A stretch of DNA of 64,000 nt, taken from NCBI GenBank assembly GCA_021731085.1, contig JAKFYB010000026.1, forward strand, positions 1 to 64,000. Direction: 5' to 3'. Origin of the DNA: Dehalococcoidia bacterium (GTDB lineage Bacteria > Chloroflexota > Dehalococcoidia > DSTF01 > JACRBR01). How positions within the stretch are numbered: position 1 is the stretch's first letter; every line of letters begins with the position of its first letter. Positions 1-64,000 of this stretch are shown here, in pieces. The notes under the pieces are model-generated. The model was given only the letters and a program-made list of their open reading frames with translations. It did not search any database and was not told the DNA's origin. The position numbers were made by a program, and so were the translations under genes.

Positions 1-1
1 C

Positions 2-1243
2 GTCAAGACCATGCTCATCTCCGACCACCCCCATCTCTTCGAAACCGGCGGCGATAACTACCACACCGACTTCCACGCCTGGGACTACCAGCGCGGCGGC
101 GAGTCCGACCCATGGAAGACCCGCCCCGACCCCAGCTTCGTCGGCCAGCCCATCATCAACACGCCCGGCCGCGAACCGTACGAGAACTCACGCAGCTACT
201 TCCGCAGCGAAGAAGACTTCCCTGGCCCCCGCGTCATGCGCGCAACAGAACAGTGGCTCGACGACAACGCCAAGGCGCACGAAGCGCCCTTCTTCCTCTT
301 CGTCGACGAGTTCGATCCCCACGAACCCTTCGACACGCCCGAACCCTACGCCTCCATGTACGACGACTCGTGGGAGGGCGCGCACCTCATCTGGCCGCCG
401 TACGCCGTCGCCGCCCAGAAGCGCGGCATGCTCGACGAACGCGAAGCCCATCAGGTGCGAGCGCAATACGGCGGCAAGCTCACGATGATCGACAAGTGGT
501 TCGGTCGCGTGATGGACGCCCTCGACCGCAACAATCTCTGGGACGACACTGCCGTCTTCCTTTGCACCGACCACGGCCACTACCTCGGCGAGAAGGACAT
601 CTGGGGCAAGCCGCAGTCGCCCATCTTCAACCCCCTCGGCCACATCCCGCTGATGGTCGCCTGGCCCGGCGCGACAGCCGGCACGACCGACGCCCTGACG
701 ACGAACGTCGACATCTTCGCGACGCTCGTCGATCTCTTCGGCGTCGCACCAAAGCACCGCACGCACGGCCAGTCGTTCCTCCCCGTCCTCACTGGCGAGA
801 AAGACCGCGTGCGCGACCACGTCCTCGCCGGCATCTGGGGCCGCGAAGTACACCTCATCGACGCCGAGACCAAGTACGCCCGCGCGCCGCAAGACGGAAA
901 CCTGCCGCTCAGCATGTGGTCGAACCGCTGGTCGTCCATGCCCGTCCACCACGGTATGCCCGAGTACGACTTCCCCACCCCCGACGAGCGCGCGTTCCTC
1001 GACAACATGCCCGGTACGAAGGTCCCCGTGATTCGCCAGCCCTTCCGCGAAGGCGACCTCTTGCCGTTCTGGGCCTACGGCCGCTTCAGCGGCAACCACC
1101 TCTACGACCTCAAGAACGACCCCACTGAAGACGAGAACCGCAGCGGCGAATCGAAGGAAGCTGAATCTGCAGACCGCCTACGCGAAGCGCTAAAAGCCAT
1201 CGAAGCACCCGACGACCAATTCACCCGCCTCGGCTTGGTGTGA
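2..1243 (+). CDS. Sulfatase (alkaline-phosphatase superfamily), 5' truncated by window edge
   Basis: This is the C-terminal part of a type I sulfatase or phosphatase-like hydrolase. The reading frame is open from base 2, and the first ATG at 11 lies inside a typical internal motif (VKTMLISDHPH), so the true start and the catalytic CxPxR segment are upstream of the window. Visible family marks are HEPF in the middle, a metal-binding DHGHYLGEKDIWGK segment near residues 195-208 of the visible part, and HIPLMVAWPG just after. The enzyme should hydrolyse sulfate or phosphate esters. No substrate can be named. Confidence 0.88.
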   Translation, partial: VKTMLISDHPHLFETGGDNYHTDFHAWDYQRGGESDPWKTRPDPSFVGQPIINTPGREPYENSRSYFRSEEDFPGPRVMRATEQWLDDNAKAHEAPFFLFVDEFDPHEPFDTPEPYASMYDDSWEGAHLIWPPYAVAAQKRGMLDEREAHQVRAQYGGKLTMIDKWFGRVMDALDRNNLWDDTAVFLCTDHGHYLGEKDIWGKPQSPIFNPLGHIPLMVAWPGATAGTTDALTTNVDIFATLVDLFGVAPKHRTHGQSFLPVLTGEKDRVRDHVLAGIWGREVHLIDAETKYARAPQDGNLPLSMWSNRWSSMPVHHGMPEYDFPTPDERAFLDNMPGTKVPVIRQPFREGDLLPFWAYGRFSGNHLYDLKNDPTEDENRSGESKEAESADRLREALKAIEAPDDQFTRLGLV

Positions 1244-1252
1244 GCGACCACC

Positions 1253-1274
1253 GTAGCGCGGGCCTTCAGCCCCG
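1253..1274 (+). repeat. Family A palindromic repeat, degenerate copy
   Basis: The motif gtagcgcgggccttcagccc starts 9 bases after the sulfatase stop codon. It matches the family A copies at 14351, 15716, 18900, 48417, 50093 and 52064. The second arm is imperfect here. Confidence 0.7.
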
Positions 1275-1387
1275 AGGATTAGCGAGAAGGAGGCTCGACC
1301 CGTAGGGGTTCGCCCTAACCGCCACCGCCGCCCCTGCCGATACTCCCAACAGACTGTCCGCTGGAGGCGGACGCCGGGGGTGCATCC

Positions 1388-1843
1388 GTGGGCAAGTTCT
1401 TCTTTATCGCGCTACTCGTGCTGGGCCTGCCCGCGCTCACGATCGGCGGCTGGGTGATGCTCGCGAACATGGAGCCCGGCGCCGTCGGCTCTCCCGCACA
1501 CGCCGGCGCCGTCTCGAACGGCCGCCCGCAAGACTGCACCACCGTAAACCTCGCCGCGAAAGCCCGCGGCACCGCCGAATACGTACTGCTACTCGAGAAG
1601 GGAACCATCGTGCGCGGCACCTTCGACGCAAACGGCGGCTTCGGCCGGGTCGACATCATGATGCGACTCATGTCGCCCAACAACGAAGAGTTACTTGTAA
1701 CCGCCCGCGAGTCGTCGTACGACTTTGTGCTGCAAGCAAAAGTGCCCGGCGGGTACACCTTCATCTTCGACAACCGCTACTCGCTGATCACAGCGAAGGC
1801 CATCGGCCTCTACTACTGCCTGCCAAACTCCGGCACACCGTAG
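1388..1843 (+). CDS. Membrane-anchored or secreted protein with a GOLD-like (emp24) domain
   Basis: This 151-residue protein starts with GTG. An N-terminal hydrophobic helix (residues 4-25) acts as signal or anchor, followed by a beta-rich domain. Residues about 70-145 follow the pattern of GOLD/emp24 domains: a leucine-rich strand ending in KG, then DIMMRLMSP, then GGYTFIFDNRYS followed by AKAIGLYY. In eukaryotes these domains bind proteins or lipids. The bacterial role is unknown. Two Cys residues near the domain ends could form a disulfide. The GOLD assignment is by eye and needs a profile search. Confidence 0.65.
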   Translation: MGKFFFIALLVLGLPALTIGGWVMLANMEPGAVGSPAHAGAVSNGRPQDCTTVNLAAKARGTAEYVLLLEKGTIVRGTFDANGGFGRVDIMMRLMSPNNEELLVTARESSYDFVLQAKVPGGYTFIFDNRYSLITAKAIGLYYCLPNSGTP

Positions 1844-1912
1844 AAACGCAAGCCCGTGTATAAGGCGTGACCAATCGTCTGAGGATGCTGGGAGATGGCG
1901 AGTCCGTCGCGA

Positions 1913-2503
1913 TCAGCCGCACTGGTCGCGCATACCGGCGACGAAGTTGTCCGCGATGGCAAGCGACGCCGTTGCATCAGGAGCCCCCGGCGTATCGAGG
2001 CTGAAGAATAGCTGCGCCGTCACCACGATCGTGCCGCATCCGAACGACTCGATGTGCTCGCGCGTCGTCGTCGTCTCGCCAGTGCGCATCGGCCGGTCGT
2101 TCGCGATCGTCCCCTGCTGCTCGACGACGACGAGCAACAGTCCGCCGTCCTCGGTCACGTATCGCAGATGCCCCGCGGATCGTCCGGCCGCGTCCGGCTG
2201 CTGCACGTAATACAGCGCATCGCCAAGGCCATCCGGTAGCGCTTCAGGCTCCACCGGCGCGAACCCAAGCTCCGCCTCCCACGCATCAGCATCGCCGACG
2301 TTGCGCACCATCACCATGCCCGCAGGAAGCTGGACGTCCGCGTTCACCGGCAGTCCAGCGCCCACGCCGTCCGAACCCGTCTCGCTATCGAAGATGTAGA
2401 GCAAGGCGACGGCGGCAGCGGCAACCAGCGCGAACGCAGCGACGCTCGCGGCAAAGACGCCGGCCAGGCGCGCAGGGTGATTCGGCCGCGCAAGTGTCGT
2501 CAT
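1913..2503 (-). CDS. Membrane-anchored hypothetical protein
   Basis: About 196 residues with one N-terminal transmembrane helix (roughly residues 12-38, Ala/Val rich) and a soluble extracytoplasmic domain. The start is placed at the ATG giving MTTLARPN, because the longer reading begins with a GTG six bases earlier and gains nothing. The middle (LPAGMVMVRNV, then GHLRYV followed by a hydrophobic strand) loosely resembles DUF4367-type sensor domains linked to anti-sigma proteins, but this is weak. Two Cys residues in the second half may pair. The function is unknown. Confidence 0.6.
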   Translation of the reverse strand: MTTLARPNHPARLAGVFAASVAAFALVAAAAVALLYIFDSETGSDGVGAGLPVNADVQLPAGMVMVRNVGDADAWEAELGFAPVEPEALPDGLGDALYYVQQPDAAGRSAGHLRYVTEDGGLLLVVVEQQGTIANDRPMRTGETTTTREHIESFGCGTIVVTAQLFFSLDTPGAPDATASLAIADNFVAGMRDQCG

Positions 2504-2690
2504 GCACACACCAACGCGCGCCAGCGGGCGGCGTATCAGACTGGAGACGGGGTTCTAGCTTCAGGCGGGTGACCAAAGTGTAGATCCGCCCGCCCGAACG
2601 AACCACGCCTCCAATCGAGAAATTGACCGGCGCCGGCTGCCCCATAGCGCCTGAATCCGCCAATCGCTAACCTCACCCCCGGAGGCGTAA

Positions 2691-3539
2691 ATGACCATCA
2701 AGGCAGTTCTCTTCGATCTCGGCGACACCCTGTGGCACTTCCCGAGGATGCCGGCCGCTCAGGACATCCGCATGGAGACCATGAAGCGCGTGAGCGGCGC
2801 CCTTACCGAATTCGGCGTCCCGTTCGAGGGTGAGTTCCGCTTCCTCGGCCGCGAGATCCGTCTTGGCGTTGAGAAGGCCGACCGCGCCGCCTACGAGTCA
2901 GACTGCGTCAGCCCCGACTTCAATGAGGTCGTTCGCCAGATCGCCAACGGCATGGGCGCCAATCTCACGTACGAGCAGGGCGCGCGCCTCTGGGACGCGT
3001 GGAACCTTGGCGGCCTGATGCTCGGCCGAACGATGTTCGACGACGCCTTCGCGACGCTCGATTGGCTGCGCGACAGCGGCTACCGCATCGGCTGCGTGAC
3101 GAATCGCGTCTTCGGTGGCCCGCGTTTCGCCGAAGAACTAACCGAACTCGGCCTAGATAAGTACTTCGAGTCCGTGGCCGTCTCATGCGACATCGGCTAC
3201 ATGAAGCCGCACGAGAAGTGCTTTCAGTACGCGCTCGACGAGATGAAGGTCGCGCCGGAGGAGTGCGTGATGGTCGGCGACAGCCTCAAAGCCGACGTCC
3301 TGGGCTCCCAGGCGCTCGGCATGACGGCCGTCTGGCGCCGCATCCGCAAACCTGATCCCCCGCACGCTGACGACCAGGTCGGCGAGGGACAACACGGCGA
3401 CGGCGATGTGAAGGCGGCAGCGACGCGCGCCCAGACCGGCCGCGCCCTGGGCAACTACGCCGAAGGCGAAGGTGCCAGCCCCGAATTCACCATCTGGAAC
3501 CTCATCGAACTGACGGAACTTCCGATCTTGAAGAACTAG
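2691..3539 (+). CDS. HAD-superfamily hydrolase
   Basis: This is a 282-residue haloacid dehalogenase fold phosphatase. Motif I is FDLGDTL (nucleophile Asp9). The usual second Asp of DxDGT is Gly, a known variant in this superfamily that may lower classical phosphatase activity. Motif II is CVTNR, motif III is the Lys in YMKPHEK and motif IV is [11 protein letters not shown] low-complexity insert rich in Gly, His and Asp (residues about 222-260) lies after motif IV. A good ribosome site (ggagg, 7 bases before ATG) supports the start. The substrate is unknown. Confidence 0.85.
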
Positions 3540-3604
3540 GTGCTGGCGCGGCCTCGTGCCGTTGGCCCTACAATGAAGCCCGTGACACCGAGGGCCACCC
3601 CAGC

Positions 3605-5287
3605 ATGAACTTCCCCTGGCTCGTACTGGGCGTCGTCGGCACCGTCGCGCTGGCCGGAGCATTCGGTCGCCTGACTCGGCAATGGCATATCGCCGCCATA
3701 GCCGCGGCAGCCGTCATCATCCTCCTACAACACTTCTACTTTCACTACACCAGCGACGACGCCTACATCTCGTACCGCTATGCGCAGAATCTCGCGGACG
3801 GGATCGGACCCGTCTGGAATGAAGGCGACCGCGTCGAGGGCTACACGAACTTCCTCTGGGTCGGCATCCTCGCAGGCACGCACAAGCTCGGCGCTGACAT
3901 CGTGTTCACGGGCCGCTGGCTCGGGTACGGGCTGGCCGTTGCGGCCGCCGCGGGCACATACGCCGTCACGCGAGAGATCCTGCCGGGCAATCCCGGGCGC
4001 GTCGCCGGTTTCCTCGCCTGCGTCCTGCTCGCGGCGAGCGGCGCGTGGTCGATGTGGGCAACAGCTGGCCTCGAAGCGCCACTGTTCGCGTCGCTCTCGC
4101 TCGCTGGCATCCTGCTGCACTTCCGCGAGCGTCCACACGGCGCGGTAGCAGGCTGGTTCCCCACGTCCGGCATCGTCTGGGCACTCGTCGCGTTGGCGCG
4201 GGCTGATGGGATCTTGTTCTTCGCCGTATCAGGCATCTTCAAGCTTGGCGACGCGTTCGTACGAGTGCGCAATGCGCCGCGTACAGAGCGGCTGAGCACC
4301 GGCGTGCATGCTGCGTGGCAAGTCGCGTTGTGGGCAGCGTTGTTCGCCGTGATCTACGTCCCGTACTTCGTCTGGCGCACCGACTACTACGGTTGGTTCT
4401 TCCCGAACACGTACTACGCCAAGGTCGGCGACGGCCTCGATCAGCTCGACCGCGGCGTGAAGTACATCCTCGCCTTCCTGCAGGAGTCCGGCGGTTGGCT
4501 CTTGCTGCTCCTCCCGCTCGCCATCGCCGAGAGCGCAGTCCGGCGCACCGCCGCCGCCTACGTGCTCGTGCTCACTGGCGTTTGGTTCGGTTACACCGCG
4601 TGGGTGGGCGGTGACTCGCTCCTGCGCTACCGCTTCCTCGCGCCCATCCTCCCGCTGTACTACAGCGTCATGGCGGTGACCGCTGTCGCCGTCGCGACGC
4701 GACTGCGTAGCGCCATGCCGCGCCAGCGCTACGCTGCGGAAGCCATCGCATCGCTCGCCGTGCTCGCGGCCGTTGCCGTCACCGTGCACCCGCAGGCCGT
4801 CGACGCTATTGACACGCGTGGTGAGCGCGAGGCGGTAGAAGAACGCGTCGAGATTGGCCGTTGGATGCGTGCCAATTTTCCGGACGACACGTCCGTCGCT
4901 CTCATTCCGGTTGGGGCGTTCGGCTACGAATCCCGTTTGCATGTCATCGATATGTTGGGCATCACTGACGAGCACATCGCGCACCGAGATCTGGACCTCG
5001 GCGGTTTGGCAGCCGGCCACGAGAAGTACGACTCCGAGTACGTGCTCGATCAGGAGCCTGATATCATCCTGCTGTTCGATGGCCTCACGAATAGCCCGGT
5101 TGGCGAGGCAGGCTACGGCCGCCTGGCCAATGTGTTTATTCCGGCGCCGATCGACATGGTGACTAATGAGCGCCTGTTCGAGGAATACGAGCGGCGCGCC
5201 GTTGAAGTGGATGGCAAATGGCTAAATCTGCTGATCCGAAAGGACGCAAGCGACCTGCTCGAGCAGACGGAGCCAGCGCCTCCGTAA
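3605..5287 (+). CDS. GT-C fold membrane glycosyltransferase
   Basis: This is a 560-residue polytopic membrane protein. After the first transmembrane helix come paired acidic residues (Asp51-Asp52 in [12 protein letters not shown]), the catalytic signature of GT-C transferases that use polyprenyl-phosphate sugars. The segment that follows (EGYTNFLWV) resembles AftB-type arabinofuranosyltransferases. About ten further hydrophobic helices follow, then a soluble C-terminal domain. It probably adds a sugar to an envelope glycan or protein on the outer face. Its 3' end overlaps argH by 70 bases, so translation may be coupled. A TACAAT -10 box lies at 3569-3574. Confidence 0.8.
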
Positions 5288-6777
5288 CGCCCGCCAGTGC
5301 CAACGGCAAAGGCGACGCGAAGCTGTGGGGAGGCCGCTTCACGGACCCAATGGCGGAAATCGTCGAAGCGTACACGTCATCCATCGGCGCCGACGCGCGC
5401 CTCGTCGAGTACGACATACAGGCGTCGATCGCCCACGCCCGTATGCTCGGCCGCCGGAGCATCATCACGAAGAAGGACGCCGACCTCATCATCCGTGGCC
5501 TCGAGGAGATCGCCGATGAGTGGCTGAGCGGCGAGTTCACGCTGCGGCCAGAACTCGAAGACGTCCACATGAACGTTGAGACGCGGCTGACAGCGAAGAT
5601 CGGCGCCGTTGCGGGCCGATTGCACACCGCGCGATCCCGCAACGACCAGATCGCGACGGACACACGCCTCTACGCGATGAGCGCCTGCGCCGACGCGATC
5701 GGATCGCTCATTCGCCTGCAGTCTTCGCTGCTCGACCTCGCCGAGGCCAACGCGTCGGTGATCATGCCAGGCTATACGCACCTGCAGCGCGCGCAGCCCG
5801 TACTGTTCGCGCATCATCTGCTCGCCTACGTGCAGATGTTCGACCGCGACGCGCAGCGCTTCGCCTTCGCGCACGGCATGATGGATGCGCTGCCGCTCGG
5901 CGCGGGAGCACTCGCCGGCGTCCCTTATCCAATCGATCGGCAGTCCGTCGCGGACGAACTCTCCGTCAGCAACGTCATCGCCAACAGCCTTGACGCTGTC
6001 TCCGATCGCGATTTCGTCGCCGACTACATCTATGCCGCCACGCTCGCGATGGTGCACGTCTCTCGCCTCGCCGAAGAACTCATCCTCTGGTCGAGCGCGG
6101 AGTTCGCCTTCATCCGGATACCCGACGCGTTCGCGACCGGTTCGAGCATCATGCCGCAAAAGAAGAACGCGGACGTGGCGGAACTCGCGCGCGGGCGCAC
6201 CGGCAGGACAATCGGTGGCCTCGTAAACATCCTGACGACGCTCAAGGGCCTCCCTCTCACATACAACCGCGACCTGCAGGAGGACAAGCCCGCCCTCTTC
6301 GACACTGAGGACGTGCTGCTCCCGACGCTCGAAGTGTTCGCCGAGATGTTGCCGAAGGTCACGATCAACGCCGACCGCATGGCCGCCGCTGCCGTCGCCA
6401 ACTACTCGCTGGCAACCGACATCGCCGACTACCTCGCGCACAAGGGCTTGCCGTTTCGCGACGCGCACGAGACCGTCGGCAAGCTCGTCCGCCTCGCCGA
6501 ATCGAAGGGCGTCGAACTCGGTGAGCTGCCTCTCGCCGACTACGAGCGCATGTCGCCCCTGTTCGAGAAGGACGTGCTCAAGATCGACGCGAAGGCGTCA
6601 GTCAGCGCCCGCGATGTCCCCGGCGGCACAGCGCCAAAACGCGTCCAGTCCGAACTCCGCCGCAATCGAAAGCGAATCCAGGGCTACCTCCAACCCGTAG
6701 GGGCGCAGCCTCCTGTGCCCGTATCCAAGAAGGGCACAAATTCACGATCGGCGAAGCCGCGGACGAAAAAGAAGTGA
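5218..6777 (+). CDS. argH: Argininosuccinate lyase
   Basis: It cleaves argininosuccinate to arginine and fumarate, the last step of arginine synthesis. The signature [12 protein letters not shown] lies at about residues 308-319, and the conserved opening KLWGGRFT is at residues 35-42. The protein has 519 residues against about 460 usual. The N-terminus has about 30 extra residues with no alternative start codon in frame. The C-terminal tail after the usual end is Lys/Arg/Pro rich and contains a family B palindromic repeat read as PVGAQPP. The start overlaps the glycosyltransferase gene. rpe follows after 54 bases. Confidence 0.95.
6697..6720 (+). repeat. Family B palindromic repeat inside the argH tail
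   Basis: The motif gtaggggcgcagcctcctgtgccc matches the family B copies at 10197, 19806, 20500, 22213 and 23003. It is translated as part of the ArgH C-terminal extension, about 20 residues before the stop codon. Confidence 0.75.
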
Positions 6778-6792
6778 GACACCTCACCGAGT

Positions 6793-6834
6793 ACCGACGA
6801 CTGAAGACCGACGACTGAAGACCGACGACCGATG
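6793..6834 (+). repeat. Three 14-bp tandem repeats carrying the rpe start codon
   Basis: The unit accgacgactgaag occurs twice exactly, then once as accgacgaccgatg. The last three bases of the third unit are the ATG of rpe. No Shine-Dalgarno site is present. Similar gacgac/gaccgac filler occurs at 15862-15890. Confidence 0.85.
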
Positions 6835-7500
6835 ACCACCATCAAACTCGCCCCCAGCATTCTCACTGCCGACTTCGGTGCGCTCGCCGACCAGATCCGG
6901 GCGGCCGACGATGGCGGTGCCGACATAATCCACCTCGATGTGATGGACGGCCACTTTGTCCCACCGATCACCTTCGGTCCGATCGTCGTCGAGATGGTGC
7001 GCAAAGTCACGAAACTCCCGCTCGACATCCACCTCATGATCGAGCACCCGGAACGGCAGTTCGAAGCCTTCGCTGAAGCCGGTGGCGACATCATCAACTT
7101 CCACATCGAAGCGACCGCCCACGCCGACCGCCTCCTCCGTACCATCCAGGCGATGAACAAGCGCGCCGGCATCTGCATCAACCCCGCCACGCCCTTGTCG
7201 GCGATCGAGAACGTGCTCGACGTCACCGATCAGGTGATGGTGATGATGATCAACCCGGGCTGGGGAGGCCAGAAGATGCTGCCCTCCATGCTCGACAAGA
7301 TCCGAGACCTGCGATCAATGCTCGACGTCCGCGGCCTCAAGCCAGACATCGAAGTCGACGGCGGCGTAAAGTCGAACAACGCAGCTTCGTGCGCCCGAGC
7401 CGGCGCAAACGTCCTCGTCTGCGGGTCCAGCGTTTACAATACCGATTCATCGCCGCGAGAGAATCTCGCTGCATTGCGGGTAGCGTTAGCGAGCGCCTGA
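6832..7500 (+). CDS. rpe: Ribulose-phosphate 3-epimerase
   Basis: This 222-residue TIM-barrel enzyme interconverts ribulose 5-phosphate and xylulose 5-phosphate in the pentose phosphate pathway. The usual marks are present: SILTADFG at the start, HLDVMDGHFVPPITFGP with metal-binding His and Asp, MMINPGWGGQ for phosphate binding and VDGGV near the end. Its length is normal. The start codon is formed by a tandem repeat and has no ribosome site. The last 15 bases overlap the end of the convergent metallopeptidase gene. Confidence 0.96.
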   Translation: MTTIKLAPSILTADFGALADQIRAADDGGADIIHLDVMDGHFVPPITFGPIVVEMVRKVTKLPLDIHLMIEHPERQFEAFAEAGGDIINFHIEATAHADRLLRTIQAMNKRAGICINPATPLSAIENVLDVTDQVMVMMINPGWGGQKMLPSMLDKIRDLRSMLDVRGLKPDIEVDGGVKSNNAASCARAGANVLVCGSSVYNTDSSPRENLAALRVALASA

Positions 7501-8718
7501 CATCGCCGCATCCAGATCCTCCACCGAAACAAACTCCCGCGCGACCTCCAGAAACCGCTTCAACGACAACGATTGGTCACGCAGATCGACCATCTTCGGC
7601 CCAATCGGATCGCTCGATGCCGGTGTGTCCGCGTACGACCCGTGGAACGCGAAGTACGCCTGATTGATCCGCCGGATGTAGTACCCGTGCTCAACGAACA
7701 CCAACCGCCGCTCCTCCATCAGCCGCTCCGCCTCCTCCACTTGTCCGCCCGCCAGCAGTGCGTCCACCTCCAACCGCAGCGCGCGCATCTCGCGCCCAAA
7801 AGCGAACTCATCCTGCGCTTGCGCTTTGGGACGCGTGCCGAGAGAGAGTGGCATCGCGCTGACAAACTCCGGCGCGCGTTCGAGCGGATAGCGCGCGTAC
7901 ATCACTTCACCCAGCTCATCGCCCGCGACGTTCGCCACCGTCTCGTTGAGTGTCACAAGCCGGTCGCTCTCGTAGAAGCTTCGCCCCAGCGGCGCGAAGA
8001 ACAGGTAGTGGTGAATCCACTCGTGCGCGATGGTCTGCAGCGTCGAGCGATAGTCCGTTCGCGGCGGCACGATCGCCGGGTACATCGCGATCGCGCCGAC
8101 GTTCACGACCACCGCCGATGTCTCGCCGTCCGCCTCCGCCTCGGCCTCGATCTCCAGCCGGTCGTCGATCGGCAGCCCGCTCTCGAGCAGCCGGTCGCTC
8201 TCCCGTCGGATCTCATTTCGCGGCGACTGCACGAGCAACGACGGCGGCTCCTCGAACTCAATACTCACTGGCGGCCACACGATCTCCGTCCCGATGCGCC
8301 GCGTCAGCCCTAGGTCGTCGATCACCGCTGTCAGCCGTCCCTCAAGGATCTCCTCAACGCGGTTCTCGATCGACGCCCGCTCATCGCGTAGTTCCGAGGC
8401 CGTCGTCTCAGCAGCGATAGCCGCGCTCGCGACCGTCGCAGGGTCGCCCGCAGTCCGTTCGGCGTCCGCGATGAGCTGATTCAGCTCGAAGAACCGCGCC
8501 ACGTGCGCATCTTTCGCCGGCTCCGACAGGTCAGCCCGAAACGGCGACGTCCCGACGCGCGCAAACTTCACCCATGAGTGGCGCACGAGAAACTCGCCCG
8601 TGTTGTAGTCACGCCCCTGCTCCGGAAATGGGAGCAGAGCCATCGCAACGAGCGACCACGCGAGCCCGAAGAGAACGACTCCTAAGAAGACCAGGTGTGG
8701 GCTGTATCGGCGCAGCAT
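7486..8718 (-). CDS. Membrane-anchored gluzincin-type metallopeptidase
   Basis: A 410-residue protein with one transmembrane helix near the N-terminus (residues about 10-33) and a large outer domain. The zinc motif HEWIHH (HExxH type) lies near residue 230. A downstream Glu in LNETVANVAGDELG (about 26 residues later) can serve as third ligand, as in gluzincins and the predicted DUF2265 aminopeptidases. The region in between (residues 60-150) is helical and acidic. Substrate and exact family are unknown. It is transcribed alone, convergent with rpe. Confidence 0.7.
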   Translation of the reverse strand: MLRRYSPHLVFLGVVLFGLAWSLVAMALLPFPEQGRDYNTGEFLVRHSWVKFARVGTSPFRADLSEPAKDAHVARFFELNQLIADAERTAGDPATVASAAIAAETTASELRDERASIENRVEEILEGRLTAVIDDLGLTRRIGTEIVWPPVSIEFEEPPSLLVQSPRNEIRRESDRLLESGLPIDDRLEIEAEAEADGETSAVVVNVGAIAMYPAIVPPRTDYRSTLQTIAHEWIHHYLFFAPLGRSFYESDRLVTLNETVANVAGDELGEVMYARYPLERAPEFVSAMPLSLGTRPKAQAQDEFAFGREMRALRLEVDALLAGGQVEEAERLMEERRLVFVEHGYYIRRINQAYFAFHGSYADTPASSDPIGPKMVDLRDQSLSLKRFLEVAREFVSVEDLDAAMSGAR

Positions 8719-8766
8719 CAGTAGACATACGTGTCGGCGTTGGCAACGGTTCGCACAGGACGCCCC

Positions 8767-9111
8767 TTAGCCTTCAGCGCCGAGGCGGCGGCCGCCTAAA
8801 ACATGCATGTGAAGATGCGGCACCGTCATCCCGGCGTCCTCGCCGACATTGAACGCAATCCTGTACCCGCGCTTGGCGAGTTGAAGGCTCTCCATGAGCG
8901 CCGCCGCCACGACAAACATTCGCGCGACCGTCGGCCCGTGCTCAGCGCGCACATCTCGCCCATCGACGATGTGCTCCTTCGGAATCACCAACAGGTGCGT
9001 GGGCGCGCGCGGATTGATGTCTTTGATCGCGAACACGAGGTCGTCATCGTGAAGCTTCCCGACGTCCAGCGCACCCGACGCCATCTTGCAGAACAGGCAG
9101 TCATCGCTCAT
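8767..9111 (-). CDS. HIT family protein (histidine triad nucleotide-binding)
   Basis: This 114-residue protein is of normal length for the HINT branch, which hydrolyses nucleoside phosphoramidates and similar substrates. The triad HLHMHV uses His99, His101 and His103. The N-terminus has CLFCKMASG, typical of zinc-binding HIT proteins. No ribosome site is visible. A TACACT -10 box ends 7 bases before the ATG, so the mRNA may be leaderless. Confidence 0.92.
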   Translation of the reverse strand: MSDDCLFCKMASGALDVGKLHDDDLVFAIKDINPRAPTHLLVIPKEHIVDGRDVRAEHGPTVARMFVVAAALMESLQLAKRGYRIAFNVGEDAGMTVPHLHMHVLGGRRLGAEG

Positions 9112-9118
9112 GCGTGAA

Positions 9119-9124
9119 AGTGTA
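9119..9124 (-). promoter_or_regulatory. -10 box TACACT for the HIT gene (possible leaderless start)
   Basis: On the minus strand TACACT is followed by 7 bases and then the ATG at 9111. There is no Shine-Dalgarno sequence, and no good -35 box was seen. Confidence 0.5.
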
Positions 9125-9134
9125 CCTGTGTCTA

Positions 9135-10097
9135 CTACGGCTTCCGCAGAGCATCGTTGGCTCGCTGCAATCCAGCTTCATCGAGACTGTCGCCGCACAC
9201 GACGAGATAATCGATCGCGAACCCGTATGAAAACACCTCGTCAATCAGCGCATCGAACGGCGCTCCCTCGGCATCCGTACAGCCACGGTTCTCAATCTCG
9301 AGAATGATCTTCGTCCGGTCATCGTGATTCGCGAGGATCGCCGCCGCCGCCGGCTCCTGGTACGGCGAGTTCGACTGCAAATAAAAACCTCGCTGAGCCG
9401 CGTACGCACCCACGTCCTCCGCGATGCCGTCGCCGATAAAGTTTTGCATCAACACGAGATGCGTCGTCGGAAACGCGTTCCGCCAGCGGTCAATCCAGTC
9501 GTTCGTGATCGCAACCTGACCGTCGTCCGAGTATCCGGGCGGCGTCGAAGCTTCATCGTAAGCCCAGATCATCTCGCCGTATGCACCCATGCCGGCGTTC
9601 GTCTGGAAGAACTCAATCGCTGGATGCCCGTCGTACCGTGCGCCCAGCGCCTCAAGAAATGTGCCGAACTTCTCCTCAAACACGTCGTCGCCAGGCACCG
9701 GCTGCAGCGTCGACGACGCCACGTCCATCGTATACGCCTGCGCCCCCGCATCGAACACCCAGTCCGGCGTCGCCTGCCCGAAGTCAACTTCATTCGTGTA
9801 CACCCGCGGCGCCACCTTGCGTCCGCTTGCGTGCGCCTCAGAGATCACATCGTCGAGTGGCGCCCAGTTATACGCGCCCTCGACTGGCTCAAGCTCCTCC
9901 CACGTGAACAGCGGGTTCACGCCAAGCGCGATCTCTTCCTCCATCGCCCGCGCGTCCACGCCGACGCCAAACTCCAGGATCCCCGACCCAGCCGGCTCCT
10001 TCGTCGGGCAGCGCGCAGCAACGACCACCGCGGCCAACATCGTGATGACGGCCAGCAGGATCGGCATGCATAAGCGGCTGTGGGGCGTGTTTGCCAT
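9135..10097 (-). CDS. Secreted TIM-barrel glycosidase-like protein
   Basis: About 320 residues with an N-terminal hydrophobic export signal that ends near a Cys (VVVAARCP, not a perfect lipobox). The following sequence reads like the start of a GH42/GH5-type barrel: TWEELEPVEGAYNW, then a helix, then GRKVAPRVYTN. Later segments (FFQTNAGMGAYGEMIW, LVLMQNFIGDGI) fit barrel strands with acidic residues near their ends. It may act on an extracellular polysaccharide, but catalytic residues cannot be assigned with certainty. The start is placed at the ATG giving MANTPHS, three codons after a TTG. Confidence 0.62.
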   Translation of the reverse strand: MANTPHSRLCMPILLAVITMLAAVVVAARCPTKEPAGSGILEFGVGVDARAMEEEIALGVNPLFTWEELEPVEGAYNWAPLDDVISEAHASGRKVAPRVYTNEVDFGQATPDWVFDAGAQAYTMDVASSTLQPVPGDDVFEEKFGTFLEALGARYDGHPAIEFFQTNAGMGAYGEMIWAYDEASTPPGYSDDGQVAITNDWIDRWRNAFPTTHLVLMQNFIGDGIAEDVGAYAAQRGFYLQSNSPYQEPAAAAILANHDDRTKIILEIENRGCTDAEGAPFDALIDEVFSYGFAIDYLVVCGDSLDEAGLQRANDALRKP

Positions 10098-10196
10098 ATC
10101 CCTCAATGTGGAATGCGGGTGTCTACAAAGTCTAAGCGAAGCAGCGCTGCGGGTTGTGGCAGGGATGTTGCGAAGCCCGTCAAGTTAGGAGGCGTC

Positions 10197-10222
10197 GTAG
10201 GGGCGGCCCTATGTGGCCGCCC
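10197..10222 (+). repeat. Family B palindromic repeat
   Basis: gtaggggcgg, ccctatgt and ggccgccc form a near-perfect hairpin beginning with the family signature gtagggg. It lies in the 174-base gap between the glycosidase-like gene and the ridA-like gene, which otherwise shows no gene. Confidence 0.7.
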
Positions 10223-10271
10223 GCACAGTGGAGCGAATAGTTGGTCTCGGCCCTTCGTGGCAGCGTGCGTG

Positions 10272-10661
10272 TCAGCCCAAAATCACAGCGTCAGCTTCGA
10301 TCTCAATCAGCATGTCCGGCTCGATTAGCGCCGCCACCCCGATCATCGCCGTGGCCGGCCGTATATCCCCAAATACCTCGCCATGCGCCCGACCGTACTC
10401 ATCCGAACGCGAGATGTCGGTCACAAACATCCGCGTCCGCACGACATCCTTCGCTGACGCGCCCGCCTCAGCCAGCGCCTTCAGAATGATCTCGAGGCAG
10501 CGCTTCGTCTGCGCATACGCCTCGCCTGGCGCGTGTGTGCCACCGCCTTCGGCGACCGGCGCCGTGCCCGATACAAACACCTGGTTCCCTACCCGTACCG
10601 CCCGCGAATAGCCGACCGTAGGTTCCCACTTCGACCCGCTGCTGATGTTTTGGCGTTCCAT
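10272..10661 (-). CDS. RidA family (YjgF/YER057c/UK114) protein
   Basis: About 129 residues from the ATG giving MERQNISSGSKWEP. The longer frame upstream lies inside the neighbouring gene and has no family features. Members deaminate reactive enamine/imine intermediates. The conserved Arg is in VVRTRMFVTD, and VFVSGTAPV and the C-terminal LIEIEADAV are also typical. The start is only 2 bases after the stop codon of the DUF362 gene, so the two form an operon. Its true substrate is uncertain, because many subfamilies are not RidA itself. Confidence 0.85.
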   Translation of the reverse strand: MERQNISSGSKWEPTVGYSRAVRVGNQVFVSGTAPVAEGGGTHAPGEAYAQTKRCLEIILKALAEAGASAKDVVRTRMFVTDISRSDEYGRAHGEVFGDIRPATAMIGVAALIEPDMLIEIEADAVILG

Positions 10662-10663
10662 TG

Positions 10664-11791
10664 CTATGCCGTCACCGGCGCCGTTGATGGCGCCTGCGCC
10701 CCCGTCGCGTCGTACTTCGCAAACAGATGTCCCCACGGCGACTCCGCGAGCCAGCGCTCGTACACCTTCCGCTCCTTCAGCGGCCAGTGGTAGTAGTCGT
10801 GGAAGACCTCACTGAACATGATCGGCCCGGCCACGAGCGGCGTGTGCATGATCGCCTTCTGCAGGAACTTCGTCGGCCCGAACCACGCGAGGTAGCCGAG
10901 GAAGCTGTGGATGTGGCCACCGACCTTGAACTGCCAGTCCTCCTTCGCGACATCCGCATCCCCGACGATCTCGATCTCCGCCGGGTCTCCGATGCCGAGC
11001 CCCTGCTCGTGCGCGATGCGAATGTAGTCGATCTGCATCGGATCAAAGCCCATGATCTTCGTCGCGACAGAGTCGATCGCCGTCTGGTCGGCCGACGCAA
11101 GGATCACATTCTTCGTGGTCGGATGCATGATGCGCGGCCCCGGCCCGTTACCCGCCGTCGATCCGTCCATCGTCGCGAAGATCCCCGTGTGGATTTCCTT
11201 CTGGATGGCCAGCAGGTCGACGAGCGTCTCGTGGATATGGCTGTGCGTGTAGTGGCGGTTCGTGTTCAGCAGCCCGCCGAACGCGTTTTTCATCGCGCCC
11301 GTCGTCGTCGTATAGATGTGGCACTTCATCGTCGGCAGATGGACGACGTTCTTGCCGTGAAAGTAGTCCGGGATCTGGATGCCGTCCGGGAAGATCTTGT
11401 CGAGCACCAGCATCGGGCGCTTCGGCTTGTACACCTCCCAGTTCATGTCGCGGAAGTTGAACAGCGTCGGCACTTCATGGTGCTTGAAGACGGGCACGTA
11501 GTGGTTCAGATCCTCGCCCTTGAAGGCATTCGTCACGACCGTCTTGTTCTGCACGCAGACGAGATCGTCGTACCCGGCCTTCCGCAGCGCGACAACCGCG
11601 CCCTCGAGCTGCCAAGGCGTCGTGTTCGCCGACGGAAACGGGAAGTGCCAGGAGATGTTGTCCTTGAGGATGGTGGTCGCTGACTTATCCAGCGCTTCCG
11701 TCACGCCGGCCATGTGCATTAGTCGCTCGTAGTCCTCGAGCGCCGTCTCCGGCTTCGTCCGCAGAATCGCTACCTTCGCCTTCGTCGCCAA
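10664..11791 (-). CDS. DUF362 domain-containing protein
   Basis: A 375-residue protein of the DUF362 family, often found with iron-sulfur proteins or in uncharacterised redox contexts. Typical segments are VVHLPTMKCHIYTTTTGAMKNAFGGL and later ASADQTAIDSVATKIMGFDP. No ferredoxin-type Cys cluster is seen. The start is probably the TTG at 11791: a ggagg at 11798-11802 lies 6 bases upstream of it, while the TTG at 11797 touches that site. It is translated just before the ridA-like gene. Confidence 0.8.
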   Translation of the reverse strand: MATKAKVAILRTKPETALEDYERLMHMAGVTEALDKSATTILKDNISWHFPFPSANTTPWQLEGAVVALRKAGYDDLVCVQNKTVVTNAFKGEDLNHYVPVFKHHEVPTLFNFRDMNWEVYKPKRPMLVLDKIFPDGIQIPDYFHGKNVVHLPTMKCHIYTTTTGAMKNAFGGLLNTNRHYTHSHIHETLVDLLAIQKEIHTGIFATMDGSTAGNGPGPRIMHPTTKNVILASADQTAIDSVATKIMGFDPMQIDYIRIAHEQGLGIGDPAEIEIVGDADVAKEDWQFKVGGHIHSFLGYLAWFGPTKFLQKAIMHTPLVAGPIMFSEVFHDYYHWPLKERKVYERWLAESPWGHLFAKYDATGAQAPSTAPVTA

Positions 11792-12259
11792 GTTCAACCT
11801 CCGGGGCTGGGGAACCGGTCAGCTAAGCAAGCGCGTCAGCATGAGCTTCGCGCCAGCAAAATCGTTCTTGACAGGATAGCAAAGGGGTCTCGGAGGTCGT
11901 CGCCATCGACGCATGTCGACTGCCCGCGACGAAGCTGATAGGTGACAGCTCGTACCTGACGGCTGACAGGCTGCCTGTGCTGTCACGCTGCGGCCGGTGG
12001 ATGGTGTTGCGCCGGAGTGTGTGTGGGACAATGCCCATCGAGGAAGAAGTCCGCCTCCCGCTGCCACGGTCCCGACTAGGGTGCGCGCCGACGGGAGACT
12101 TCGCCTTCCACCGTTGTGTCCGCGGGAGCGGACTGCGCAGCGTGACAGCCAGGACTGGGCCTCGCCCATCTCCGGCTACTGGTAGCGCATTTGACTTAGC
12201 GAGCGAGCGTTACGCTCCGATGACGGTGGTGCGCCGGTTAGGTGACGGTACGATGCCGC
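11792..12259 (+). other. Intergenic region, no gene recognised
   Basis: About 470 bases without a convincing gene. Frames on both strands here give Arg/Pro/Ser-rich shadows. Around 11932-11970 there are degenerate copies of the heptad ctgaygg/ctgatag (simple filler). A TACGAT box at 12249-12254 lies 5 bases before the ATG at 12260 and may be a -10 box for a leaderless transcript. Confidence 0.5.
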
Positions 12260-12868
12260 ATGCCTACAACGACCCTCCAACTGCGCCTCACCACCGATGG
12301 GCTGATCGCAACCGCACGCGATGCGGCCGGCGAAGTCATCGCCGAAGCATTCTCGTCTGTGGAAACGCGCGCGCCCGATGCCGGTTGGAAGGAGCAGCGC
12401 CCCGAAGATTGGTGGGACGCGCTCACCGCGACACTCGCCGCCCTCCGAAAGAGCACGTCGCTAACAGCCGCTACGACGATCACCGTCGCAAGCGACTTCG
12501 CAGCCGCAGCCTTCCTCGACGGAGAACGCGAAGTCATCCGTCCGGCCGTCCTCGAAGGCGACGTTCGCGGCCCCCACCCGTTCACATGGCTGCGCCAGCA
12601 CCAGCCCATCGCGTACAAGCGCGTCCAACACCTCCTCCAGCCCGCCGACTACCTCCGACTAATGCTGACCGGAGAGATCACCACAACGCCCGCGGATGCC
12701 GAACGCACGGGCCTGTTCGATTCAGTGGCGAGAGCATGGGATGAACATCAGTGCGACGAGTTGGAGATCAACATCGAACTGTTGCCGACCATCAGGCGAA
12801 ATACGGCGCCGATCCTTGTGGATCTTGCAGCCGTCATCGGCGTTTCCAGTGTTGTCGCTGTCGGCTAG
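12260..12868 (+). pseudogene. FGGY-family carbohydrate kinase, N-terminal half only
   Basis: About 202 residues that match the first domain of xylulokinase-like sugar kinases: GWKEQRPEDWWDALTATLAAL, then HPFTWLRQHQP, then QPADYLRLMLTGE and ERTGLFDSVARAWDE. Family members have about 480-520 residues in two domains. Here the frame stops right where the ATP-binding second domain would begin, and the glycine-rich opening DxGT of the first domain is also missing. It cannot be a complete kinase. It overlaps the convergent DinB-like gene by 4 bases, which may mark the deletion point. A shortened binding protein is the alternative. Confidence 0.6.
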
Positions 12869-13386
12869 TCCGCCGGAAATCCATCCCGCATCCGCCCACG
12901 ACGCTCCTCGAGTGGCCCCGAGATCAACTTCGCAGTCTGCGCGATGTGGATCAGGTCGTGGTACGCGATGTGGTGCAACACATCCGCGACGCTGATCACG
13001 CCCGCGACCTCGTGCCGTCCCGTGCGAGCGTAATCGTCCGGCGTCAGCGTCCGCAGCCACGCAACGGACTCCGCGCGCGCCGACGCGTACTGGTCGAGCA
13101 GTTTCGGCAGCGGCCAGATCCGCATGCCCGACGACTCCAGCACGGCATCCTCATCCACATTCGGCACGACGGGATTGTCGCCGTCGAGAATCCACTTCAC
13201 GCGCTGCACGTTCGCGGCATAGTGAATCGACAGCAGGTGCGCGACAACGTCCCGCGCCGTCCAACCCTCAACCCCGCGCGCGTCGATCACCTCCGCCGGC
13301 AGTCCCTCGAGCATCGTCCGCAGCACCGCCGGCGTCCGCTCCAGCGTAATCAACGTCGACGGATACAGACCATCTTCGGAAGTCAT
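12865..13386 (-). CDS. DinB-like / maleylpyruvate isomerase-like protein
   Basis: About 173 residues from the ATG giving MTSEDGLYP, which has a ggag ribosome site 8 bases upstream. The protein is a four-helix bundle of the DinB/YfiT superfamily, with metal-binding histidines in VVAHLLSIH and HHIAYHDLIH. Such proteins are often thiol-dependent S-transferases or of unknown function. The segment GWTARDVVAHLL is typical of the maleylpyruvate isomerase N-domain. Confidence 0.8.
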   Translation of the reverse strand: MTSEDGLYPSTLITLERTPAVLRTMLEGLPAEVIDARGVEGWTARDVVAHLLSIHYAANVQRVKWILDGDNPVVPNVDEDAVLESSGMRIWPLPKLLDQYASARAESVAWLRTLTPDDYARTGRHEVAGVISVADVLHHIAYHDLIHIAQTAKLISGPLEERRGRMRDGFPAD

Positions 13387-13407
13387 ATCAACACTCCGTC
13401 CCAATCC

Positions 13408-13438
13408 ATCTGTGCAATCCGTGAAATCTGTGGTTCCT
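13408..13438 (+). repeat. Filler repeat (family D), copy 1
   Basis: The motif atccgtgaaatctgtggttcc recurs as atcggtgaaatctgtggttcc at 15838-15860. Both copies sit in gaps just downstream of minus-strand genes. Confidence 0.7.
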
Positions 13439-14321
13439 AGCCGGCCCGCGTGTACTCACCAGAGTCGGCGTCGTAAATAACCCACGTTCCGCGCTCGCCC
13501 GTGTTCTGACCGCGCGGATCCAACTCCGTGCGCAAGATCTCCAGCTCTTCCTCCGTCGGCGAGTCCAGCACGGCGACGTCATCGGCGACAACAGGAAGAA
13601 ACTCGCACTCCTCCAGCACATCATCGACGGACACCCACGGCGCCCGTGCGACCAACCGCAACTTGCGGTGAGCCACCGGATCGCCGTAGTCATACATCGC
13701 GCACGGTGTCACAACCCGAAACGGCCCCGTGTCCGGCGGCAGCCCGACGCGTTCGCGCGCGCCCTCCGTCCCGTCGAGAAACCCAGGCGACGAGATGAAG
13801 TCCACGCGCTCGACGAACTTGCGCTTCTCCTGGTCCGTCATCAGGATCGTCCGCCAGCACAACGCCGCGATTGAGTCCGCGCCGCCCGGCCCGCCGAACC
13901 GCCGCGCGCCCGACCCGTACTCGCCGATCGCCGTCGAGTTGATGTTGCCGTGCTGGTCGACCTGCAACGTGTTGAGGATGCCGTAGTCCATCAGCCCCAC
14001 CTGCGCGTGGTTGCCGGCCGTGTTCATCGTCCCCCACGCAAGCGCGCGATACCCCGCCCGCGACGACACCATCGTCATCACCGGCTCGAACGGCAGCATA
14101 GGCTCCGGCGCGATAACGCCGTCCTCGGTGATGTACTGCGCACTCGGCGCGTATAGCCGGATGCCCAGCAGCGCCGCGTACATCGGCGAGCCTCCGCCCG
14201 CCACCCAGTACGTCTTCCCGTCCTCGACCATCCGCGCGACCGTGCAGATCTGCATCTCGCGCTCGTTGAACGACGCCGCACGCGTACCGATGCCTTCACG
14301 CAGTCCAAGACTGTTGGTCAT
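13437..14321 (-). CDS. CoA-transferase, beta subunit
   Basis: A 294-residue class I CoA-transferase subunit B of the GctB/IpdB type. Typical segments are GGSPMYAALLGIRLYAP near residue 40, the strand ending in NTLQVDQHGNINSTAIG, and RRFGGPGGADSI. The start is the ATG giving MTNSLGLREG, with aggag 6 bases upstream; the longer open frame reads through repeat sequence. The alpha subunit is about 2.2 kb upstream on the same strand at 16487-17458, separated by two unrelated genes. Together they should transfer CoA between carboxylic acids or open a CoA-bound ring. Confidence 0.88.
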   Translation of the reverse strand: MTNSLGLREGIGTRAASFNEREMQICTVARMVEDGKTYWVAGGGSPMYAALLGIRLYAPSAQYITEDGVIAPEPMLPFEPVMTMVSSRAGYRALAWGTMNTAGNHAQVGLMDYGILNTLQVDQHGNINSTAIGEYGSGARRFGGPGGADSIAALCWRTILMTDQEKRKFVERVDFISSPGFLDGTEGARERVGLPPDTGPFRVVTPCAMYDYGDPVAHRKLRLVARAPWVSVDDVLEECEFLPVVADDVAVLDSPTEEELEILRTELDPRGQNTGERGTWVIYDADSGEYTRAG

Positions 14322-14350
14322 CACCGCTCCTGTTGCTGTGCCATCACGTC

Positions 14351-14423
14351 TGTAGCGCGGGCCCTGACTGGACTGTAGCGCGCGCCCTGATTGGACTGTA
14401 GCGCGGGCCTTCAGCCCGCGCGG
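14351..14423 (+). repeat. Three family A repeats in tandem, exact 23-bp period
   Basis: Copies start at 14351, 14374 and 14397. Each begins tgtagcgcg. The first two are followed by ggccctgactggac-like sequence and have lost the second arm. Only the third has the full palindrome gcgggccttcagcccgcg. They lie between the CoA-transferase start and the acyltransferase stop. Confidence 0.85.
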
Positions 14424-14517
14424 ATTTCGTGGTCGAGCGCCCGTCGACACCGAAGAGCTCATCTCCTCGTGGCCTCGGATAGCGACCATGATAGGACGTG
14501 CGACGAACGCAGGCGAG

Positions 14518-15651
14518 TCAGGCAGCGATCTGCGGCAGCGCGTCTGCGATTGGCGCGGGCGCCGGCTCCGGAGCAACAGTGCGCCGTGCCTCGAACCGCT
14601 TGCGGAGCGACAGGGCGGGCCCTTCGACCAGTCGGTGCGACAGCTCCGCCGCAACCAGCGTCAGGCCGCCTGCAACGAGGAGCTGCTCTGGCGCGTCGAG
14701 GTGGCGGAACCACTGACCGATCGGCAAGTGCCACAGATAGATCGCGTACGACCGCCTGCCCACGTACGTGACCACGTGATTTCCGAGAATGCGCAGCGGC
14801 CACCCGCCGGAGACAAACGCCGTCGCGACGACGATCAGCGCCGAAGCAACAGCAACAAGCGGATAGCCGAACATGAACAGAAACACTGCCTTGTCCGAGG
14901 AGAACAGCATGATGCCAGCGATGTACGCGGCGCTCACTCCCACGGCGACCAGCGCGATTGGATGACGAAAGTTGCTCGCTCGAATGAACCCGCCCGCGAA
15001 CAACATGCCCGCCATGCTTCCGATGAGGAGCCCGTGCGCCCGATAGTCCGCGCCGTAGTAGAGCCGCCGCCATGTCGGATCGCCGAGTATCCACGGCACC
15101 GAGGTCGAGAGAAGCGCGAGCACGCCAGTCACCGCGATCACCGCCGGAAGAGGTAGCCGCAACCGCAGCATGACCAGCAGCAGCACCGGCCACACGAGGT
15201 AGTACTGCTCCTCGATCGACAGCGTCCAGAGATGGCCGAACCCGAACGACTCCACGCTGTCGAACGCGATCGCCCAGCTGTACACGTAGGCCAAACCGTA
15301 CGCGGCGTTCTCAAGCGTGTCGCTGATCGCAGGGTGCCCCGCGAACTCGGTGTCTCGAAACACGACCTTCACGCCAACGACGACGACCACGAACGCGAAA
15401 AACGCTGGAAACAGCCGCAGGAATCGCCGCACGTAGAACCGGCCGAGCGAGATCGTGCCCGTCGTGTACCACTCTTCGATCAGCAGCGTCGTGATCAGAA
15501 AGCCGCTCAGCGCGAAGAACAGGTCGACGCCCAGCGACCCGCCCGGCAGCCGCGGCTTGGTGTTGAAGTGAAACAGCACTACGCAGACCACCGCGATTGC
15601 GCGCAGGCCATCAAGCGCCGGCCGCCAGCCAAGAGTGTTCGCGCGTTCCAT
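14518..15651 (-). CDS. Acyltransferase 3 family membrane protein (OafA/YrhL type)
   Basis: A 377-residue protein with about ten transmembrane helices that transfers acyl groups, usually O-acetyl, to extracellular glycans or lipids. The N-terminal catalytic signature is RPALDGLRAIAVVCVVLFHF, followed by LGVDLFFALSGFLITTLL and FYVRRFLRLFP. The helix with IEEQYYLVWPVLLL is also typical. The soluble C-terminal tail is short, so no fused SGNH domain is present. It sits between the two CoA-transferase subunits but shows no clear link to them. Confidence 0.9.
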   Translation of the reverse strand: MERANTLGWRPALDGLRAIAVVCVVLFHFNTKPRLPGGSLGVDLFFALSGFLITTLLIEEWYTTGTISLGRFYVRRFLRLFPAFFAFVVVVVGVKVVFRDTEFAGHPAISDTLENAAYGLAYVYSWAIAFDSVESFGFGHLWTLSIEEQYYLVWPVLLLVMLRLRLPLPAVIAVTGVLALLSTSVPWILGDPTWRRLYYGADYRAHGLLIGSMAGMLFAGGFIRASNFRHPIALVAVGVSAAYIAGIMLFSSDKAVFLFMFGYPLVAVASALIVVATAFVSGGWPLRILGNHVVTYVGRRSYAIYLWHLPIGQWFRHLDAPEQLLVAGGLTLVAAELSHRLVEGPALSLRKRFEARRTVAPEPAPAPIADALPQIAA

Positions 15652-15715
15652 ATACGAGGATCATCGGCACCTAAGGGATCACCCGACAGGAGGTCAGCCC
15701 AGCGAACGCGCCGCC

Positions 15716-15739
15716 GGAGCGCGGGCTTTCAGCCCGCGT
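15716..15739 (+). repeat. Family A palindromic repeat
   Basis: ggagcgcgggctttcagcccgcgt is a complete copy, about 65 bases upstream of the acyltransferase start codon. Confidence 0.8.
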
Positions 15740-15827
15740 CGTCGAGCACGACGAATCCTCGATGAGAACAGCTGCCCTTCGAGGCGATATCGAGCCGCTT
15801 CCGGGCCAGCGACGAAGCGCCAAGCAG

Positions 15828-15892
15828 CCCATCTGAGAAATCGGTGAAATCTGTGGTTCCCAAACGACGACTGACGACCGACGACTAACCGC
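15828..15892 (+). repeat. Filler repeats: family D copy 2 and gacgac-type heptads
   Basis: ccatctgagaaatcggtgaa and atctgtggttcc repeat the 13408 copy. They are followed by acgacgactgacgaccgacg, related to the repeats before rpe. Confidence 0.65.
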
Positions 15893-16391
15893 CAACAAGA
15901 TCCCGCGTGTGCTGCTCGACATGCTGCACCGCAACGAACCGAAGCACATCCGCCAGCGTCCCCTGCGCGCCACCAGCCGAGCGCGTCGCCTGCGACAACA
16001 GCTCGTCGTCACACGACTCTACCGCAGCGATCGTGCCCGCGCGGTTCTCCTTGAATTCCAGCAGCAGTTCCTTCACCGACTTGTCCGCTCGCCGGGCCAC
16101 CTGACGCGCGTTGTAGTCGTCGATCGCGTTAGTTCCAGCAGTGGCGCTGCCGGCGTCCAGCCCCTTGTCCGGACGCGCCGCCGCCCGCGGCTGCTTCGCG
16201 TTCTCGACGAGCTTCTTGTACGTCCATTCGATGCTCGCGACATGCGCGAGGATCTGCTTCGCGTCCCACCCGTTCTCGTACCGCCCCTGCGCCAGCGCCC
16301 CGTCATCCATCTTCGACACGCGCGAAACAAGGTCGTCCCCTGACGTCTTCAGCGCGGCAATCAGTTCCTTCTTCGTCGTTCCCTCTGCCAT
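15885..16391 (-). CDS. DinB-like superfamily protein
   Basis: A 168-residue predicted four-helix bundle. The segment GWDAKQILAHVASIEW carries the first conserved His, and VAVQHVEQHTRDL at the C-terminus carries the last two, as in DinB/DUF664-type proteins. The middle (residues 70-95) is Ala/Arg/Asp-rich and probably loop. No enzymatic role can be given. It lies between the acyltransferase and CoA-transferase alpha genes on the same strand. Confidence 0.75.
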   Translation of the reverse strand: MAEGTTKKELIAALKTSGDDLVSRVSKMDDGALAQGRYENGWDAKQILAHVASIEWTYKKLVENAKQPRAAARPDKGLDAGSATAGTNAIDDYNARQVARRADKSVKELLLEFKENRAGTIAAVESCDDELLSQATRSAGGAQGTLADVLRFVAVQHVEQHTRDLVGG

Positions 16392-16486
16392 CAGTGATGC
16401 CTCTGTTCGCTAGCCCTCGGTCGAGTCGCGCCGATCCATCGTCCACCATCTACATTCCATCTTCGGCCGTAAAGCGCCACAGCGCA

Positions 16487-17458
16487 TCAAGCCCGATACC
16501 CGTCCTTGATCGTCTCATTCTCCCGCAGCTTCGCCAGCCGCTCCGCCCCCACCAGCTTCTCGAACATCTCCGCATCGCTCGCGAACGGCGTCACGTACTT
16601 CTCGACGTACGCCTCCACCGCATCACGCGAGATCGCACCGAACGCCTCGATCACCGCCGGCGTATCGCTGCCGTAGTAGCCGCCGCAGTTGCCCGGCCAC
16701 GCACCCATCGGCGCATGCACCACCGCATCGACCGCATAGTAGGGGATGCTTGTGCGACCTGGATCGCGGCGGATCTCCTCCGTATCGACGATCTCCTCGG
16801 CCGACACGATCACCTTCTTCGACGCCAGTGCGCAGTCTTCGTGCGAGATCCCCGTCCCGAAGACGCGCGCGTTGCCGAACACATCCGCCTGCTGTACATG
16901 GATGATCGACACATCCGGGTTCAGCGCAGGCACGATGGTGATCGGCTTGCCCGTGTACGGATCTTCGACCAGTTTGCACCCCGAGTGCTCAAACCCGTCC
17001 GTCCCGCCGAACGACCGCACCGGTAGAAATGGCAACCCCATCGCCCCCGCCTGCAGCCGCAGCGTCATGACGATGTTGCTGTACTCGTACACCTCCAGTC
17101 GCCCGTCCTTCACGCGATTGTCGACCGCCGCGCCGGGCCAGAAGAAGCCGCAGTCCACCTTCGACGCGCATCCCGCGCCCGCCAGCAGCCCGATGTCGAC
17201 GTACGTGAACTTCCCGCAGAGCCAGAGATCCTTCTTCTGTTGCCGGATCACCTCGCGGATCAGCGTCGATGGCCCGCGCTGGAAGTAGTTGCAGTCGTAC
17301 GCAAAGTAGTCGCCTTCAGCGACGTATCGCGACACCGCCTCCGCCGCCGTCATCAGCCGCGGCGTCAGCGCCCGCTGCTTATGCTCGCGAACATGCGCCC
17401 GAAACCCATCCGGATCCACCGCCAAATACGGCGCCTTACCCTCAGCGATAACGTTCAT
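16487..17458 (-). CDS. CoA-transferase, alpha subunit
   Basis: About 323 residues from the ATG giving MNVIAEGKAPY. The longer frame has no family similarity before that point and reads through simple repeats. Alpha-subunit features are YFAYDCNYFQRGPSTLIREVIRQ near residue 55, SFGGTDGFEHSGCK, and NPDVSIIHVQQADVFGNARVFG. It pairs with the beta subunit at 13437-14321. The separation of the two subunits by two genes is unusual, since they are normally adjacent. Confidence 0.87.
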   Translation of the reverse strand: MNVIAEGKAPYLAVDPDGFRAHVREHKQRALTPRLMTAAEAVSRYVAEGDYFAYDCNYFQRGPSTLIREVIRQQKKDLWLCGKFTYVDIGLLAGAGCASKVDCGFFWPGAAVDNRVKDGRLEVYEYSNIVMTLRLQAGAMGLPFLPVRSFGGTDGFEHSGCKLVEDPYTGKPITIVPALNPDVSIIHVQQADVFGNARVFGTGISHEDCALASKKVIVSAEEIVDTEEIRRDPGRTSIPYYAVDAVVHAPMGAWPGNCGGYYGSDTPAVIEAFGAISRDAVEAYVEKYVTPFASDAEMFEKLVGAERLAKLRENETIKDGYRA

Positions 17459-17495
17459 CCGAACCCCACTCTGATCGCGTCCGTCGCACGCAAGT

Positions 17496-17526
17496 CTCCA
17501 ACATCCAACATCTAACATCCAACATC
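17496..17526 (+). repeat. Heptad filler (ccaacat)n
   Basis: About four imperfect copies of ccaacat/ctaacat in tandem, just upstream of the CoA-transferase alpha start. Confidence 0.8.
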
Positions 17527-17613
17527 GCGGCGCACGCGACATAAGTACTACCGAAAGCGTCAGGGAACACCCGAATGTCACGCCCACGCAATCGCAAGTT
17601 AACCCGTTATCGG

Positions 17614-17643
17614 TTGATTCGCTCGATCCCCTCCCGCTATCCT
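17614..17643 (+). promoter_or_regulatory. Predicted promoter of the first Thr/Pro-rich protein gene
   Basis: TTGATT (17614-17619) and TATCCT (17638-17643) are 18 bases apart, about 50 bases upstream of the start codon. Confidence 0.5.
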
Positions 17644-17694
17644 CAATTCAGTTGGAAGCTTGACATCACGTCATAAATCCCAGGAGGAAATGGA

Positions 17695-18180
17695 ATGCGC
17701 ATACCCCGCCAAGTATTCACAGTCACCGGCGCCGCAGCGCTGCTGGTCGCCATTGCAATCGGCGCAACGACGTTCTCGCAGGGCCGGACGGACTACACCG
17801 CCTTCGCCAGCGGTTACACAACCCCGGACCCAACGCCTGACCCGACGACCGACCCGTGCATACAGGCGTCGGCCGTCGGTGAGGACCCCTGCGTCACCGT
17901 GACGGAGGAGACCCCACCGAAGACTCACACGCCGACGCCCGAAGGTACGCCTGAGAGCACGGTGGAAGTTCCGACCGAGCCTGCCACGACTGCCACGACG
18001 GCACCGCCCGTTGCGACCAGCACCCCGAGCGGTGACGCTGGCGCTGGTGGTCTCACGCCGCCGAGCACGGGCAGCCATGGTGACACGGGCGCTGCGAGCG
18101 TGGGTTGGCTGGTGATTGCCGGTCTCGCGCTTGCAGCTGGTGGCACCGCCGCGCTGGGCTACGGCCTTCGCCGGAGCTAA
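17695..18180 (+). CDS. Thr/Pro-rich surface protein with sortase-like C-terminus (paralogue 1)
   Basis: A 161-residue exported protein. It has an N-terminal signal helix, then an acidic stretch with DPTPDPTTDPC, then the repeat-like TPPKTHTPTPEGTPE and a Thr/Pro/Ser stalk. The C-terminus has LTPPSTGS, a transmembrane helix and the tail RRS, the layout of an LPxTG-type sorting signal with PPxTG instead of LPxTG. A strong ribosome site (aggagg) precedes the ATG. It is closely related to the next gene. It is probably a short cell-surface stalk; no enzymatic domain is seen. Confidence 0.8.
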   Translation: MRIPRQVFTVTGAAALLVAIAIGATTFSQGRTDYTAFASGYTTPDPTPDPTTDPCIQASAVGEDPCVTVTEETPPKTHTPTPEGTPESTVEVPTEPATTATTAPPVATSTPSGDAGAGGLTPPSTGSHGDTGAASVGWLVIAGLALAAGGTAALGYGLRRS

Positions 18181-18208
18181 CGGATAGCGGATTCACGCAA
18201 GAATTGAA

Positions 18209-18239
18209 GAAGAGGGGGCACAGGCCGTGCCCCCTCTTC
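18209..18239 (+). terminator. Hairpin terminator after paralogue 1
   Basis: Perfect 13-bp arms gaagagggggcac and gtgccccctcttc with a 5-base loop. No long T-run follows. Confidence 0.7.
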
Positions 18240-18330
18240 GCACATTCGAGACCCGTATCGTGTACGATCTGCTGAGTTGGATGATCGGTAGCGAGCGCCA
18301 GCCCGCTGCCGAAAAACAGGAGGAACAGAC

Positions 18331-18837
18331 ATGCGTATACCTCGTCAAGCGTTCGTTATAGTCGGCGCCGCCGCTGTCCTCGCGGCCATCGCGCTCGCCG
18401 GCACCAGCATTGCCATCTCGGGCGGCAGCAGCACTGTTCAAGCCGTAGGCGATTCAACGCCAACGCCCGATCCGACAGCCGACCCCTGCCTCCAGCAGGG
18501 CGCGATCGAGACGGGCAGCGACCTCGTTATGGCCCAGGCGCCCGAGTGCACGCCGACGGAGGAGACCCCTCCGAAGACCCATACGCCGACGCCCGAGAGC
18601 ACGCCTGAGAACACGGTAGAAGTCCCGACGGAGCCGGCCACAACCAGCACGACGGCACCGCCCGTCGCCACCAGCACACCCAGTGGTGACGCTGGCGCGG
18701 GTGATCTGACACCTCCGAGCACCGGCAGCAACGGCGACGCTGCCGGCTCGACCACCAACTGGCTCGTCATCGCCGCCGGCCTTGCACTCGCCATCGGCGG
18801 CACCAGCGCCCTCGGCTACGGCCTTCGGAAGAACTAA
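18331..18837 (+). CDS. Thr/Pro-rich surface protein with sortase-like C-terminus (paralogue 2)
   Basis: A 168-residue tandem paralogue of the gene at 17695. It shares the opening MRIPRQ, the EETPPKTHTPTPE block, the VEVPTEPATT block, the stalk STPSGDAGAG and the terminal LTPPSTGS plus helix plus RKN tail. The near identity of the second half points to recent duplication. The main difference is a longer insert between the two Cys-containing segments (residues about 52-75). The ribosome site aggagg is strong. Like its neighbour it ends in a GC-rich hairpin. Confidence 0.8.
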   Translation: MRIPRQAFVIVGAAAVLAAIALAGTSIAISGGSSTVQAVGDSTPTPDPTADPCLQQGAIETGSDLVMAQAPECTPTEETPPKTHTPTPESTPENTVEVPTEPATTSTTAPPVATSTPSGDAGAGDLTPPSTGSNGDAAGSTTNWLVIAAGLALAIGGTSALGYGLRKN

Positions 18838-18854
18838 CAACGGTCGATAGTGAA

Positions 18855-18880
18855 AGAGGGGCGCACCATCGCGCCCCTCT
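18855..18880 (+). terminator. Hairpin terminator after paralogue 2
   Basis: Arms agaggggcgc and gcgcccctct (10 bp) with a 6-base loop. Confidence 0.65.
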
Positions 18881-18899
18881 CTCGCGCCCACGGCGCGAC

Positions 18900-18925
18900 T
18901 GTAGCGCGGGCCTTCAGCCCGCGCG
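18900..18925 (+). repeat. Family A palindromic repeat
   Basis: tgtagcgcgggccttcagcc followed by cgcg is a full copy, 20 bases after the hairpin of paralogue 2. The 330-base gap to the next gene holds this copy, a family C copy and a promoter. Confidence 0.85.
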
Positions 18926-18959
18926 TGGATATGGGTGATGAGGCGACCAGGGCAGGATA

Positions 18960-18986
18960 TGTGGTACAGCCCCCCGGCTGTGAGTC
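18960..18986 (+). repeat. Family C palindromic repeat
   Basis: The core tacagccccccggctgtgag forms a hairpin. Related copies are at 24160 and 49003, all in the same orientation. Confidence 0.75.
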
Positions 18987-19093
18987 GAGCGGCAACCTTC
19001 CCCCAACCGCCCCAATCGGAGATAATGAGCCGTCAATTATCTGGAGGATCAAAACATTAACGAAGCTGACACGGAGTCGGCATAGCTGATCTG

Positions 19094-19122
19094 TTGACTT
19101 CTCTGATCTGTTGGACTACGAT
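19094..19122 (+). promoter_or_regulatory. Predicted promoter of the third Thr/Pro-rich protein gene
   Basis: TTGACT (19094-19099) and TACGAT (19117-19122) are spaced by the ideal 17 bases. A start near 19129 would give a leader of about 40 bases with an aaggagg site. Confidence 0.7.
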
Positions 19123-19169
19123 GTTCACTGCTTGGAGAAGTAACAGCTCAAGGAGGAGGAACCCCACCC

Positions 19170-19694
19170 ATGTCCCGAAAAGCACTATTGGCAGGATTGG
19201 CGGCCGTGACCGCCGGAATCGCACTCATCGCCCTCAGCCAGACGTCCGGCGGGAACACCGCCTTCGCTGGTGAGGACCCTGACGAGTGTGTCACGTTCAC
19301 ACCGACACACACGTACACGCACACGCCCATGCCGTCCTACACGTCGTCGGTTCCGACCAACACGCCGCTGCCGACCAACACGGCCGTAGGTCAAATTCAG
19401 TCCTTCGGCAACGAGACGCCGCAGCGCACATGCGTGAACACGGCAACGCCGACGCGCACGCCCACAGCGGCCAACACGACCGTCCCGAACACCGCCGTCC
19501 CGACATCGCCCCCGGTCGTCGCAACAGCGACCCCGTCCGGCGGTAACCAGGGTGGTGGCGTCCAGCCGCCGAACACCGGTTCCGGCGACGCCGGCTCCAC
19601 CGGCATTGAAAGCACGTGGCTCCTCCTCGCAGGCGCCGCACTCATCGTCGTCGGTGGTGGCTCTGTCCTCGCCGGCGCCCGCCGCCGCAGCTAA
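19170..19694 (+). CDS. Thr/Pro-rich surface protein with sortase-like C-terminus (paralogue 3)
   Basis: A 174-residue, more diverged member of the trio. It has a signal helix, two Cys residues in separate segments (DECVTF and RTCVNT), Thr/Pro-rich blocks such as TPTHTYTHTPMPS and TPTRTPTAAN, then VQPPNTGS, a transmembrane helix and the tail ARRRS. The PPxTG motif in the same place in all three proteins supports a shared anchoring route. No sortase gene lies in the window. It has its own promoter and terminator. Confidence 0.8.
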   Translation: MSRKALLAGLAAVTAGIALIALSQTSGGNTAFAGEDPDECVTFTPTHTYTHTPMPSYTSSVPTNTPLPTNTAVGQIQSFGNETPQRTCVNTATPTRTPTAANTTVPNTAVPTSPPVVATATPSGGNQGGGVQPPNTGSGDAGSTGIESTWLLLAGAALIVVGGGSVLAGARRRS

Positions 19695-19717
19695 CACTGA
19701 GCGGTAACGCAGAACAA

Positions 19718-19749
19718 AAAGAGGCGCACCCACCCGGGTGCGCCTCTTT
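19718..19749 (+). terminator. Hairpin terminator after paralogue 3, possibly bidirectional
   Basis: 14-bp arms aaagaggcgcaccc and gggtgcgcctcttt with a 4-base loop. On the minus strand it is followed by TTTTT, so it could end transcription from both sides. Confidence 0.75.
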
Positions 19750-19805
19750 CGTCGTCTGCTGAGAGTTTGTGTGCTTTGCCATCCGATAGGGCAACAAGGG
19801 TTCGC

Positions 19806-19830
19806 GTAGGGGCGCTGCTCTGCCGCGCCC
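19806..19830 (+). repeat. Family B palindromic repeat, forward copy upstream of the RAYT
   Basis: gtaggggcgctgctctgccg followed by cgccc. The downstream flank (tcgtcgag and then atgcgacagggccacc) is also partly shared with the copy at 22213. The 250-base gap before the RAYT holds only this repeat and its flanks. Confidence 0.85.
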
Positions 19831-19946
19831 TCGTCGAGAGAGATCCAACGCCGCATGCGACAGGGCCACCCATGCGCGCTGCGTTGGGCGCCACATGTCA
19901 ATCCGAACCGTTGTCATCAGGCGTTGCTCGCTTGTACATATGAACC

Positions 19947-20483
19947 ATGGTCGCGACACATCCAACACGTAAGCCGCTGCGTCTCCGGGAATTCAACTAC
20001 TCGTCGAACGGCGCGTACTCCGTGACGATCGTTGCCCACGAACGCGCCGAACTGTTTGGTGCAATTGCCAACGACGTAGTGGTGGCCAATCCTGCAGGTG
20101 TGGCGGTCACCGACGCGTGGAACACAATCCCGGAACGATTTCCGACCGTCGAACTCGATGCCTTCATGTTGATGCCGAACCACATGCATGGAATCCTGTG
20201 GCTTCTCGACGAACCATCGGTGTCAGGCGTAGAGGGCGCGGCAAGCAGCGCCCCTACAACCACAGACCCCCGCCGCCCGGCGCTGGGCACTGTCATGCGG
20301 GCGTTCAAGTCCATCTCTGCGCGAGAGGTGAATCGCATCGACGATCGCACCGGATCCGTCTGGCAGCGAAACTACTTCGAGACCATCGTGCACAACCAGA
20401 AGCAACTCGACGCCCTGCGCCAATACATCGAAGACAACCCACTAAAATGGGCCCTCGACGAAGAAAACAAGAGCAAGCGATAG
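19947..20483 (+). CDS. REP-associated tyrosine transposase (RAYT, Y1_Tnp family)
   Basis: A 178-residue IS200/IS605-like HUH nuclease of the RAYT type, which are stable single-copy genes thought to mobilise REP sequences. Visible marks are YSVTIVAHER in the first strand, the HxH pair in MLMPNHMHGILWL, and the catalytic Tyr region SVWQRNYFETIVHNQKQLDALRQYIEDNP. The length is normal for the family. The gene is flanked by family B palindromes (19806, 20500, 20601) and carries an inverted copy in frame at 20234, read as GAASSAPT. No terminal inverted repeats of an insertion sequence are seen. Confidence 0.9.
   Translation: MVATHPTRKPLRLREFNYSSNGAYSVTIVAHERAELFGAIANDVVVANPAGVAVTDAWNTIPERFPTVELDAFMLMPNHMHGILWLLDEPSVSGVEGAASSAPTTTDPRRPALGTVMRAFKSISAREVNRIDDRTGSVWQRNYFETIVHNQKQLDALRQYIEDNPLKWALDEENKSKR
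20234..20257 (-). repeat. Family B repeat inside the RAYT coding sequence (inverted)
   Basis: gggcgcggcaagcagcgccc followed by ctac is the reverse complement of the family B unit. It encodes about eight residues in a loop between the HxH motif and the C-terminal Tyr region. Confidence 0.85.
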
Positions 20484-20499
20484 CGCGAACATCGATCGC

Positions 20500-20624
20500 G
20501 TAGGGGCGCTGCTCTGCCGCGCCCGGGTCGAACGAGATCGAATGCCACATCGAGAGGGCATTTGGCTCCCTGTCGGATGCGACACCATCTCCGTACGACA
20601 GGGCGCAGCAAGCAGCACCCCTAC
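20500..20624. repeat. Inverted pair of family B repeats (REPIN-like unit)
   Basis: A forward copy (20500-20524) and an inverted copy (20601-20624) face each other across 76 bases, 16 bases after the RAYT stop codon. Such inverted pairs, called REPINs or BIMEs, are the forms RAYTs are thought to move. The rest of the 304-base gap holds no gene. Confidence 0.75.
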
Positions 20625-20787
20625 ACCAACCTTAAGAGCGCCGCATGCGCCGACCTCCGACATTCTTCCCTCCGCGGGCTGCGTTTGAGGGAACCCCCTG
20701 CCTGTCAGGGATCCCCCTGCCGATACTAGTTCAGAGCCCGTACCCACGGCCTCCTAACTAGATTCGTAGGCAGCACGGGAGCACTTT

Positions 20788-22158
20788 GTGGCCGCTGAGA
20801 GCACCTCGCCCCAACGCCCCATCCTCACCCTCGATGAGCTCACACAGCCCCTCACACGGCGGCCGGAGCGCATACACGCACTCTCCGCCGCTGAACTGGC
20901 CATCGCCTTCAGCAGGGCGCTCGACCTCGCCGAAGGCAAGGACGTAGGCCATGCCCAGCGCGTCTGCTACATCGCCACCCAGATCGCAGACAAGCTAGAA
21001 CTCGCCGAGCCGTCGCGCTCTGGCGTCTATTTCGCCGCGCTCCTGCATGACATCGGTGTGACGCCCGCCTCGGCCGATCTCTTCCGTGCCGCCGGTGTCG
21101 ATGAGATGGCCGTCTTCGGCCCCGCGCCGCTCTCCGTCCGCGAGGACAGCCATCGCGGTGTGTCCGTCTTCGCCGACCGTGAGGCGATCGACGACGCGAT
21201 CGAGAGCCACGGTCCACTCGGCGCAGACATCGCTCGCAAACTCGACCTCGGCGAAGAGGCCGCGCGCGCCATCGAACATCACCACGAGCGCTGGGATGGC
21301 GCCGGCTACCCGCTCGGCTTCACGGGCGACGACATTCCGGTCGAAGCGCGTATCGTCGCGCTCGCCGACGCTGCCGAAGTGCTCATCGCCGACGAGACGA
21401 ACGCCCTCGTCGCGCGCCGCCGTCTCTCGACCTCGATCCAGGACTACGCCGGCTCCATGCTCGATCCGCAGATGGTCGCCGCGCTCCTACAGCTCGCCAA
21501 GGCCGACGAGTTCTGGCTCGGCATGTACTCCGAGGATCTCGCCGAGACCGTTAACAGCATGCGTACGCACATCGAGGTGCGAAAGAGCCGCAAGCGCATG
21601 ATGCGCTTCGCCGAAGTCTTCGCCGAGCTCGCAGATGCAAAGCGCGGCCACGGTTCCCAGCACGCGCGCCTCACCGCGGCGCACGCTGAGTCGCTCGCCA
21701 ACGCCATTGAACTCGACGAAGCGACAACAGAAATGCTTAAGGTCGGCGCGCTGCTGCTCGACCTCGGACTGCTCGGCGTCCCCGCGCGCATCATGTCAAA
21801 GCCCGACATCCTCTCCGTTACCGAGATGCAGCTCATGCGCCAACACCCCGCTAACAGCGAGATGATCTTGCAGGAGCTGCCGGGCCTCGAAGAAGTCGCG
21901 CAATGGATCGCGCGTCACCACGAACGCCCCGACGGTAAGGGCTATCCGGACATGCTCGACGGCGACGAGATCCCCGTCGAGTCACGCATCCTCGCCGTCG
22001 CCGACATGTGGGCCGCCCTCACCAGCGACCGCCCCCACCGCGCCGCGCTCTCGGCGAAGGACGCCCGCCAGGTGCTGCTCAACGCCGCCGGCCACCAGCT
22101 GGACGCCGAACTAGTCCGCACCTTCCTAGCCGCCCAGGAACAACGCCTAACCGCTTAG
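20788..22158 (+). CDS. Protein with two HD-GYP-type phosphodiesterase domains
   Basis: A 456-residue soluble protein beginning with GTG behind gggag. The first HD domain (residues about 30-210) has HAQRVCYIA, LLHDIGV, HHERWDGAGYP and RIVALADAAE. The second (about 270-440) has SQHARLT, HHERPDGKGYP and RILAVADMWAAL, but its HD pair reads LLDLG, so the His is lost. HD-GYP domains degrade cyclic di-GMP. In domain 1 the usual HDIGK Lys is Val. No sensor or receiver domain is attached. One active and one regulatory domain is the likely arrangement. Confidence 0.85.
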   Translation: MAAESTSPQRPILTLDELTQPLTRRPERIHALSAAELAIAFSRALDLAEGKDVGHAQRVCYIATQIADKLELAEPSRSGVYFAALLHDIGVTPASADLFRAAGVDEMAVFGPAPLSVREDSHRGVSVFADREAIDDAIESHGPLGADIARKLDLGEEAARAIEHHHERWDGAGYPLGFTGDDIPVEARIVALADAAEVLIADETNALVARRRLSTSIQDYAGSMLDPQMVAALLQLAKADEFWLGMYSEDLAETVNSMRTHIEVRKSRKRMMRFAEVFAELADAKRGHGSQHARLTAAHAESLANAIELDEATTEMLKVGALLLDLGLLGVPARIMSKPDILSVTEMQLMRQHPANSEMILQELPGLEEVAQWIARHHERPDGKGYPDMLDGDEIPVESRILAVADMWAALTSDRPHRAALSAKDARQVLLNAAGHQLDAELVRTFLAAQEQRLTA

Positions 22159-22212
22159 TCGCGTCGTCGGGCGAGACGACAGCCACCCATGCGCAGCGCC
22201 ACAAGTGACCGC

Positions 22213-22236
22213 GTAGGGGCGCTGCTTGCCGCGCCC
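22213..22236 (+). repeat. Family B palindromic repeat, forward copy
   Basis: gtaggggcgctgcttgccgc followed by gccc, about 55 bases after the HD-GYP stop. The upstream flank (acagccacccatgcgcagcg) resembles the downstream flank of the 19806 copy. Confidence 0.85.
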
Positions 22237-22407
22237 TCATCGAGCACGTGCCAACCCTCATGCGCCAGCGCCATCAGGCCCCAACGTCCCGTCGTCACCT
22301 CTACAGAGTGCCATTCCACCCTTGGCGATCGCCGCACCAACCAACGAAAATCCCGCCATGCGAACACCGTGCGCCCCGAACCGACCAACTTCGGCCATCA
22401 GAAGGGC

Positions 22408-22548
22408 TTTGATCGTTTGCACAGCAATCCATCAAGAACGGTCAAACACCATCAAAGATGATCAAACGCCCGAACCTGAAACACCTGCCGGCACTCCCTT
22501 CTCGAATCCAACTCACGCAAAACGCGTGAAAGCAACCAAACGATCAAA
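22408..22548. promoter_or_regulatory. Operator-like cluster of ATCAAA elements with 10-bp phasing
   Basis: Four elements start exactly 10 bases apart: atcaag (22431), gtcaaa (22441), atcaaa (22451) and atcaaa (22461). A perfect 12-bp inverted repeat, tttgatcgtttg (22408-22419) and caaacgatcaaa (22537-22548), encloses them. The cluster is upstream of the promoter at 22624. The rest of the gap (22237-22407 and 22549-22623) shows no gene. Confidence 0.5.
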
Positions 22549-22623
22549 TGGACGCTTACCGGCTTCACAAGGCAAAACTGCCGAACGAACTCCCGGGACG
22601 GTACGCAGAATGGACAAGAAACG

Positions 22624-22653
22624 CTGACATAAACCGCCCGACTGTCGTACAAT
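22624..22653 (+). promoter_or_regulatory. Predicted promoter of the GYD genes
   Basis: CTGACA (22624-22629) and TACAAT (22648-22653) are 18 bases apart, about 60 bases upstream of the start codon. Confidence 0.6.
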
Positions 22654-22715
22654 CGGACACCTACAGGACTGCCGATCGGGCTGTCCATCCGCTGGTAGCA
22701 CACGGAGGCAGGGAC

Positions 22716-23006
22716 ATGGCCACCTACATTATGCTCAGCACCCTCACCGACGAGGGCCGCAAGACCCTCAAAGAGCGCCCAGAGCGCATGCAAGAAGTCA
22801 ACCGCGAGATCGAGGCAATGGGCGCGCGCGTCACGCAGCAGTACGCCGTCCTCGGCGGCTATGACTTCATCAACATCCTCGAGTGTCCCGATAACGAAAC
22901 AATCGCCCGCATCAGCGTCGAACTTGGAAGCCGCGGCACCGTCGTCCTCACGACGCTCCCCGCCCTCCCCGTGGACACGTTCACCCAGATGCTGAAAGGC
23001 AAGTAG
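22716..23006 (+). CDS. GYD domain protein
   Basis: A 96-residue protein made only of one GYD domain, a small ferredoxin-like fold. The naming motif is GGYDFINILE at about residue 45. The start is the ATG giving MATYIMLSTL with ggagg upstream; the longer open frame has no similarity. The stop TAG is formed by a family B repeat. The next gene begins with a homologous GYD domain fused to an acyltransferase, so this one looks like its paralogue. The function of GYD proteins is unknown. Confidence 0.85.
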   Translation: MATYIMLSTLTDEGRKTLKERPERMQEVNREIEAMGARVTQQYAVLGGYDFINILECPDNETIARISVELGSRGTVVLTTLPALPVDTFTQMLKGK

Positions 23007-23026
23007 GGGCGCGGCCTGCTGCGCCC
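23003..23026 (+). repeat. Family B repeat forming the GYD stop codon
   Basis: gtaggggcgcggcctgctgc followed by gccc. Bases 2-4 of the repeat (TAG) are the stop codon of the GYD gene. Confidence 0.8.
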
Positions 23027-23088
23027 GCCGTCGATGCACGGATGCGGCTCTCGATCGCGATCGTCAACCAAATGCCAGGGGACCAACA

Positions 23089-24120
23089 ATGGGCACATAC
23101 GTCGTCTTCACGAAGCTCACGCCGCAGGGACGCAAGAATCTGCATGCCGACCCCACGCGCCTGCAAGCTGTCACGAAGCAAGCGGAGCAGCTCGGTGCGA
23201 AGGTGGTGCAGCAGTACGCGACCGTCGGCCAGTACGACTTCGTCACCATGATCGAGGCCGAGGACAACGCAACCGTACAGCTCATCGGCGCCGAGATCAG
23301 CGGCCTCGGCACCATGAAGCTCACGACGTTCCCGGCGATCAAGATGGACCGCTTCCAGCAGCTCCTCAAGATGGAGCCATACCGCACCGAACCGCACATG
23401 TGGCAGACGTCCCTGTGGGCGCGCGCCGTCCGTCGCATCGGGCGCCCCTGGACGACGACGCGCTACGTGAAGCAGTACTGCAAGCCACTAACAATCGAAG
23501 GCCGCGAGAACCTCGCTAACCACAAGGGCGGCGCGATCGTCATCGCCAACCACAGCTCGCACTTCGACTCGCCCGTCGTCTACTCGACGCTGCCGGGCAG
23601 CATTCGCAACAAGCTCATGATGGCCGCCGCCGCCGACAAGTTCTACGCCAGCCGCAAGAAGCGCGTCTGGTGGCCGTCCCTCTTCCAGAACGCGTTCCCC
23701 GTCCACCGAGGCGGCGGCGTGAAGCAGCTCGAGTATCCGGTCTCAAAGCTGAAGAGTGGCTGGTCGATCCTCATCTATCCGGAGGGTGGCCGCTCGAAGA
23801 CGGGCCAATTCGCGCGCTTCAAGGCGGGCCCGGCCATCATGGCGATGCAGGCCAACGTGCCCGTCATACCGATCTACATGGAGGGCCTCCGCGACATCAT
23901 GCCCAAGGGCCAGCGCGAGCCGCGCCCGGCCGCCGCGCACGCCCGCATCGGAAAGCCGATCTCACTCGAAGGCGTTGCCTCCGTCTCCGAAGCAACATCC
24001 ATGCTCGAGAACGCCATGCGCGAACTAGCAGGCCTCCCGCCCCGCCGCACCTCAGCCGCAGCCGCCGCAGCACCAGCCGAAGTCCCAGCGATGGCATCCG
24101 CAGGCGGCGGCGCGTCGTAG
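23089..24120 (+). CDS. GYD domain fused to PlsC-type acyltransferase
   Basis: A 343-residue fusion. Residues 1-95 form a GYD domain (GQYDFVTMIEAEDN) closely related to the preceding protein. Residues about 125-310 form a lysophosphatidate-acyltransferase-like domain with NHSSHFD (HX4D motif), VHRGGG, YPEGGRSKTG and VPVIPIYMEG. The tail is Ala/Pro rich. PlsC enzymes acylate lysophospholipids at the membrane. The GYD domain may sense or scaffold. This pairing is not one I recognise from the known acyltransferase families. The stop codon TAG is again supplied by a GTAGGG palindrome. Confidence 0.85.
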   Translation: MGTYVVFTKLTPQGRKNLHADPTRLQAVTKQAEQLGAKVVQQYATVGQYDFVTMIEAEDNATVQLIGAEISGLGTMKLTTFPAIKMDRFQQLLKMEPYRTEPHMWQTSLWARAVRRIGRPWTTTRYVKQYCKPLTIEGRENLANHKGGAIVIANHSSHFDSPVVYSTLPGSIRNKLMMAAAADKFYASRKKRVWWPSLFQNAFPVHRGGGVKQLEYPVSKLKSGWSILIYPEGGRSKTGQFARFKAGPAIMAMQANVPVIPIYMEGLRDIMPKGQREPRPAAAHARIGKPISLEGVASVSEATSMLENAMRELAGLPPRRTSAAAAAAPAEVPAMASAGGGAS

Positions 24121-24140
24121 GGACATGCTGCGGCATGCCC
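24117..24140 (+). repeat. Family B-like palindromic repeat forming a stop codon
   Basis: gtagggacatgctgcggcat followed by gccc keeps the gtaggg lead and hairpin layout but with a different stem. Its TAG is the stop of the GYD-acyltransferase gene. Confidence 0.65.
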
Positions 24141-24159
24141 GCTGTGCGGCGTACAAGAT

Positions 24160-24187
24160 TGTGGAACAGCCGCCCTCGGCTGTGAGT
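24160..24187 (+). repeat. Family C palindromic repeat
   Basis: The core aacagccgccctcggctgtg matches the copies at 18960 and 49003, same orientation. Confidence 0.8.
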
Positions 24188-24308
24188 TCTTACGACCGGC
24201 CAGCGCGCCAAGGCCGACCCAACCCGTGCACCGTCGCTATTCGCCGCATGGGTGAATGGTGCAATTGAACCCTTGTAGGTCGTCCGCAGGTTGCACGACA
24301 CTGGGCGA

Positions 24309-25004
24309 ATGCTCGCACTGCTCACGCCGCAGCCGCCAACCCCGCGCAGCCTCGCGCTGCTGATTGCTGCGCTGGCCTTGATGTTCGCCGTGTGCACCGC
24401 TATGTTCGTCGCTCGCGTCATCCACACGGGCGATCTGCGCTAATTCTTCGTGCCAGGAAACCTGATTCTCGCATGGATCCCGCTTGTGTTCGCGCTCATG
24501 TCGCGCGCCGCATACGGCGGAACGATCTCAGGACGCCCCCTCGCCGTGATGGCGGGCATGATGTGGCTGCTCTTCCTGCCGAACGCGCCGTACGTGATGA
24601 CAGACCTGCAGCACTACCGCCCGACGCCGCTCATGCCCGGCTGGTACGACGGCACGATGCTAGGGGCGTTCGCGGTGACGGGCCTGCTGCTGGGCGTAGT
24701 CTCGCTCTACATCATGCAATCGTTCGTCGCTGATGTGATGGGAGGCGCGGCATCGTGGCTGTTCGTGCTGGCTGTGTTGCCGCTGAGCGGCTTCGGCATC
24801 TATCTCGGGCGCGTCCTGCGCTGGAACAGCTGGGACGTCGTGACGGCGCCGGTCGCACTCTTGCATGACACCGCCCAGATCGTGCGCTATCCCATTCTGT
24901 ACGGGGAGGCGTACGTGATGACGGCCGTGTTCGCAACGCTCTTCGCGACGGCATACGCCGTGTTCTACGCTGTCGCCTCGCTAGGTACGGCGTCGCAGTC
25001 ATAG
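24309..25004 (+). pseudogene. DUF1361 membrane protein interrupted by an in-frame stop
   Basis: The frame from ATG 24309 reads a first transmembrane helix (LLIAALALMFAVCTAMFVAR) ending in HTGDLR, then TAA at 24441-24443, then continues in the same frame with FFVPGNLILAWIP and four or five more helices to 25004. DUF1361 proteins have exactly this layout without the stop: helix 1, a short basic loop, then a WNLfLAWiP segment. A TAC or TAT Tyr codon changed to TAA would explain it. Restart at the GTG at 24450 is possible, but it has no ribosome site. A sequencing error is the alternative. Confidence 0.75.
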
Positions 25005-25022
25005 AACCAGGGGCGGAGTGGG

Positions 25023-26033
25023 TTACGCCAGCTTCCGCGTGATGAGCCGCGTGATCATCTCAGGCCGCATCTTCTTCTTTGAAGGATCTTCGCGCCCGTC
25101 GGTGAGGTAGTTGCCTTCGGTGAAGACACGCATCGTCGCCGCGCGACCGAGGATGCGCTCCATCTTCGCGAACAGGCGCACGAACGCGGCTTTCTTGTCG
25201 GCGAGCGTCGGGAATGCCGCCTGCTCCATCGCGGGCCGGCGGTCATCATAGTCATCGAGCAGGTACGCCCCCGGCATGCCGAATTCCTTGAGCGCCTCGA
25301 TCACCATCGGCATCGCCTCAGGATCGTGCTTCAGGCAGTCCTTCGTTCGCTGTTCGTAGAACATCTCGTGCCGCGTCTCGTCCTTGGCCAGCAGCATCTC
25401 GATCTTCGCGAGGACAGGCTCCTTCGTGTGGCGAGCGTGATTGCGATAGAAGTCCGCCGTGACGAACTCTTGCAGCGTCGTGTTCGCGACGACCTGGGCT
25501 GGCGTGTAGTGCGCCGGGATGCCCCAGTTCTGCTCGCTAGACTCACGTACGTCGGCAACCTCTTCGGTCAGCGCGCGCTTCACCGAGGCCTCGATCTTCG
25601 CCAGCCGCTCAGCGTGCTCGGGGCGCGTGTCGACGTTCTGCTTCTGCGCTTCAAGCCCGATGCGAATCTTCGTGATGTAGTCGCGGAGGGCGTAGTAGTG
25701 CTTCCACTCCTCGATCGCCCACATCATCATGAAGTCGCAGGCGTCCTGATCTTCTTTGAAGTATTCGAGGAGATTCGCGACATAGTCCGGACTATTGCTC
25801 TCGACAAGCATCGCCGACTCGGCGACGTAGGCGTCGGCGGGCGTCAGCAGGTCAAGGTTGATGTCGGTCCAGGGGATCTCGAGAATCTCAGTCAGGTTCC
25901 AGGTGACGCGCTCGTGCGTCTTGAAAAACTCGACGACCTGCTCCGGGCTCGGAATCGTCTTGTGCATGGACGCCGGAAGTGCGGGTTGATTGCCCGTGAA
26001 AGTGTAGTTGTCGATGGCTTTGAGTTTAGACAT
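25023..26033 (-). CDS. Ferritin-like di-iron acyl-ACP desaturase family protein
   Basis: A 336-residue helical protein with two di-iron motifs: EEWKHYY (ExxH type) around residue 110 and KDETRHEMFYEQ around residue 220. The layout matches type 2 acyl-ACP desaturases (DesA-like), which put double bonds into acyl-ACP in the cytosol. The start is the ATG giving MSKLKAIDNY, with cggag 7 bases upstream. It is the last gene of a minus-strand block, separated from the VWA gene by a terminator, so it is probably transcribed separately. Confidence 0.85.
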   Translation of the reverse strand: MSKLKAIDNYTFTGNQPALPASMHKTIPSPEQVVEFFKTHERVTWNLTEILEIPWTDINLDLLTPADAYVAESAMLVESNSPDYVANLLEYFKEDQDACDFMMMWAIEEWKHYYALRDYITKIRIGLEAQKQNVDTRPEHAERLAKIEASVKRALTEEVADVRESSEQNWGIPAHYTPAQVVANTTLQEFVTADFYRNHARHTKEPVLAKIEMLLAKDETRHEMFYEQRTKDCLKHDPEAMPMVIEALKEFGMPGAYLLDDYDDRRPAMEQAAFPTLADKKAAFVRLFAKMERILGRAATMRVFTEGNYLTDGREDPSKKKMRPEMITRLITRKLA

Positions 26034-26124
26034 GTAATTCTCCGCTGGGGCGAGCACGAAAGGGCGAACCATGCTCGATGCAGGTGTGGCGCGCGTGGTC
26101 CGTACGCGCTGGGCCGGATGCGGG

Positions 26125-26158
26125 CAAAGAAGCAGCGGCCGCCGGAAGGCAGCCGCTG
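26125..26158 (-). terminator. Terminator after the MoxR/VWA operon
   Basis: On the minus strand cagcggctgcc and ggcggccgctg-type arms form a stem (core 26133-26139 with 26152-26158) followed by cttcttt. It separates the VWA gene from the desaturase gene. Confidence 0.7.
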
Positions 26159-26192
26159 TGAAGTCGCACGGTTGATGGGCGCGTAAGAATAG

Positions 26193-28412
26193 CTACTGGC
26201 CCCGAACGTCTTTGCGCTTGTTCTGGACGTAATCCACGAGGATGTACTGCCCAAGTTGGTCAGGAGTAGTATAGAACACGCGGCCCTTGTTAATCTTTGC
26301 GACTTGGTTAACGAACTCCTTCAGGTAGTAGTTGCGGTCAAGCATGAAGGTGTTGATGGTGATGCCCTTTTGGGTCGCCCGCTTCACTTCCTTGAGCGTC
26401 TCGCGGATGGTGATTGGACTGGGCGGGTAGGCGAAATAGCTTCGACCGCGTTCCAGGTGCGCCGTCGGCTCGCCGTCGCTAATCATAATGATCTGCTTCG
26501 TGCCGCTCTTGTGCTTCGAGAGCAGATTCTGGGCCATCATGAGGGCATGGTGCATATTTGTGCCCAGAACGGACTCATCCCATCGGACATAAGGAAGCTG
26601 CTCCGCCTTGAGTTCACGGGCGTATGCTGAGAACCCGATGATGTACAGGCTGTCCCGGGTGAACTGGCTGCGGATGAGGTTGTTGAGCGCCAGCGCGACC
26701 TTCTTGGCCGCCTGGAACGACCCGCGAAGCGCCATTGACCACGAAAGGTCGACCATCATCACCGTGGCTGTCTGGGTCAACTGCTCGGAACGGTAGACCT
26801 CGAAGTCGTCCTTGGTGAGGCGTACGGGCACGGTCGCGCCTTCGCGTGCCAGTGAATTCATGATGGTCTTGTCGAGCGCGAGGTGGAACGGGTCGCCGAA
26901 CTCGTACTTCTTCGTGTCGTCGGTGCGCTCGCCCCCGCGTCCGCTGTCCTTCACCGCGTGCTTGCCGAAGGAGTCCTTCTTCAGCGTCGAGTAGATCTCG
27001 CCGAGCGCCTTCTGACCGATCTTGCGAGTGCCGCGCGGCGTCAGCTCGTAGTTGTTGCCCTTCTTTGTGATGTAGCCGGCTTCTTCGAGAATGTCCATGA
27101 ATTGCTTGAGTTGGTCCAGCGTTTCGCCCGCCTCTTCGCCGAGCAGTTCCTTGAGCTTCTCCTCGTCGATGTCGTCGACATCACCGCCGTACTGCGTGCG
27201 TTCGAGCTGCTTCTCCAGGTCGTCGAGCGACTGCATCTGATCCATCAGGCGCATCGCCTCGTTGAGGTCGACTTCCTCGTCGCCGCGGAACGGGTACTGG
27301 TTCCGCATATCGCGCATCGGCGAAAGGAACTCGAGATTCATCTGCAGCTCAGACAACTCTGATTGCAGATCGGGATCGCCAACTTTGTCCTGGAGCAGCT
27401 CTTGGAGCTGTTGGCGCATGTCGCCGGGCAGGCTGTCGAGCAGGTTCTGCATTTGCGCCGCCTGCGCTTGCATGCGCTCGACCAACTCATCGAGTGACTG
27501 CGGCGGGTTCGATCCGAACAGATCGCCGTACTTACCCATGAACCCGTCGAAGTCGGGCTCGTTGCCGGCCAGGCGGTCGCTGAGCATCTGGTTCAGCTCT
27601 TTGACCATCTCCTTCATGCGCGCCATTTCCTCGGGCGACATGTTGGAGATCTGGTTGTACATGTCCTTGAAGAAGGTCTCCGTCATTGCCTTCTTCAGCA
27701 TGTCCATCAGTTCTGTGAACTTGTGCTGTGCCTCCGGATCCATGAACTCGTAGTTCTGGAGCTCCTTGACGGCGCCCGCGGGATCCTCCGGTAGGTTCGA
27801 GAGGAAGTTCTTCTTGCGGTCGGAGATGTTCTTGAGCATCTGTGCGAACTGCTCGTTGTCGCCGCCGCCCTGCTGTCCGCCGCCTTGAGGCGCGCCACCC
27901 TGTCGCGAAGATGGAGAGCCATCGCCGGACTGCTGCTGTCCGCCACTCTGTGGTTGACCCTGCTGATCTGCCTCTGGCGCACCATCATTCGGGCCGCCTG
28001 GCTGCTGTTGTGGCGCACCGTCCTGAGCATATGCCTGCGGGCCCTCGCCCGATGCGCCGTTATCTTGCTGGTCTTGTGGCCCAAGCGTCTCTTCGAGGCG
28101 GCGGTCGATCGTGCCGCGCTCCATGCTGAGAATCTCGTCGAGGCGCTGCTTGATGTCGTCCATCACCGACGAGAGGTTGAACTTGTCGAGCGTGTTGCGG
28201 CGCTGCTGCCGGAGCTGCTGAAGCAGATCGCGCAGCCCCTGGAGCTGTTGTCCCTGATTTCCCTTCATGCCGCGCTGCAGCAAGTTGCGCATCGCGTGCT
28301 GAAGATCGCCGAAATTCATCAGGTCGTCCGTCAGCGCCTCGAGCACCTCATCGGGGTCGAGGGGTGGGATTTCCTGCGTGCCGTCCCATTCGCTGTATCG
28401 GAATGCGACCAT
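26193..28412 (-). CDS. VWA domain protein with Gln/Gly-rich linker
   Basis: A 739-residue cytosolic protein. A helical N-terminus (LLQQLRQQRRNTLDKF) is followed by a low-complexity Gln/Gly/Pro/Ser stretch (residues about 115-185), a long helical region with many Met and Gln residues, and a C-terminal von Willebrand A domain from about residue 540. The MIDAS motif is DLSWS (about 554-558) with NMHHA and SDGEPTAH as the other metal loops. Such proteins work as partners of MoxR AAA+ ATPases in assembling or activating metal enzymes. The MoxR gene lies just upstream on the same strand. Confidence 0.88.
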   Translation of the reverse strand: MVAFRYSEWDGTQEIPPLDPDEVLEALTDDLMNFGDLQHAMRNLLQRGMKGNQGQQLQGLRDLLQQLRQQRRNTLDKFNLSSVMDDIKQRLDEILSMERGTIDRRLEETLGPQDQQDNGASGEGPQAYAQDGAPQQQPGGPNDGAPEADQQGQPQSGGQQQSGDGSPSSRQGGAPQGGGQQGGGDNEQFAQMLKNISDRKKNFLSNLPEDPAGAVKELQNYEFMDPEAQHKFTELMDMLKKAMTETFFKDMYNQISNMSPEEMARMKEMVKELNQMLSDRLAGNEPDFDGFMGKYGDLFGSNPPQSLDELVERMQAQAAQMQNLLDSLPGDMRQQLQELLQDKVGDPDLQSELSELQMNLEFLSPMRDMRNQYPFRGDEEVDLNEAMRLMDQMQSLDDLEKQLERTQYGGDVDDIDEEKLKELLGEEAGETLDQLKQFMDILEEAGYITKKGNNYELTPRGTRKIGQKALGEIYSTLKKDSFGKHAVKDSGRGGERTDDTKKYEFGDPFHLALDKTIMNSLAREGATVPVRLTKDDFEVYRSEQLTQTATVMMVDLSWSMALRGSFQAAKKVALALNNLIRSQFTRDSLYIIGFSAYARELKAEQLPYVRWDESVLGTNMHHALMMAQNLLSKHKSGTKQIIMISDGEPTAHLERGRSYFAYPPSPITIRETLKEVKRATQKGITINTFMLDRNYYLKEFVNQVAKINKGRVFYTTPDQLGQYILVDYVQNKRKDVRGQ

Positions 28413-28468
28413 GTTCGTCCCTGCTTCCGGAATACTGCCTCGTGACGATTGCGCCTTCCGTGGGTGGG

Positions 28469-28801
28469 CTAACCGCCTGCCAACTCCTCCGCGATGCGGG
28501 CATCGATCACGTCCTGATGTTCGCCGTAGAACACGAGCGCGGCGTCGATGTCTGCAGGCTTGAGCACGGTGCCGTAGGCGTGCATGACTCGTTGCCTGTC
28601 CTGCTTGTACTCGTTCATCCAGCGCATGAGTTGCCAGACCTTCGTGCCGCCGTCGCCAACGCGTACACTCAGCGGATCGGGCAGGTCGGGGTGAAAATAT
28701 GAGCCCCGCACCCAGGCCCTTCCGGTGCCGTGGCCTTCGCCCCAGCCGGTCATGACTTGCGAGGGTTCGTCCTTCTGGAAGTATGTAAATGTCTGTGTCA
28801 T
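28469..28801 (-). CDS. Small conserved-looking protein between MoxR and VWA genes
   Basis: A 110-residue protein starting 3 bases after the MoxR stop codon, so clearly in the same operon. It is rich in aromatic residues at the N-terminus (TFTYFQKDEP, GRAWVRGSYFHPD) and ends in KPADIDAALVFYGEHQDVIDARI, a helix that resembles the end of DUF433-type proteins (aaLaYy...). It may be an adaptor for the MoxR-VWA pair. The function is unknown. Confidence 0.7.
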   Translation of the reverse strand: MTQTFTYFQKDEPSQVMTGWGEGHGTGRAWVRGSYFHPDLPDPLSVRVGDGGTKVWQLMRWMNEYKQDRQRVMHAYGTVLKPADIDAALVFYGEHQDVIDARIAEELAGG

Positions 28802-28804
28802 GGC

Positions 28805-30208
28805 CTAACCCCTGTACGCAATCCGGCCGCCGACGCGGTCCTTGTTGAGCCGCTTGTTGAGGTGCAAGCCCTCCAGCACAAACTCCGTCGCGCTGGCGAC
28901 GACGGCAGGGTTCTCGCCCGGATCCAGCGTCGAGACTGCCTTGCTGAGACCCTCGATCCCGTTCATCAGATCCACGTACTGCTTCGACGGGAGGCTGTCG
29001 GCCACCTCGGCCGTGCCGCCTGCCTTGAACTTTGTCACGACGTCCTCGAGATCCACAACGTTGAAGTAACGATTGAACACGGCAACGACGGCGCCCTGCA
29101 CCAACTTCTCGATGATCTGGTCTTCCTTGCCGTCTTCGACCGTCTCGAACTCTACCTTCCCGCTGATCGTCGGGATGATGTACGGCAGGTCGCTGATGCG
29201 CGGGACAACGTCGCGCTCGCCGAGACGGATTGCCCGCCGCATCGCGTTCGCGAGCAAGCTTTCGTAGTCGGCGATCGATGCGCGGACTGAAACACCGGAA
29301 CGCTGGTTCACGTCGGGGCTGCGTCGCGCCAGCCGCGTGATCTCGGCGACGATCTCCTTCATGTATTGAGGAACCGTGACTGTGAACTCCTCGTCGGTGA
29401 ACGAAGAGCTTTCTTGCTCCATGATGTCGATCTCGTGCTCGACCGAGCGCGGATAGTGTGTTCGAATCTGCGCGCCGTAGCGGTCCTTCAGGGGGGTGAT
29501 GATGCGCCCGCGGTTCGTGTAGTCCTCCGGGTTCGCCGACGCGACGATGATCACGTCGAGCGGCATCCGGATGCGGTACCCGCGAATCTGCACATCGCGC
29601 TCTTCCATGATGTTCAACAGACCGACCTGGATGCGCTCGGCGAGGTCCGGCAACTCGTTGATGCAGAAGATGCCGCGGTTCGTGCGTGGGATCAGGCCGT
29701 AGTGGATGGTCAGCTCGTCGGACAGGTAGCGGCCTTCGGCAACCTTGATTGGGTCGACTTCGCCGATCAGGTCCGCGATCGTGATATCGGGCGTCGCCAG
29801 CTTCTCGCCGTAGCGTTGGTCGCGCGAGATCCAGTCGATTTCGAGGTTGTCGCCCTCTGCCTCGATGCGCGCCTTCGCGTTATCCGTGATCGGCTCGAAC
29901 GGGCTCTCGTGCAGTTCGCTTCCGGCGATCACGGGCACGTATTCATCGAGGAGGCCTGTTAGTCCTCGAATCATGCGCGACTTCGCTTGGCCACGCTCGC
30001 CAAGGAAGATGATGTCTTGACCCGAAAGGATCGCGTTCTCAAGCTGCGGCACGACGCTGTCCTCGTAGCCATAGATGCCATCGAATAGCGGTTGCCCGGA
30101 GCGTATGCGCTTGATGAGGTTCCGGCGCATCTCCTCCTTTACGGAGACGACGCTATAGCCAGACTTCTTGAGTTCGCCGAGGGTGCGTGCTTGGTTGTCG
30201 GATGTCAT
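28805..30208 (-). CDS. MoxR-like AAA+ ATPase (magnesium-chelatase ChlI type)
   Basis: A 467-residue AAA+ ATPase. Walker A is GERGQAKS (residues 70-77). The Walker B region is GIFCINELPDL. NIMEERDVQIRGYRIRMPLDVIIVASANPEDYTNRGRIITPLKDRYG carries the MoxR/ChlI hallmarks, here with sensor 1 in ASANP. A helical C-terminal domain follows. With the VWA protein it forms the two-part chaperone type that inserts metals or remodels targets. A ggaagg ribosome site supports the start. Confidence 0.9.
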   Translation of the reverse strand: MTSDNQARTLGELKKSGYSVVSVKEEMRRNLIKRIRSGQPLFDGIYGYEDSVVPQLENAILSGQDIIFLGERGQAKSRMIRGLTGLLDEYVPVIAGSELHESPFEPITDNAKARIEAEGDNLEIDWISRDQRYGEKLATPDITIADLIGEVDPIKVAEGRYLSDELTIHYGLIPRTNRGIFCINELPDLAERIQVGLLNIMEERDVQIRGYRIRMPLDVIIVASANPEDYTNRGRIITPLKDRYGAQIRTHYPRSVEHEIDIMEQESSSFTDEEFTVTVPQYMKEIVAEITRLARRSPDVNQRSGVSVRASIADYESLLANAMRRAIRLGERDVVPRISDLPYIIPTISGKVEFETVEDGKEDQIIEKLVQGAVVAVFNRYFNVVDLEDVVTKFKAGGTAEVADSLPSKQYVDLMNGIEGLSKAVSTLDPGENPAVVASATEFVLEGLHLNKRLNKDRVGGRIAYRG

Positions 30209-30250
30209 GCGCGATCTGATCCTTCCGGGCTGTAGATTGCATCCCGATCA

Positions 30251-31264
30251 CTACTCCCCCGCCATGCTGTCGAAGAATCGTGCGAGCTCATCGCGCTCGA
30301 ACATGGGGAGAGGCTGATCCTCTGCCCCCAGTATAACCCTGCTGGGCCCTTGTTCGACCTTTCCAATAACGCGCGCGCCTCCCGGATGGCTAGTGCCGGC
30401 AATTGAGGCTGCGATTTCCCCTGGCACGATGGCGAGCAGTGCGCCCGAGGCGAGGAGGCCTAACGGGTCTAACCCGAGCGCGTCGCAGATGGTTGCCGTC
30501 TCGGGAAGTACGGAAATCGCAGCCCGATCGATGCTCAGTGTGGCGCTGGTCGCCGCCGCCATCTCGTGAAGCGCAGTGGCGATGCCGCCTTCCGTCGGGT
30601 CGTGCATCAGGCGCGGCTTGCCCGTTCCACATAAGGCCTGGGCTGAGGCGACGACGCTGATGCCGGGCTCGAACAGGAAGCGCGCGGCTCTCGCAATGAG
30701 GCCATGATCCACGCCAGCATCTCGGAGCGCATCCGAAGCCTCTTGCGCGAGTATGGTCGTGCCCTCGATAGCGATGTCGCCAATAAGGATGACACGATCT
30801 CCGGGGGTGATGCCTTCGCCGTTCACGAGATCTTCGCGCGCGCACTCTCCGAGCATCGTCCCGACGACGATGGGGCGGTCGATGCCCGCCGTGACCTCGG
30901 TGTGCCCGCCGACGAGCGTGATGTCGAGTTCGGTCGTTGCTCGCACAAGCTGGTCGAAGATTCGGGCGGGCAGGTCGTCCGCCGCGCCGACAGGAAGCAG
31001 CGCTGTTGCCAAGAACCACGACGGTCGCGCTCCCATGCAAGCGATGTCGTTTGCATTGACGTGAACGGCGTACCACCCGATGTCCGCGGCGGCGAATGTG
31101 ATCGGATCTGTCGTGGCGACGAGGACACGACCGCCACCAATGTCGATCGCCGCGGCGTCTCGTCCGATGCAGGGACCGAGAATGACGCGAGGGTCGCGAA
31201 ATATGGGAATGCCTGCGAGCAAGCCTTCGAGCACACGCTGAGGCAGCTTGCCCGCGCGGAGCAT
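30251..31264 (-). CDS. AIR synthase-related (PurM/HypE-like) protein
   Basis: A 337-residue ATP-binding protein of the PurM superfamily. Marks are GPCIGRDAAAIDIGG, VATTDPITFAAADIGWYAVHVNANDIACMGARP (metal and phosphate loop), ITLVGGHTEVT and MHDPTEGGIATAL. HypE, which matures NiFe hydrogenase, is the closest named member, but no other hyp gene is here and the C-terminal Cys of true HypE (PRIC) is absent. Its start codon overlaps the stop of the SRPBCC gene (ATGA), so the two are coupled. The substrate is unknown. Confidence 0.85.
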   Translation of the reverse strand: MLRAGKLPQRVLEGLLAGIPIFRDPRVILGPCIGRDAAAIDIGGGRVLVATTDPITFAAADIGWYAVHVNANDIACMGARPSWFLATALLPVGAADDLPARIFDQLVRATTELDITLVGGHTEVTAGIDRPIVVGTMLGECAREDLVNGEGITPGDRVILIGDIAIEGTTILAQEASDALRDAGVDHGLIARAARFLFEPGISVVASAQALCGTGKPRLMHDPTEGGIATALHEMAAATSATLSIDRAAISVLPETATICDALGLDPLGLLASGALLAIVPGEIAASIAGTSHPGGARVIGKVEQGPSRVILGAEDQPLPMFERDELARFFDSMAGE

Positions 31265-31734
31265 CAGGGCATCTCGCTGACGCGTTCGATGACGTGATCG
31301 GTGAAGGCATCGACGAGCTTCGGGAGCATGCGACGCGCGCTCAAACCAAGCGTCGTCCCCACGAGGAAGTCGCTGATGACGCCCGATCCTTCGGCCCCAA
31401 TCTCCACGTCGAGGGTCGATCCCTCCGGCTCATCCAGCAGGCCAAACTTCAGATACGCGTTTTGCACCTGGTCTCCGAGGGGGGAGTTTGTGCCGCCGAA
31501 GGCGCACGTCAGCAGCTCCGCATCACGCCAGTCGACTATGCGCCACTTCGACCACCGCGACTGGTGGTCGGCGAGCGCCACGAGTTCCGCGCCAGGACCT
31601 GGTACGTGGCCGTCTTCAAGCTGGAGCGTCTCCATGTTAGGAAACCACTTCGGCCACGACGGGAAATCCGTGAGCACTGACCAGATCAGCGCGGCTGGTG
31701 CGTCGTAGGCCTGTGATGCAAAGAAGGACGCCAT
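31264..31734 (-). CDS. SRPBCC / polyketide cyclase-like protein
   Basis: A 156-residue START-type fold protein with the opening YDAPAALIWSVLTDFPSWPKWFPN, the usual first helix and strand of SRPBCC ligand-binding proteins, and a late amphipathic helix. It probably binds a hydrophobic ligand. Its stop overlaps the start of the PurM-like gene. A TATAGT box lies 9 bases before the ATG (31743-31748 on the minus strand), so it may also have its own promoter inside the larger cluster. Confidence 0.75.
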   Translation of the reverse strand: MASFFASQAYDAPAALIWSVLTDFPSWPKWFPNMETLQLEDGHVPGPGAELVALADHQSRWSKWRIVDWRDAELLTCAFGGTNSPLGDQVQNAYLKFGLLDEPEGSTLDVEIGAEGSGVISDFLVGTTLGLSARRMLPKLVDAFTDHVIERVSEMP

Positions 31735-31773
31735 AGTTCGGCAACTATATCATCGCGTGTGAGACCGAAGAGC

Positions 31774-34170
31774 TTAGTCGAAGTGCAGCTCGTCAGCATC
31801 GTCGGCGCTGGATGAGGGCTTGTCGTCAGGCGGGTATACCTCGCGCGAGCCGCCGCCTTCCGCAGGCCCCACGATGCCGTGCTCTTCAAGCAGGTCCATC
31901 AGCCGTGCCGCTCGCGGATAGCCGATGCGAAGGCGGCGCTGCATGAGCGACGTGCTGATGCGGTTGTGCTCGTAGGCGAGCTCCTTCGCCTTCTCAAACA
32001 TGTCGTCCGTCGCGCCTTCCTGTTCAAGCTCGGCCTTCGCCGCCTCGAAGAGATGGTCGAACCGTTCGGGCTCCAGCTCGGCGAAGCGATCCTGTGTCCA
32101 GAAGTCAACGATGCCCTCGATCTCCTCATCGGAGACGTACACGCCCTGGAGGCGGCGCGGCTTCGCCGCATCTGGCGCCATATAGAGCATGTCGCCGCGT
32201 CCAAGCAGCTTCTCCGCCCCCGCCATGTCGAGAATCGTGCGCGAGTCCACCTGTGAACTAACCGCGAACGCGATGCGTGTCGGGAAGTTCGCCTTGATCA
32301 GACCTGTAATGACATCCACTGATGGCCGCTGTGTCGCCACCACGAGGTGAATGCCCGTGGCGCGCGCAAGCTGGGCCAAACGGCAGATCTGGCGCTCGAC
32401 TTCGAACGGCGCCGCCATCATCAGGTCGGCCAGCTCGTCGATGATAACAACCCAGTACGGAAGCTTCTCCTGCGAACGCGGGCTGCGGTTGTAGCCCTCG
32501 ATGTTTCGCACGGCGATCGCGGCGAACTTGCGGTAGCGCGCTTCCATCTCGTGAATCACGGCCTGCAACGTGCCGACAACCTTGTCCATCTCAACAACGA
32601 TGTTCGAGAAGACGAGGTGCGGGATCGGCTGAAACGCTGCGAGTTCTACCCGCTTCGGGTCGATCATCACGAAGCGCACATCCGCCGGCGACGCATGCAT
32701 AAGGATGCACGAGATGATCGCGTTCATGCAGACGGACTTACCCGATCCTGTCGACCCGGCAATTAGCAAATGAGGCATCTTGGTGAGATCGGCGATGATC
32801 GGTTCACCGGACACGCTCTGGCCGAGCGCGACCGTGAGCTTGCTCTTCCCCGCTGCGCGCTGGAAGTGCGTGCTCTGCACGACGCTCCGTAGCGCAACGA
32901 GCGACTTCGTCGCGTTCGGCACTTCGATGCCGAGCACTGGTTTCCCGGGCACTGGCGCTTCGATGCGAACCGAGTGCGCCGCCAGCGCCAGCGCCAGGTC
33001 GTTCGCCAGCGACGTGATCTGCTGCACGCGAACGCGCGTACGGGACACCTCTTCGATGCGAATCTTCTGTGCGCCGTCCTTGCCGATGATGGGCTTGTTG
33101 TTCTCGTCGCGCTCGACGACGTTCTTCGTCTTGATCTCCCAGCCGGGCTCGATGCCGAACTGTGTGACCGTTGGGCCTTCGTTGATCTGCACGACCTTCG
33201 CGTCGACCCCGAAGCTCGCGAGTGTCTGCTCGATCAGTTCCGCACGCAGCTCGTTGTCGACCGTGCTGTTCTCTTCCTTTGCCTTGTCGACGAGAAGATC
33301 CATCGGCGGGAGTTGCCAGCCGCCTCGTTTTCGATTGCCGGCCGCATCGACCTCGACCTCAGTGTCTTCTTCCTCTGGGGCCCCTTCGTCGAACATCGAC
33401 GACTGGACGGGCTCATCCTCTTCGTCCTCTTCCCAGTCCTCATCAACCTCATCGGCGACTGCTGCACCCGAGCTGCGCGCCCAGAGCTCTGAGTCGAGGG
33501 GCACCTTCTGCGAGCCCTTTGGAGCCGGCTTTGTGGGGAATATGAATTCGAATCCACGCTTTGTGTTAGCGGCGGCCTTCTGCGGGAGTTGCCATTCCCA
33601 TGCGGTTTGTGCGTAGTACGGAGCGTTCTGGATGGCCGTCGCCGCAATTGTTGGGAATGCGACCGCGAGCGCGGCGACCGTGATGCAGAGCCACGCGATG
33701 ATCCCGAATGGGTTGTCCGCGAACGCGCGCCCAAGATCGCCGCCGAGCGAATGCTCGCTGACCGACACATCGCCTAATGAAATGTCCGGCGTGAAGAAAC
33801 CAAGGAAGCCCGCGATCGCCAGCGCCGCGAGCCCGCCCACCAGCCATGGATGCCAGTCGGCCCAGAGCTTCTCATGCTCATCCCGGATTACCAGCCAGCC
33901 GGCGTAGAGCAGCAGGGCAATCCAGCCGAAGATCAGCAGCCCGAACGTCTCGACAAAGCTGTTACGAAGGTCGGCCAGCCCGGACGTGAACGGTACGAGC
34001 CAGGGCACCGCAAGCAGCGCGAGGATGATCAGCAGGACACCAAGACTCTCGCGACGAATTAAGAAGTCTTGGATAGTCTGGAACGCGGACTGGCCCGCCT
34101 TCTTCCTACCGACTGCTTTCGTCGGAGCCTTCACTGCCTTCTGAGGCTTCGCACGCGTCCTTACGGCCAC
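31774..34170 (-). CDS. ftsK: FtsK/SpoIIIE DNA translocase
   Basis: A 798-residue membrane-anchored motor that pumps chromosomal DNA through the closing septum. Four transmembrane helices occupy residues about 38-190, then comes an acidic linker with DEDWEEDEEDEP, then the motor: Walker A GSTGSGKS at about 471-478, VRFVMIDPKRVEL, and IDELADLMM as Walker B. The C-terminal winged-helix gamma domain (STSLMQRRLRIGYPRAARLMD) binds KOPS-like sites. It starts with GTG behind ggagg, 3 bases after the RNase J stop. Confidence 0.95.
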   Translation of the reverse strand: MAVRTRAKPQKAVKAPTKAVGRKKAGQSAFQTIQDFLIRRESLGVLLIILALLAVPWLVPFTSGLADLRNSFVETFGLLIFGWIALLLYAGWLVIRDEHEKLWADWHPWLVGGLAALAIAGFLGFFTPDISLGDVSVSEHSLGGDLGRAFADNPFGIIAWLCITVAALAVAFPTIAATAIQNAPYYAQTAWEWQLPQKAAANTKRGFEFIFPTKPAPKGSQKVPLDSELWARSSGAAVADEVDEDWEEDEEDEPVQSSMFDEGAPEEEDTEVEVDAAGNRKRGGWQLPPMDLLVDKAKEENSTVDNELRAELIEQTLASFGVDAKVVQINEGPTVTQFGIEPGWEIKTKNVVERDENNKPIIGKDGAQKIRIEEVSRTRVRVQQITSLANDLALALAAHSVRIEAPVPGKPVLGIEVPNATKSLVALRSVVQSTHFQRAAGKSKLTVALGQSVSGEPIIADLTKMPHLLIAGSTGSGKSVCMNAIISCILMHASPADVRFVMIDPKRVELAAFQPIPHLVFSNIVVEMDKVVGTLQAVIHEMEARYRKFAAIAVRNIEGYNRSPRSQEKLPYWVVIIDELADLMMAAPFEVERQICRLAQLARATGIHLVVATQRPSVDVITGLIKANFPTRIAFAVSSQVDSRTILDMAGAEKLLGRGDMLYMAPDAAKPRRLQGVYVSDEEIEGIVDFWTQDRFAELEPERFDHLFEAAKAELEQEGATDDMFEKAKELAYEHNRISTSLMQRRLRIGYPRAARLMDLLEEHGIVGPAEGGGSREVYPPDDKPSSSADDADELHFD

Positions 34171-34173
34171 CGC

Positions 34174-35829
34174 CTACACCTCCACCCGCACCGGCAGGAC
34201 CATCGGCCGCCGCTTTGTCTCCTCATACAGAAACTTAGCGACGCTCTCCTTGACGGACGTCTGTACGGCGCCCCATTCGAGCGGATGGTCTTCGGATTTA
34301 AGGCGCGAGGTCACGTGGTCGCGCGTGCGCTCGATCAGCCCTTCGCTTTCGTCCATATCGACGAACCCGCGTGAGACGACCTCGGGACGTCCTTGCAGGT
34401 GGCTTGTGTTCTTGTCCATCGGCAAGATGACGACGACCATGCCGTCTGCTGCGAGATGCTTGCGGTCGCGCAGCACGACGTGATCGATATCGCCGACGCC
34501 AAGTCCGTCGACATACACGTAGTCGCATGTGATGCGCTCCCCATACTGCGCGTCGCCCTTGCCGTCGATCTCCAGCACGTCGCCGTCCGTCATGATGAAC
34601 GTGTCGGTGCCCTGGTCGAGCGCTTCAGCGATCTGGGAGTGCAGCACCATGTGCCGGTACTCGCCGTGTACGGGCACGAAGTAGCGCGGCTTCACGAGCG
34701 TGTGCAGGATCTTTAGTTCTTCCGCCGCGGCGTGTCCGCGCACGTGCACGTCGGCGATGCGGTTGTACAGCACGTTTGCGCCCAACTTGAACAAGTTGTC
34801 GACTGTCCGATGCACGAGCGCCTCATTGCCAGGTACGGCGGACGCCGACATGATCACAAGGTCGCCGTCGACGATCTTCACGTGCTGGTGATCCTGGTTC
34901 GCCATACGTGTGAGCGCTGACGTCGGTTCGCCCTGGCTCCCGGTGGTGATGACGGCGAGCTTTTCGTGCGGCACGTTGGGAAGTTCACGCACGCTCACGA
35001 GCATGCCCTCCGGCGCGCGCAGATAGCCGCGTTCGAGCGCCATGTTGGTGTTATCGATCATCGTGCGGCCGGTGATGAAGACGCGCCGCCCGCAATGTTC
35101 CGCCGCGTCGAACACCTGCTGCACGCGCGAGATGAGCGACGCGAACGTGGTGACGATGACGCGACCCTCGGCCTTGGCCATGAACTTGAAGATGGACTCA
35201 CCGACGATCTGCTCCGACGGCGTGTACCCGGGAATCTCTGCGTACGTCGAGTCGGCACAGAGCAGTGTCACGCCCTCGTCGCCGTACTGCGCGAGCGCCG
35301 AGAGATCCGTCGACTGCCCCATGACAGGCGTGTGGTCGAGCTTGAAGTCACCCGTGTGGATGCAGATGCCCATCGGCGTGTGGATCGCGTATCCAACCGA
35401 GTCAGGAATGCTGTGCGCGACTTGGAACGGCTCGATGCGGAATGGGCCTTCTTCGACAGAGTCGCCAGGCCGGATCTCGCGCAAGTCAGTGCTCTGGAGC
35501 AAGCGCGCTTCCTTGAGCTTGACCGTGATCAGTCCGTGCGCGAGCGGCGTCGCGTACACAGGCACGCTGATCTGGCGGAGGATGTAGGGCAGGGCGCCCG
35601 TGTGGTCCTCATGACCGTGCGTGATGAAGATCGCCCGCAGGTTCTTCCTGTTTTCGAGGATGTAGGACACGTCGGGGATGACAAGATCGACGCCGAGCAT
35701 GTCCTCGGTCGGGAACATGAGCCCGCAGTCGATGGCGATGCAATCATCGCCGTACTCGAACAACATCATGTTCTTGCCGATCTCTCCGAGACCGCCAAGC
35801 GGAATAACACGCAGTAGTGGTTCTGCCAT
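34174..35829 (-). CDS. rnj: Ribonuclease J
   Basis: A 551-residue metallo-beta-lactamase/beta-CASP nuclease with 5' exonuclease and endonuclease action in mRNA decay and RNA maturation. The zinc motif HGHEDH is at residues 71-76, with GDFKLDH and PVHGEYRHM further on. The N-terminus LRVIPLGGLGEIGKNM is typical. The length matches the family. The gene sits between the glycosylase and ftsK genes with gaps of only 8 and 3 bases, which makes a single transcript likely. Confidence 0.96.
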   Translation of the reverse strand: MAEPLLRVIPLGGLGEIGKNMMLFEYGDDCIAIDCGLMFPTEDMLGVDLVIPDVSYILENRKNLRAIFITHGHEDHTGALPYILRQISVPVYATPLAHGLITVKLKEARLLQSTDLREIRPGDSVEEGPFRIEPFQVAHSIPDSVGYAIHTPMGICIHTGDFKLDHTPVMGQSTDLSALAQYGDEGVTLLCADSTYAEIPGYTPSEQIVGESIFKFMAKAEGRVIVTTFASLISRVQQVFDAAEHCGRRVFITGRTMIDNTNMALERGYLRAPEGMLVSVRELPNVPHEKLAVITTGSQGEPTSALTRMANQDHQHVKIVDGDLVIMSASAVPGNEALVHRTVDNLFKLGANVLYNRIADVHVRGHAAAEELKILHTLVKPRYFVPVHGEYRHMVLHSQIAEALDQGTDTFIMTDGDVLEIDGKGDAQYGERITCDYVYVDGLGVGDIDHVVLRDRKHLAADGMVVVILPMDKNTSHLQGRPEVVSRGFVDMDESEGLIERTRDHVTSRLKSEDHPLEWGAVQTSVKESVAKFLYEETKRRPMVLPVRVEV

Positions 35830-35837
35830 TGCGTCCT

Positions 35838-36575
35838 TTACAGGAGCCGCATCTGCTGCGACTCGGCCTCTTGCTGTTCTGCTGAAGCCGCGGTTGCGGC
35901 TGCCTGTCCTTGTTTGGCGGCCACGGTGGGTGCGCCCTTGCGCATGTGTGGCGGCACTTCGCTTTCCGTCGCTTCGGGCGTACCACCCGCGAGCACCTTC
36001 TCGAGGAAGCCCGGAAGCCGCGCAAAATCCGCCTCGATGACGCGCCGCAGGCTGCCCTGGTGAAGTGCCGCCGCCGGGTGATACATCGGAACGACGATGA
36101 GGCCGTCTTTACGGCGAGGCGTTCCGTGGATTCGGCTAATCGACTCGCCGGGGAAGTAGCGCTGCATCGAATAACGTCCGAGCGTCACGATCACCTTCGG
36201 CTGGATCGCGCCGATCTGCCCATCGAGATGCTTCCCGCAGGCCGCGATCTCATCCGGTTGTGGGTCGCGATTGCTCGGCGGACGACACTTCACAACGTTC
36301 GCGATAAACACCTTCTTGCGGTCGAGGCCGATGCCAGCCAGCAGCTCATCCAGGAACTTGCCCGAAGCCCCGACGAACGGCCGCCCCTGCTGGTCCTCAT
36401 AGAAGCCGGGCCCCTCGCCGATGAACATGATCTGGGCGTCCGGATTGCCTTCGCCCGGTACCGTACGCGTGCGCCCCCGCGAAAGCCCGCAGTCAGTGCA
36501 GCCCGCAACGCGCTTGGCGATCTGGCCCAATCCGCTGCGCTTTTCGGTCAACGTGTCTGACGCATCCATGCTCAT
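35838..36575 (-). CDS. Uracil-DNA glycosylase, family 4 (iron-sulfur type)
   Basis: About 245 residues from the ATG giving MSMDASDT. It removes uracil from DNA. Four Cys residues fit the 4Fe-4S ligands of this family: GCTDCG (26 and 29), VVKCRPP and AACGKH. The active motifs are GEGPGFYEDQQGRPFVG and MYHPAAAL. The C-terminal tail after about residue 205 is low complexity (Ala/Gln/Glu) and probably disordered. The open frame extends 42 codons further upstream without family similarity, so a longer form cannot be excluded. Confidence 0.9.
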   Translation of the reverse strand: MSMDASDTLTEKRSGLGQIAKRVAGCTDCGLSRGRTRTVPGEGNPDAQIMFIGEGPGFYEDQQGRPFVGASGKFLDELLAGIGLDRKKVFIANVVKCRPPSNRDPQPDEIAACGKHLDGQIGAIQPKVIVTLGRYSMQRYFPGESISRIHGTPRRKDGLIVVPMYHPAAALHQGSLRRVIEADFARLPGFLEKVLAGGTPEATESEVPPHMRKGAPTVAAKQGQAAATAASAEQQEAESQQMRLL

Positions 36576-36785
36576 GACGCTTTCTGTTGTGTGCGAACAA
36601 CCGCCACCAGAAGCTACGCTGGCGGCGTCCTCAACGCTCCGACTGTTTTCGGGCCAACGATAGCGAGGCGCGGCATCTGTCCCCACGTCGATGTCAACCA
36701 TGGCCCAAATCCATCGTCAGATTCAAGCCGATTCTATCACGGGAAGCTAGTGCGACGGTAGGATGCCGCACAGAAGATCGATCAC

Positions 36786-37034
36786 ATGAACAGATCAGAG
36801 ACAGGACATAACGATTGGGAGCGATGCACAGAGTGTGGTCGGAGGTTTCGCGTCCGTTGGTGGCGGAGGCTCGGGCACCGCTACCCCTACCCGATTTTCG
36901 GTGTGATCTACCTCGGTCGAATCGCGGACTTCGTGGCCGGAATGCCTTCCATCCCGGATCACGAGGAGTACCCCAGGTCCCGGTTCTGGGAGGAGTGCCC
37001 CAGCTGCAAGCACCGCGTCGTCATGGAGGTCTAG
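36786..37034 (+). CDS. Small zinc-ribbon-like protein
   Basis: An 82-residue basic protein with two CxxC pairs, CTEC (residues 14-17) and CPSC near the C-terminus, about 55 residues apart, which could bind one zinc. The middle has WWRRLGHRYPYPIFGVIYLG, a partly hydrophobic segment. No family was recognised. The start has a weak ribosome site. It is followed after about 50 bases by the ankyrin gene on the same strand. Confidence 0.55.
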   Translation: MNRSETGHNDWERCTECGRRFRVRWWRRLGHRYPYPIFGVIYLGRIADFVAGMPSIPDHEEYPRSRFWEECPSCKHRVVMEV

Positions 37035-37088
37035 CGCGAAGAGTCGTAGATTTTGTGCAGCAGGATCCGCAATCCGAGGCATGAACAC

Positions 37089-37790
37089 ATGGACGACATC
37101 GCGCAGCTATTCCAGGCCGTCGGGCAGGGCCGGCGCGAAGAGGTCGCAGAGATGTTGCGGTTCCGGCCAGAGCTGTCGCGCGCTCGGGACTCCTCATCGC
37201 TGTCCGTGATGCAGTTCGCGCGCTACATGCGCGAAGAAGCGATCCTCCAATTGCTCATCGAGGCGGGGCCTCCCCTCGACGTCTTCGAAGCCGCGACGAT
37301 CGATAGTGTGGAGAACCTGCGTACCACCCTCAGTTCCGACGAGTCTCTCGCACGGGCATTTTCCGACGACGGCTTCACGGCGCTTCATTTCGCCGCTCAT
37401 TTCGGCAGTACACGCGCGATGGTGGTGTTGATAGACGCCGGAGCCGACATCGAGGCCGTCACGCGAAACTTTCTCACAAACATGCCCCTGCACGCGGCGG
37501 CCGCAGGTTCGCGCATCGAAGCATGTAGGCTCCTGCTCAAGGCTGGCGCAGATCCGAACGCCAAGCAGCATGGTGGCAACACCGCGCTAATGACGGCAGC
37601 ATTCGCGAACAACCGCGAGTTGGCCGAACTCCTGCTCGCCTTCAACGCGAACTTCAGCGTGCGCAACGACGAAATCAAAACGGCCGCCGATGTCGCCGCA
37701 GGGCTCGGCAACATGGAACTCGCCGCCCGCCTTCGGTTGGAGGAACGCCATATCGAGCGCGAGCACCTTCACGGAGATCCAAAGAAGTGA
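37089..37790 (+). CDS. Ankyrin repeat protein
   Basis: About 233 residues from the ATG giving MDDIAQLFQ, behind a cgagg site. At least five ankyrin units follow, with the clearest at FTALHFAAHFGSTRAMVVLIDAGADIEA, MPLHAAAAGSRIEACRLLLKAGADPNA and ALMTAAFANNRELAELLLA. Ankyrin stacks bind other proteins. No signal peptide is seen, so it acts in the cytosol. The partner is unknown. Confidence 0.88.
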   Translation: MDDIAQLFQAVGQGRREEVAEMLRFRPELSRARDSSSLSVMQFARYMREEAILQLLIEAGPPLDVFEAATIDSVENLRTTLSSDESLARAFSDDGFTALHFAAHFGSTRAMVVLIDAGADIEAVTRNFLTNMPLHAAAAGSRIEACRLLLKAGADPNAKQHGGNTALMTAAFANNRELAELLLAFNANFSVRNDEIKTAADVAAGLGNMELAARLRLEERHIEREHLHGDPKK

Positions 37791-37807
37791 CCCAGGTGTA
37801 GGTCGGA

Positions 37808-38593
37808 TCAGCTGCTGCCGCGCGTGCGGGTGGCGATAAAGCTGCTTCCCTCGACCAGCCAGGCGAGCCCAATGCCCAACACGTACAGGATGATGATGGG
37901 CACGGTCACAATCGCTTGTGTCACCGGATCAATCGATGGCGTCACAATGGCCGCGACGACGACGGCAGCCAAGATGGCGAAGCGCCACCACCCGATGAGC
38001 TTCTTCGACGTCACGACGCCAATCTTCGCAAGACCCATGATGACGAATGGGAGCTGGAATGTTAACCCCGTTAGCAGCAGCAAGCGTGTCACTGTATCGA
38101 TGTAGCTCTGGATGCCGATGGTCGACTGTACGTCGTCGGTGTTTGGATCGAGAAGAAAATCAAGCGCGGGCGGCAGCGTGACGTAGTACGCAAACGCCAT
38201 GCCCAGCAAGAACATGAACGAACAACCACCGACAATCGGGAAGAGCCACCTGCGCTCCTGCTTCGTCAGCCCCGGCCCCACGAACGCGAGGAACTGGTAC
38301 ATGATCACGGGCATCGCAATCGCTATCCCCAGCAACAGCGAAACGCGAAAGTACGTGCTCCAGTAGTCGAGCAGCGTGAACTGATTGAGCTTAAAACCGG
38401 GATAGATGTCCTTCGCCGGTGCAATCAGGAACCCGATAAACCAGCTCGTCAGCGGATAAATCGAGACCAGCACGCCGATTGCGAGCGCGATCACGCTTAC
38501 GAGCACTCTGTTCCGCAATTCGACGAGGTGCTCGATGATCGTGAGGACTTTGCCGTCCTCGGGGAACTCCATCGGTCCGGCCGCCGTCGTCAT
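37808..38593 (-). CDS. tatC: Sec-independent protein translocase TatC
   Basis: A 261-residue membrane protein with six transmembrane helices, the receptor for twin-arginine signal peptides. Marks are the cytosolic N-terminus HLVELRNRVLVS, FLAFVGPGLTKQERRWLFP with the conserved Glu, and GLTFQLPFVIMGLAKIGVV. It overlaps the upstream tatA-like gene by 4 bases (ATGA), so they are translated together. Confidence 0.95.
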   Translation of the reverse strand: MTTAAGPMEFPEDGKVLTIIEHLVELRNRVLVSVIALAIGVLVSIYPLTSWFIGFLIAPAKDIYPGFKLNQFTLLDYWSTYFRVSLLLGIAIAMPVIMYQFLAFVGPGLTKQERRWLFPIVGGCSFMFLLGMAFAYYVTLPPALDFLLDPNTDDVQSTIGIQSYIDTVTRLLLLTGLTFQLPFVIMGLAKIGVVTSKKLIGWWRFAILAAVVVAAIVTPSIDPVTQAIVTVPIIILYVLGIGLAWLVEGSSFIATRTRGSS

Positions 38594-39093
38594 GGAACGC
38601 GCTCGTCGGCAGGCTTGGGCGTTGGCGCGATGGCTTCGGGAATTGGCGCGTCAGGGTCGGCGATGTCGACCCAGCCGTGAGCCGTGTCGTTCGCATGACC
38701 ATTCGTAGCGGGTTGTGCGGATGTCACCGGTGTTGAGGGTGCCGTCGGTTCTACGGGTGGAACTGTCGCCGAACCGTTCGTCCCCGCAGCCGTGCCTTGC
38801 GCTTGCATGACGTCCTGGCGCACTTCGCGCATCGCTGTCGTCACCTGCTTGGTCGCACCGCCTACGCTCTCGCTCACCTCGCGCCAAAGCGACTTTTCAC
38901 CGTCAGTCTCGCGTTCGACATCCTTCACGACCTCATTGAACTCGGCCGCGAGACCGCTGGTGTACTTGCGGATTTCTTTGATCGTGCGGGCCAGATCCGC
39001 AGCCAGTCGCGGCAGGCGATCAGGCCCGACGAACACAAGTGCCACAATCAGAATCACGGCCAGCTCGAGCGGACCCACGCCGAACACGTTCAT
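38590..39093 (-). CDS. Twin-arginine translocase subunit TatA/TatB
   Basis: A 167-residue protein with one N-terminal transmembrane helix (LELAVILIVALVFV), the hinge GPDRLPRL and a long amphipathic helix (residues about 30-70). A Thr/Pro/Ala-rich tail follows. The length suits TatB, but in lineages with two-component Tat systems one TatA-like protein does both jobs, so the letter is left open. A TACACT -10 box lies 6 bases before the ATG. Confidence 0.88.
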   Translation of the reverse strand: MNVFGVGPLELAVILIVALVFVGPDRLPRLAADLARTIKEIRKYTSGLAAEFNEVVKDVERETDGEKSLWREVSESVGGATKQVTTAMREVRQDVMQAQGTAAGTNGSATVPPVEPTAPSTPVTSAQPATNGHANDTAHGWVDIADPDAPIPEAIAPTPKPADERVP

Positions 39094-39161
39094 GGCCTCA
39101 GTGTACCGCCAGCCTGAAGTCGTTGCGCGTCGTTCGACGAGAGGGCCTTGAGTGCTGGGAA

Positions 39162-39185
39162 CAAGAAAGCCGCCCGAAGGCGGCT
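39162..39185 (-). terminator. Terminator after acpP
   Basis: On the minus strand agccgcc, ttcg and ggcggct form a stable tetraloop hairpin followed by ttcttgtt. Confidence 0.85.
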
Positions 39186-39218
39186 CCCCATGGTTCGTGC
39201 GATTTGGCTCGAAACGGC

Positions 39219-39482
39219 TTAGCCCTCGTCCTCGACGCCAAGATCCTTCAGGTAGTCGACCGCGTCCTGCACTGTAGCGATCTTTTCGGCATCCTCGTCC
39301 GAGATTTCGAGGGTCTTGCCGTCCTTCGAGAATTCCTCTTCCATCGACATGATTAGCTCGACCAGGTCGAGCGAGTCAGCGTTGAGGTCGTCCACGAAGG
39401 ACGCGCTCGGCACCACCTGGTCTTCCTCGACGCCGAGCTGGTCGACGATAATCTTGCGCACACGTTCGAAAACATTGGCCAC
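39219..39482 (-). CDS. acpP: Acyl carrier protein
   Basis: An 87-residue acidic four-helix protein that carries growing fatty acids. The phosphopantetheine site is Ser37 in [10 protein letters not shown]. It is slightly longer than the usual 78 residues, with an acidic end. It is the last gene of the fabD-fabG-nusB-acpP run and is followed by a clear terminator. Confidence 0.97.
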
Positions 39483-39486
39483 GTTG

Positions 39487-39942
39487 CTAATCCTCTCCTT
39501 CGGGCCCGGCTTCGCCGCCGGCGTTGTTTTTGTTCGCGAGCGAAACGCTCACCGAGCCGAGCACGCCGTTGACGAAGCGCGCCGAACTGTCACTTCCGTA
39601 GACCTTCGCGAGTTCGACGGCCTCATTGATTGCAGCCCTGATAGGCGCCCCATTATTCATAAGGATCTCTCGAATCGCAAGACGGAGGATGTTCCGATCC
39701 ACCGCGCTCAGCTGTTCCACGGGCCATTGTGTCGCCGCCTGTCCGATTACATCGTCGAGCGCTGCCCGGTGTTCGACGACGCCCTCGACCAACTCTCGCG
39801 CGAACCGCGCCTGTTCCTCGGTCAGGCTCGCCTCCTCGATCCGGCGAGCAACCACATCCGCTGGCGCGTGAGGGGACAGGTCGAGTTCGTACAGCGCCTG
39901 CATCGCGACGATACGTGACTTGTGACGGGGATTCGCGGCCAC
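39487..39942 (-). CDS. nusB: Transcription antitermination factor NusB
   Basis: A 151-residue all-helical protein that joins NusE to bind boxA RNA in rRNA antitermination. Typical segments are [13 protein letters not shown] near the start, [44 protein letters not shown]. Its position inside a fatty-acid gene cluster is unusual but the genes are tightly packed (start overlaps the fabG stop). Confidence 0.95.
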
Positions 39943-40697
39943 TAGTACATCACCAGCCCGCCATCGACGGTAAGCACATGGCCTGTGACATAAGCAGCTT
40001 CGTCTGAGGCGAGGAATACGGCCGCCGGCGCGATGTCCGCCGGTGTCCCAGTGCGGCCGACGGCCACCATCTTCATGATTTCCCCGCGCTGTGCCTCGGT
40101 GAGGCCGGCCGTCATCTCCGTATCGATGATCCCCGGAGCGATGACGTTGGCGGTGATGTTGCGAGAAGCAACCTCTTTCGCGATTGCCTTAGTGAAGCCG
40201 ATCATTCCGGCTTTGGCGGCAGAGTAGTTCGACTGGCCGGCATTACCGACCATGCCGGCCACACTGCTTACCGAAATGATCCGCCCGAAACGCTGCCGGA
40301 CCATCGGACGGATCGCCGCCTTCGTCACGCTGAATGTGCCTTTGAGGTTGGTGTCTATGACGGTGTCCCACTCCTCCTCCGACATGCGAAGGATGAGGTC
40401 GTCGCGCGTGACGCCGGCGTTGTTCACCAGAATGTCTATCTTGCCGAAGCCCGCGATCGTCTGCTCGACCAGGCCGGCCGCCGCCGCTGGATCGCTGATA
40501 TCTCCGGCGATTGCGAGGGCGTGCTCGCTGCCACCAAGCGCGCTGACAGTTTCAGACGCGGCGGATTTGTTCGATGCGTAGTTGATCGCGACCTGCGCCC
40601 CGTGCTCCTTGAGCGCGATCGCGATCGCTCGACCGATCCCGCGCGAACCGCCGGTGACCAGCGCCACCTTTCCCGTCAGGTCGAAGAGTCGCGTCAT
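39942..40697 (-). CDS. fabG: 3-oxoacyl-ACP reductase FabG
   Basis: A 251-residue short-chain dehydrogenase that reduces 3-oxoacyl-ACP with NADPH in fatty-acid elongation. TGGSRGIG (residues 15-22) binds the cofactor, NNAG follows the fourth strand, and YSAAKAG is the catalytic Tyr-Lys site. The end VTGHVLTVDGG is typical of FabG. It overlaps fabD by 4 bases. Confidence 0.95.
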   Translation of the reverse strand: MTRLFDLTGKVALVTGGSRGIGRAIAIALKEHGAQVAINYASNKSAASETVSALGGSEHALAIAGDISDPAAAAGLVEQTIAGFGKIDILVNNAGVTRDDLILRMSEEEWDTVIDTNLKGTFSVTKAAIRPMVRQRFGRIISVSSVAGMVGNAGQSNYSAAKAGMIGFTKAIAKEVASRNITANVIAPGIIDTEMTAGLTEAQRGEIMKMVAVGRTGTPADIAPAAVFLASDEAAYVTGHVLTVDGGLVMY

Positions 40698-41611
40698 GCC
40701 GTCACCGATGCTGCATTGTGGATGTTTCGCGTTTTCGTGCCGGAAGCGATCCGCTTGATCAGCCCGCCCAGCACCTTACCCGGGCCGATCTCGACGAACT
40801 CGCTTACCCCCTGCGCCGCCATGAACTCGACGCACTGTATCCAGCGGACGGGGTGCGTGAGTTGGAAAGCAAGCTCGGTTCGAATGCGGTCAGGCTCTGA
40901 CATCGGTTGCGCAGTGTCGTTGGCGACGACGGGAGTCGTCGGTTCGACGACTGCGGTCTCGGCGATTGCTTCCTGAAATGCAGGCACTGCTGGCAGCATC
41001 AATGACGTATGGAACGCGCCATCCACTTCGAGGGGGATCGCGCGTTTCGCACCGCGTTCAAGCGCCAGGGCACACGCTTTCGCGACTGCTTCCCTCGATC
41101 CGCCGATCACGATCTGGCCGGGCGAGTTGAGGTTGCAAAGTTCGGCGCCGGTTTCAGCGCATACTTCCAGCGTCGCAGCCTCATCCAGCCCGAGAATCGC
41201 CGCCATCCCGCCGGGCGTCGCATCTGCTGCCGCCTGAGTGAGCCGGCCGCGTGTTTCGACCAACCTCAACCCGTCTTCAAATGAGATCGCCCCGGCCGCG
41301 GCCAGCGCCGTGTACTCACCAAGACTATGTCCGGCGACGAACGCTGGCTTGTTAGCCAACGCCCCTTGTTCGCGGGCCGCCGCTAGCAGCGCCATCGACG
41401 TGAGGAAGATTGCTGGTTGCGAGTTGAAGGTCTTGTTGAGTTCCTGCGACGGGCCCTCGAAGCACAGCCCGGAGATCGGCCGACCGAGGGCCGTATCGGC
41501 GCGATCGAAGAGTTCGCGTGCGACGGGGAAGGCGTCGTACAGGTCGCGACCCATACCAACTTCCTGCGAACCCTGCCCGGGGAACACCCATGCGATGGCG
41601 TTGTCACTCAC
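40694..41611 (-). CDS. fabD: Malonyl-CoA:ACP transacylase FabD
   Basis: A 305-residue enzyme that moves malonyl groups from CoA to ACP. It opens with FPGQGSQEVGMG, and the catalytic Ser96 lies in GHSLGEYTAL. The second catalytic His is in the segment DGAFHTSLM. It begins with GTG. It lies between rpmF and fabG. The usual plsX and fabH neighbours are absent here. Confidence 0.96.
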   Translation of the reverse strand: MSDNAIAWVFPGQGSQEVGMGRDLYDAFPVARELFDRADTALGRPISGLCFEGPSQELNKTFNSQPAIFLTSMALLAAAREQGALANKPAFVAGHSLGEYTALAAAGAISFEDGLRLVETRGRLTQAAADATPGGMAAILGLDEAATLEVCAETGAELCNLNSPGQIVIGGSREAVAKACALALERGAKRAIPLEVDGAFHTSLMLPAVPAFQEAIAETAVVEPTTPVVANDTAQPMSEPDRIRTELAFQLTHPVRWIQCVEFMAAQGVSEFVEIGPGKVLGGLIKRIASGTKTRNIHNAASVTA

Positions 41612-41649
41612 GGTGCGGGGTCGCTCCCTCTCGCGTGGAACCTCGCGAC

Positions 41650-41850
41650 TTATTCAGCCGCAGCCTTCGTGGTCTTGATCGCGACCGCATTTGCGCGCTT
41701 GTAGTACCCACAGCTGGGGCAAGCGGTGTGCGGCAGCCGGGCGTTCCGGCACTGGGGGCACGTCGTAAGGCCAGCGGGCTTCAGCGCCATGTGGCTGCGG
41801 CGCTTGCCCTGGCGGGCCTTCGGATATTTTCTCTTTGGCAGTGGGGTCAT
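41650..41850 (-). CDS. rpmF: 50S ribosomal protein L32
   Basis: A 66-residue basic protein from the ATG giving MTPLPKRKYPKARQGKRRSH, the usual L32 opening with KRK, KARQGKRRSH. A zinc site CPQC followed by CPSCGYY is present. The upstream codons of the longer frame have no similarity. rpmF next to fatty-acid genes and a DUF177 gene is the common bacterial order. Confidence 0.97.
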   Translation of the reverse strand: MTPLPKRKYPKARQGKRRSHMALKPAGLTTCPQCRNARLPHTACPSCGYYKRANAVAIKTTKAAAE

Positions 41851-41972
41851 CGGACAGCGGCTCCTCTCGCGGCTTCCAGCAAGTCTACCGAACACCCTGC
41901 GATGCGGCTAGGTGACGTTGTCCTGTGGACAATCAGCGGTGGCGTTCGCCCGTGTCCCTGCTCGGACACTGG

Positions 41973-42494
41973 TCAGTTCTCGCTGAGCTGCGCCAGCTTC
42001 GACCACCGTGGGTCGATGGGCGGCTCTGAGCACTGGTGTCCGCCCGCGAGCTCGGCGCCGCACGACGGGCAGAGGCCGGGGCAATCCTCCCTGCACAGCG
42101 GTGCCATCGGCAGCGCCATCGCCCAGTACTGCACGATCGGTTCCCGCAAGTCGAGCTCGTGGTGCGTGTTGATCCGGTACGGATCGGGTTCGTCTTCCGG
42201 CGCATCGACCCGCACGCCCGTTGTGATATCGATCGTGGGAATGAACTCTTCCTCGATCGTAAGGTCGACGGGAAAGGAAGTTGAACGCAGGCACCGGCTG
42301 CACTGTCCGGCCGCCTCACCCGTGAGTTTCGCCCGTACGAGGATGCCGCGGGGCGTACGATCGAATCGCACTTGCCCCACGACGCGCTGCTCGCCGCCAT
42401 CAATCAGCAGCACATCGTCGATGTCGTAACTCCGCGTGGAACTGACAGGTTCTTGCAGGAGCGTGACCACATTGAACAAAAGTGACGTTTGCAT
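41973..42494 (-). CDS. DUF177 (YceD-like) protein
   Basis: A 173-residue protein of the family usually encoded just before rpmF, linked to 23S rRNA and fatty-acid gene expression. Marks are CSRCLRSTSFPVDLTIEEEF and CREDCPGLCPSCGAEL with conserved Cys residues. It starts the minus-strand cluster and is divergent from the zinc-ribbon gene. The 176-base gap between them holds a TATAAT box for the plus-strand gene. Confidence 0.88.
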   Translation of the reverse strand: MQTSLLFNVVTLLQEPVSSTRSYDIDDVLLIDGGEQRVVGQVRFDRTPRGILVRAKLTGEAAGQCSRCLRSTSFPVDLTIEEEFIPTIDITTGVRVDAPEDEPDPYRINTHHELDLREPIVQYWAMALPMAPLCREDCPGLCPSCGAELAGGHQCSEPPIDPRWSKLAQLSEN

Positions 42495-42566
42495 GGGATG
42501 ACTCAGCGTATCGAGGCGGGGCGAGCGTGGTCAATTGCCCATTGCCCATGGAAGCTGTTGATCGCC

Positions 42567-42572
42567 TATAAT
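42567..42572 (+). promoter_or_regulatory. -10 box TATAAT upstream of the zinc-ribbon gene
   Basis: A perfect -10 hexamer. The best -35 candidate is TTGCCC at 42542 with a long 19-base spacer. The leader to the start codon is about 95 bases and has no strong hairpin. The -35 region contains the filler ttgcccattgccc. Confidence 0.6.
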
Positions 42573-42670
42573 CGCGAGAGGCAAGCAACCATCCTTCATT
42601 AGAGCACTGCTCCGAGTTACCGGGCGTTTACTGACGCACTCTCGCAGCGTTCCAGTTCGGAGCAACACAC

Positions 42671-43387
42671 ATGGTCGGCCAAATAACGATGTCCCGCATC
42701 AACGAATTGGTACGCCTCCAGGAAACGGACTTCGCGATCGACAAGGCTCGTGCCGCCGTCGCGGATGCGGAGTCGCGACAGGGCGAGACCGAAGAGCTTG
42801 CCGACGCGCGCGCGGGGTTGGCACAACTCGAGGTTGCGTTGCGCGAAGCGCGGTCGTCGCAGAAAGACATCGACCTTGAGGCCGAGGGCCTTCGCGCGAA
42901 GATCGCGCCGCAGGAAGAGAAACTCTACAGCGGCACGATCAAGAACCCCAAGGAACTCTCCGATTTCCAGGCGGATGTCGACCAGATGAAGCGACATCTC
43001 GCGACGGTCGAAGATCGAGACCTCGAAGCGATCGCGGCTGTTGAGGCCGCCCAGACCGCCCTCGATGAGGCAAAAGCTACCCTCAAGTCGTTGGAAGAGG
43101 CTTGGAGCGCCGAGCAGGCGCGGCTGGCAGAGCAGATCAAGGTCGCGACTGCGGAATTGCAAACCATCGAGCCCGTTCGGGCGGATCAATCATCCGGTAT
43201 CGACCCGGAACTGCTCGCGAAGTACGACCACATCCGTCTCGTCCACCAGGGCCGCGGGATCGCCAAGCTCGACCGAAATCTGTGCCTCGGCTGCCGCATC
43301 TCGTTGCCGGTGAGCGCTGTGAATCGCGCGAGGGCGGGCAATACGCTCGTCCAGTGCCCCAACTGCGAGCGCATCCTCTACACATAA
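42671..43387 (+). CDS. Coiled-coil protein with C4 zinc ribbon
   Basis: A 238-residue protein with a long antiparallel coiled coil (residues about 10-165) and a C-terminal zinc ribbon, CLGCRISLP and CPNCERILY, the layout of the C4-type zinc-ribbon family PF02591. The conserved loop YSGTIKNPKELSDFQADV is present. It is thought to act on nucleic acids, but the function is not established. The ATG at 42689 is an alternative start. The recombinase gene begins 1 base after its stop. Confidence 0.88.
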   Translation: MVGQITMSRINELVRLQETDFAIDKARAAVADAESRQGETEELADARAGLAQLEVALREARSSQKDIDLEAEGLRAKIAPQEEKLYSGTIKNPKELSDFQADVDQMKRHLATVEDRDLEAIAAVEAAQTALDEAKATLKSLEEAWSAEQARLAEQIKVATAELQTIEPVRADQSSGIDPELLAKYDHIRLVHQGRGIAKLDRNLCLGCRISLPVSAVNRARAGNTLVQCPNCERILYT

Positions 43388-43388
43388 C

Positions 43389-44795
43389 ATGAAGGCAATC
43401 GGCTACTTCCGTGAGTCCGCGCACGGCGGCGAGTCGCTGGCCCTCCAGCACAAGGGCTTCCTGGAACATTGCAAGAAGCACCGGCTTGAGGTCGCTGCCA
43501 CGTACGCGGAGGAACCCGCGGCGAACGGCGTCACGCCAGCGTTTCGACAACTTGTCGCTCACGTTAGGGTATGTCTCGAAGCTGATTCAAACGTTCTCAT
43601 AGCTTCCGTCGATGCCCTTGGCTCTGATCTGCGTGATGCCGCCGTCAGGCTCTACCAGCTTGAGAGTCTGGGCGCGCGCGTAGTACCGCTGTCTGGCGGG
43701 GACGACGCTGAAGCCGCGCTTTTGTCGCTCTGGAAGGGCGATGGGGCGAACGGCCGGCTCAGCGACAAGGTGCGCGCGGCCATGCGCAAGAAGGCCGTGA
43801 AGGGCGAAGTGCTCGGGCGGCCTCCGTACGGCTACAAGGTTGGCGCCCTTCGGCGGCTCGAACTCGTGCCCGAAGAGGCCGTGGTCGTTCGCTACATTTT
43901 CCGGCTCTACCTCAACGAAAACCTCGGCATTCGCCTCATCGCGCGTCGCCTCAACGAGGAAGAACTGAAGACGCGCCGCGGTGGCAACTGGAGCATGGTG
44001 AGCATCCGCGACATCCTCCGCAATCGCGCGTATCTCGGCACATACTCGCGCTTCGATGTCCATGTCAGCGGCACCCACCCCGCCCTCGTGTCGTCGGACG
44101 ACTTTCGCAATGTGCAGGATCGCCTCAACAGCCGTCGCACGAGTGCTGCACCGCGCACACCATCGCACTTCCTGCTATCGGGGCTCGCGCACTGCGGTTA
44201 CTGCGGCAACAAGCTCATCGGTGTCAGCCGCAAACAATCGTGGAAGCGCCAGGACGGAGAGCGCGTCTCCAACTCCTATCGCTACTACCAGTGTGAGTCC
44301 CGCACGAATCAGAGCGTCTGCGGCTACCACACCCGCCGCGCGGACGACCTCGAAGCCGCAGTGCTCGAACGCCTTCAGGACGCCGCTGCTACTGATATGA
44401 ATGGGACAAGCGAGTCCGCAGCGCCGCCGGCGCTCGACACTCGAGCAACCGAGCCCGATCGCCTGCGTGCGCGCATCAAGTCCATCGACCGCAAACTGGA
44501 GAGCTACATCGATGCCGCCGTGCGCGGCCGCATCACGAGAGAAAGGATGCACGCGCTCAGCATCGAGGCCGCGGCGCAGCGCCTCATCGTCGAAGATGCA
44601 CTGGAACTCGCCACCACACGTGTAGCCGACCGCTCGAACGAACCACACAACGCCTCCTTTCGAGATGAGCGCCGTCTGCGACTGATTGCGTCGTGGGAGG
44701 ATCCGGATTTCGAGGCGCGGCAGGCGCTGCTTCGGGACGTGCTGGAACGCATCACGGTCCGCGACGATGCCGTCGAACTCCACTTCCGCTCGTGA
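43389..44795 (+). CDS. Serine recombinase family protein with altered catalytic domain
   Basis: A 468-residue large serine recombinase-like protein. The resolvase domain keeps Arg8 and the nucleophile Ser10 (YFRES), but the usual DRLGRS-type motif that supplies two catalytic arginines reads DALGSDLRD. A Recombinase domain follows (RPPYGYK, RRLNEEELKTRRGGNWSMVSIRDILRNRAYLG), then a zinc ribbon (CGYCGNKLIG and later YYQCES, VCGYH) and a C-terminal coiled region. It directly follows the zinc-ribbon gene and precedes rnpB. No attachment sites or other phage genes are nearby, so a domesticated role is possible. Confidence 0.85.
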   Translation: MKAIGYFRESAHGGESLALQHKGFLEHCKKHRLEVAATYAEEPAANGVTPAFRQLVAHVRVCLEADSNVLIASVDALGSDLRDAAVRLYQLESLGARVVPLSGGDDAEAALLSLWKGDGANGRLSDKVRAAMRKKAVKGEVLGRPPYGYKVGALRRLELVPEEAVVVRYIFRLYLNENLGIRLIARRLNEEELKTRRGGNWSMVSIRDILRNRAYLGTYSRFDVHVSGTHPALVSSDDFRNVQDRLNSRRTSAAPRTPSHFLLSGLAHCGYCGNKLIGVSRKQSWKRQDGERVSNSYRYYQCESRTNQSVCGYHTRRADDLEAAVLERLQDAAATDMNGTSESAAPPALDTRATEPDRLRARIKSIDRKLESYIDAAVRGRITRERMHALSIEAAAQRLIVEDALELATTRVADRSNEPHNASFRDERRLRLIASWEDPDFEARQALLRDVLERITVRDDAVELHFRS

Positions 44796-44818
44796 CAACC
44801 GCCGCCGGGTCTCGTGCG

Positions 44819-44824
44819 TATACT
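44819..44824 (+). promoter_or_regulatory. -10 box TATACT of rnpB
   Basis: TATACT ends 5 bases before the P1 stem of the RNase P RNA, the right distance for a start at about 44829-44831. The -35 region is weak (GTGACA at 44792 is too far). Confidence 0.65.
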
Positions 44825-44829
44825 GCTGT

Positions 44830-45243
44830 GTCAGCGGGCCGGGTGGCCGCTCTCGTTTTGGCGAGGGAGGAAAGTCCGAACTCCATAGGGCAGGGTGCCG
44901 GTTAACGGCCGGGCGTCGCGAGGCGACGGAAAGTGCCACAGAAACATACCGCCGATTTGATCTCGCTGAAGCTGCAGCCAACGGTTGCAGCGCTGGCGGG
45001 ATCAAGTCGGTAAGGGCGAAATGGTGCGGTAAGAGCGCACCGGCGCCGTGGAAACACGGCGGCCGGGCAAACCCCACCCGGAGCAAGGTTACATAGGGGA
45101 CCGCTGCCACTTCGGTGGTATAAGGACTGCCCGTCCGAGAGTCCCGGGTCAGCCGCTTGAGCTGCGTGGCGACGCGCAGCCCAGATAGATGGTCACCGCC
45201 TGCCGTTGGCAGAGCACAGAATTCGGCTTATAGGCCCGCTGAC
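44830..45243 (+). ncRNA. rnpB: RNase P RNA, bacterial class A
   Basis: The catalytic RNA of RNase P, which trims tRNA 5' ends. The closing stem P1 is gtcagcgggcc (44830-44840) with ggcccgctgac (45233-45243). Conserved regions are gaggaaagtccgaactcc near the 5' end, cacagaaacataccgcc, the ggtaagggcgaaatggtgcg segment, gcaaaccccacccggagcaa, and agatagatggtcaccgcc followed by cagaattcggctta near the 3' end. The length of about 414 bases is normal. It precedes two FKBP genes. Confidence 0.97.
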
Positions 45244-45333
45244 ATACTTCGAACCCACGCATCATGGCTTCGAAACGAACCTGCGTTGCGTTGGAGATCA
45301 GCACCGCCCACAATTGCGGTCAGGAGGAGAAAA

Positions 45334-45918
45334 ATGAAGGTATTGCTTTCCGTTGCGGCCGCGGCCGCTATTTTCGTATCCGCATGTGGCGGCGATGACA
45401 GCCCATCCAACGGTGGCAGCGCGTCGCCGGACACAGGCGGCGTTCGCCCATCTACCCAGGCCGCCAATCCGACGGCCCCCGCCGCCAACCCGACGGAAGG
45501 GTCGACCCTCCCGGTCGAGTCGGACGGCAACGCGCCCGGAATTCCCGAGGTCACGGGCGACGCCGTCGAGATTACAGGAACGTCGCCGTACGACGGTTCA
45601 ACCGTGACGATGAAGTACATCGACATTGAAGTGGGTGACGGCGACGTGGCCGAGGGCCCGACCGCGCAGGTCACCGTCCATTACAGCGGCTGGCTGACGG
45701 ATGGGACATCGTTCGATAGCTCTGAGGGTGGAGATCCGGCAACGTTCGCCCTGAACGGCGTTATCCCGGGCTGGACCGAGGGCCTGCAGGGCATGGCTGT
45801 CGGTGGCAAGCGGCGGCTGATTATTCCGGCTGGTCTTGCGTATGGGCCGCAAGGGCGACCGAGTATTCCCGGAGGCGCGACGCTGATCTTCGATGTCGAA
45901 CTCATCGCGGTCCAATAG
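45334..45918 (+). CDS. Lipoprotein FKBP-type peptidyl-prolyl isomerase
   Basis: A 194-residue protein from the ATG giving MKVLLSVA, with aggagg 6 bases upstream. The signal peptide ends in the lipobox VSAC, followed by a Ser/Gly/Pro/Thr linker to about residue 90. The FKBP domain has [44 protein letters not shown] and LIFDVEL. It should help fold exported proteins at the outer membrane face. The cytosolic FKBP follows after 18 bases. Confidence 0.93.
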
Positions 45919-45936
45919 CAAAGGAAGACTGACGCA

Positions 45937-46284
45937 ATGGCAGACGAGCAGACAACGGCAAGCGGATTGAAGTACACGGATAGCGTCGTTGGCGATGGCG
46001 CATCGCCCGAGAAGGGCAAGAAGGTCACCGTCCACTACACAGGCAAGCTGACGAACGGCAAGAAGTTCGACAGCTCCGTCGACCGCGGCGACCCGTTCTC
46101 GTTCACGCTCGGCGTCGGGCAGGTGATCAAGGGCTGGGACGAAGGCGTGATGTCGATGAAGGTCGGCGGCAAGCGCACGCTAAACATCCCGCCGGATCTG
46201 GGATACGGCGCGCAGGGCGCAGGCGGCGTCATCCCGCCGAACGCGGACCTCATCTTCGACGTCGAGCTTCTCGGCGTCGGGTAG
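45937..46284 (+). CDS. Cytosolic FKBP-type peptidyl-prolyl isomerase
   Basis: A 115-residue single-domain FKBP without a signal peptide. All key segments are present: [45 protein letters not shown] and [13 protein letters not shown]. It is closely related to the preceding lipoprotein FKBP, and the two form an operon (ribosome site aaagga). Confidence 0.95.
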
Positions 46285-46308
46285 GAGCACTATCGAGAGC
46301 ATACAGGC

Positions 46309-46337
46309 AACGGCGCGTGCGAAGAGTGCGCGCCGTT
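46309..46337. terminator. Hairpin between convergent FKBP and hydrolase genes
   Basis: aacggcgcg and cgcgccgtt form a 9-bp stem with an 11-base loop, placed between the two convergent stop codons. Confidence 0.6.
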
Positions 46338-46341
46338 TGCG

Positions 46342-47124
46342 TTACAGCGTCGACTGCAAGAACTCCACTACGACGTCGTTGAACTGGTCCGGCTGCTCGA
46401 AGTACGTCGAGTGGCCGCTGTCCTTGATCAAGGCGAACTGCGAGCCGGCGACGGCGCGGTGGCATCCCTCAATGATGTGCGGCGGCGTGACGGCGTCGTG
46501 GTCGCCGACAAGAAACAGGATCTTCATCCCCGAATCCCCGAGTCGCTGCGCTGAACTGCCGCGGTAGCCGACGAGCGGTGCCAGGAAGTCCTTCGGGCGT
46601 GGCGGGTTGAGGCGGCCGATCGAGCGGTACAGGAACTCGGCCGCAGCGGCGCGCTCCTTCATTTGTGGCGAGACCGACTTCTTTCCGAGCGCCAGCTGTC
46701 CCATTTCAGTCTCACGATATTCGTCCTGCATTTCGCGCACATCGTCGTCGATGGCGCCGCCCGTTGTCCCGCAAAAGGCGATCGCCTCACAGCGGCCGGG
46801 GTTGAGCAACGAGAAGCCTACGGCCGTTCGCCCGCCCATCGACTGGGCTACGATGCGCACCGTATCGATCTCCAGCAGGTCAAGCAGATCGCGAAGGTCT
46901 TCGTGGAAGCCACGGCGTCCTTTGGCCTCCTCGCCATCCGCGTCACGCGACAGGCCGAAGGCGCGGTGGTCGAACGTGATGCAGCGGAAGTGTCGCTGGA
47001 AGACGGGGATCTGCTGCCACCACGAAAGGTGGTTGCCGCCGGCGCCATGCGCGAACACGACCGCAGGGCCCTCGCCGTGGGACTCGTAGTAGAGATTGAT
47101 GCCGTTGATCGGGGCGTAGGGCAT
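46342..47124 (-). CDS. Alpha/beta hydrolase
   Basis: A 260-residue alpha/beta-hydrolase fold enzyme. The oxyanion segment is HGAGGNHLSWW, the nucleophile Ser is in AQSMGGRTAVG (about residue 95), and the catalytic His is near the end in KDSGHSTYFEQ. The acid is likely in LVGDHDAVTP. It resembles esterases and meta-cleavage hydrolases, but the substrate is unknown. A TAAACT box lies 7 bases upstream of the ATG, with no ribosome site. Confidence 0.9.
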   Translation of the reverse strand: MPYAPINGINLYYESHGEGPAVVFAHGAGGNHLSWWQQIPVFQRHFRCITFDHRAFGLSRDADGEEAKGRRGFHEDLRDLLDLLEIDTVRIVAQSMGGRTAVGFSLLNPGRCEAIAFCGTTGGAIDDDVREMQDEYRETEMGQLALGKKSVSPQMKERAAAAEFLYRSIGRLNPPRPKDFLAPLVGYRGSSAQRLGDSGMKILFLVGDHDAVTPPHIIEGCHRAVAGSQFALIKDSGHSTYFEQPDQFNDVVVEFLQSTL

Positions 47125-47180
47125 GGGGGCGAGTTTACAGAGGTGTGTTCACAGAGGCGAGTCGTGGCCGGGCGCCGGAC

Positions 47181-47354
47181 AAAAGAAAATCGCGAGGGGC
47201 GGGGGCCCTCGCGATTTCTAACGGCTCTGTGCTCTGGAGGTTGGGGCCGGGACGCTAAGTCTTTGGCCTTACGAAATTGTGAGCGTCCCGACCCCCGGTC
47301 TAAGTCCCTACGTGCAGGAGGTCAAATTGCACGTTTGGTCGTCCCTACAGAGCC
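47181..47354 (-). ncRNA. Candidate structured small RNA with intrinsic terminator
   Basis: Reading the minus strand: closing stem 47347-47354 with 47223-47230 (8 bp), a 7-bp hairpin 47328-47334 with 47310-47316 whose loop contains gacctcc, a long hairpin 47282-47295 with 47243-47256 (14 bp, one mismatch), then a 12-bp GC-rich hairpin (47206-47217 with 47187-47198) followed by attttctttt. The motif gtagggac occurs on both sides of the loop hairpin. It could be a free small RNA or a leader attenuator for the hydrolase gene starting at 47124. No known RNA family was recognised. Confidence 0.6.
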
Positions 47355-47448
47355 ATACTAGGATCGACCTGTTAACTGCCCGTTAACGAAGCGAGTCACG
47401 GATGCTAAGAATTCCGGGCGGGCGGTTTCTTGACGCCGTGGGCCAGAT

Positions 47449-47988
47449 TCAACCGCAGTAGGTGGCGCCGTTGAAGGGGCCGCCGGGCGCCCACATGTTC
47501 CAGCCGGCGTTGCGAGCCCATGTCTCGGAGGCCCGCGCCCAGGCGAGATAGCCCTCGTTATCGCCGTAATAGGCGGCCTTCGCGAGCCCGACGTACACCA
47601 TGACGATGCTGATGTTGTACTCGGCGCCGTCCGTGCCGGTGACGATCGGCGCCGCGAGCACGCGTCCGTAGCGGTCGCCGCGCACGGCGTCGTATTCGAG
47701 CCGGACGACCGTGCCCGGCCGCAGGAAGATGCCTGCAAGCGCGTCTTTCGCCCACTGACCGCCGCACGTCCCCAACTCCGGCGTGTCGATCTGGAGCATG
47801 CGTACGCGCGGGCCATCGCGGCAGATGAACGTATCGCCGTCCACGACGCGCTCGACCTCGCAGTGCGTCACGTAGCCGGTCGCTTCGGATGGACGCAGGC
47901 TCCCGCCCAACGACGAAGTGACACCCGCCGCGGCAATGCAGAGCAGAGTCACCGTCACGAGCGAAGCCGCGCATCGAAATAGCTGCAT
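47449..47988 (-). CDS. Secreted thermonuclease (SNase-like)
   Basis: About 179 residues with an N-terminal signal helix, then a staphylococcal-nuclease OB fold with VVDGDTFIC, VRMLQIDTPE, and DRYGRVLA carrying the catalytic Arg and Asp/Glu residues. Four Cys residues may form disulfides. The start is the ATG giving MQLFRC, with a TATGCT box 8 bases upstream. It is divergent from the gene at 48022, with only 33 bases between the two start codons. Confidence 0.88.
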   Translation of the reverse strand: MQLFRCAASLVTVTLLCIAAAGVTSSLGGSLRPSEATGYVTHCEVERVVDGDTFICRDGPRVRMLQIDTPELGTCGGQWAKDALAGIFLRPGTVVRLEYDAVRGDRYGRVLAAPIVTGTDGAEYNISIVMVYVGLAKAAYYGDNEGYLAWARASETWARNAGWNMWAPGGPFNGATYCG

Positions 47989-47996
47989 CGATCGCA

Positions 47997-48016
47997 AGCA
48001 TACCGCCCGATAAGAT
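47997..48016. promoter_or_regulatory. Overlapping divergent -10 boxes
   Basis: TATGCT on the minus strand (47997-48002) and TAAGAT on the plus strand (48011-48016) serve the nuclease gene and the gene at 48022. Each lies 5-8 bases from its start codon, so both mRNAs may be leaderless. Confidence 0.5.
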
Positions 48017-48021
48017 GGACT

Positions 48022-48396
48022 GTGTTCCGCAAACTATTGCCGCTCATCGGCGGCATCGTCGCACTCACCGCCGTCGTCTTGGGGCTGCTCGCCTGGGCCG
48101 TGTTCGGCGGCGAGACGGGCCGCCAGCGTGGCCTCGTCGTCCGCAACCAGATCTCCGAACCCGTCACGATCGCCCTCGAAGACGGTCAGTCCGCGGAAGT
48201 TGCGACAGGCCGCCAGACAACGTTCGTGCTTGAGCGCGAGGACTTCCCGCAGTTTCTCACCGCGACGGATGTGTCCGGCGTTGTCGTCGTTGAACAGGAC
48301 GTCTCGTACGCCGAACTGGCGGAGGCGGAGTTTCGCATTGACATCGACCGCGCTGGCGTGCATCCCACGCAGGTGATCCGCACGGTTGTGCCCTAG
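48022..48396 (+). CDS. Single-pass membrane protein of unknown function
   Basis: A 124-residue protein starting with GTG. One transmembrane helix (residues about 6-28, PLIGGIVALTAVVLGLLAWAVF) is followed by a small outer beta-rich domain with VVRNQISEPVTIALEDG. The domain has the look of a carboxypeptidase-like or immunoglobulin-type sandwich, but no family was recognised. Confidence 0.6.
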   Translation: MFRKLLPLIGGIVALTAVVLGLLAWAVFGGETGRQRGLVVRNQISEPVTIALEDGQSAEVATGRQTTFVLEREDFPQFLTATDVSGVVVVEQDVSYAELAEAEFRIDIDRAGVHPTQVIRTVVP

Positions 48397-48416
48397 CAAA
48401 GAGTTGTGGCCATAAG

Positions 48417-48440
48417 ACGCGGGCTGAAAGCCCGCGCTCC
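48417..48440 (-). repeat. Family A palindromic repeat (inverted)
   Basis: acgcgggctgaaagcccgcg followed by ctcc. It ends one base before the stop codon of the MidA-like gene. Confidence 0.85.
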
Positions 48441-48441
48441 G

Positions 48442-49605
48442 TCACGGACTGTCGACGAAGCCACGTGGAAGATCGCTAGAAACGCCCTTGCCTTGAAGAA
48501 GCACCTTGATGCGGCCGAGGCGCGCCGGGTCGATGAGATCCATCACGACCTTGCGGCGCGCGAAGTACTCCTCCATCTCGTTCTGCGCCTCCGCCACGCC
48601 GTCGCCGATGCCCATGCGCACGAGGAACGACGACTGGTCGGTCATCGCCAGCGTCTGCAAGCCCGCTTCTTCGCCGATGCGCTGCAACGTCGTGAAGTCA
48701 ACGCTCGCCGTCATGTCCTGCTTTCCGATGCGCTGGTACGGGTCGCTGCTCGCCGACTGCTTCGAGAAACACAGCAGCGTGCCGTCCTTCCGCCAGGATG
48801 CGTACAGATCCGCAGCCTCGTACCCGTAGTCGAACGTCAGCACGTACCCGCGCGCGAGCGACCCCGCGATATCGCGCATCCAATCGATCGCGTCGAGGTT
48901 AACCTCCGCGTACGAACCTTCGCCCGGCAGCACCCCGAGCGCATCGAAATAGTCGCCGATCGCCTGCGTCGAAAGCGGTTCCAGTTCGTCGACAAACCGA
49001 CATGGCACAGCCGCCCCCGGCTGTGAGTCTGCCACGAACACCTCCCGCAGCTCGTCGCCGTCGCGCACCACCCGGTGAACCGGAAACGCGTCGATAAGTT
49101 CGTTTGACAGCACAACGCCAACGACATCCCTCGGCAGCGAGTATGCCCACACGACGACATCAGGCGGCAGGTCTAGCGCCGCGATCGCCCGTTCCTGCGC
49201 AGCGCGCATGGCTGGACCACGGTCGACGATGGTGTAGCGCAGCGCCGCTGCGAACTCCGGCTGGTGGTCGTGCGCCCAGCGCAGGATGTCGCGGGCGAGC
49301 AGTCCAGAACCCGCACCCTGCTCGACCACATCGAAACGCGCCGGACGACCCATCGTCTCCCACAGCTCAAGCAGGCTCTTGGCGACGAGCGTTCCGAAGA
49401 TCGGATGCACTTCCGGCGATGTGACGAAGTCGCCGCCGCGGCTCGTCGCGCCCTCAGCCGTCGTGTAGTAGCCGTACTTCGGGTGGTAGAGCGCCGCCTG
49501 CATGAAGTCGCGGAACGGCATCGGCCCATCGCGTTCGATGCGTGCGCGCAGTTCGCGGACAAGCTGCCCGCTCTCAGTGATCGGCTCGAAGTCGCTCGTG
49601 GTCAC
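48442..49605 (-). CDS. SAM-dependent methyltransferase, MidA/NDUFAF7 family
   Basis: A 387-residue class I methyltransferase. The opening RIERDGPMPFRDFMQAALYHPKYGYY and GGDFVTSPEVHPIFG are typical of MidA, the SAM site is VEQGAGSGLLARDIL, and LSNELIDAFPVHRV follows. In mitochondria the homologue methylates an arginine of complex I. A family C palindromic repeat lies in the coding sequence (residues about 193-201). It starts with GTG, with TACAAT 6 bases upstream and no ribosome site. Confidence 0.92.
   Translation of the reverse strand: MTTSDFEPITESGQLVRELRARIERDGPMPFRDFMQAALYHPKYGYYTTAEGATSRGGDFVTSPEVHPIFGTLVAKSLLELWETMGRPARFDVVEQGAGSGLLARDILRWAHDHQPEFAAALRYTIVDRGPAMRAAQERAIAALDLPPDVVVWAYSLPRDVVGVVLSNELIDAFPVHRVVRDGDELREVFVADSQPGAAVPCRFVDELEPLSTQAIGDYFDALGVLPGEGSYAEVNLDAIDWMRDIAGSLARGYVLTFDYGYEAADLYASWRKDGTLLCFSKQSASSDPYQRIGKQDMTASVDFTTLQRIGEEAGLQTLAMTDQSSFLVRMGIGDGVAEAQNEMEEYFARRKVVMDLIDPARLGRIKVLLQGKGVSSDLPRGFVDSP
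49003..49029 (+). repeat. Family C repeat inside the MidA-like coding sequence
   Basis: The core cacagccgcccccggctgtg matches the copies at 18960 and 24160. On the coding strand it reads DSQPGAAVP, in the loop after EVFVA. Confidence 0.8.
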
Positions 49606-49611
49606 GAGCGC

Positions 49612-49617
49612 ATTGTA
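49612..49617 (-). promoter_or_regulatory. -10 box TACAAT of the MidA-like gene
   Basis: TACAAT is followed by 6 bases and then the GTG start at 49605. This is one of several -10 boxes that directly precede start codons here. Confidence 0.55.
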
Positions 49618-49628
49618 GGCGAGCGCCT

Positions 49629-50009
49629 TCAGGCAGACGGATTCTGTGACACCGACAGCAGGTTGCCGTCCGGATCCTTGAACCAGGCGACCTTCGTGCC
49701 ATCGGGCGACGACCAGACGCCGTCCGCGTCCTGCCCGAAGCCCTCATAGCGCTCGAACGCAACGCCCTTCGCGGCCAGCGCCTGCACTGTTGCCGAGACA
49801 TCTCCGACATCCCAGCCGAGAACCGTATGCGGCGACGGCGTGAGCGATTCGACGCGCGTGACCCGCAGTTGGATGCCGTGACAGTCGAACAGCAGCGCGA
49901 ATGGCGTGTCCTCGACGAACTTGAGGCCGAGGACATCCTCGTAGAACGGGCGCGCTCGATCTGCTTTGGTGGTGACAATGAACGCCACAAGGGGCTTGCT
50001 TCCAAGCAT
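49629..50009 (-). CDS. VOC family (glyoxalase-like) protein
   Basis: About 126 residues with two beta-alpha-beta-beta-beta units. AFIVTTKADRARPFYEDVLGLKFV and later FKDPDGNLLSVSQ are standard. The start is the ATG giving MLGSKPLV, because ggagg lies 5 bases upstream of it; the ATG four codons earlier contains that site. Metal ligands are not all clear (Glu-type residues at the end are replaced by Leu-Ser), so it may be a binding protein. Confidence 0.85.
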   Translation of the reverse strand: MLGSKPLVAFIVTTKADRARPFYEDVLGLKFVEDTPFALLFDCHGIQLRVTRVESLTPSPHTVLGWDVGDVSATVQALAAKGVAFERYEGFGQDADGVWSSPDGTKVAWFKDPDGNLLSVSQNPSA

Positions 50010-50092
50010 CGGCGCCTCCATCTGGAATCAGTTTCCGTTCCTCCATCTTGGGTGCGATTGTGCCTCGATGCAACGTCGGCCACACTCTCACT

Positions 50093-50115
50093 CGCGGGCT
50101 GAAAGCCCGTGCTAC
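50093..50115 (-). repeat. Family A palindromic repeat (inverted)
   Basis: cgcgggctgaaagcccgtgc followed by tac, 15 bases upstream of the hydrolase start codon at 50130. Confidence 0.85.
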
Positions 50116-50129
50116 TGATCGGAGAACCA

Positions 50130-50900
50130 ATGCCCCTGGTCGAACTGAACGGCATCAACATCAAGTACGAGGAGCACGGCTCTCACTACGGCACGCCGAT
50201 CCTGCTGACGCACGCGTTCGCCGCGACGTTGCAGATGTGGCGCCCCCAGTTCGAAGCGTGGAAGGAGTACCGCGTCATCGCCTGGGACATGCGCGGCCAC
50301 GGCGGCACCGACAGCCCACCGAAGCAGGAGGACTACACCGAGAAGCTAACGGTCGAGGACATGGCATCGCTGTTGCGGCACCTCGGCATCCAGAAGGCCG
50401 TCATCGGCGGTCTCTCGCTCGGTGGCTACATCTCGCTCGAGTTCCAGGTCGCTCATCCGGAGATGGTGTCGGCGCTCGTGCTGTGCAACACGGGACCGGG
50501 CTATCGCAAGGACGACGCGCGCGAGGGCTGGAACGACTTTTCAAACAAGTACGCGATTCGCTTCGAAGAGCGCGGCATGGACGGCCTCGGACGCGGGATC
50601 GAGATCGACGAGACGCGCCAGTACCAGCGGTCGGCGCAGGGACTGGCGTTCGCTGGGCGGGGCATCCTGACGCAGCGCGACGCGAAAGTGATGGAGAACA
50701 TCGACAAGGTGGCCGTGCCGACGCTCGTCATCTGGGGTGCCGACGACCAGCGCTACAAGGCGGGCTGCGAATCGATAGCCGCGAAGGTGCCCGGCGCAAA
50801 GATGGTGACCATCGAAGAAGCAGGCCACGCCGTCAACCTCTACCAGCCGGAGAAGTTCAACGCCGCCGTGCTGGAGTTCCTGCAGTCGAACGACCTGTAA
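50130..50900 (+). CDS. Alpha/beta hydrolase
   Basis: A 256-residue hydrolase from the ATG giving MPLVELNGINIKY, with ggag upstream. LTHAFAATLQMW is the oxyanion region, WDMRGHGGTDSP is typical, the nucleophile Ser is in GGLSLGGYISLEF (about residue 96), and the His is in EEAGHAVNLYQPE. It belongs with the 3-oxoadipate enol-lactonase-like group, but no pathway genes are around it. It is a different subfamily from the hydrolase at 46342. Confidence 0.9.
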   Translation: MPLVELNGINIKYEEHGSHYGTPILLTHAFAATLQMWRPQFEAWKEYRVIAWDMRGHGGTDSPPKQEDYTEKLTVEDMASLLRHLGIQKAVIGGLSLGGYISLEFQVAHPEMVSALVLCNTGPGYRKDDAREGWNDFSNKYAIRFEERGMDGLGRGIEIDETRQYQRSAQGLAFAGRGILTQRDAKVMENIDKVAVPTLVIWGADDQRYKAGCESIAAKVPGAKMVTIEEAGHAVNLYQPEKFNAAVLEFLQSNDL

Positions 50901-51039
50901 CAGTTTCGTTCACTGTGCTTGATAGCCACGCACGCCCGTGCACGTCATTCTGAGCGCAAGCGAAGAATCTTGTGTGACCGCCACCCCGGAAACATGCGCC
51001 AGCGCCTCTGCGCGCGAACCACGGACGGAGAAATCGCAG

Positions 51040-51993
51040 CTAGCGCGCGACCATCTCCTCCGACACCGACCACAGTCGCTCGGCGCTGCCTGCGTCGAGC
51101 GCGTAGGGCACAACGCCGGACATCGGCGCGTCCTGCGACCAGGGCTTCGCGATCCCGCAGTCTTCGAGGTACTTGCCGCCGACGCCATCAAGGTCGGGCG
51201 AGACGGCAGCATAGATCGATGTCGCCGCGCCCTGCTCCGGCGTCTTGAATCGCGGATTGGGCACGCCGTTCTCATCGATCCAGCCGAGCGCGCGCTTCTC
51301 TTCATCCTTCATATGCTTCTGCAGGCCCGTCATGATGCCGCCGGGCATGACAGCGTTTGCAGTGATGCCGTCCGCGGCGTGCTTCTGCGTGAAGCCGACG
51401 GCGAAGAGCGCGTTCGCCGTCTTCGACTGGCCGTACGACGCCCACGGGTCGTAGTTGCGGCGCTCGAAGTTGATGTCGTCCCAGACGATGTCCGAGCGGC
51501 GGTGGCCGATCGAGCTGAGGGCGACCACGCGCGCGTTGCCCGCGGCCTTCAATGCGGGCAGCAGACCCGTCGTCAGCGTGAAGTGGCCGACGTGGTTCGT
51601 CCCGAACTGTGTCTCGAACCCGTCCGCGGTGTGGCCGAAGGGGGTCGCCATGACGCCGGCGTTGTTGATGAGGATGTGCAGCGGCCGTGACTTCGCGAGA
51701 TAGTCGGCGACGAACCCGCGGACGGACGCGAGCGACGCGAGGTCCAGCATGCCGACTTCGACTTTGCCCGAACCGGTCGTCGAGCGGACGTCAGCGGCGA
51801 CCTCGTCGGCCTGCGCCTGGCTGCGCGCGGCGAGCACGACGCGCGCTCCCGCTGATGCCAGCGCACGCACCGTTTCGACTCCGATGCCGGATGCTCCGCC
51901 GGTGACGATCGTGTTCTTGCCGCTGAGGTCGTGCCCGGCTATGACTTCCATCGCCGTGGACTTTGCGCCGAACCGTGGTTGTGCGTCGGGCAT
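51040..51993 (-). CDS. Short-chain dehydrogenase/reductase
   Basis: A 317-residue SDR of the retinol-dehydrogenase/WW-oxidoreductase-like group. TGGASGIGVETVRAL (cofactor site, about residues 31-45), NNAGVMATPFG, SSIGH and the catalytic YGQSK are all present. The start has cggagg upstream. The substrate is unknown. The upstream gap to the hydrolase contains the common filler cattctgagcgcaagcgaag at 50944-50963. Confidence 0.9.
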   Translation of the reverse strand: MPDAQPRFGAKSTAMEVIAGHDLSGKNTIVTGGASGIGVETVRALASAGARVVLAARSQAQADEVAADVRSTTGSGKVEVGMLDLASLASVRGFVADYLAKSRPLHILINNAGVMATPFGHTADGFETQFGTNHVGHFTLTTGLLPALKAAGNARVVALSSIGHRRSDIVWDDINFERRNYDPWASYGQSKTANALFAVGFTQKHAADGITANAVMPGGIMTGLQKHMKDEEKRALGWIDENGVPNPRFKTPEQGAATSIYAAVSPDLDGVGGKYLEDCGIAKPWSQDAPMSGVVPYALDAGSAERLWSVSEEMVAR

Positions 51994-52063
51994 CGGGCCT
52001 CCGTGCTAGTGCGTGGATCTTTGACGGGCGAGTGCGCCCGAGCTTCAACCATAGCCGCCGCAC

Positions 52064-52087
52064 ACGCGGGCTGAAAGCCCGCGCTCC
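52064..52087 (-). repeat. Family A palindromic repeat (inverted)
   Basis: acgcgggctgaaagcccgcg followed by ctcc, between the divergent SDR and MFS genes. Confidence 0.85.
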
Positions 52088-52147
52088 GGATCTCAACCTT
52101 CTACTTCTTCGTGGCCCTTCGTGGATCGCGTTCGTACGTGGATGCAC

Positions 52148-52153
52148 TACAAT
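52148..52153 (+). promoter_or_regulatory. -10 box TACAAT of the MFS gene (possible leaderless start)
   Basis: TACAAT is followed by 6 bases and the ATG at 52160. No ribosome site is present, and an ATG at 52142 would place the box inside the gene. Confidence 0.55.
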
Positions 52154-52159
52154 CCTGCG

Positions 52160-53458
52160 ATGTTCAAATTCGGCGGACTCTGGAAGCATCCCGACTTTGT
52201 CCGGTTGTGGGCCGGGCAGACGGTTTCCGTTTTCGGATCGCTGACGACGGGTTTGGCATTACCGTTCACAGCCGTCGTGTTTCTCGATGCCGCGGGATGG
52301 CAGGTGGCTCTTCTCGCCACATCGAATGTGCTGGCCGGGATCTCCGTCGGATTGTTTGCGGGCGTATGGGTCGACCGGCTGCGCCGCCGCCCGATCATGA
52401 TTGCGACGGATCTCGCCCGTGCGGCCATCATTGCCTCGGTGCCCCTGGCTGCGCTGTTCGACGTGCTGTACATGCCGCAGTTGTACGTCGTGGCGTTCGC
52501 GACGGGTGTGCTGACGACGTTCTTCGATATCTCGTACCAGTCGTACTTGCCGACGCTTGTCACAGAGGAGGAGTTGCTTGAAGGGAACAGCAAGCTCACG
52601 GGTAGTGCATCTGTCGCCGAGGCCGGAGCGTTCGGAGCAGCGGGGTGGCTCGCGCAACTGCTGACGGCTCCGGGCGCGATGGTGATCGACGCCGTCACAT
52701 TCCTCGTATCGGCCTTCAGCATCGCAGGCATCAAGACCGATGAGCCGCCGCCCGCGCCGGCCGAGCAGCGCGAAACAGTTCGCGCCGAGATCGTCGAAGG
52801 ACTACGGACGATCGCGCACGACTCACGCCAGCGCACGATGGCCGGAAGCTGGATGTGCATGTCGCTGGGCACTGGCATGTTCGGTGGCGTGATCATCGTG
52901 TTCGTGACACGGGACCTTGGATTCTCTCCCGGCGCGCAGGGCCTCATCTACGCCATTGGCGGTGTGACGTCGCTGCTGGGGGCGATGTCCGCGGGCTGGT
53001 TCCGGAGGAAGCTCGGCGCGGGCGGCGCGATGGCGTTCGGGATGGCAATGGGCGGCGCCGGTGTGCTGGCGATGGCTGGCGCGCCGACATCGATGCTCTG
53101 GCTCGCCGCGCTCATGCTGATCGCGCAGCAGGTAATCTCTGATCCAGGCTGGACGATCTATGACATCAACATGGTGTCGCTGCGTCAGTCGATCACGCCG
53201 GACCGACTTATGGGCCGCGTGACCTCCGCGTTTCGCTTCTCCGGGCTCGTCGCCTCGCTCGGTGGATCACTGCTTACGGTCGCAATCATCGGTCCAGTTG
53301 GGCCTCGCTGGGTGTTGGTCATCGGCGCCGTGGTATCGCTGCTTGGTGCGCTCCTCGTGTTTTTGTCGCCGCTTCGCAAAGCGGACGCCGAGATCGCTAT
53401 CGACCCGAAGGCGACGCTCACGCACACGCATATCGTCGAAGTTACGGACGAATTGTAG
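52160..53458 (+). CDS. MFS transporter
   Basis: About 432 residues from the ATG giving MFKFGGLWKHPDF. Twelve hydrophobic helices follow. Marks of the enterobactin/macrolide-exporter-like MFS group are FVRLWAGQTVSVFGS, GVWVDRLRRRPIMIATDLARA in the loop after helix 2, and VSLRQSITPDRLMGRVTSAFRF in the second half. It is probably an exporter. The last 17 bases overlap the convergent protease gene. The start is chosen from the -10 box position. Confidence 0.88.
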   Translation: MFKFGGLWKHPDFVRLWAGQTVSVFGSLTTGLALPFTAVVFLDAAGWQVALLATSNVLAGISVGLFAGVWVDRLRRRPIMIATDLARAAIIASVPLAALFDVLYMPQLYVVAFATGVLTTFFDISYQSYLPTLVTEEELLEGNSKLTGSASVAEAGAFGAAGWLAQLLTAPGAMVIDAVTFLVSAFSIAGIKTDEPPPAPAEQRETVRAEIVEGLRTIAHDSRQRTMAGSWMCMSLGTGMFGGVIIVFVTRDLGFSPGAQGLIYAIGGVTSLLGAMSAGWFRRKLGAGGAMAFGMAMGGAGVLAMAGAPTSMLWLAALMLIAQQVISDPGWTIYDINMVSLRQSITPDRLMGRVTSAFRFSGLVASLGGSLLTVAIIGPVGPRWVLVIGAVVSLLGALLVFLSPLRKADAEIAIDPKATLTHTHIVEVTDEL

Positions 53459-54185
53459 CCACGGGGTTGGCGTCCATCGGTTCGACGACGGGCTCTTCGC
53501 CTTTCGACCCGAACCGCGACGTCAACCAGCCGCCAAAGAAACCGCCGCCATTAATCGCCGCGTGCACGAGCACGGGCGCGATGATGCTCCCCGAGAAGTC
53601 ACGTAGCTTCGCGAGCGCGAATCCGGCGACGGTCGTCGCCCCCACTGTTCCGGCGATCAACCCGATCTGGCGGCCGGCGTCGCCACGGTGCATGGCAGCC
53701 GTGCCGGGGTTCGTGTGCATGCGGTCGTACGACGGCAGGACGTGCCAGAGTCCAAACAGCGCGCTCGCGATGATCTCCGTCTCGAGCGCGCCGCGGCGTC
53801 GACGCAGCACGGCCGGGATCGCGCCGCGGAAGATCACTTCCTCACAAAGTGCCGTTGCGATCGGGATGCGCGCGAACAGCTGATACGTCGCCGCGTCGGA
53901 GTCGGCGCCCGCGATGCGGTCATCATGGAAGAAGCGGCGCGTTGCTGGCACGAAGGCGCCGAGCGCGATGCCCGTGCCGATCGGCAATCCAATTCCTAGC
54001 CCGGCCTTGATGCCTGAACGCGGGTTCCGAGCGAGGCTGTCCAGGAAGCCGGACGGTGCGCGCCTGTCCCACGCGAGCGCGGAGAACGCGCCCGCCGTCG
54101 CCAGGTGCGCGGGTATCTCTCGCGAGCGGCCAATTGGCACAAACCGGTTGAGGACGACGTTTGCGGCCGCGAGGCCCGCGAGCAT
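53442..54185 (-). CDS. CPBP-family intramembrane metalloprotease
   Basis: About 247 residues with roughly eight hydrophobic segments. The family motif EEVIFRG lies near residue 125, with FGLWHVLP and VHAAINGGGFFG as the other metal-binding parts, as in CAAX-processing (Abi) proteases. The start is the ATG giving MLAGLAAANV, with ggagg 7 bases upstream. It follows the Abhydrolase_9 gene after 16 bases, so the two form an operon. Confidence 0.88.
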   Translation of the reverse strand: MLAGLAAANVVLNRFVPIGRSREIPAHLATAGAFSALAWDRRAPSGFLDSLARNPRSGIKAGLGIGLPIGTGIALGAFVPATRRFFHDDRIAGADSDAATYQLFARIPIATALCEEVIFRGAIPAVLRRRRGALETEIIASALFGLWHVLPSYDRMHTNPGTAAMHRGDAGRQIGLIAGTVGATTVAGFALAKLRDFSGSIIAPVLVHAAINGGGFFGGWLTSRFGSKGEEPVVEPMDANPVATIRP

Positions 54186-54201
54186 CGCCGCCTCCTTCCG
54201 G

Positions 54202-56208
54202 TCAGGAAGGGTCGGCTTTTGCATCGGTCATCGCAGGACTTCCGCCGTTGCTTCCGTTCGATCGAACGATGCCGTCTGCCTGCAGCACCTCTTGCGGGAT
54301 CTCACCGCCCAACCACTTGTTCACGCCGGCATCGTAGCGACGAATCCCTTCCTCGACGCGCTCGAACTGCTCCTCGCTGCACTCCAGGCCAAAGGCCTCG
54401 AGCACGAAGCGCGGCAGGTCGGCCCGATAGTCGTGGCCGTCAGCGACGAACTCGTCTGGACCGGCGCCCATCGCGTTCTTCATGTCGAAGAGTGTCTGCA
54501 CCAACGTCAGGGGAGTGACGTAGCGTTCGCTCTTCGGGACGCCGGGCGGACGCGCCTCCGGGTCGCCGAGCCACTTCGGCTTTTGGATCAGCAGCATCGG
54601 GTCGAACACGCCGACGCCGTCGTTACCGTGCGTGATCTTGTAGTACCGCAGCTTCTTCCGCTTCTCGAGCGACAGCGCCTCGACCTCGTCAAAGCTATTG
54701 AAGTCGCCGACCGTATCTATATCGACGTCCAGCCGACTCGCATTCTGCACCTGCTTATTCCAGCCGCTCAGGTGCGGCGTGCCGATCCACAGCGCCCGCT
54801 CGACGCCTGCGTCGCGCACGCCCTGCGTCCCCGTGTTAAGGAAGGCGTCCTGGCTTGTGTGCGCCCCAAGACTCTCGCCGAACACCACCAGCCGTGGCCG
54901 GTCCTCGGGCGCCATGTCGTACAGCTTCCGTCGGATGGCGGCAAGCAGCATGCGGAAGTGCTTGCGGCCCTCCCACACACGGTCGAGAGACATCGGCGAC
55001 GGTCGCTTCGAGTACTGCAGCGTCACCGTCGCGCAGTCGCCGCGCGTGTAGCATTCCGCGCACCCGATCGCGGTGTAGTTCACGTAGCCGGTGCCCGTCG
55101 GCGAGACGGCGATGATCAGTTTGCGTTCGAAGGCTCCCGTCCGCTCCAGCTCGGCGATCGCCAGCTGCACGCGCTCTTCCTCAGTTGGAGCGCTGTCGAG
55201 TCCGACATACACACGAATCGGATCGATGGCCGGTTCGTGCATCACGTTCTCGATCCACTGCTTGCGGACGAACGTCGAAACGTGGCGTCGGCCTTCGCGG
55301 CTAAGGGTCTCCCACGACACGTGGCTCTCGGCGCTGCCGCTGACGAGCGGCGACTTTGGCGGATCGTCGAATGCTTCTTCGACCACACCCGCGCCGGACT
55401 CGATCTTTTGATTGACCCGCGCGAGTTGCACGTACAGCAGAGCACCAAGCGCGCCGAGCGAGATCGCGTGGCCAACGGGCCGCCACAGCCGGTCATCGCC
55501 CGGAAGGACTCGGCCCAAACCGTGGCCCACGAGGCGCGTCATCGCGCGGTTGCTAGCCGAGAGCAGCGTGAGCGCGGCGGTGACGCCCGCGCCCATCGCG
55601 ATCGACTTCGCGCCGGAGATCGCTCCGGTGTGTCCCTCGGTGATGCCGAAGGAGCTTTCACGCCGGCGCCGCTGCACTTCGCGAACCATCGAGAATGCCG
55701 TGCCCGCGACGAGCGCTGCCGGCATGTTCCGCAGGTGCAGATCACGCGACGAGCGCCGGTCGATGGCCGAAAGCGCTTCTTCGAGCGCACCCGCTGAGAA
55801 TCCGGACATCGATGCCATCGAGAGCCAGAATCCAGCCGTACGGCCGGCGGCCCTGCGTGCTGACTCACCCTCCGTCTGCTCGAAGCCCATCTGGACCGCC
55901 ATGCCCGCCACGAGGCCGGCCGCGCCCATCGCGAGCGTCACCCGCCGCAACTGATCCTCATCGGCCGGGTCGCCCGTCTTACCGCCCGGACCGAGGAGTG
56001 CGTACCCCGCGACGGACTCGACAGCGTCGTACATGAGGCTCGCGATCATGTAGTTCAGCGACATCGTGAGGCCGGTGACCATGCCCTGGTCGATGTCGTT
56101 GCGCGGCATCAGCGTGCGCTGGAACGTGCCCGACGCGCTGGCGGCCGCGGCAAAGACGCCGGCCTGGTCAGAACGAGCAAGGACGGCGCGTAGTGGGCGG
56201 ATTCTCAT
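54202..56208 (-). CDS. Alpha/beta-hydrolase membrane protein (Abhydrolase_9 family)
   Basis: A 668-residue protein from the ATG giving MRIRPLRAVLARS, with aggag upstream; the longer frame is an antisense shadow of the regulator gene. The N-terminal half has several hydrophobic segments. The C-terminal half is a hydrolase domain with GESLGAHTSQ (Ser at about residue 446), LWIGTPHLSGWN and a late region with KITHGNDGVGVFDP. The layout matches PF10081 with its N-terminal membrane partner. The substrate is unknown. It is upstream of a membrane protease, which suggests envelope work. Confidence 0.85.
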   Translation of the reverse strand: MRIRPLRAVLARSDQAGVFAAAASASGTFQRTLMPRNDIDQGMVTGLTMSLNYMIASLMYDAVESVAGYALLGPGGKTGDPADEDQLRRVTLAMGAAGLVAGMAVQMGFEQTEGESARRAAGRTAGFWLSMASMSGFSAGALEEALSAIDRRSSRDLHLRNMPAALVAGTAFSMVREVQRRRRESSFGITEGHTGAISGAKSIAMGAGVTAALTLLSASNRAMTRLVGHGLGRVLPGDDRLWRPVGHAISLGALGALLYVQLARVNQKIESGAGVVEEAFDDPPKSPLVSGSAESHVSWETLSREGRRHVSTFVRKQWIENVMHEPAIDPIRVYVGLDSAPTEEERVQLAIAELERTGAFERKLIIAVSPTGTGYVNYTAIGCAECYTRGDCATVTLQYSKRPSPMSLDRVWEGRKHFRMLLAAIRRKLYDMAPEDRPRLVVFGESLGAHTSQDAFLNTGTQGVRDAGVERALWIGTPHLSGWNKQVQNASRLDVDIDTVGDFNSFDEVEALSLEKRKKLRYYKITHGNDGVGVFDPMLLIQKPKWLGDPEARPPGVPKSERYVTPLTLVQTLFDMKNAMGAGPDEFVADGHDYRADLPRFVLEAFGLECSEEQFERVEEGIRRYDAGVNKWLGGEIPQEVLQADGIVRSNGSNGGSPAMTDAKADPS

Positions 56209-56427
56209 GGCGACTTCTCCTGCACAGAGTTTGGGTTGGGTACCAGCATAGTCCCGAATCAACCATCGGCCAACGCCTCTTGCGATGGCGCTCGAACAGA
56301 AGGGCGCGTCGGGGAAACACCTACATTGGCCGCCCGGGCGAGTACCCGCCCCCGAACGCGGGGAACAGCAGAATCGGGAACTCCCGTATGCGAGAAGACT
56401 CCCGTCCGTCGATAACTTGAAGGACAT

Positions 56428-57123
56428 ATGCAGGAATCTACGATCCGTGTGCTGATTTTCGAGGCGGATGGGCTCTTCCGCGACATGCTGCGCACCGTGC
56501 TGAGCGCGGAGCCGCGGCTGGCGCTCGTTGGCGCCTCCGCCGATGCGATGCAGACGCTCACGACCGTCAACGCCACCTCGCCGGACGTCGTCCTCGTCGG
56601 CCTCGACCGCGACAGCGAGCACGACGCGCTTTCCGTCGCGCAGTCGATCTCCGGCCTGCGCACGAACACGAAGGTCGTCTTTCTCGGCGATAACCCCGAC
56701 CGGCGCACGATGGCCGCCCTGCCCGCATTCCGCGCCGCCGGCTGGTCGTACCTGCTGCGTCAGTCGGTGAACGACGTAGCGACGCTCGTGCGCGCGATCG
56801 ACGGCGCGGCCAGCGGGCTCGTCGTGATGGATCCGACTGTCGTCGAGCGCCTGGGCCAGCGCGACTCGCGGCTTGGTGGACTCACGAAGCGCCAACTCGA
56901 AGTGCTGTCGCTAATGGCGAAAGGCCACAACAACGCTGCCATCGCCCGCGCGCTCGTGCTCGAAGAGAAGTCTGTCGAGAACCACATCAACGCCATCTTC
57001 GGCCAGCTCAACCTGAGCCGCGACAACACCGGCCACCCCCGCGTGAAGGCCGTCCTGCTGTACCTCTCCGAGGCAACCGACGACGCCGACGCTGCTAGCG
57101 CGTCCGAACGCAAGGCCGCGTAG
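56428..57123 (+). CDS. LuxR-type regulator with degenerate receiver domain
   Basis: A 231-residue protein built like NarL/FixJ response regulators. The receiver (residues 6-125) lacks the phosphorylation site: the acidic pair reads EAD, the usual Asp of LLDL is Gly58 (VLVGLD), and the conserved Lys is Arg (YLLRQS). It should therefore work without phosphorylation. The DNA-binding domain is intact (LTKRQLEVLSLMAKGHNNAAIARAL, then VENHINAIFGQLNL). A short acidic and Ala-rich tail follows. No histidine kinase gene is adjacent. The upstream 219-base gap holds nothing recognisable. Confidence 0.88.
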   Translation: MQESTIRVLIFEADGLFRDMLRTVLSAEPRLALVGASADAMQTLTTVNATSPDVVLVGLDRDSEHDALSVAQSISGLRTNTKVVFLGDNPDRRTMAALPAFRAAGWSYLLRQSVNDVATLVRAIDGAASGLVVMDPTVVERLGQRDSRLGGLTKRQLEVLSLMAKGHNNAAIARALVLEEKSVENHINAIFGQLNLSRDNTGHPRVKAVLLYLSEATDDADAASASERKAA

Positions 57124-57225
57124 GCTGCGGGCACTCGACTAAGACTGGCGACGCTTCCCTGTACCGGGAAGTTCCCGGCGATCGGCTCTTTCATCTGGAC
57201 GAAGGGCTCGCGGCGTAGAGTAGAT

Positions 57226-57247
57226 TCGTCCGATGTAATTCGGACGC
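57226..57247. other. Inverted repeat in the gap before the DUF1508 gene
   Basis: cgtccga and tcggacg form a 7-bp stem with a short loop. The 380-base gap around it (57124-57505) holds no other gene, only a promoter at 57410. Confidence 0.45.
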
Positions 57248-57409
57248 TCCTTCTGCATGATGAAGTGTGGCAACGGTCGGTCGCGGGCGGACTTAAGTGG
57301 TGGGTGTATTCAGCCCACGCGACTGCAACTGTGGCGGGAGCAGCCTGCGTGGTGAGATGCGGCCGACCGGTTCCACGACGAGCCAAGGTTAATTGGGGCC
57401 ACTTGACCA

Positions 57410-57439
57410 TTGACCCCTCTCTGGAAACCCGCCTACCAT
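57410..57439 (+). promoter_or_regulatory. Predicted promoter of the DUF1508 gene
   Basis: TTGACC (57410-57415) and TACCAT (57434-57439) with an 18-base spacer, about 67 bases before the start codon. Confidence 0.55.
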
Positions 57440-57505
57440 CGCGCTGTAGGGGCCGCCCTGCGTCGCTGGGCGTCATGCGGCACCTTTGGGCAGGAGGCAT
57501 CAACT

Positions 57506-57679
57506 GTGAAATTCGAGATCTATTTAGACGCCAGCGGTAAGTATCGTTGGCGGCTCGTCAGCAGCAACGGGCAAACCGTGGCGTCCTCAGGCGAGTCGTT
57601 CGACAGTAAGGCGAATGCCCGCCGCGCGGCCGAGAATGTACGCGACAGCGCGGGCAAGGCAGACGTCGTCGACGTGTAA
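57506..57679 (+). CDS. DUF1508 (YegP-like) protein
   Basis: A 57-residue protein starting with GTG behind caggagg. It has a single YegP unit: FEIYLDASGKYRWRLVSSNGQ, then SGESFDSKANARRAAENV. E. coli YegP has two such units, many other bacteria have one. The function is unknown. The longer frame before the GTG has no similarity. Confidence 0.88.
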   Translation: MKFEIYLDASGKYRWRLVSSNGQTVASSGESFDSKANARRAAENVRDSAGKADVVDV

Positions 57680-57721
57680 CGCGTGCACGCCATGTGCGTG
57701 ACGCTGGCGACGCAGGCGGAG

Positions 57722-58234
57722 TCAGGCGGACGGCTTCTCGCTTTCGGTACCGGCTTCGAGCTGGGCCGCGATCTCTTCGCCGATGGCGAGCGTCACGACG
57801 TCCTTCGCCGTTTCCTTGAGCGCGTTCTCCAGCTCGGTGACCCACGTGTGCTCGATGACGGCGACGATCGCCGATGTGCTCGGCTGGAGGTTCGCGCCGA
57901 CGGACGCGAGGCGCTTGTTGTCGAAGCCCGAGTCCTGCAGCTTGGCGACGAGCCCGCCGATCGCCGCGCCACCGAGGGCGGCCCAGCCCACTGGTCCCGT
58001 GAGCGCCCCGAGCACTGCCCCCGCGACGCCGCCGTAAAGAGCGCCCCGCTTGCCGGTCATGTCGCCCGTTTCCATGACGTGGAGCTTGCCATCCTTGTCC
58101 TTGCGGAGGACGGCGGCGTCCTTGATCGCGATGACCTTGTCCTTCTGCGCCGACTTCAACTCATCCAGAGCTTTCTTTGCGCCATCCTCTTCGTTGTACG
58201 CGGCGATGACGACGTCGATTGGTGCGTTTGCCAT
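57722..58234 (-). CDS. DUF1269 family protein
   Basis: A 170-residue protein with a soluble N-terminal domain (VVIAAYNEEDGAKKALDEL) and a glycine-rich hydrophobic hairpin (residues about 62-95, GGVAGAVLGALTGPVGWAALGG) that may insert in the membrane. The second soluble part has STSAIVAVIEH. This is the usual DUF1269 layout. The function is unknown. A ribosome site aaagg supports the start. Confidence 0.85.
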   Translation of the reverse strand: MANAPIDVVIAAYNEEDGAKKALDELKSAQKDKVIAIKDAAVLRKDKDGKLHVMETGDMTGKRGALYGGVAGAVLGALTGPVGWAALGGAAIGGLVAKLQDSGFDNKRLASVGANLQPSTSAIVAVIEHTWVTELENALKETAKDVVTLAIGEEIAAQLEAGTESEKPSA

Positions 58235-58401
58235 GACGGTGTCCTTTTCTCGTCCGGCGAATAGTGCGGACGCAGTGCGGTGTTTCGATTCGGAGCTACC
58301 GATTCTAGATGCGTTGTACTACCGAGTACGCAATTGCGCTAGCGGATAGTGGCTAGATGGCTGTGCTACACGTTGGTGCGGGGCGGTGACCCAACCGCGA
58401 C

Positions 58402-59079
58402 CTACAGCGACAGGCCGCTGATGCCGTCGCCGGCCAAAGCGACGCCGATGACGAGCAGCAGCACGGTCATCACGGTCGCGTTGTTCTGCATCAGCCACGT
58501 CTTCATATCGTCCAGCGTCTTCTTCGCGCTCTCACCACCCACGAGGTAATAGGTCACGGGCCCGGCGATCGTCAGGCTCGCGACGATCGTGAACATCAGG
58601 ACGGAGCCGACCGTCTCGCCCGTGCTGAGCCCGAGCTGGCCCATGGCCGCGCCCGCGCCGACAGCCAGCAGCAGATTCTTCGGGTTCACCGACGACAGCA
58701 GCACGCCCATGCCGAGCGCCTTGCCGGGCGTGAACGTGTCGATGGTCTGCATCCACTTCGGCATCTCGGGCGTCTCGCCGTGCGCGGGCCGGCTCTGCCA
58801 CTGCCGCGCGGCGAGGAACAGCAGCGCGGCGCCAAGAAGCACCTTGAGCCAGTTGACGAGGTCGAACGTGCCTTCGTCGGTGTCCGCGCCCGCGCCGTCG
58901 GACACCAGCGCCACCACGAGCGTGAGCGTGAAAACGCCAACGACCCACCCCGCCATGAAGGCGGGCCCGTTCTCCCGAGCCTTGGCGGAAAAGAGCATGA
59001 GGATGACGGCGATGATCGGCACCGGACTAACGGCGATGCCAATCGCATAAGGAAGTGTGTCGCCAAACGCCACGCCCAT
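58402..59079 (-). CDS. GAP-family transporter-like protein
   Basis: About 225 residues with six transmembrane helices. It is related to the Sap/GAP proteins (sulfolipid-addressing type) and the wider LysE fold. Marks are GIAVSPVPIIAVILML, AFMAGWVVGVF and the second repeat GVLLSSVNPKNLLLAVGAGAA. The start is the ATG giving MGVAFGDTLP, with agagg 8 bases upstream. The substrate is unknown. It is divergent from the mrfA promoter region. Confidence 0.85.
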   Translation of the reverse strand: MGVAFGDTLPYAIGIAVSPVPIIAVILMLFSAKARENGPAFMAGWVVGVFTLTLVVALVSDGAGADTDEGTFDLVNWLKVLLGAALLFLAARQWQSRPAHGETPEMPKWMQTIDTFTPGKALGMGVLLSSVNPKNLLLAVGAGAAMGQLGLSTGETVGSVLMFTIVASLTIAGPVTYYLVGGESAKKTLDDMKTWLMQNNATVMTVLLLVIGVALAGDGISGLSL

Positions 59080-59141
59080 GCTGGACACCTCTTCCGTCCC
59101 TGATTGGGCTGATGGTAACCGAAGGCAGCGTCCTGGGCATG

Positions 59142-59171
59142 TTGACGAACCGGTGTTCTAAAAACTATACT
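59142..59171 (+). promoter_or_regulatory. Strong predicted promoter of mrfA-mrfB
   Basis: TTGACG (59142-59147) and TATACT (59166-59171) with an 18-base spacer. It is the best promoter in the window. A start near 59178 gives a leader of about 225 bases. Confidence 0.75.
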
Positions 59172-59177
59172 CTGGCC

Positions 59178-59403
59178 TCGTACACCTGTTCTGGACAACT
59201 CAGCCTAGCACGCGGCCGGTCGGAATATGACATAGGACGAGACGAACATGAAAAATTACCAAACGAACCTCCCTCGGCAGAAACGAAAAATCGCCGAGGT
59301 GGGACCGCTAATTGATTCACTTAACGACTTATTATTCGGAACTTTTTTCGCACCGTGTTCTCATGGCGCGACAGCGAAGCTAAGACCGTCCTGAGGAGGC
59401 TGG
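59178..59403 (+). other. AT-rich leader of mrfA with hairpin and small open frame
   Basis: This leader has clearly lower GC than its surroundings. cctcggc and gccgagg (about 59272-59299) form a 7-bp stem with a loop of about 14 bases. A 48-codon frame runs from ATG 59248 to the stop at 59392-59394 (MKNYQTNLPRQKRK at its start), ending 9 bases before mrfA. It could be a leader peptide or a regulatory RNA. No known riboswitch was recognised. Confidence 0.4.
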
Positions 59404-61803
59404 ATGCCACTCGAACAAGCGCTGGCGGCGCTGCGGAATGACCCGGAGCTGAACTACGGGGGGCCGGATGCGGGCTTCGTCGCCTGGCGGGAGCTGCCGC
59501 CGATCGAGGCCCGCTACGCACCATGGCCCGCCGCTGCCGATGCCCGCATCGTGGCAGCGCTGGGGCGGCGGGGCATCGAGCGGCCGTATACACACCAGGC
59601 GCAGGCGTTCGAGACCGTCCTGCGCGGCGAGAGCGCCGTCGTCGTCACGCCGACCGCCTCCGGCAAGACGCTGTGCTACAACCTCCCCGTCCTCCAGTCG
59701 ATCCTCGCCGACCCGAACGCCCGCGCGCTCTACCTCTTCCCGACGAAGGCGCTCGCGCAGGACCAGATGCAGGAGCTGCACGAACTCATCGGCGAAATCG
59801 GTGCCGATGTACGCACGTTCACGTACGACGGCGACACGCCCGGCGACGCTCGCCGCAAGGTGCGCGAGGCGGGCCACGTGGTCGTCACCAACCCGGACAT
59901 GCTGCACACCGGCATCCTGCCGCACCACACCAAGTGGGTGAAGCTGTTCGAGAACCTCAAGTACGTCGTCATCGATGAGCTGCACCAGTACCGCGGCGTC
60001 TTCGGCAGCCACGTCGCCAACGTCGTGCGGCGGCTGCGGCGCATCTGCCGCTTCTACGGCTCCGACCCCATCTTCATCTGCTGCTCGGCGACGATCGCGA
60101 ACCCGGCGGAACTGGCGCAGAACATCGCGCGCACGCCGATGACGCTGATTGACGACAACGGCGCCCCGCGTGGCCCGAAGACCATCGCCGTATACAACCC
60201 TCCCATCGTGAATCGCGAACTCGGCATCCGCGAGGGCGCGGTGAACTCGGCGCGGAAGGTGGGCGCGAAGCTGCTGCAGGCGGGCGTGCAAACGATCGTG
60301 TTCGCCCCTTCGCGCGTGCGAGTCGAACTGCTGCTGCGCTACCTGCGCGACGCGCTCGAACGCGAGCCAGGCAAGGCCGTGGGCCCATCGCAGACGCCGA
60401 CGGTCGAGGGCTACCGCAGCGGCTATCTGCCGAACGAACGGCGTGCGATCGAACGTGGCCTGCGCGACGGGCGCATCCGTGGCGTCGTGGCGACGAACGC
60501 GCTGGAACTGGGCGTAGACATCGGCGGGCTGGATGCGTCGGTACTGACCGGGTATCCGGGCACGCTGGCGTCGGCGTGGCAGCAGATCGGGCGCGCGGGG
60601 CGGCGGCAGGGACCGTCGTTCGCCTGCATCGTCGCGTCGTCGTCGCCGCTGAGCCAGTACGTCGCGACAAACCCGGAGTACCTCTTCGAGACATCGCCGG
60701 AAGCAGGCCTCGTCGATCCGGACAACCTGCTTGTGCGGATCAGCCACCTCAAGTGCGCGGCGTTCGAGCTGCCGTTCGACGAGAAGGACATCGCTGTAGG
60801 CGCGCCGCCTGCTGCGCATGTCGCGGGGAAAGAAGACTTCGGCCCCGAACTGCGCCCGCTGCTCGACCTGCTCGCCGCAGAGGGCGTGCTCGTGTACGCG
60901 GGCGGACGCTGGCACTGGATGGCGGAGGTGTTCCCCGCGGAGAGCGTGAGCCTCCGTTCGGCGGCGATCGACAACTTCGTAATCATCGAGCAAGGCACCA
61001 AGGCGCGGGTCATCGGCGAGATCGACCGAGCGGCGGCGCCTCTCATGGTGCACTACGAAGCGATCTACATGCACGGCGCCCAGCAGTACCACGTCGACCA
61101 TCTAGACTGGGGCGAGAAGAAGGCGTACGTCCAGAAGGTCGACGTTGACTACTACACGGACGCGAACCTGGCGGTCGATCTCGAAGTGCTGGAGTCGTTC
61201 GAGGATGCGCCCTCACGCGGCTGCCGCGTCGAGCACGGCGAGGTAGCGGTGCGGGATGTGGCGACCATCTTCAAGAAAATCAAGCTCGACACGCACGAGA
61301 ACATTGGCTGGGGCAAGATCGCGATCCCGGAGGAGAATCGCCACACGACCGGCTATTGGTTCGCGCTCGGCGATGCGGCGACGGAGGGGCTCTCGCGGGC
61401 GGACGTGCAGGAGGGGCTGTGGGGAATGGCGCACCTTCTGCGGCACTTGGCGCCCATCTTCCTGATGTGCGATCCGCGCGACCTGCAGGCGGTGGCGCAG
61501 GTGCGGTCGCCGTTCACCGAGCGCCCGACGCTGTTCTTGTACGAGAATCAGCCTGGGGGCGTCGGGATGGCGCGGCGGCTGTTCGAGATACACACACCCC
61601 TGATGCAGACGGCGCTCGATGTGCTGTCGCAGTGCGGGTGTAAGGCGGGATGTCCGGCCTGCGTCGGGCCATCGATCGGCGATCACGACACGAACAAACG
61701 GGCGGCGCTGACGCTGCTGCGGCGTCTGATCGATGTCGATGGCGAGGCCGAGCGATCGGTGGAAGCCAACGAGCCTGCGATGTTGCCGCAAGCGGTGGGA
61801 TAG
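59404..61803 (+). CDS. mrfA: DNA helicase MrfA (DEAD/H with DUF1998)
   Basis: A 799-residue 3'-5' helicase. Walker A is TPTASGKT (82-89), the DELH box starts at residue 191, CSATIANP is motif III and QQIGRAGRRQG is motif VI. The C-terminal domain carries a four-Cys cluster at 744, 746, 750 and 753, as in Bacillus subtilis MrfA (YprA). MrfA works with MrfB in excision repair of mitomycin C damage, independent of UvrABC. The exonuclease gene follows 7 bases later. A ggagg site precedes the start. Confidence 0.93.
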   Translation: MPLEQALAALRNDPELNYGGPDAGFVAWRELPPIEARYAPWPAAADARIVAALGRRGIERPYTHQAQAFETVLRGESAVVVTPTASGKTLCYNLPVLQSILADPNARALYLFPTKALAQDQMQELHELIGEIGADVRTFTYDGDTPGDARRKVREAGHVVVTNPDMLHTGILPHHTKWVKLFENLKYVVIDELHQYRGVFGSHVANVVRRLRRICRFYGSDPIFICCSATIANPAELAQNIARTPMTLIDDNGAPRGPKTIAVYNPPIVNRELGIREGAVNSARKVGAKLLQAGVQTIVFAPSRVRVELLLRYLRDALEREPGKAVGPSQTPTVEGYRSGYLPNERRAIERGLRDGRIRGVVATNALELGVDIGGLDASVLTGYPGTLASAWQQIGRAGRRQGPSFACIVASSSPLSQYVATNPEYLFETSPEAGLVDPDNLLVRISHLKCAAFELPFDEKDIAVGAPPAAHVAGKEDFGPELRPLLDLLAAEGVLVYAGGRWHWMAEVFPAESVSLRSAAIDNFVIIEQGTKARVIGEIDRAAAPLMVHYEAIYMHGAQQYHVDHLDWGEKKAYVQKVDVDYYTDANLAVDLEVLESFEDAPSRGCRVEHGEVAVRDVATIFKKIKLDTHENIGWGKIAIPEENRHTTGYWFALGDAATEGLSRADVQEGLWGMAHLLRHLAPIFLMCDPRDLQAVAQVRSPFTERPTLFLYENQPGGVGMARRLFEIHTPLMQTALDVLSQCGCKAGCPACVGPSIGDHDTNKRAALTLLRRLIDVDGEAERSVEANEPAMLPQAVG

Positions 61804-61810
61804 GGCACCG

Positions 61811-63031
61811 ATGCACACGCCGACACTCGACCGCCTGCGCCATGCTGTCGGCGCGACCAAGGCCGCAGCACCTGTGGGCGTGTCGCTGTTCAAGGTACGC
61901 ACGCAGGACGAACTGCCGCCGCTCGCGGAGATCCTGCGGGGGGAGTGGCTGGACACGGCGCACGGACCAGTGTTCGTTCGCGACCAGTGGTACGCGTTGG
62001 AGCACGCGCACGGAGCGCACTCGCTCGGTTCGGCGCTCTCGTGTGGCGACGGGGCGCTCTCGATGCTGCTCGGGGCGAACGACGCGCCATCGCCGGAGCG
62101 CTACGGGTTCTTCGATATAGAGACGACTGGCCTGTCCGGCGGCACAGGCACCTACGTCGTCCTTGCGGCGCTGGGCACGTTCGAACGCGTGGTCGCAGGC
62201 GAGCCACCGGCCTTCCGGCTGCGGCAGTACTTCCTCGCCGGCCTGCAGTACGAGGGGGCGATGATGGCGCTCATCGCGGAGGACATCGCAGGGTGCGATG
62301 CGTTGGTGACGTACAACGGTCGCGCGTTTGACGTGCCGGTGATGGAGTCGCGGTTCACGCTGTCTCGCGTCGCGTCTCCCTGTGGAGATCTGGCCCACTT
62401 CGATCTGTTGCATGCGGTGCGGCGCTTGTACGCGCATCGCATGCCGGGATGCAAGCTGGTGGACGCCGAGCGGCGGCTGCTGCGTATCGACCGGCCGGAT
62501 GACGTGCCGGGGTCGCTTATTCCGGAGATTTATCGCGACTATGTGACCGCGGGCCGGGTTAGCCGCTTGCGTGGCGTGTTTCGACATAACGCGGAGGATG
62601 TGCTGTCGCTTGTCGGCATCCTGGTGTCGCTGACGGCGTTGCTCTCTCGCGAGGAACACGATCCGGATGACGCGATCGCTGTCGCGAAGTGGCATGAGCG
62701 CACGGGCAATGGGCCGCTGGCGATGCAGATGTACGGCGACGCCCTGCCATGGCTCGATGGCGGAGACGATTGGACGTGGGTAGCGAGACGTCTCGCAATC
62801 CTGCAGAAAAAGCAGGGCCGGCGGGATGACGCAGCGAAGCTTTGGGAACGGCTTTGGTCTGGTGGCGATGCCACAGCAGGCATCGAGTTGGCGAAGTATC
62901 TTGAGCACCACGCGCGCAACTTGCCTGAAGCCGAGCGCGTCGTCTGCAGCCTCGATCAAGAGTCCGAACAGCCGAATCAACTCCTCTCGCACAGACTCCG
63001 GAGGATTCGGAGAAAACTGGCGCGGACTTAG
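61811..63031 (+). CDS. mrfB: DEDDh exonuclease MrfB
   Basis: About 406 residues from the ATG giving MHTPTLDRLRH. It is an RNase H-like 3'-5' exonuclease: Asp102 and Glu104 in FDIETTG, TYNGRAFDVPVMESRF, and His259 with Asp263 in FRHNAEDVLSLVG. A helical TPR-like C-terminus (GNGPLAMQMYGDALP onward) follows, as in B. subtilis YprB. It is encoded directly behind its helicase partner, which supports the mrfAB assignment. Confidence 0.92.
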   Translation: MHTPTLDRLRHAVGATKAAAPVGVSLFKVRTQDELPPLAEILRGEWLDTAHGPVFVRDQWYALEHAHGAHSLGSALSCGDGALSMLLGANDAPSPERYGFFDIETTGLSGGTGTYVVLAALGTFERVVAGEPPAFRLRQYFLAGLQYEGAMMALIAEDIAGCDALVTYNGRAFDVPVMESRFTLSRVASPCGDLAHFDLLHAVRRLYAHRMPGCKLVDAERRLLRIDRPDDVPGSLIPEIYRDYVTAGRVSRLRGVFRHNAEDVLSLVGILVSLTALLSREEHDPDDAIAVAKWHERTGNGPLAMQMYGDALPWLDGGDDWTWVARRLAILQKKQGRRDDAAKLWERLWSGGDATAGIELAKYLEHHARNLPEAERVVCSLDQESEQPNQLLSHRLRRIRRKLART

Positions 63032-63179
63032 GACTCCGTTAACGTCTGGGGTTGCTTGACGGTTAGAGTGCAAGGGCCTCAAGCGCCACACCCATGACAC
63101 CGGTTGGCTCTCACGCAGGATCGCGTGCACAGAGCAAAATCATCGCTGCCGACACGCAGCTCGAAGGGTTGTCCCCACT

Positions 63180-64000
63180 ATGTCCCGGTTGCTTCTGGCC
63201 GCCGCCACGGCCTTCATTGTCGTGGCGTCTGTTTCCGTGCGCTCCGTTTCCGCTGATGAAATGACCGCTGAGAATGCCGACGTCAATGGCGATGGCATGG
63301 TCAACGTCGCCGACGTCGGTATCGTCGGAAACCGCGCTGATATGCGCGGTGACGCGAACGAGGATGGTGAACGCACGGCTGTCGACAACATGATCGTCAT
63401 CGCGTTCTTCGGTGAAGTGACCGATGGCGATGGTACGCCGCCATCGGTCACGCCAACGCCTTCGCGCACAAACACACCTGGCGCCGCGACAGTCACACCA
63501 ACGCCAACGCGAACCAGCACGCCCGTGCCGCCGACGCCGACACGCACCAGCACACTAGGCGCGCTGACGGCTACAGGTACAGCAACTCCGACGCCGGTTG
63601 CACCAACGCCGACACGCACACCGACGCCGACGCGCACGCCGCCATTCGTTGCAACGCCCACGCGGACCAACACGCCGGTGGCGCCGACACCGACGCGGAC
63701 GAACACGCCTGCCGCCGGTGGCGGCACGCGGGACAAGTACCTGCAGCCGTTCTCCTCGACGTCGCCGTGGAACCACCCGATTGGTTCGAGCGCACAGTAC
63801 GTGGACGCGAACCTGCCGCGGACGAACTACTACCAGGAGACGGAGCTGATCTACCTCGACCCGAACGCACCGCTACGCCCACTGCGGGATAACGGTGCCT
63901 GGCCGGCGACCTGTGGCGGCGGCAGCGCTGAGGGCGAGGTACGCATTCCGAATGGCGTCCTGATCGAAGAGGGGTCGGACAGCTACATGCCAAACAACGC
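63180..64000 (+). CDS. Secreted dockerin-like protein with Thr/Pro-rich stalk, 3' truncated
   Basis: The frame is open from ATG 63180 to the window end (at least 273 residues). It has a signal peptide ending near residue 25, then a dockerin-like pair of calcium loops: ADVNGDGMVNVADVGIVGN and a second, weaker GDANEDGERTAVDNMIV. A long stalk of TPTPTRTxTP units follows (residues about 85-180). After AAGGG a new domain begins with KYLQPFSSTSPWNHPIG and YVDANLP, similar to the opening of secreted polysaccharide-active proteins. The Thr/Pro stalk resembles those at 17.7-19.7 kb. The catalytic part lies beyond the window. Confidence 0.8.
   Translation, partial: MSRLLLAAATAFIVVASVSVRSVSADEMTAENADVNGDGMVNVADVGIVGNRADMRGDANEDGERTAVDNMIVIAFFGEVTDGDGTPPSVTPTPSRTNTPGAATVTPTPTRTSTPVPPTPTRTSTLGALTATGTATPTPVAPTPTRTPTPTRTPPFVATPTRTNTPVAPTPTRTNTPAAGGGTRDKYLQPFSSTSPWNHPIGSSAQYVDANLPRTNYYQETELIYLDPNAPLRPLRDNGAWPATCGGGSAEGEVRIPNGVLIEEGSDSYMPNN

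Follow-up and report, generated by a model that had tools for sequence, protein, structure and literature searches.

A conserved small RNA with a predicted Pho-type promoter and an anti-Shine-Dalgarno loop in a family of Dehalococcoidia

The small RNA gene and its surroundings

The window analysed comprises 64,000 nucleotides of a Dehalococcoidia genome (referred to as G000, 3.58 Mb), and all positions without a contig name are those of this window. A 324-base gap separates an SNase-like gene from an alpha/beta hydrolase gene, and its minus strand carries the element described here (Table 1). As judged from the sequence, this is a small RNA gene with its own promoter and its own intrinsic terminator, independent of the neighbouring genes. 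A comparison of the homologues revealed no conserved open reading frame or small peptide within the RNA. The preliminary description of the locus had recognised a hairpin with its loop (ATTTGACCTCC), a 14-bp hairpin and a textbook terminator, all of which lie where it placed them, and had left out the promoter of the RNA (47387-47355).

Table 1. Features of the small RNA locus and of other parts of the window.
Feature	Position	Strand	Remarks
SNase-like gene	47449-47997		borders the gap
Pho-type box	47371-47387	-	two GTTAAC direct repeats with an 11-bp period, 47387-47382 and 47376-47371
-10 element of the small RNA, TAGTAT	47355-47360	-	10 nt beyond the end of the last TTAAC
Small RNA gene	47181-47348	-	about 168 nt; predicted start 7 nt past the -10 element, predicted end at the T tract
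Hairpin 1	47310-47334	-	7-bp stem closing the anti-Shine-Dalgarno loop; compensatory changes
Loop of hairpin 1, AUUUGACCUCC	47317-47327	-	ACCUCC at 47322-47317, the same in 6/6 genomes
Hairpin 2	47243-47295	-	stem of 13-14 bp; CACAA and CA(C)AGA motifs in the loop; four pairs with compensatory changes
Intrinsic terminator	47181-47218	-	13-bp stem (47218-47186) followed by TTTTCTTTT
-10 element of the hydrolase gene, TAAACT	47132-47137	-	ATG 7 nt on; leaderless
Alpha/beta hydrolase (Abhydrolase_1)	46342-47124	-	next gene downstream in 6/6 genomes; separate transcription unit
RNase P RNA, bacterial class A	44831-45246	+	full-length Rfam match, 296 bits
Large serine recombinase	43389-44795	+	Resolvase, Recombinase and zinc-ribbon domains

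The RNase P RNA is the sole Rfam match at gathering threshold within the window. The recombinase gene lies directly upstream of it and is possibly the remnant of a mobile element.

Structure and conservation

The RNA folds far more stably than its shuffled versions, with z = -6.0 for 178 nt including the terminator and z = -3.6 for hairpins 1 and 2 without it. Across the first five homologues, standard pairs occupy 98% of the cells of the two hairpins and five pairs are changed on both sides, whereas the same structure slid along the alignment gave at most 46% standard pairs and at most two changes of this kind; the pair count of the hairpins exceeds that of both shuffles and slides. An unguided RNAalifold prediction on six sequences, terminator included, returned three hairpins and 10 compensatory pairs, which is a modest covariation as the sample consists of six homologues, two of them close to each other. 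Compensatory changes were seen in both hairpins put forward in the preliminary description, in hairpin 1 as C-G to U-A and A-U to G-C replacements in the stem. The loop sequence ACCUCC that this stem carries is unpaired, is the complement of the core of the Shine-Dalgarno (SD) sequence and does not vary in any of the six genomes. A constant loop on a changing stem is the pattern expected of a pairing seed presented on a scaffold. One homologue (G004) has the variant loop UUACCUCC, in which the differing bases fall outside the SD-complementary core; its target sites would be expected to read GGAGGUAA. Hairpin 2, with its CACAA and CA(C)AGA loop, is as well conserved as hairpin 1.

Two further elements of the preliminary description fared less well. 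A closing stem had been proposed, but its 5' arm (GGCTCTGT) directly follows the -10 element and is mostly upstream of the probable transcription start, the complementarity of its arms is significant only in G000 (shuffle p 0.00, against 0.15-0.76 in the other five genomes), and it is absent from the RNAalifold prediction. The motif GTAGGGAC had been noted on both sides of the loop hairpin; the GGGAC 3' of the hairpin is kept among the homologues, while the copy on the 5' side has become GTAAGA or GTAGAG. Also discarded was a pairing of the loop with GGGGGUC at the base of hairpin 2, spotted by eye in G000, as the homologues have mismatches there.

Distribution and novelty

Of eight genomes from one Dehalococcoidia family, searches with blastn and a covariance model located the RNA in six (G000, G002 and G004-G007), which span four genera. 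The two remaining genomes, G001 and G003, are 72% and 84% complete, respectively. A covariance-model search of 393 genomes of the class and 301 of the phylum turned up no convincing member beyond the family, the weak matches found there either missing the loop or being situated in coding-like sequence. When 84,980 species genomes were scanned for a core pattern, 111 stretches emerged; among the 80 loci listed, only three score as members, all from the same family.

The earlier impression that the element belongs to no known RNA family is borne out by Rfam, as none of its covariance models, including those for 6C, 6S, SRP, tmRNA, riboswitches and rhizobial sRNA families, matched at gathering threshold; the best weak scores were 18.4 against a required 47 bits for 6C and 14.2 against 50 bits for ctRNA_p42d. 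Our literature search found no paper joining small RNA, Pho regulon, PhoB and anti-Shine-Dalgarno, and word searches in two surveys of structured RNAs revealed no motif of this kind. The RNA is a real and previously uncatalogued small RNA family, although of a kind that is already known. Hardly any small RNAs have been described from uncultured Dehalococcoidia; for this one both the signal (phosphate) and the mode of action (occlusion of the SD site) are predicted from sequence alone.

A Pho-type promoter

In all six homologues the RNA is preceded by TTAAC/T direct repeats 11 bp apart, the two TTAAC repeats being held at a fixed distance of 9 nt ahead of CTANNNT. The promoter of pstS has the same repeats with the same spacing to its -10 element, and the nine-nucleotide interval between TTAAH and BTANNNT recurs in 6/6 genomes at the small RNA and in 7/8 at pstS. 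Published PHO boxes consist of direct repeats of 11 nt (PMC4415409) and lie near the -10 element (PMC1906773), and the SphR box of cyanobacteria, CTTAACCT (PMC1906773), is nearly identical in sequence to the GTTAAC repeats of the small RNA. In G000 the pst operon has the order pstS, pstC, pstA (named by position only), pstB, phoU, an OmpR-family PhoB-like response regulator and a PhoR/PnpS-like kinase, the regulator scoring 247 bits and so below the PhoB equivalog cut-off of 296. A Pho-type promoter for the small RNA is well supported by these sequence features, and would be a candidate site for this PhoB-like regulator.

In order to see how often this arrangement occurs, the composite pattern TTAAH-N6-TTAAH-N9-BTANNNT was scanned genome-wide in the eight family genomes. 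Exactly two matches, the small RNA and pstS, were found in each of G000, G004, G005, G006 and G007, so that by this measure the genome has no full Pho promoter other than those of the small RNA and the pst operon. G003, which lacks the RNA, has the pstS match alone, G001 has pstS and one other place, and G002 has the small RNA and three other places; a reversed control pattern gave no match in any of the eight genomes. As the pattern was designed after both kinds of site had been seen, and was drawn from them, the matches themselves are unsurprising, and the evidence resides in the near absence of others. This suggests that high-affinity phosphate uptake and an RNA regulator are paired in a very small Pho regulon of this lineage; the compact pattern may be used for finding Pho sites in related genomes.

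A narrower repeat pattern identified four places in G000: the small RNA, pstS, a region beside a polyphosphate kinase gene and an oxidoreductase gene. The third of these is intergenic, with TTAAC repeats in both orientations beside the polyphosphate kinase 1 gene (G000:C3:144736-144752; L171, L216), and is likely, from its sequence, to be a further site of the Pho regulon. At the fourth, three TTAAC/T repeats stand upstream of a Gfo/Idh/MocA-type oxidoreductase gene (G000:C14:58901-58917; L173, L215), the SD sequence of which, GGAGGTCC, is complementary to part of the small RNA loop. In G002, two divergent Pho-type patterns about 25 bp apart were observed upstream of an ORF for a secreted-like protein (G002:C6:180805-180891; L288, L295).

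Proposed function and alternative explanations

We consider it probable that the RNA is a phosphate-starvation-induced, trans-acting small RNA of the Pho regulon that blocks the SD sites of selected mRNAs. Under phosphate limitation the PhoB-like regulator of the pst operon would bind the tandem TTAAC repeats and recruit RNA polymerase to the -10 box, giving rise to an RNA of presumably ~168 nt ended by the intrinsic terminator. The loop of hairpin 1, UUUGACCUCC, would then pair with GGAGGU(CA) ribosome-binding sites and block translation of the mRNAs concerned, and hairpin 2 and the terminator may contribute to RNA stability or to the binding of a partner. Since GGAGGU(CA) is the core of strong ribosome-binding sites and can pair with the loop, the RNA most likely serves to repress translation when phosphate is limiting. 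The proposal is supported in silico by the conserved pstS-like promoter, the hairpins with compensatory changes, the invariant anti-SD loop, the terminator and the separate promoter of the hydrolase gene.

The constant association with the hydrolase gene calls for consideration of another arrangement, in which the Pho-type promoter drives a Pho-regulated hydrolase gene through a structured 5' leader with a conditional terminator, acting as an attenuator or in a riboswitch-like manner. An ortholog of the hydrolase (64-73% identical) follows on the same strand in all six RNA-bearing genomes, while the gene upstream of the RNA varies, being SNase-like in G000 and HD-domain-like in G004-G007; moreover, neither the RNA nor the hydrolase ortholog is present in G001 and G003. 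This one fact, a linkage that persists despite the changing upstream gene, lends some weight to the leader reading and to a possible role in cis. However, the -10 box 7 bases before the hydrolase ATG, remarked on in the preliminary description, is kept as TA-N-A-(A/C)-T in 6/6 genomes with no SD sequence following it, so that a transcript reading through from the small RNA promoter would be devoid of a ribosome site and the anti-SD loop would find no SD in cis. The folds showed no alternative pairing for an antiterminator, and no leader family in Rfam matches. Because the hydrolase has a leaderless promoter and the RNA a terminator of its own, a separate RNA is favoured and the leader is, in our judgement, unlikely; a new small RNA separate from the downstream gene and bearing an anti-SD loop, as first suggested, is the best-supported reading.

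The RNA could also act on a protein or on the ribosome, in the manner of 6S RNA, CsrB or a sponge for a translation factor, its anti-SD-like loop then being an element for protein recognition with no mRNA seed. The conservation of the hairpin 2 loop on a par with hairpin 1 would fit such a function, as would the outcome of a target search in the six genomes, which yielded no conserved mRNA. In this search the 8-nt seed GGAGGTCA was required with an ATG within 8 nt, and the encoded proteins were compared; 8-17 occurrences before an ATG were found per genome, and there was no target common to the whole family at this seed, a result that also counts against the proposed pairing with mRNAs. Duplicates aside, only two protein families recur in more than one genome: a phosphoketolase, in the sister genomes G006 and G007, and a membrane protein judged by eye to be DUF4389-like, in G002 and G006. 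Phosphoketolase consumes phosphate, but was rejected as a general target, its site being restricted to G006/G007 and its gene missing from G000, G002, G004 and G005. Against an action on protein or ribosome stand the lack of a match to 6S or any other Rfam family, the exact complementarity of the invariant hexamer to the SD core and the fact that the G004 variant alters the bases outside it, and we regard this alternative as very unlikely. Intergenic regions often contain long GC-rich hairpins and terminators, and the locus might be a mere cluster of such hairpins with a terminator and no RNA function. This is hardly credible in view of the conserved Pho-repeat promoter, the compensatory pairs and the constant loop on a changing stem in six genomes of four genera; a chance origin is ruled out, since five other genomes show both conservation and compensatory changes.

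A more speculative extension of the trans-acting small RNA is that it mimics the 16S rRNA tail and so works as a broad switch with no specific targets, dampening SD-led translation and sparing leaderless mRNAs in phosphate starvation. This appears distinctly unlikely, and presumes that leaderless mRNAs such as that of the adjacent hydrolase are widespread in the lineage.

Relation to known small RNAs and Pho promoters

The closest resemblance in loop design is to the rhizobial sRNAs SmelA075 and SmelA099 of alphaproteobacteria (PMC3927594), which likewise show an anti-Shine-Dalgarno sequence in hairpin loops on varying stems. These carry three or four such hairpins per RNA with the loop CCUCCUCCC, whereas the Dehalococcoidia RNA has a single one with UUUGACCUCC, its second hairpin is different and its promoter is of the Pho type. 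With 6C RNA (RF01066) it shares a two-hairpin layout, and the weak 6C match covers the 3' arm of hairpin 2 and the terminator; apart from its low score, this match misses the anti-SD hairpin, and the C-rich loops that define 6C are absent. The promoter resembles those recognised by PhoB, PhoP and SphR in having tandem 11-nt repeats just upstream of the -10 element and no good -35 (PMC4415409, PMC1906773), but those drive mRNAs for transporters and phosphatases, while the box predicted here would drive a small RNA. Sinorhizobium meliloti has small RNAs whose levels increase in phosphate-starved cells or that carry putative PhoB sites (PMC2573895), a likeness taken from their description only; those that are induced are without an evident PhoB site.

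A second small-RNA-like locus in the family

Another locus with the appearance of a small RNA gene was observed in three genomes of the same family (G000:C24:26474-26629, plus strand, L267; G001:C237:2282-2380, minus strand, L266; G002:C6:73999-74229, minus strand, L265). In G002, and probably in G001, it converges on the end of a ~715-aa gene, the product of which looks RNase J-like by eye and has no NCBIfam match. The locus comprises a hairpin with the loop AAGAGCAC, to which an unpaired GGGCUUCUUC could bind, and a long terminator hairpin. It is preceded by a promoter-like CATY..TTCTTAACAG-N7-CGATAMTG, in which the distance from TTAACA to the -10 element is about the same as in the first RNA.
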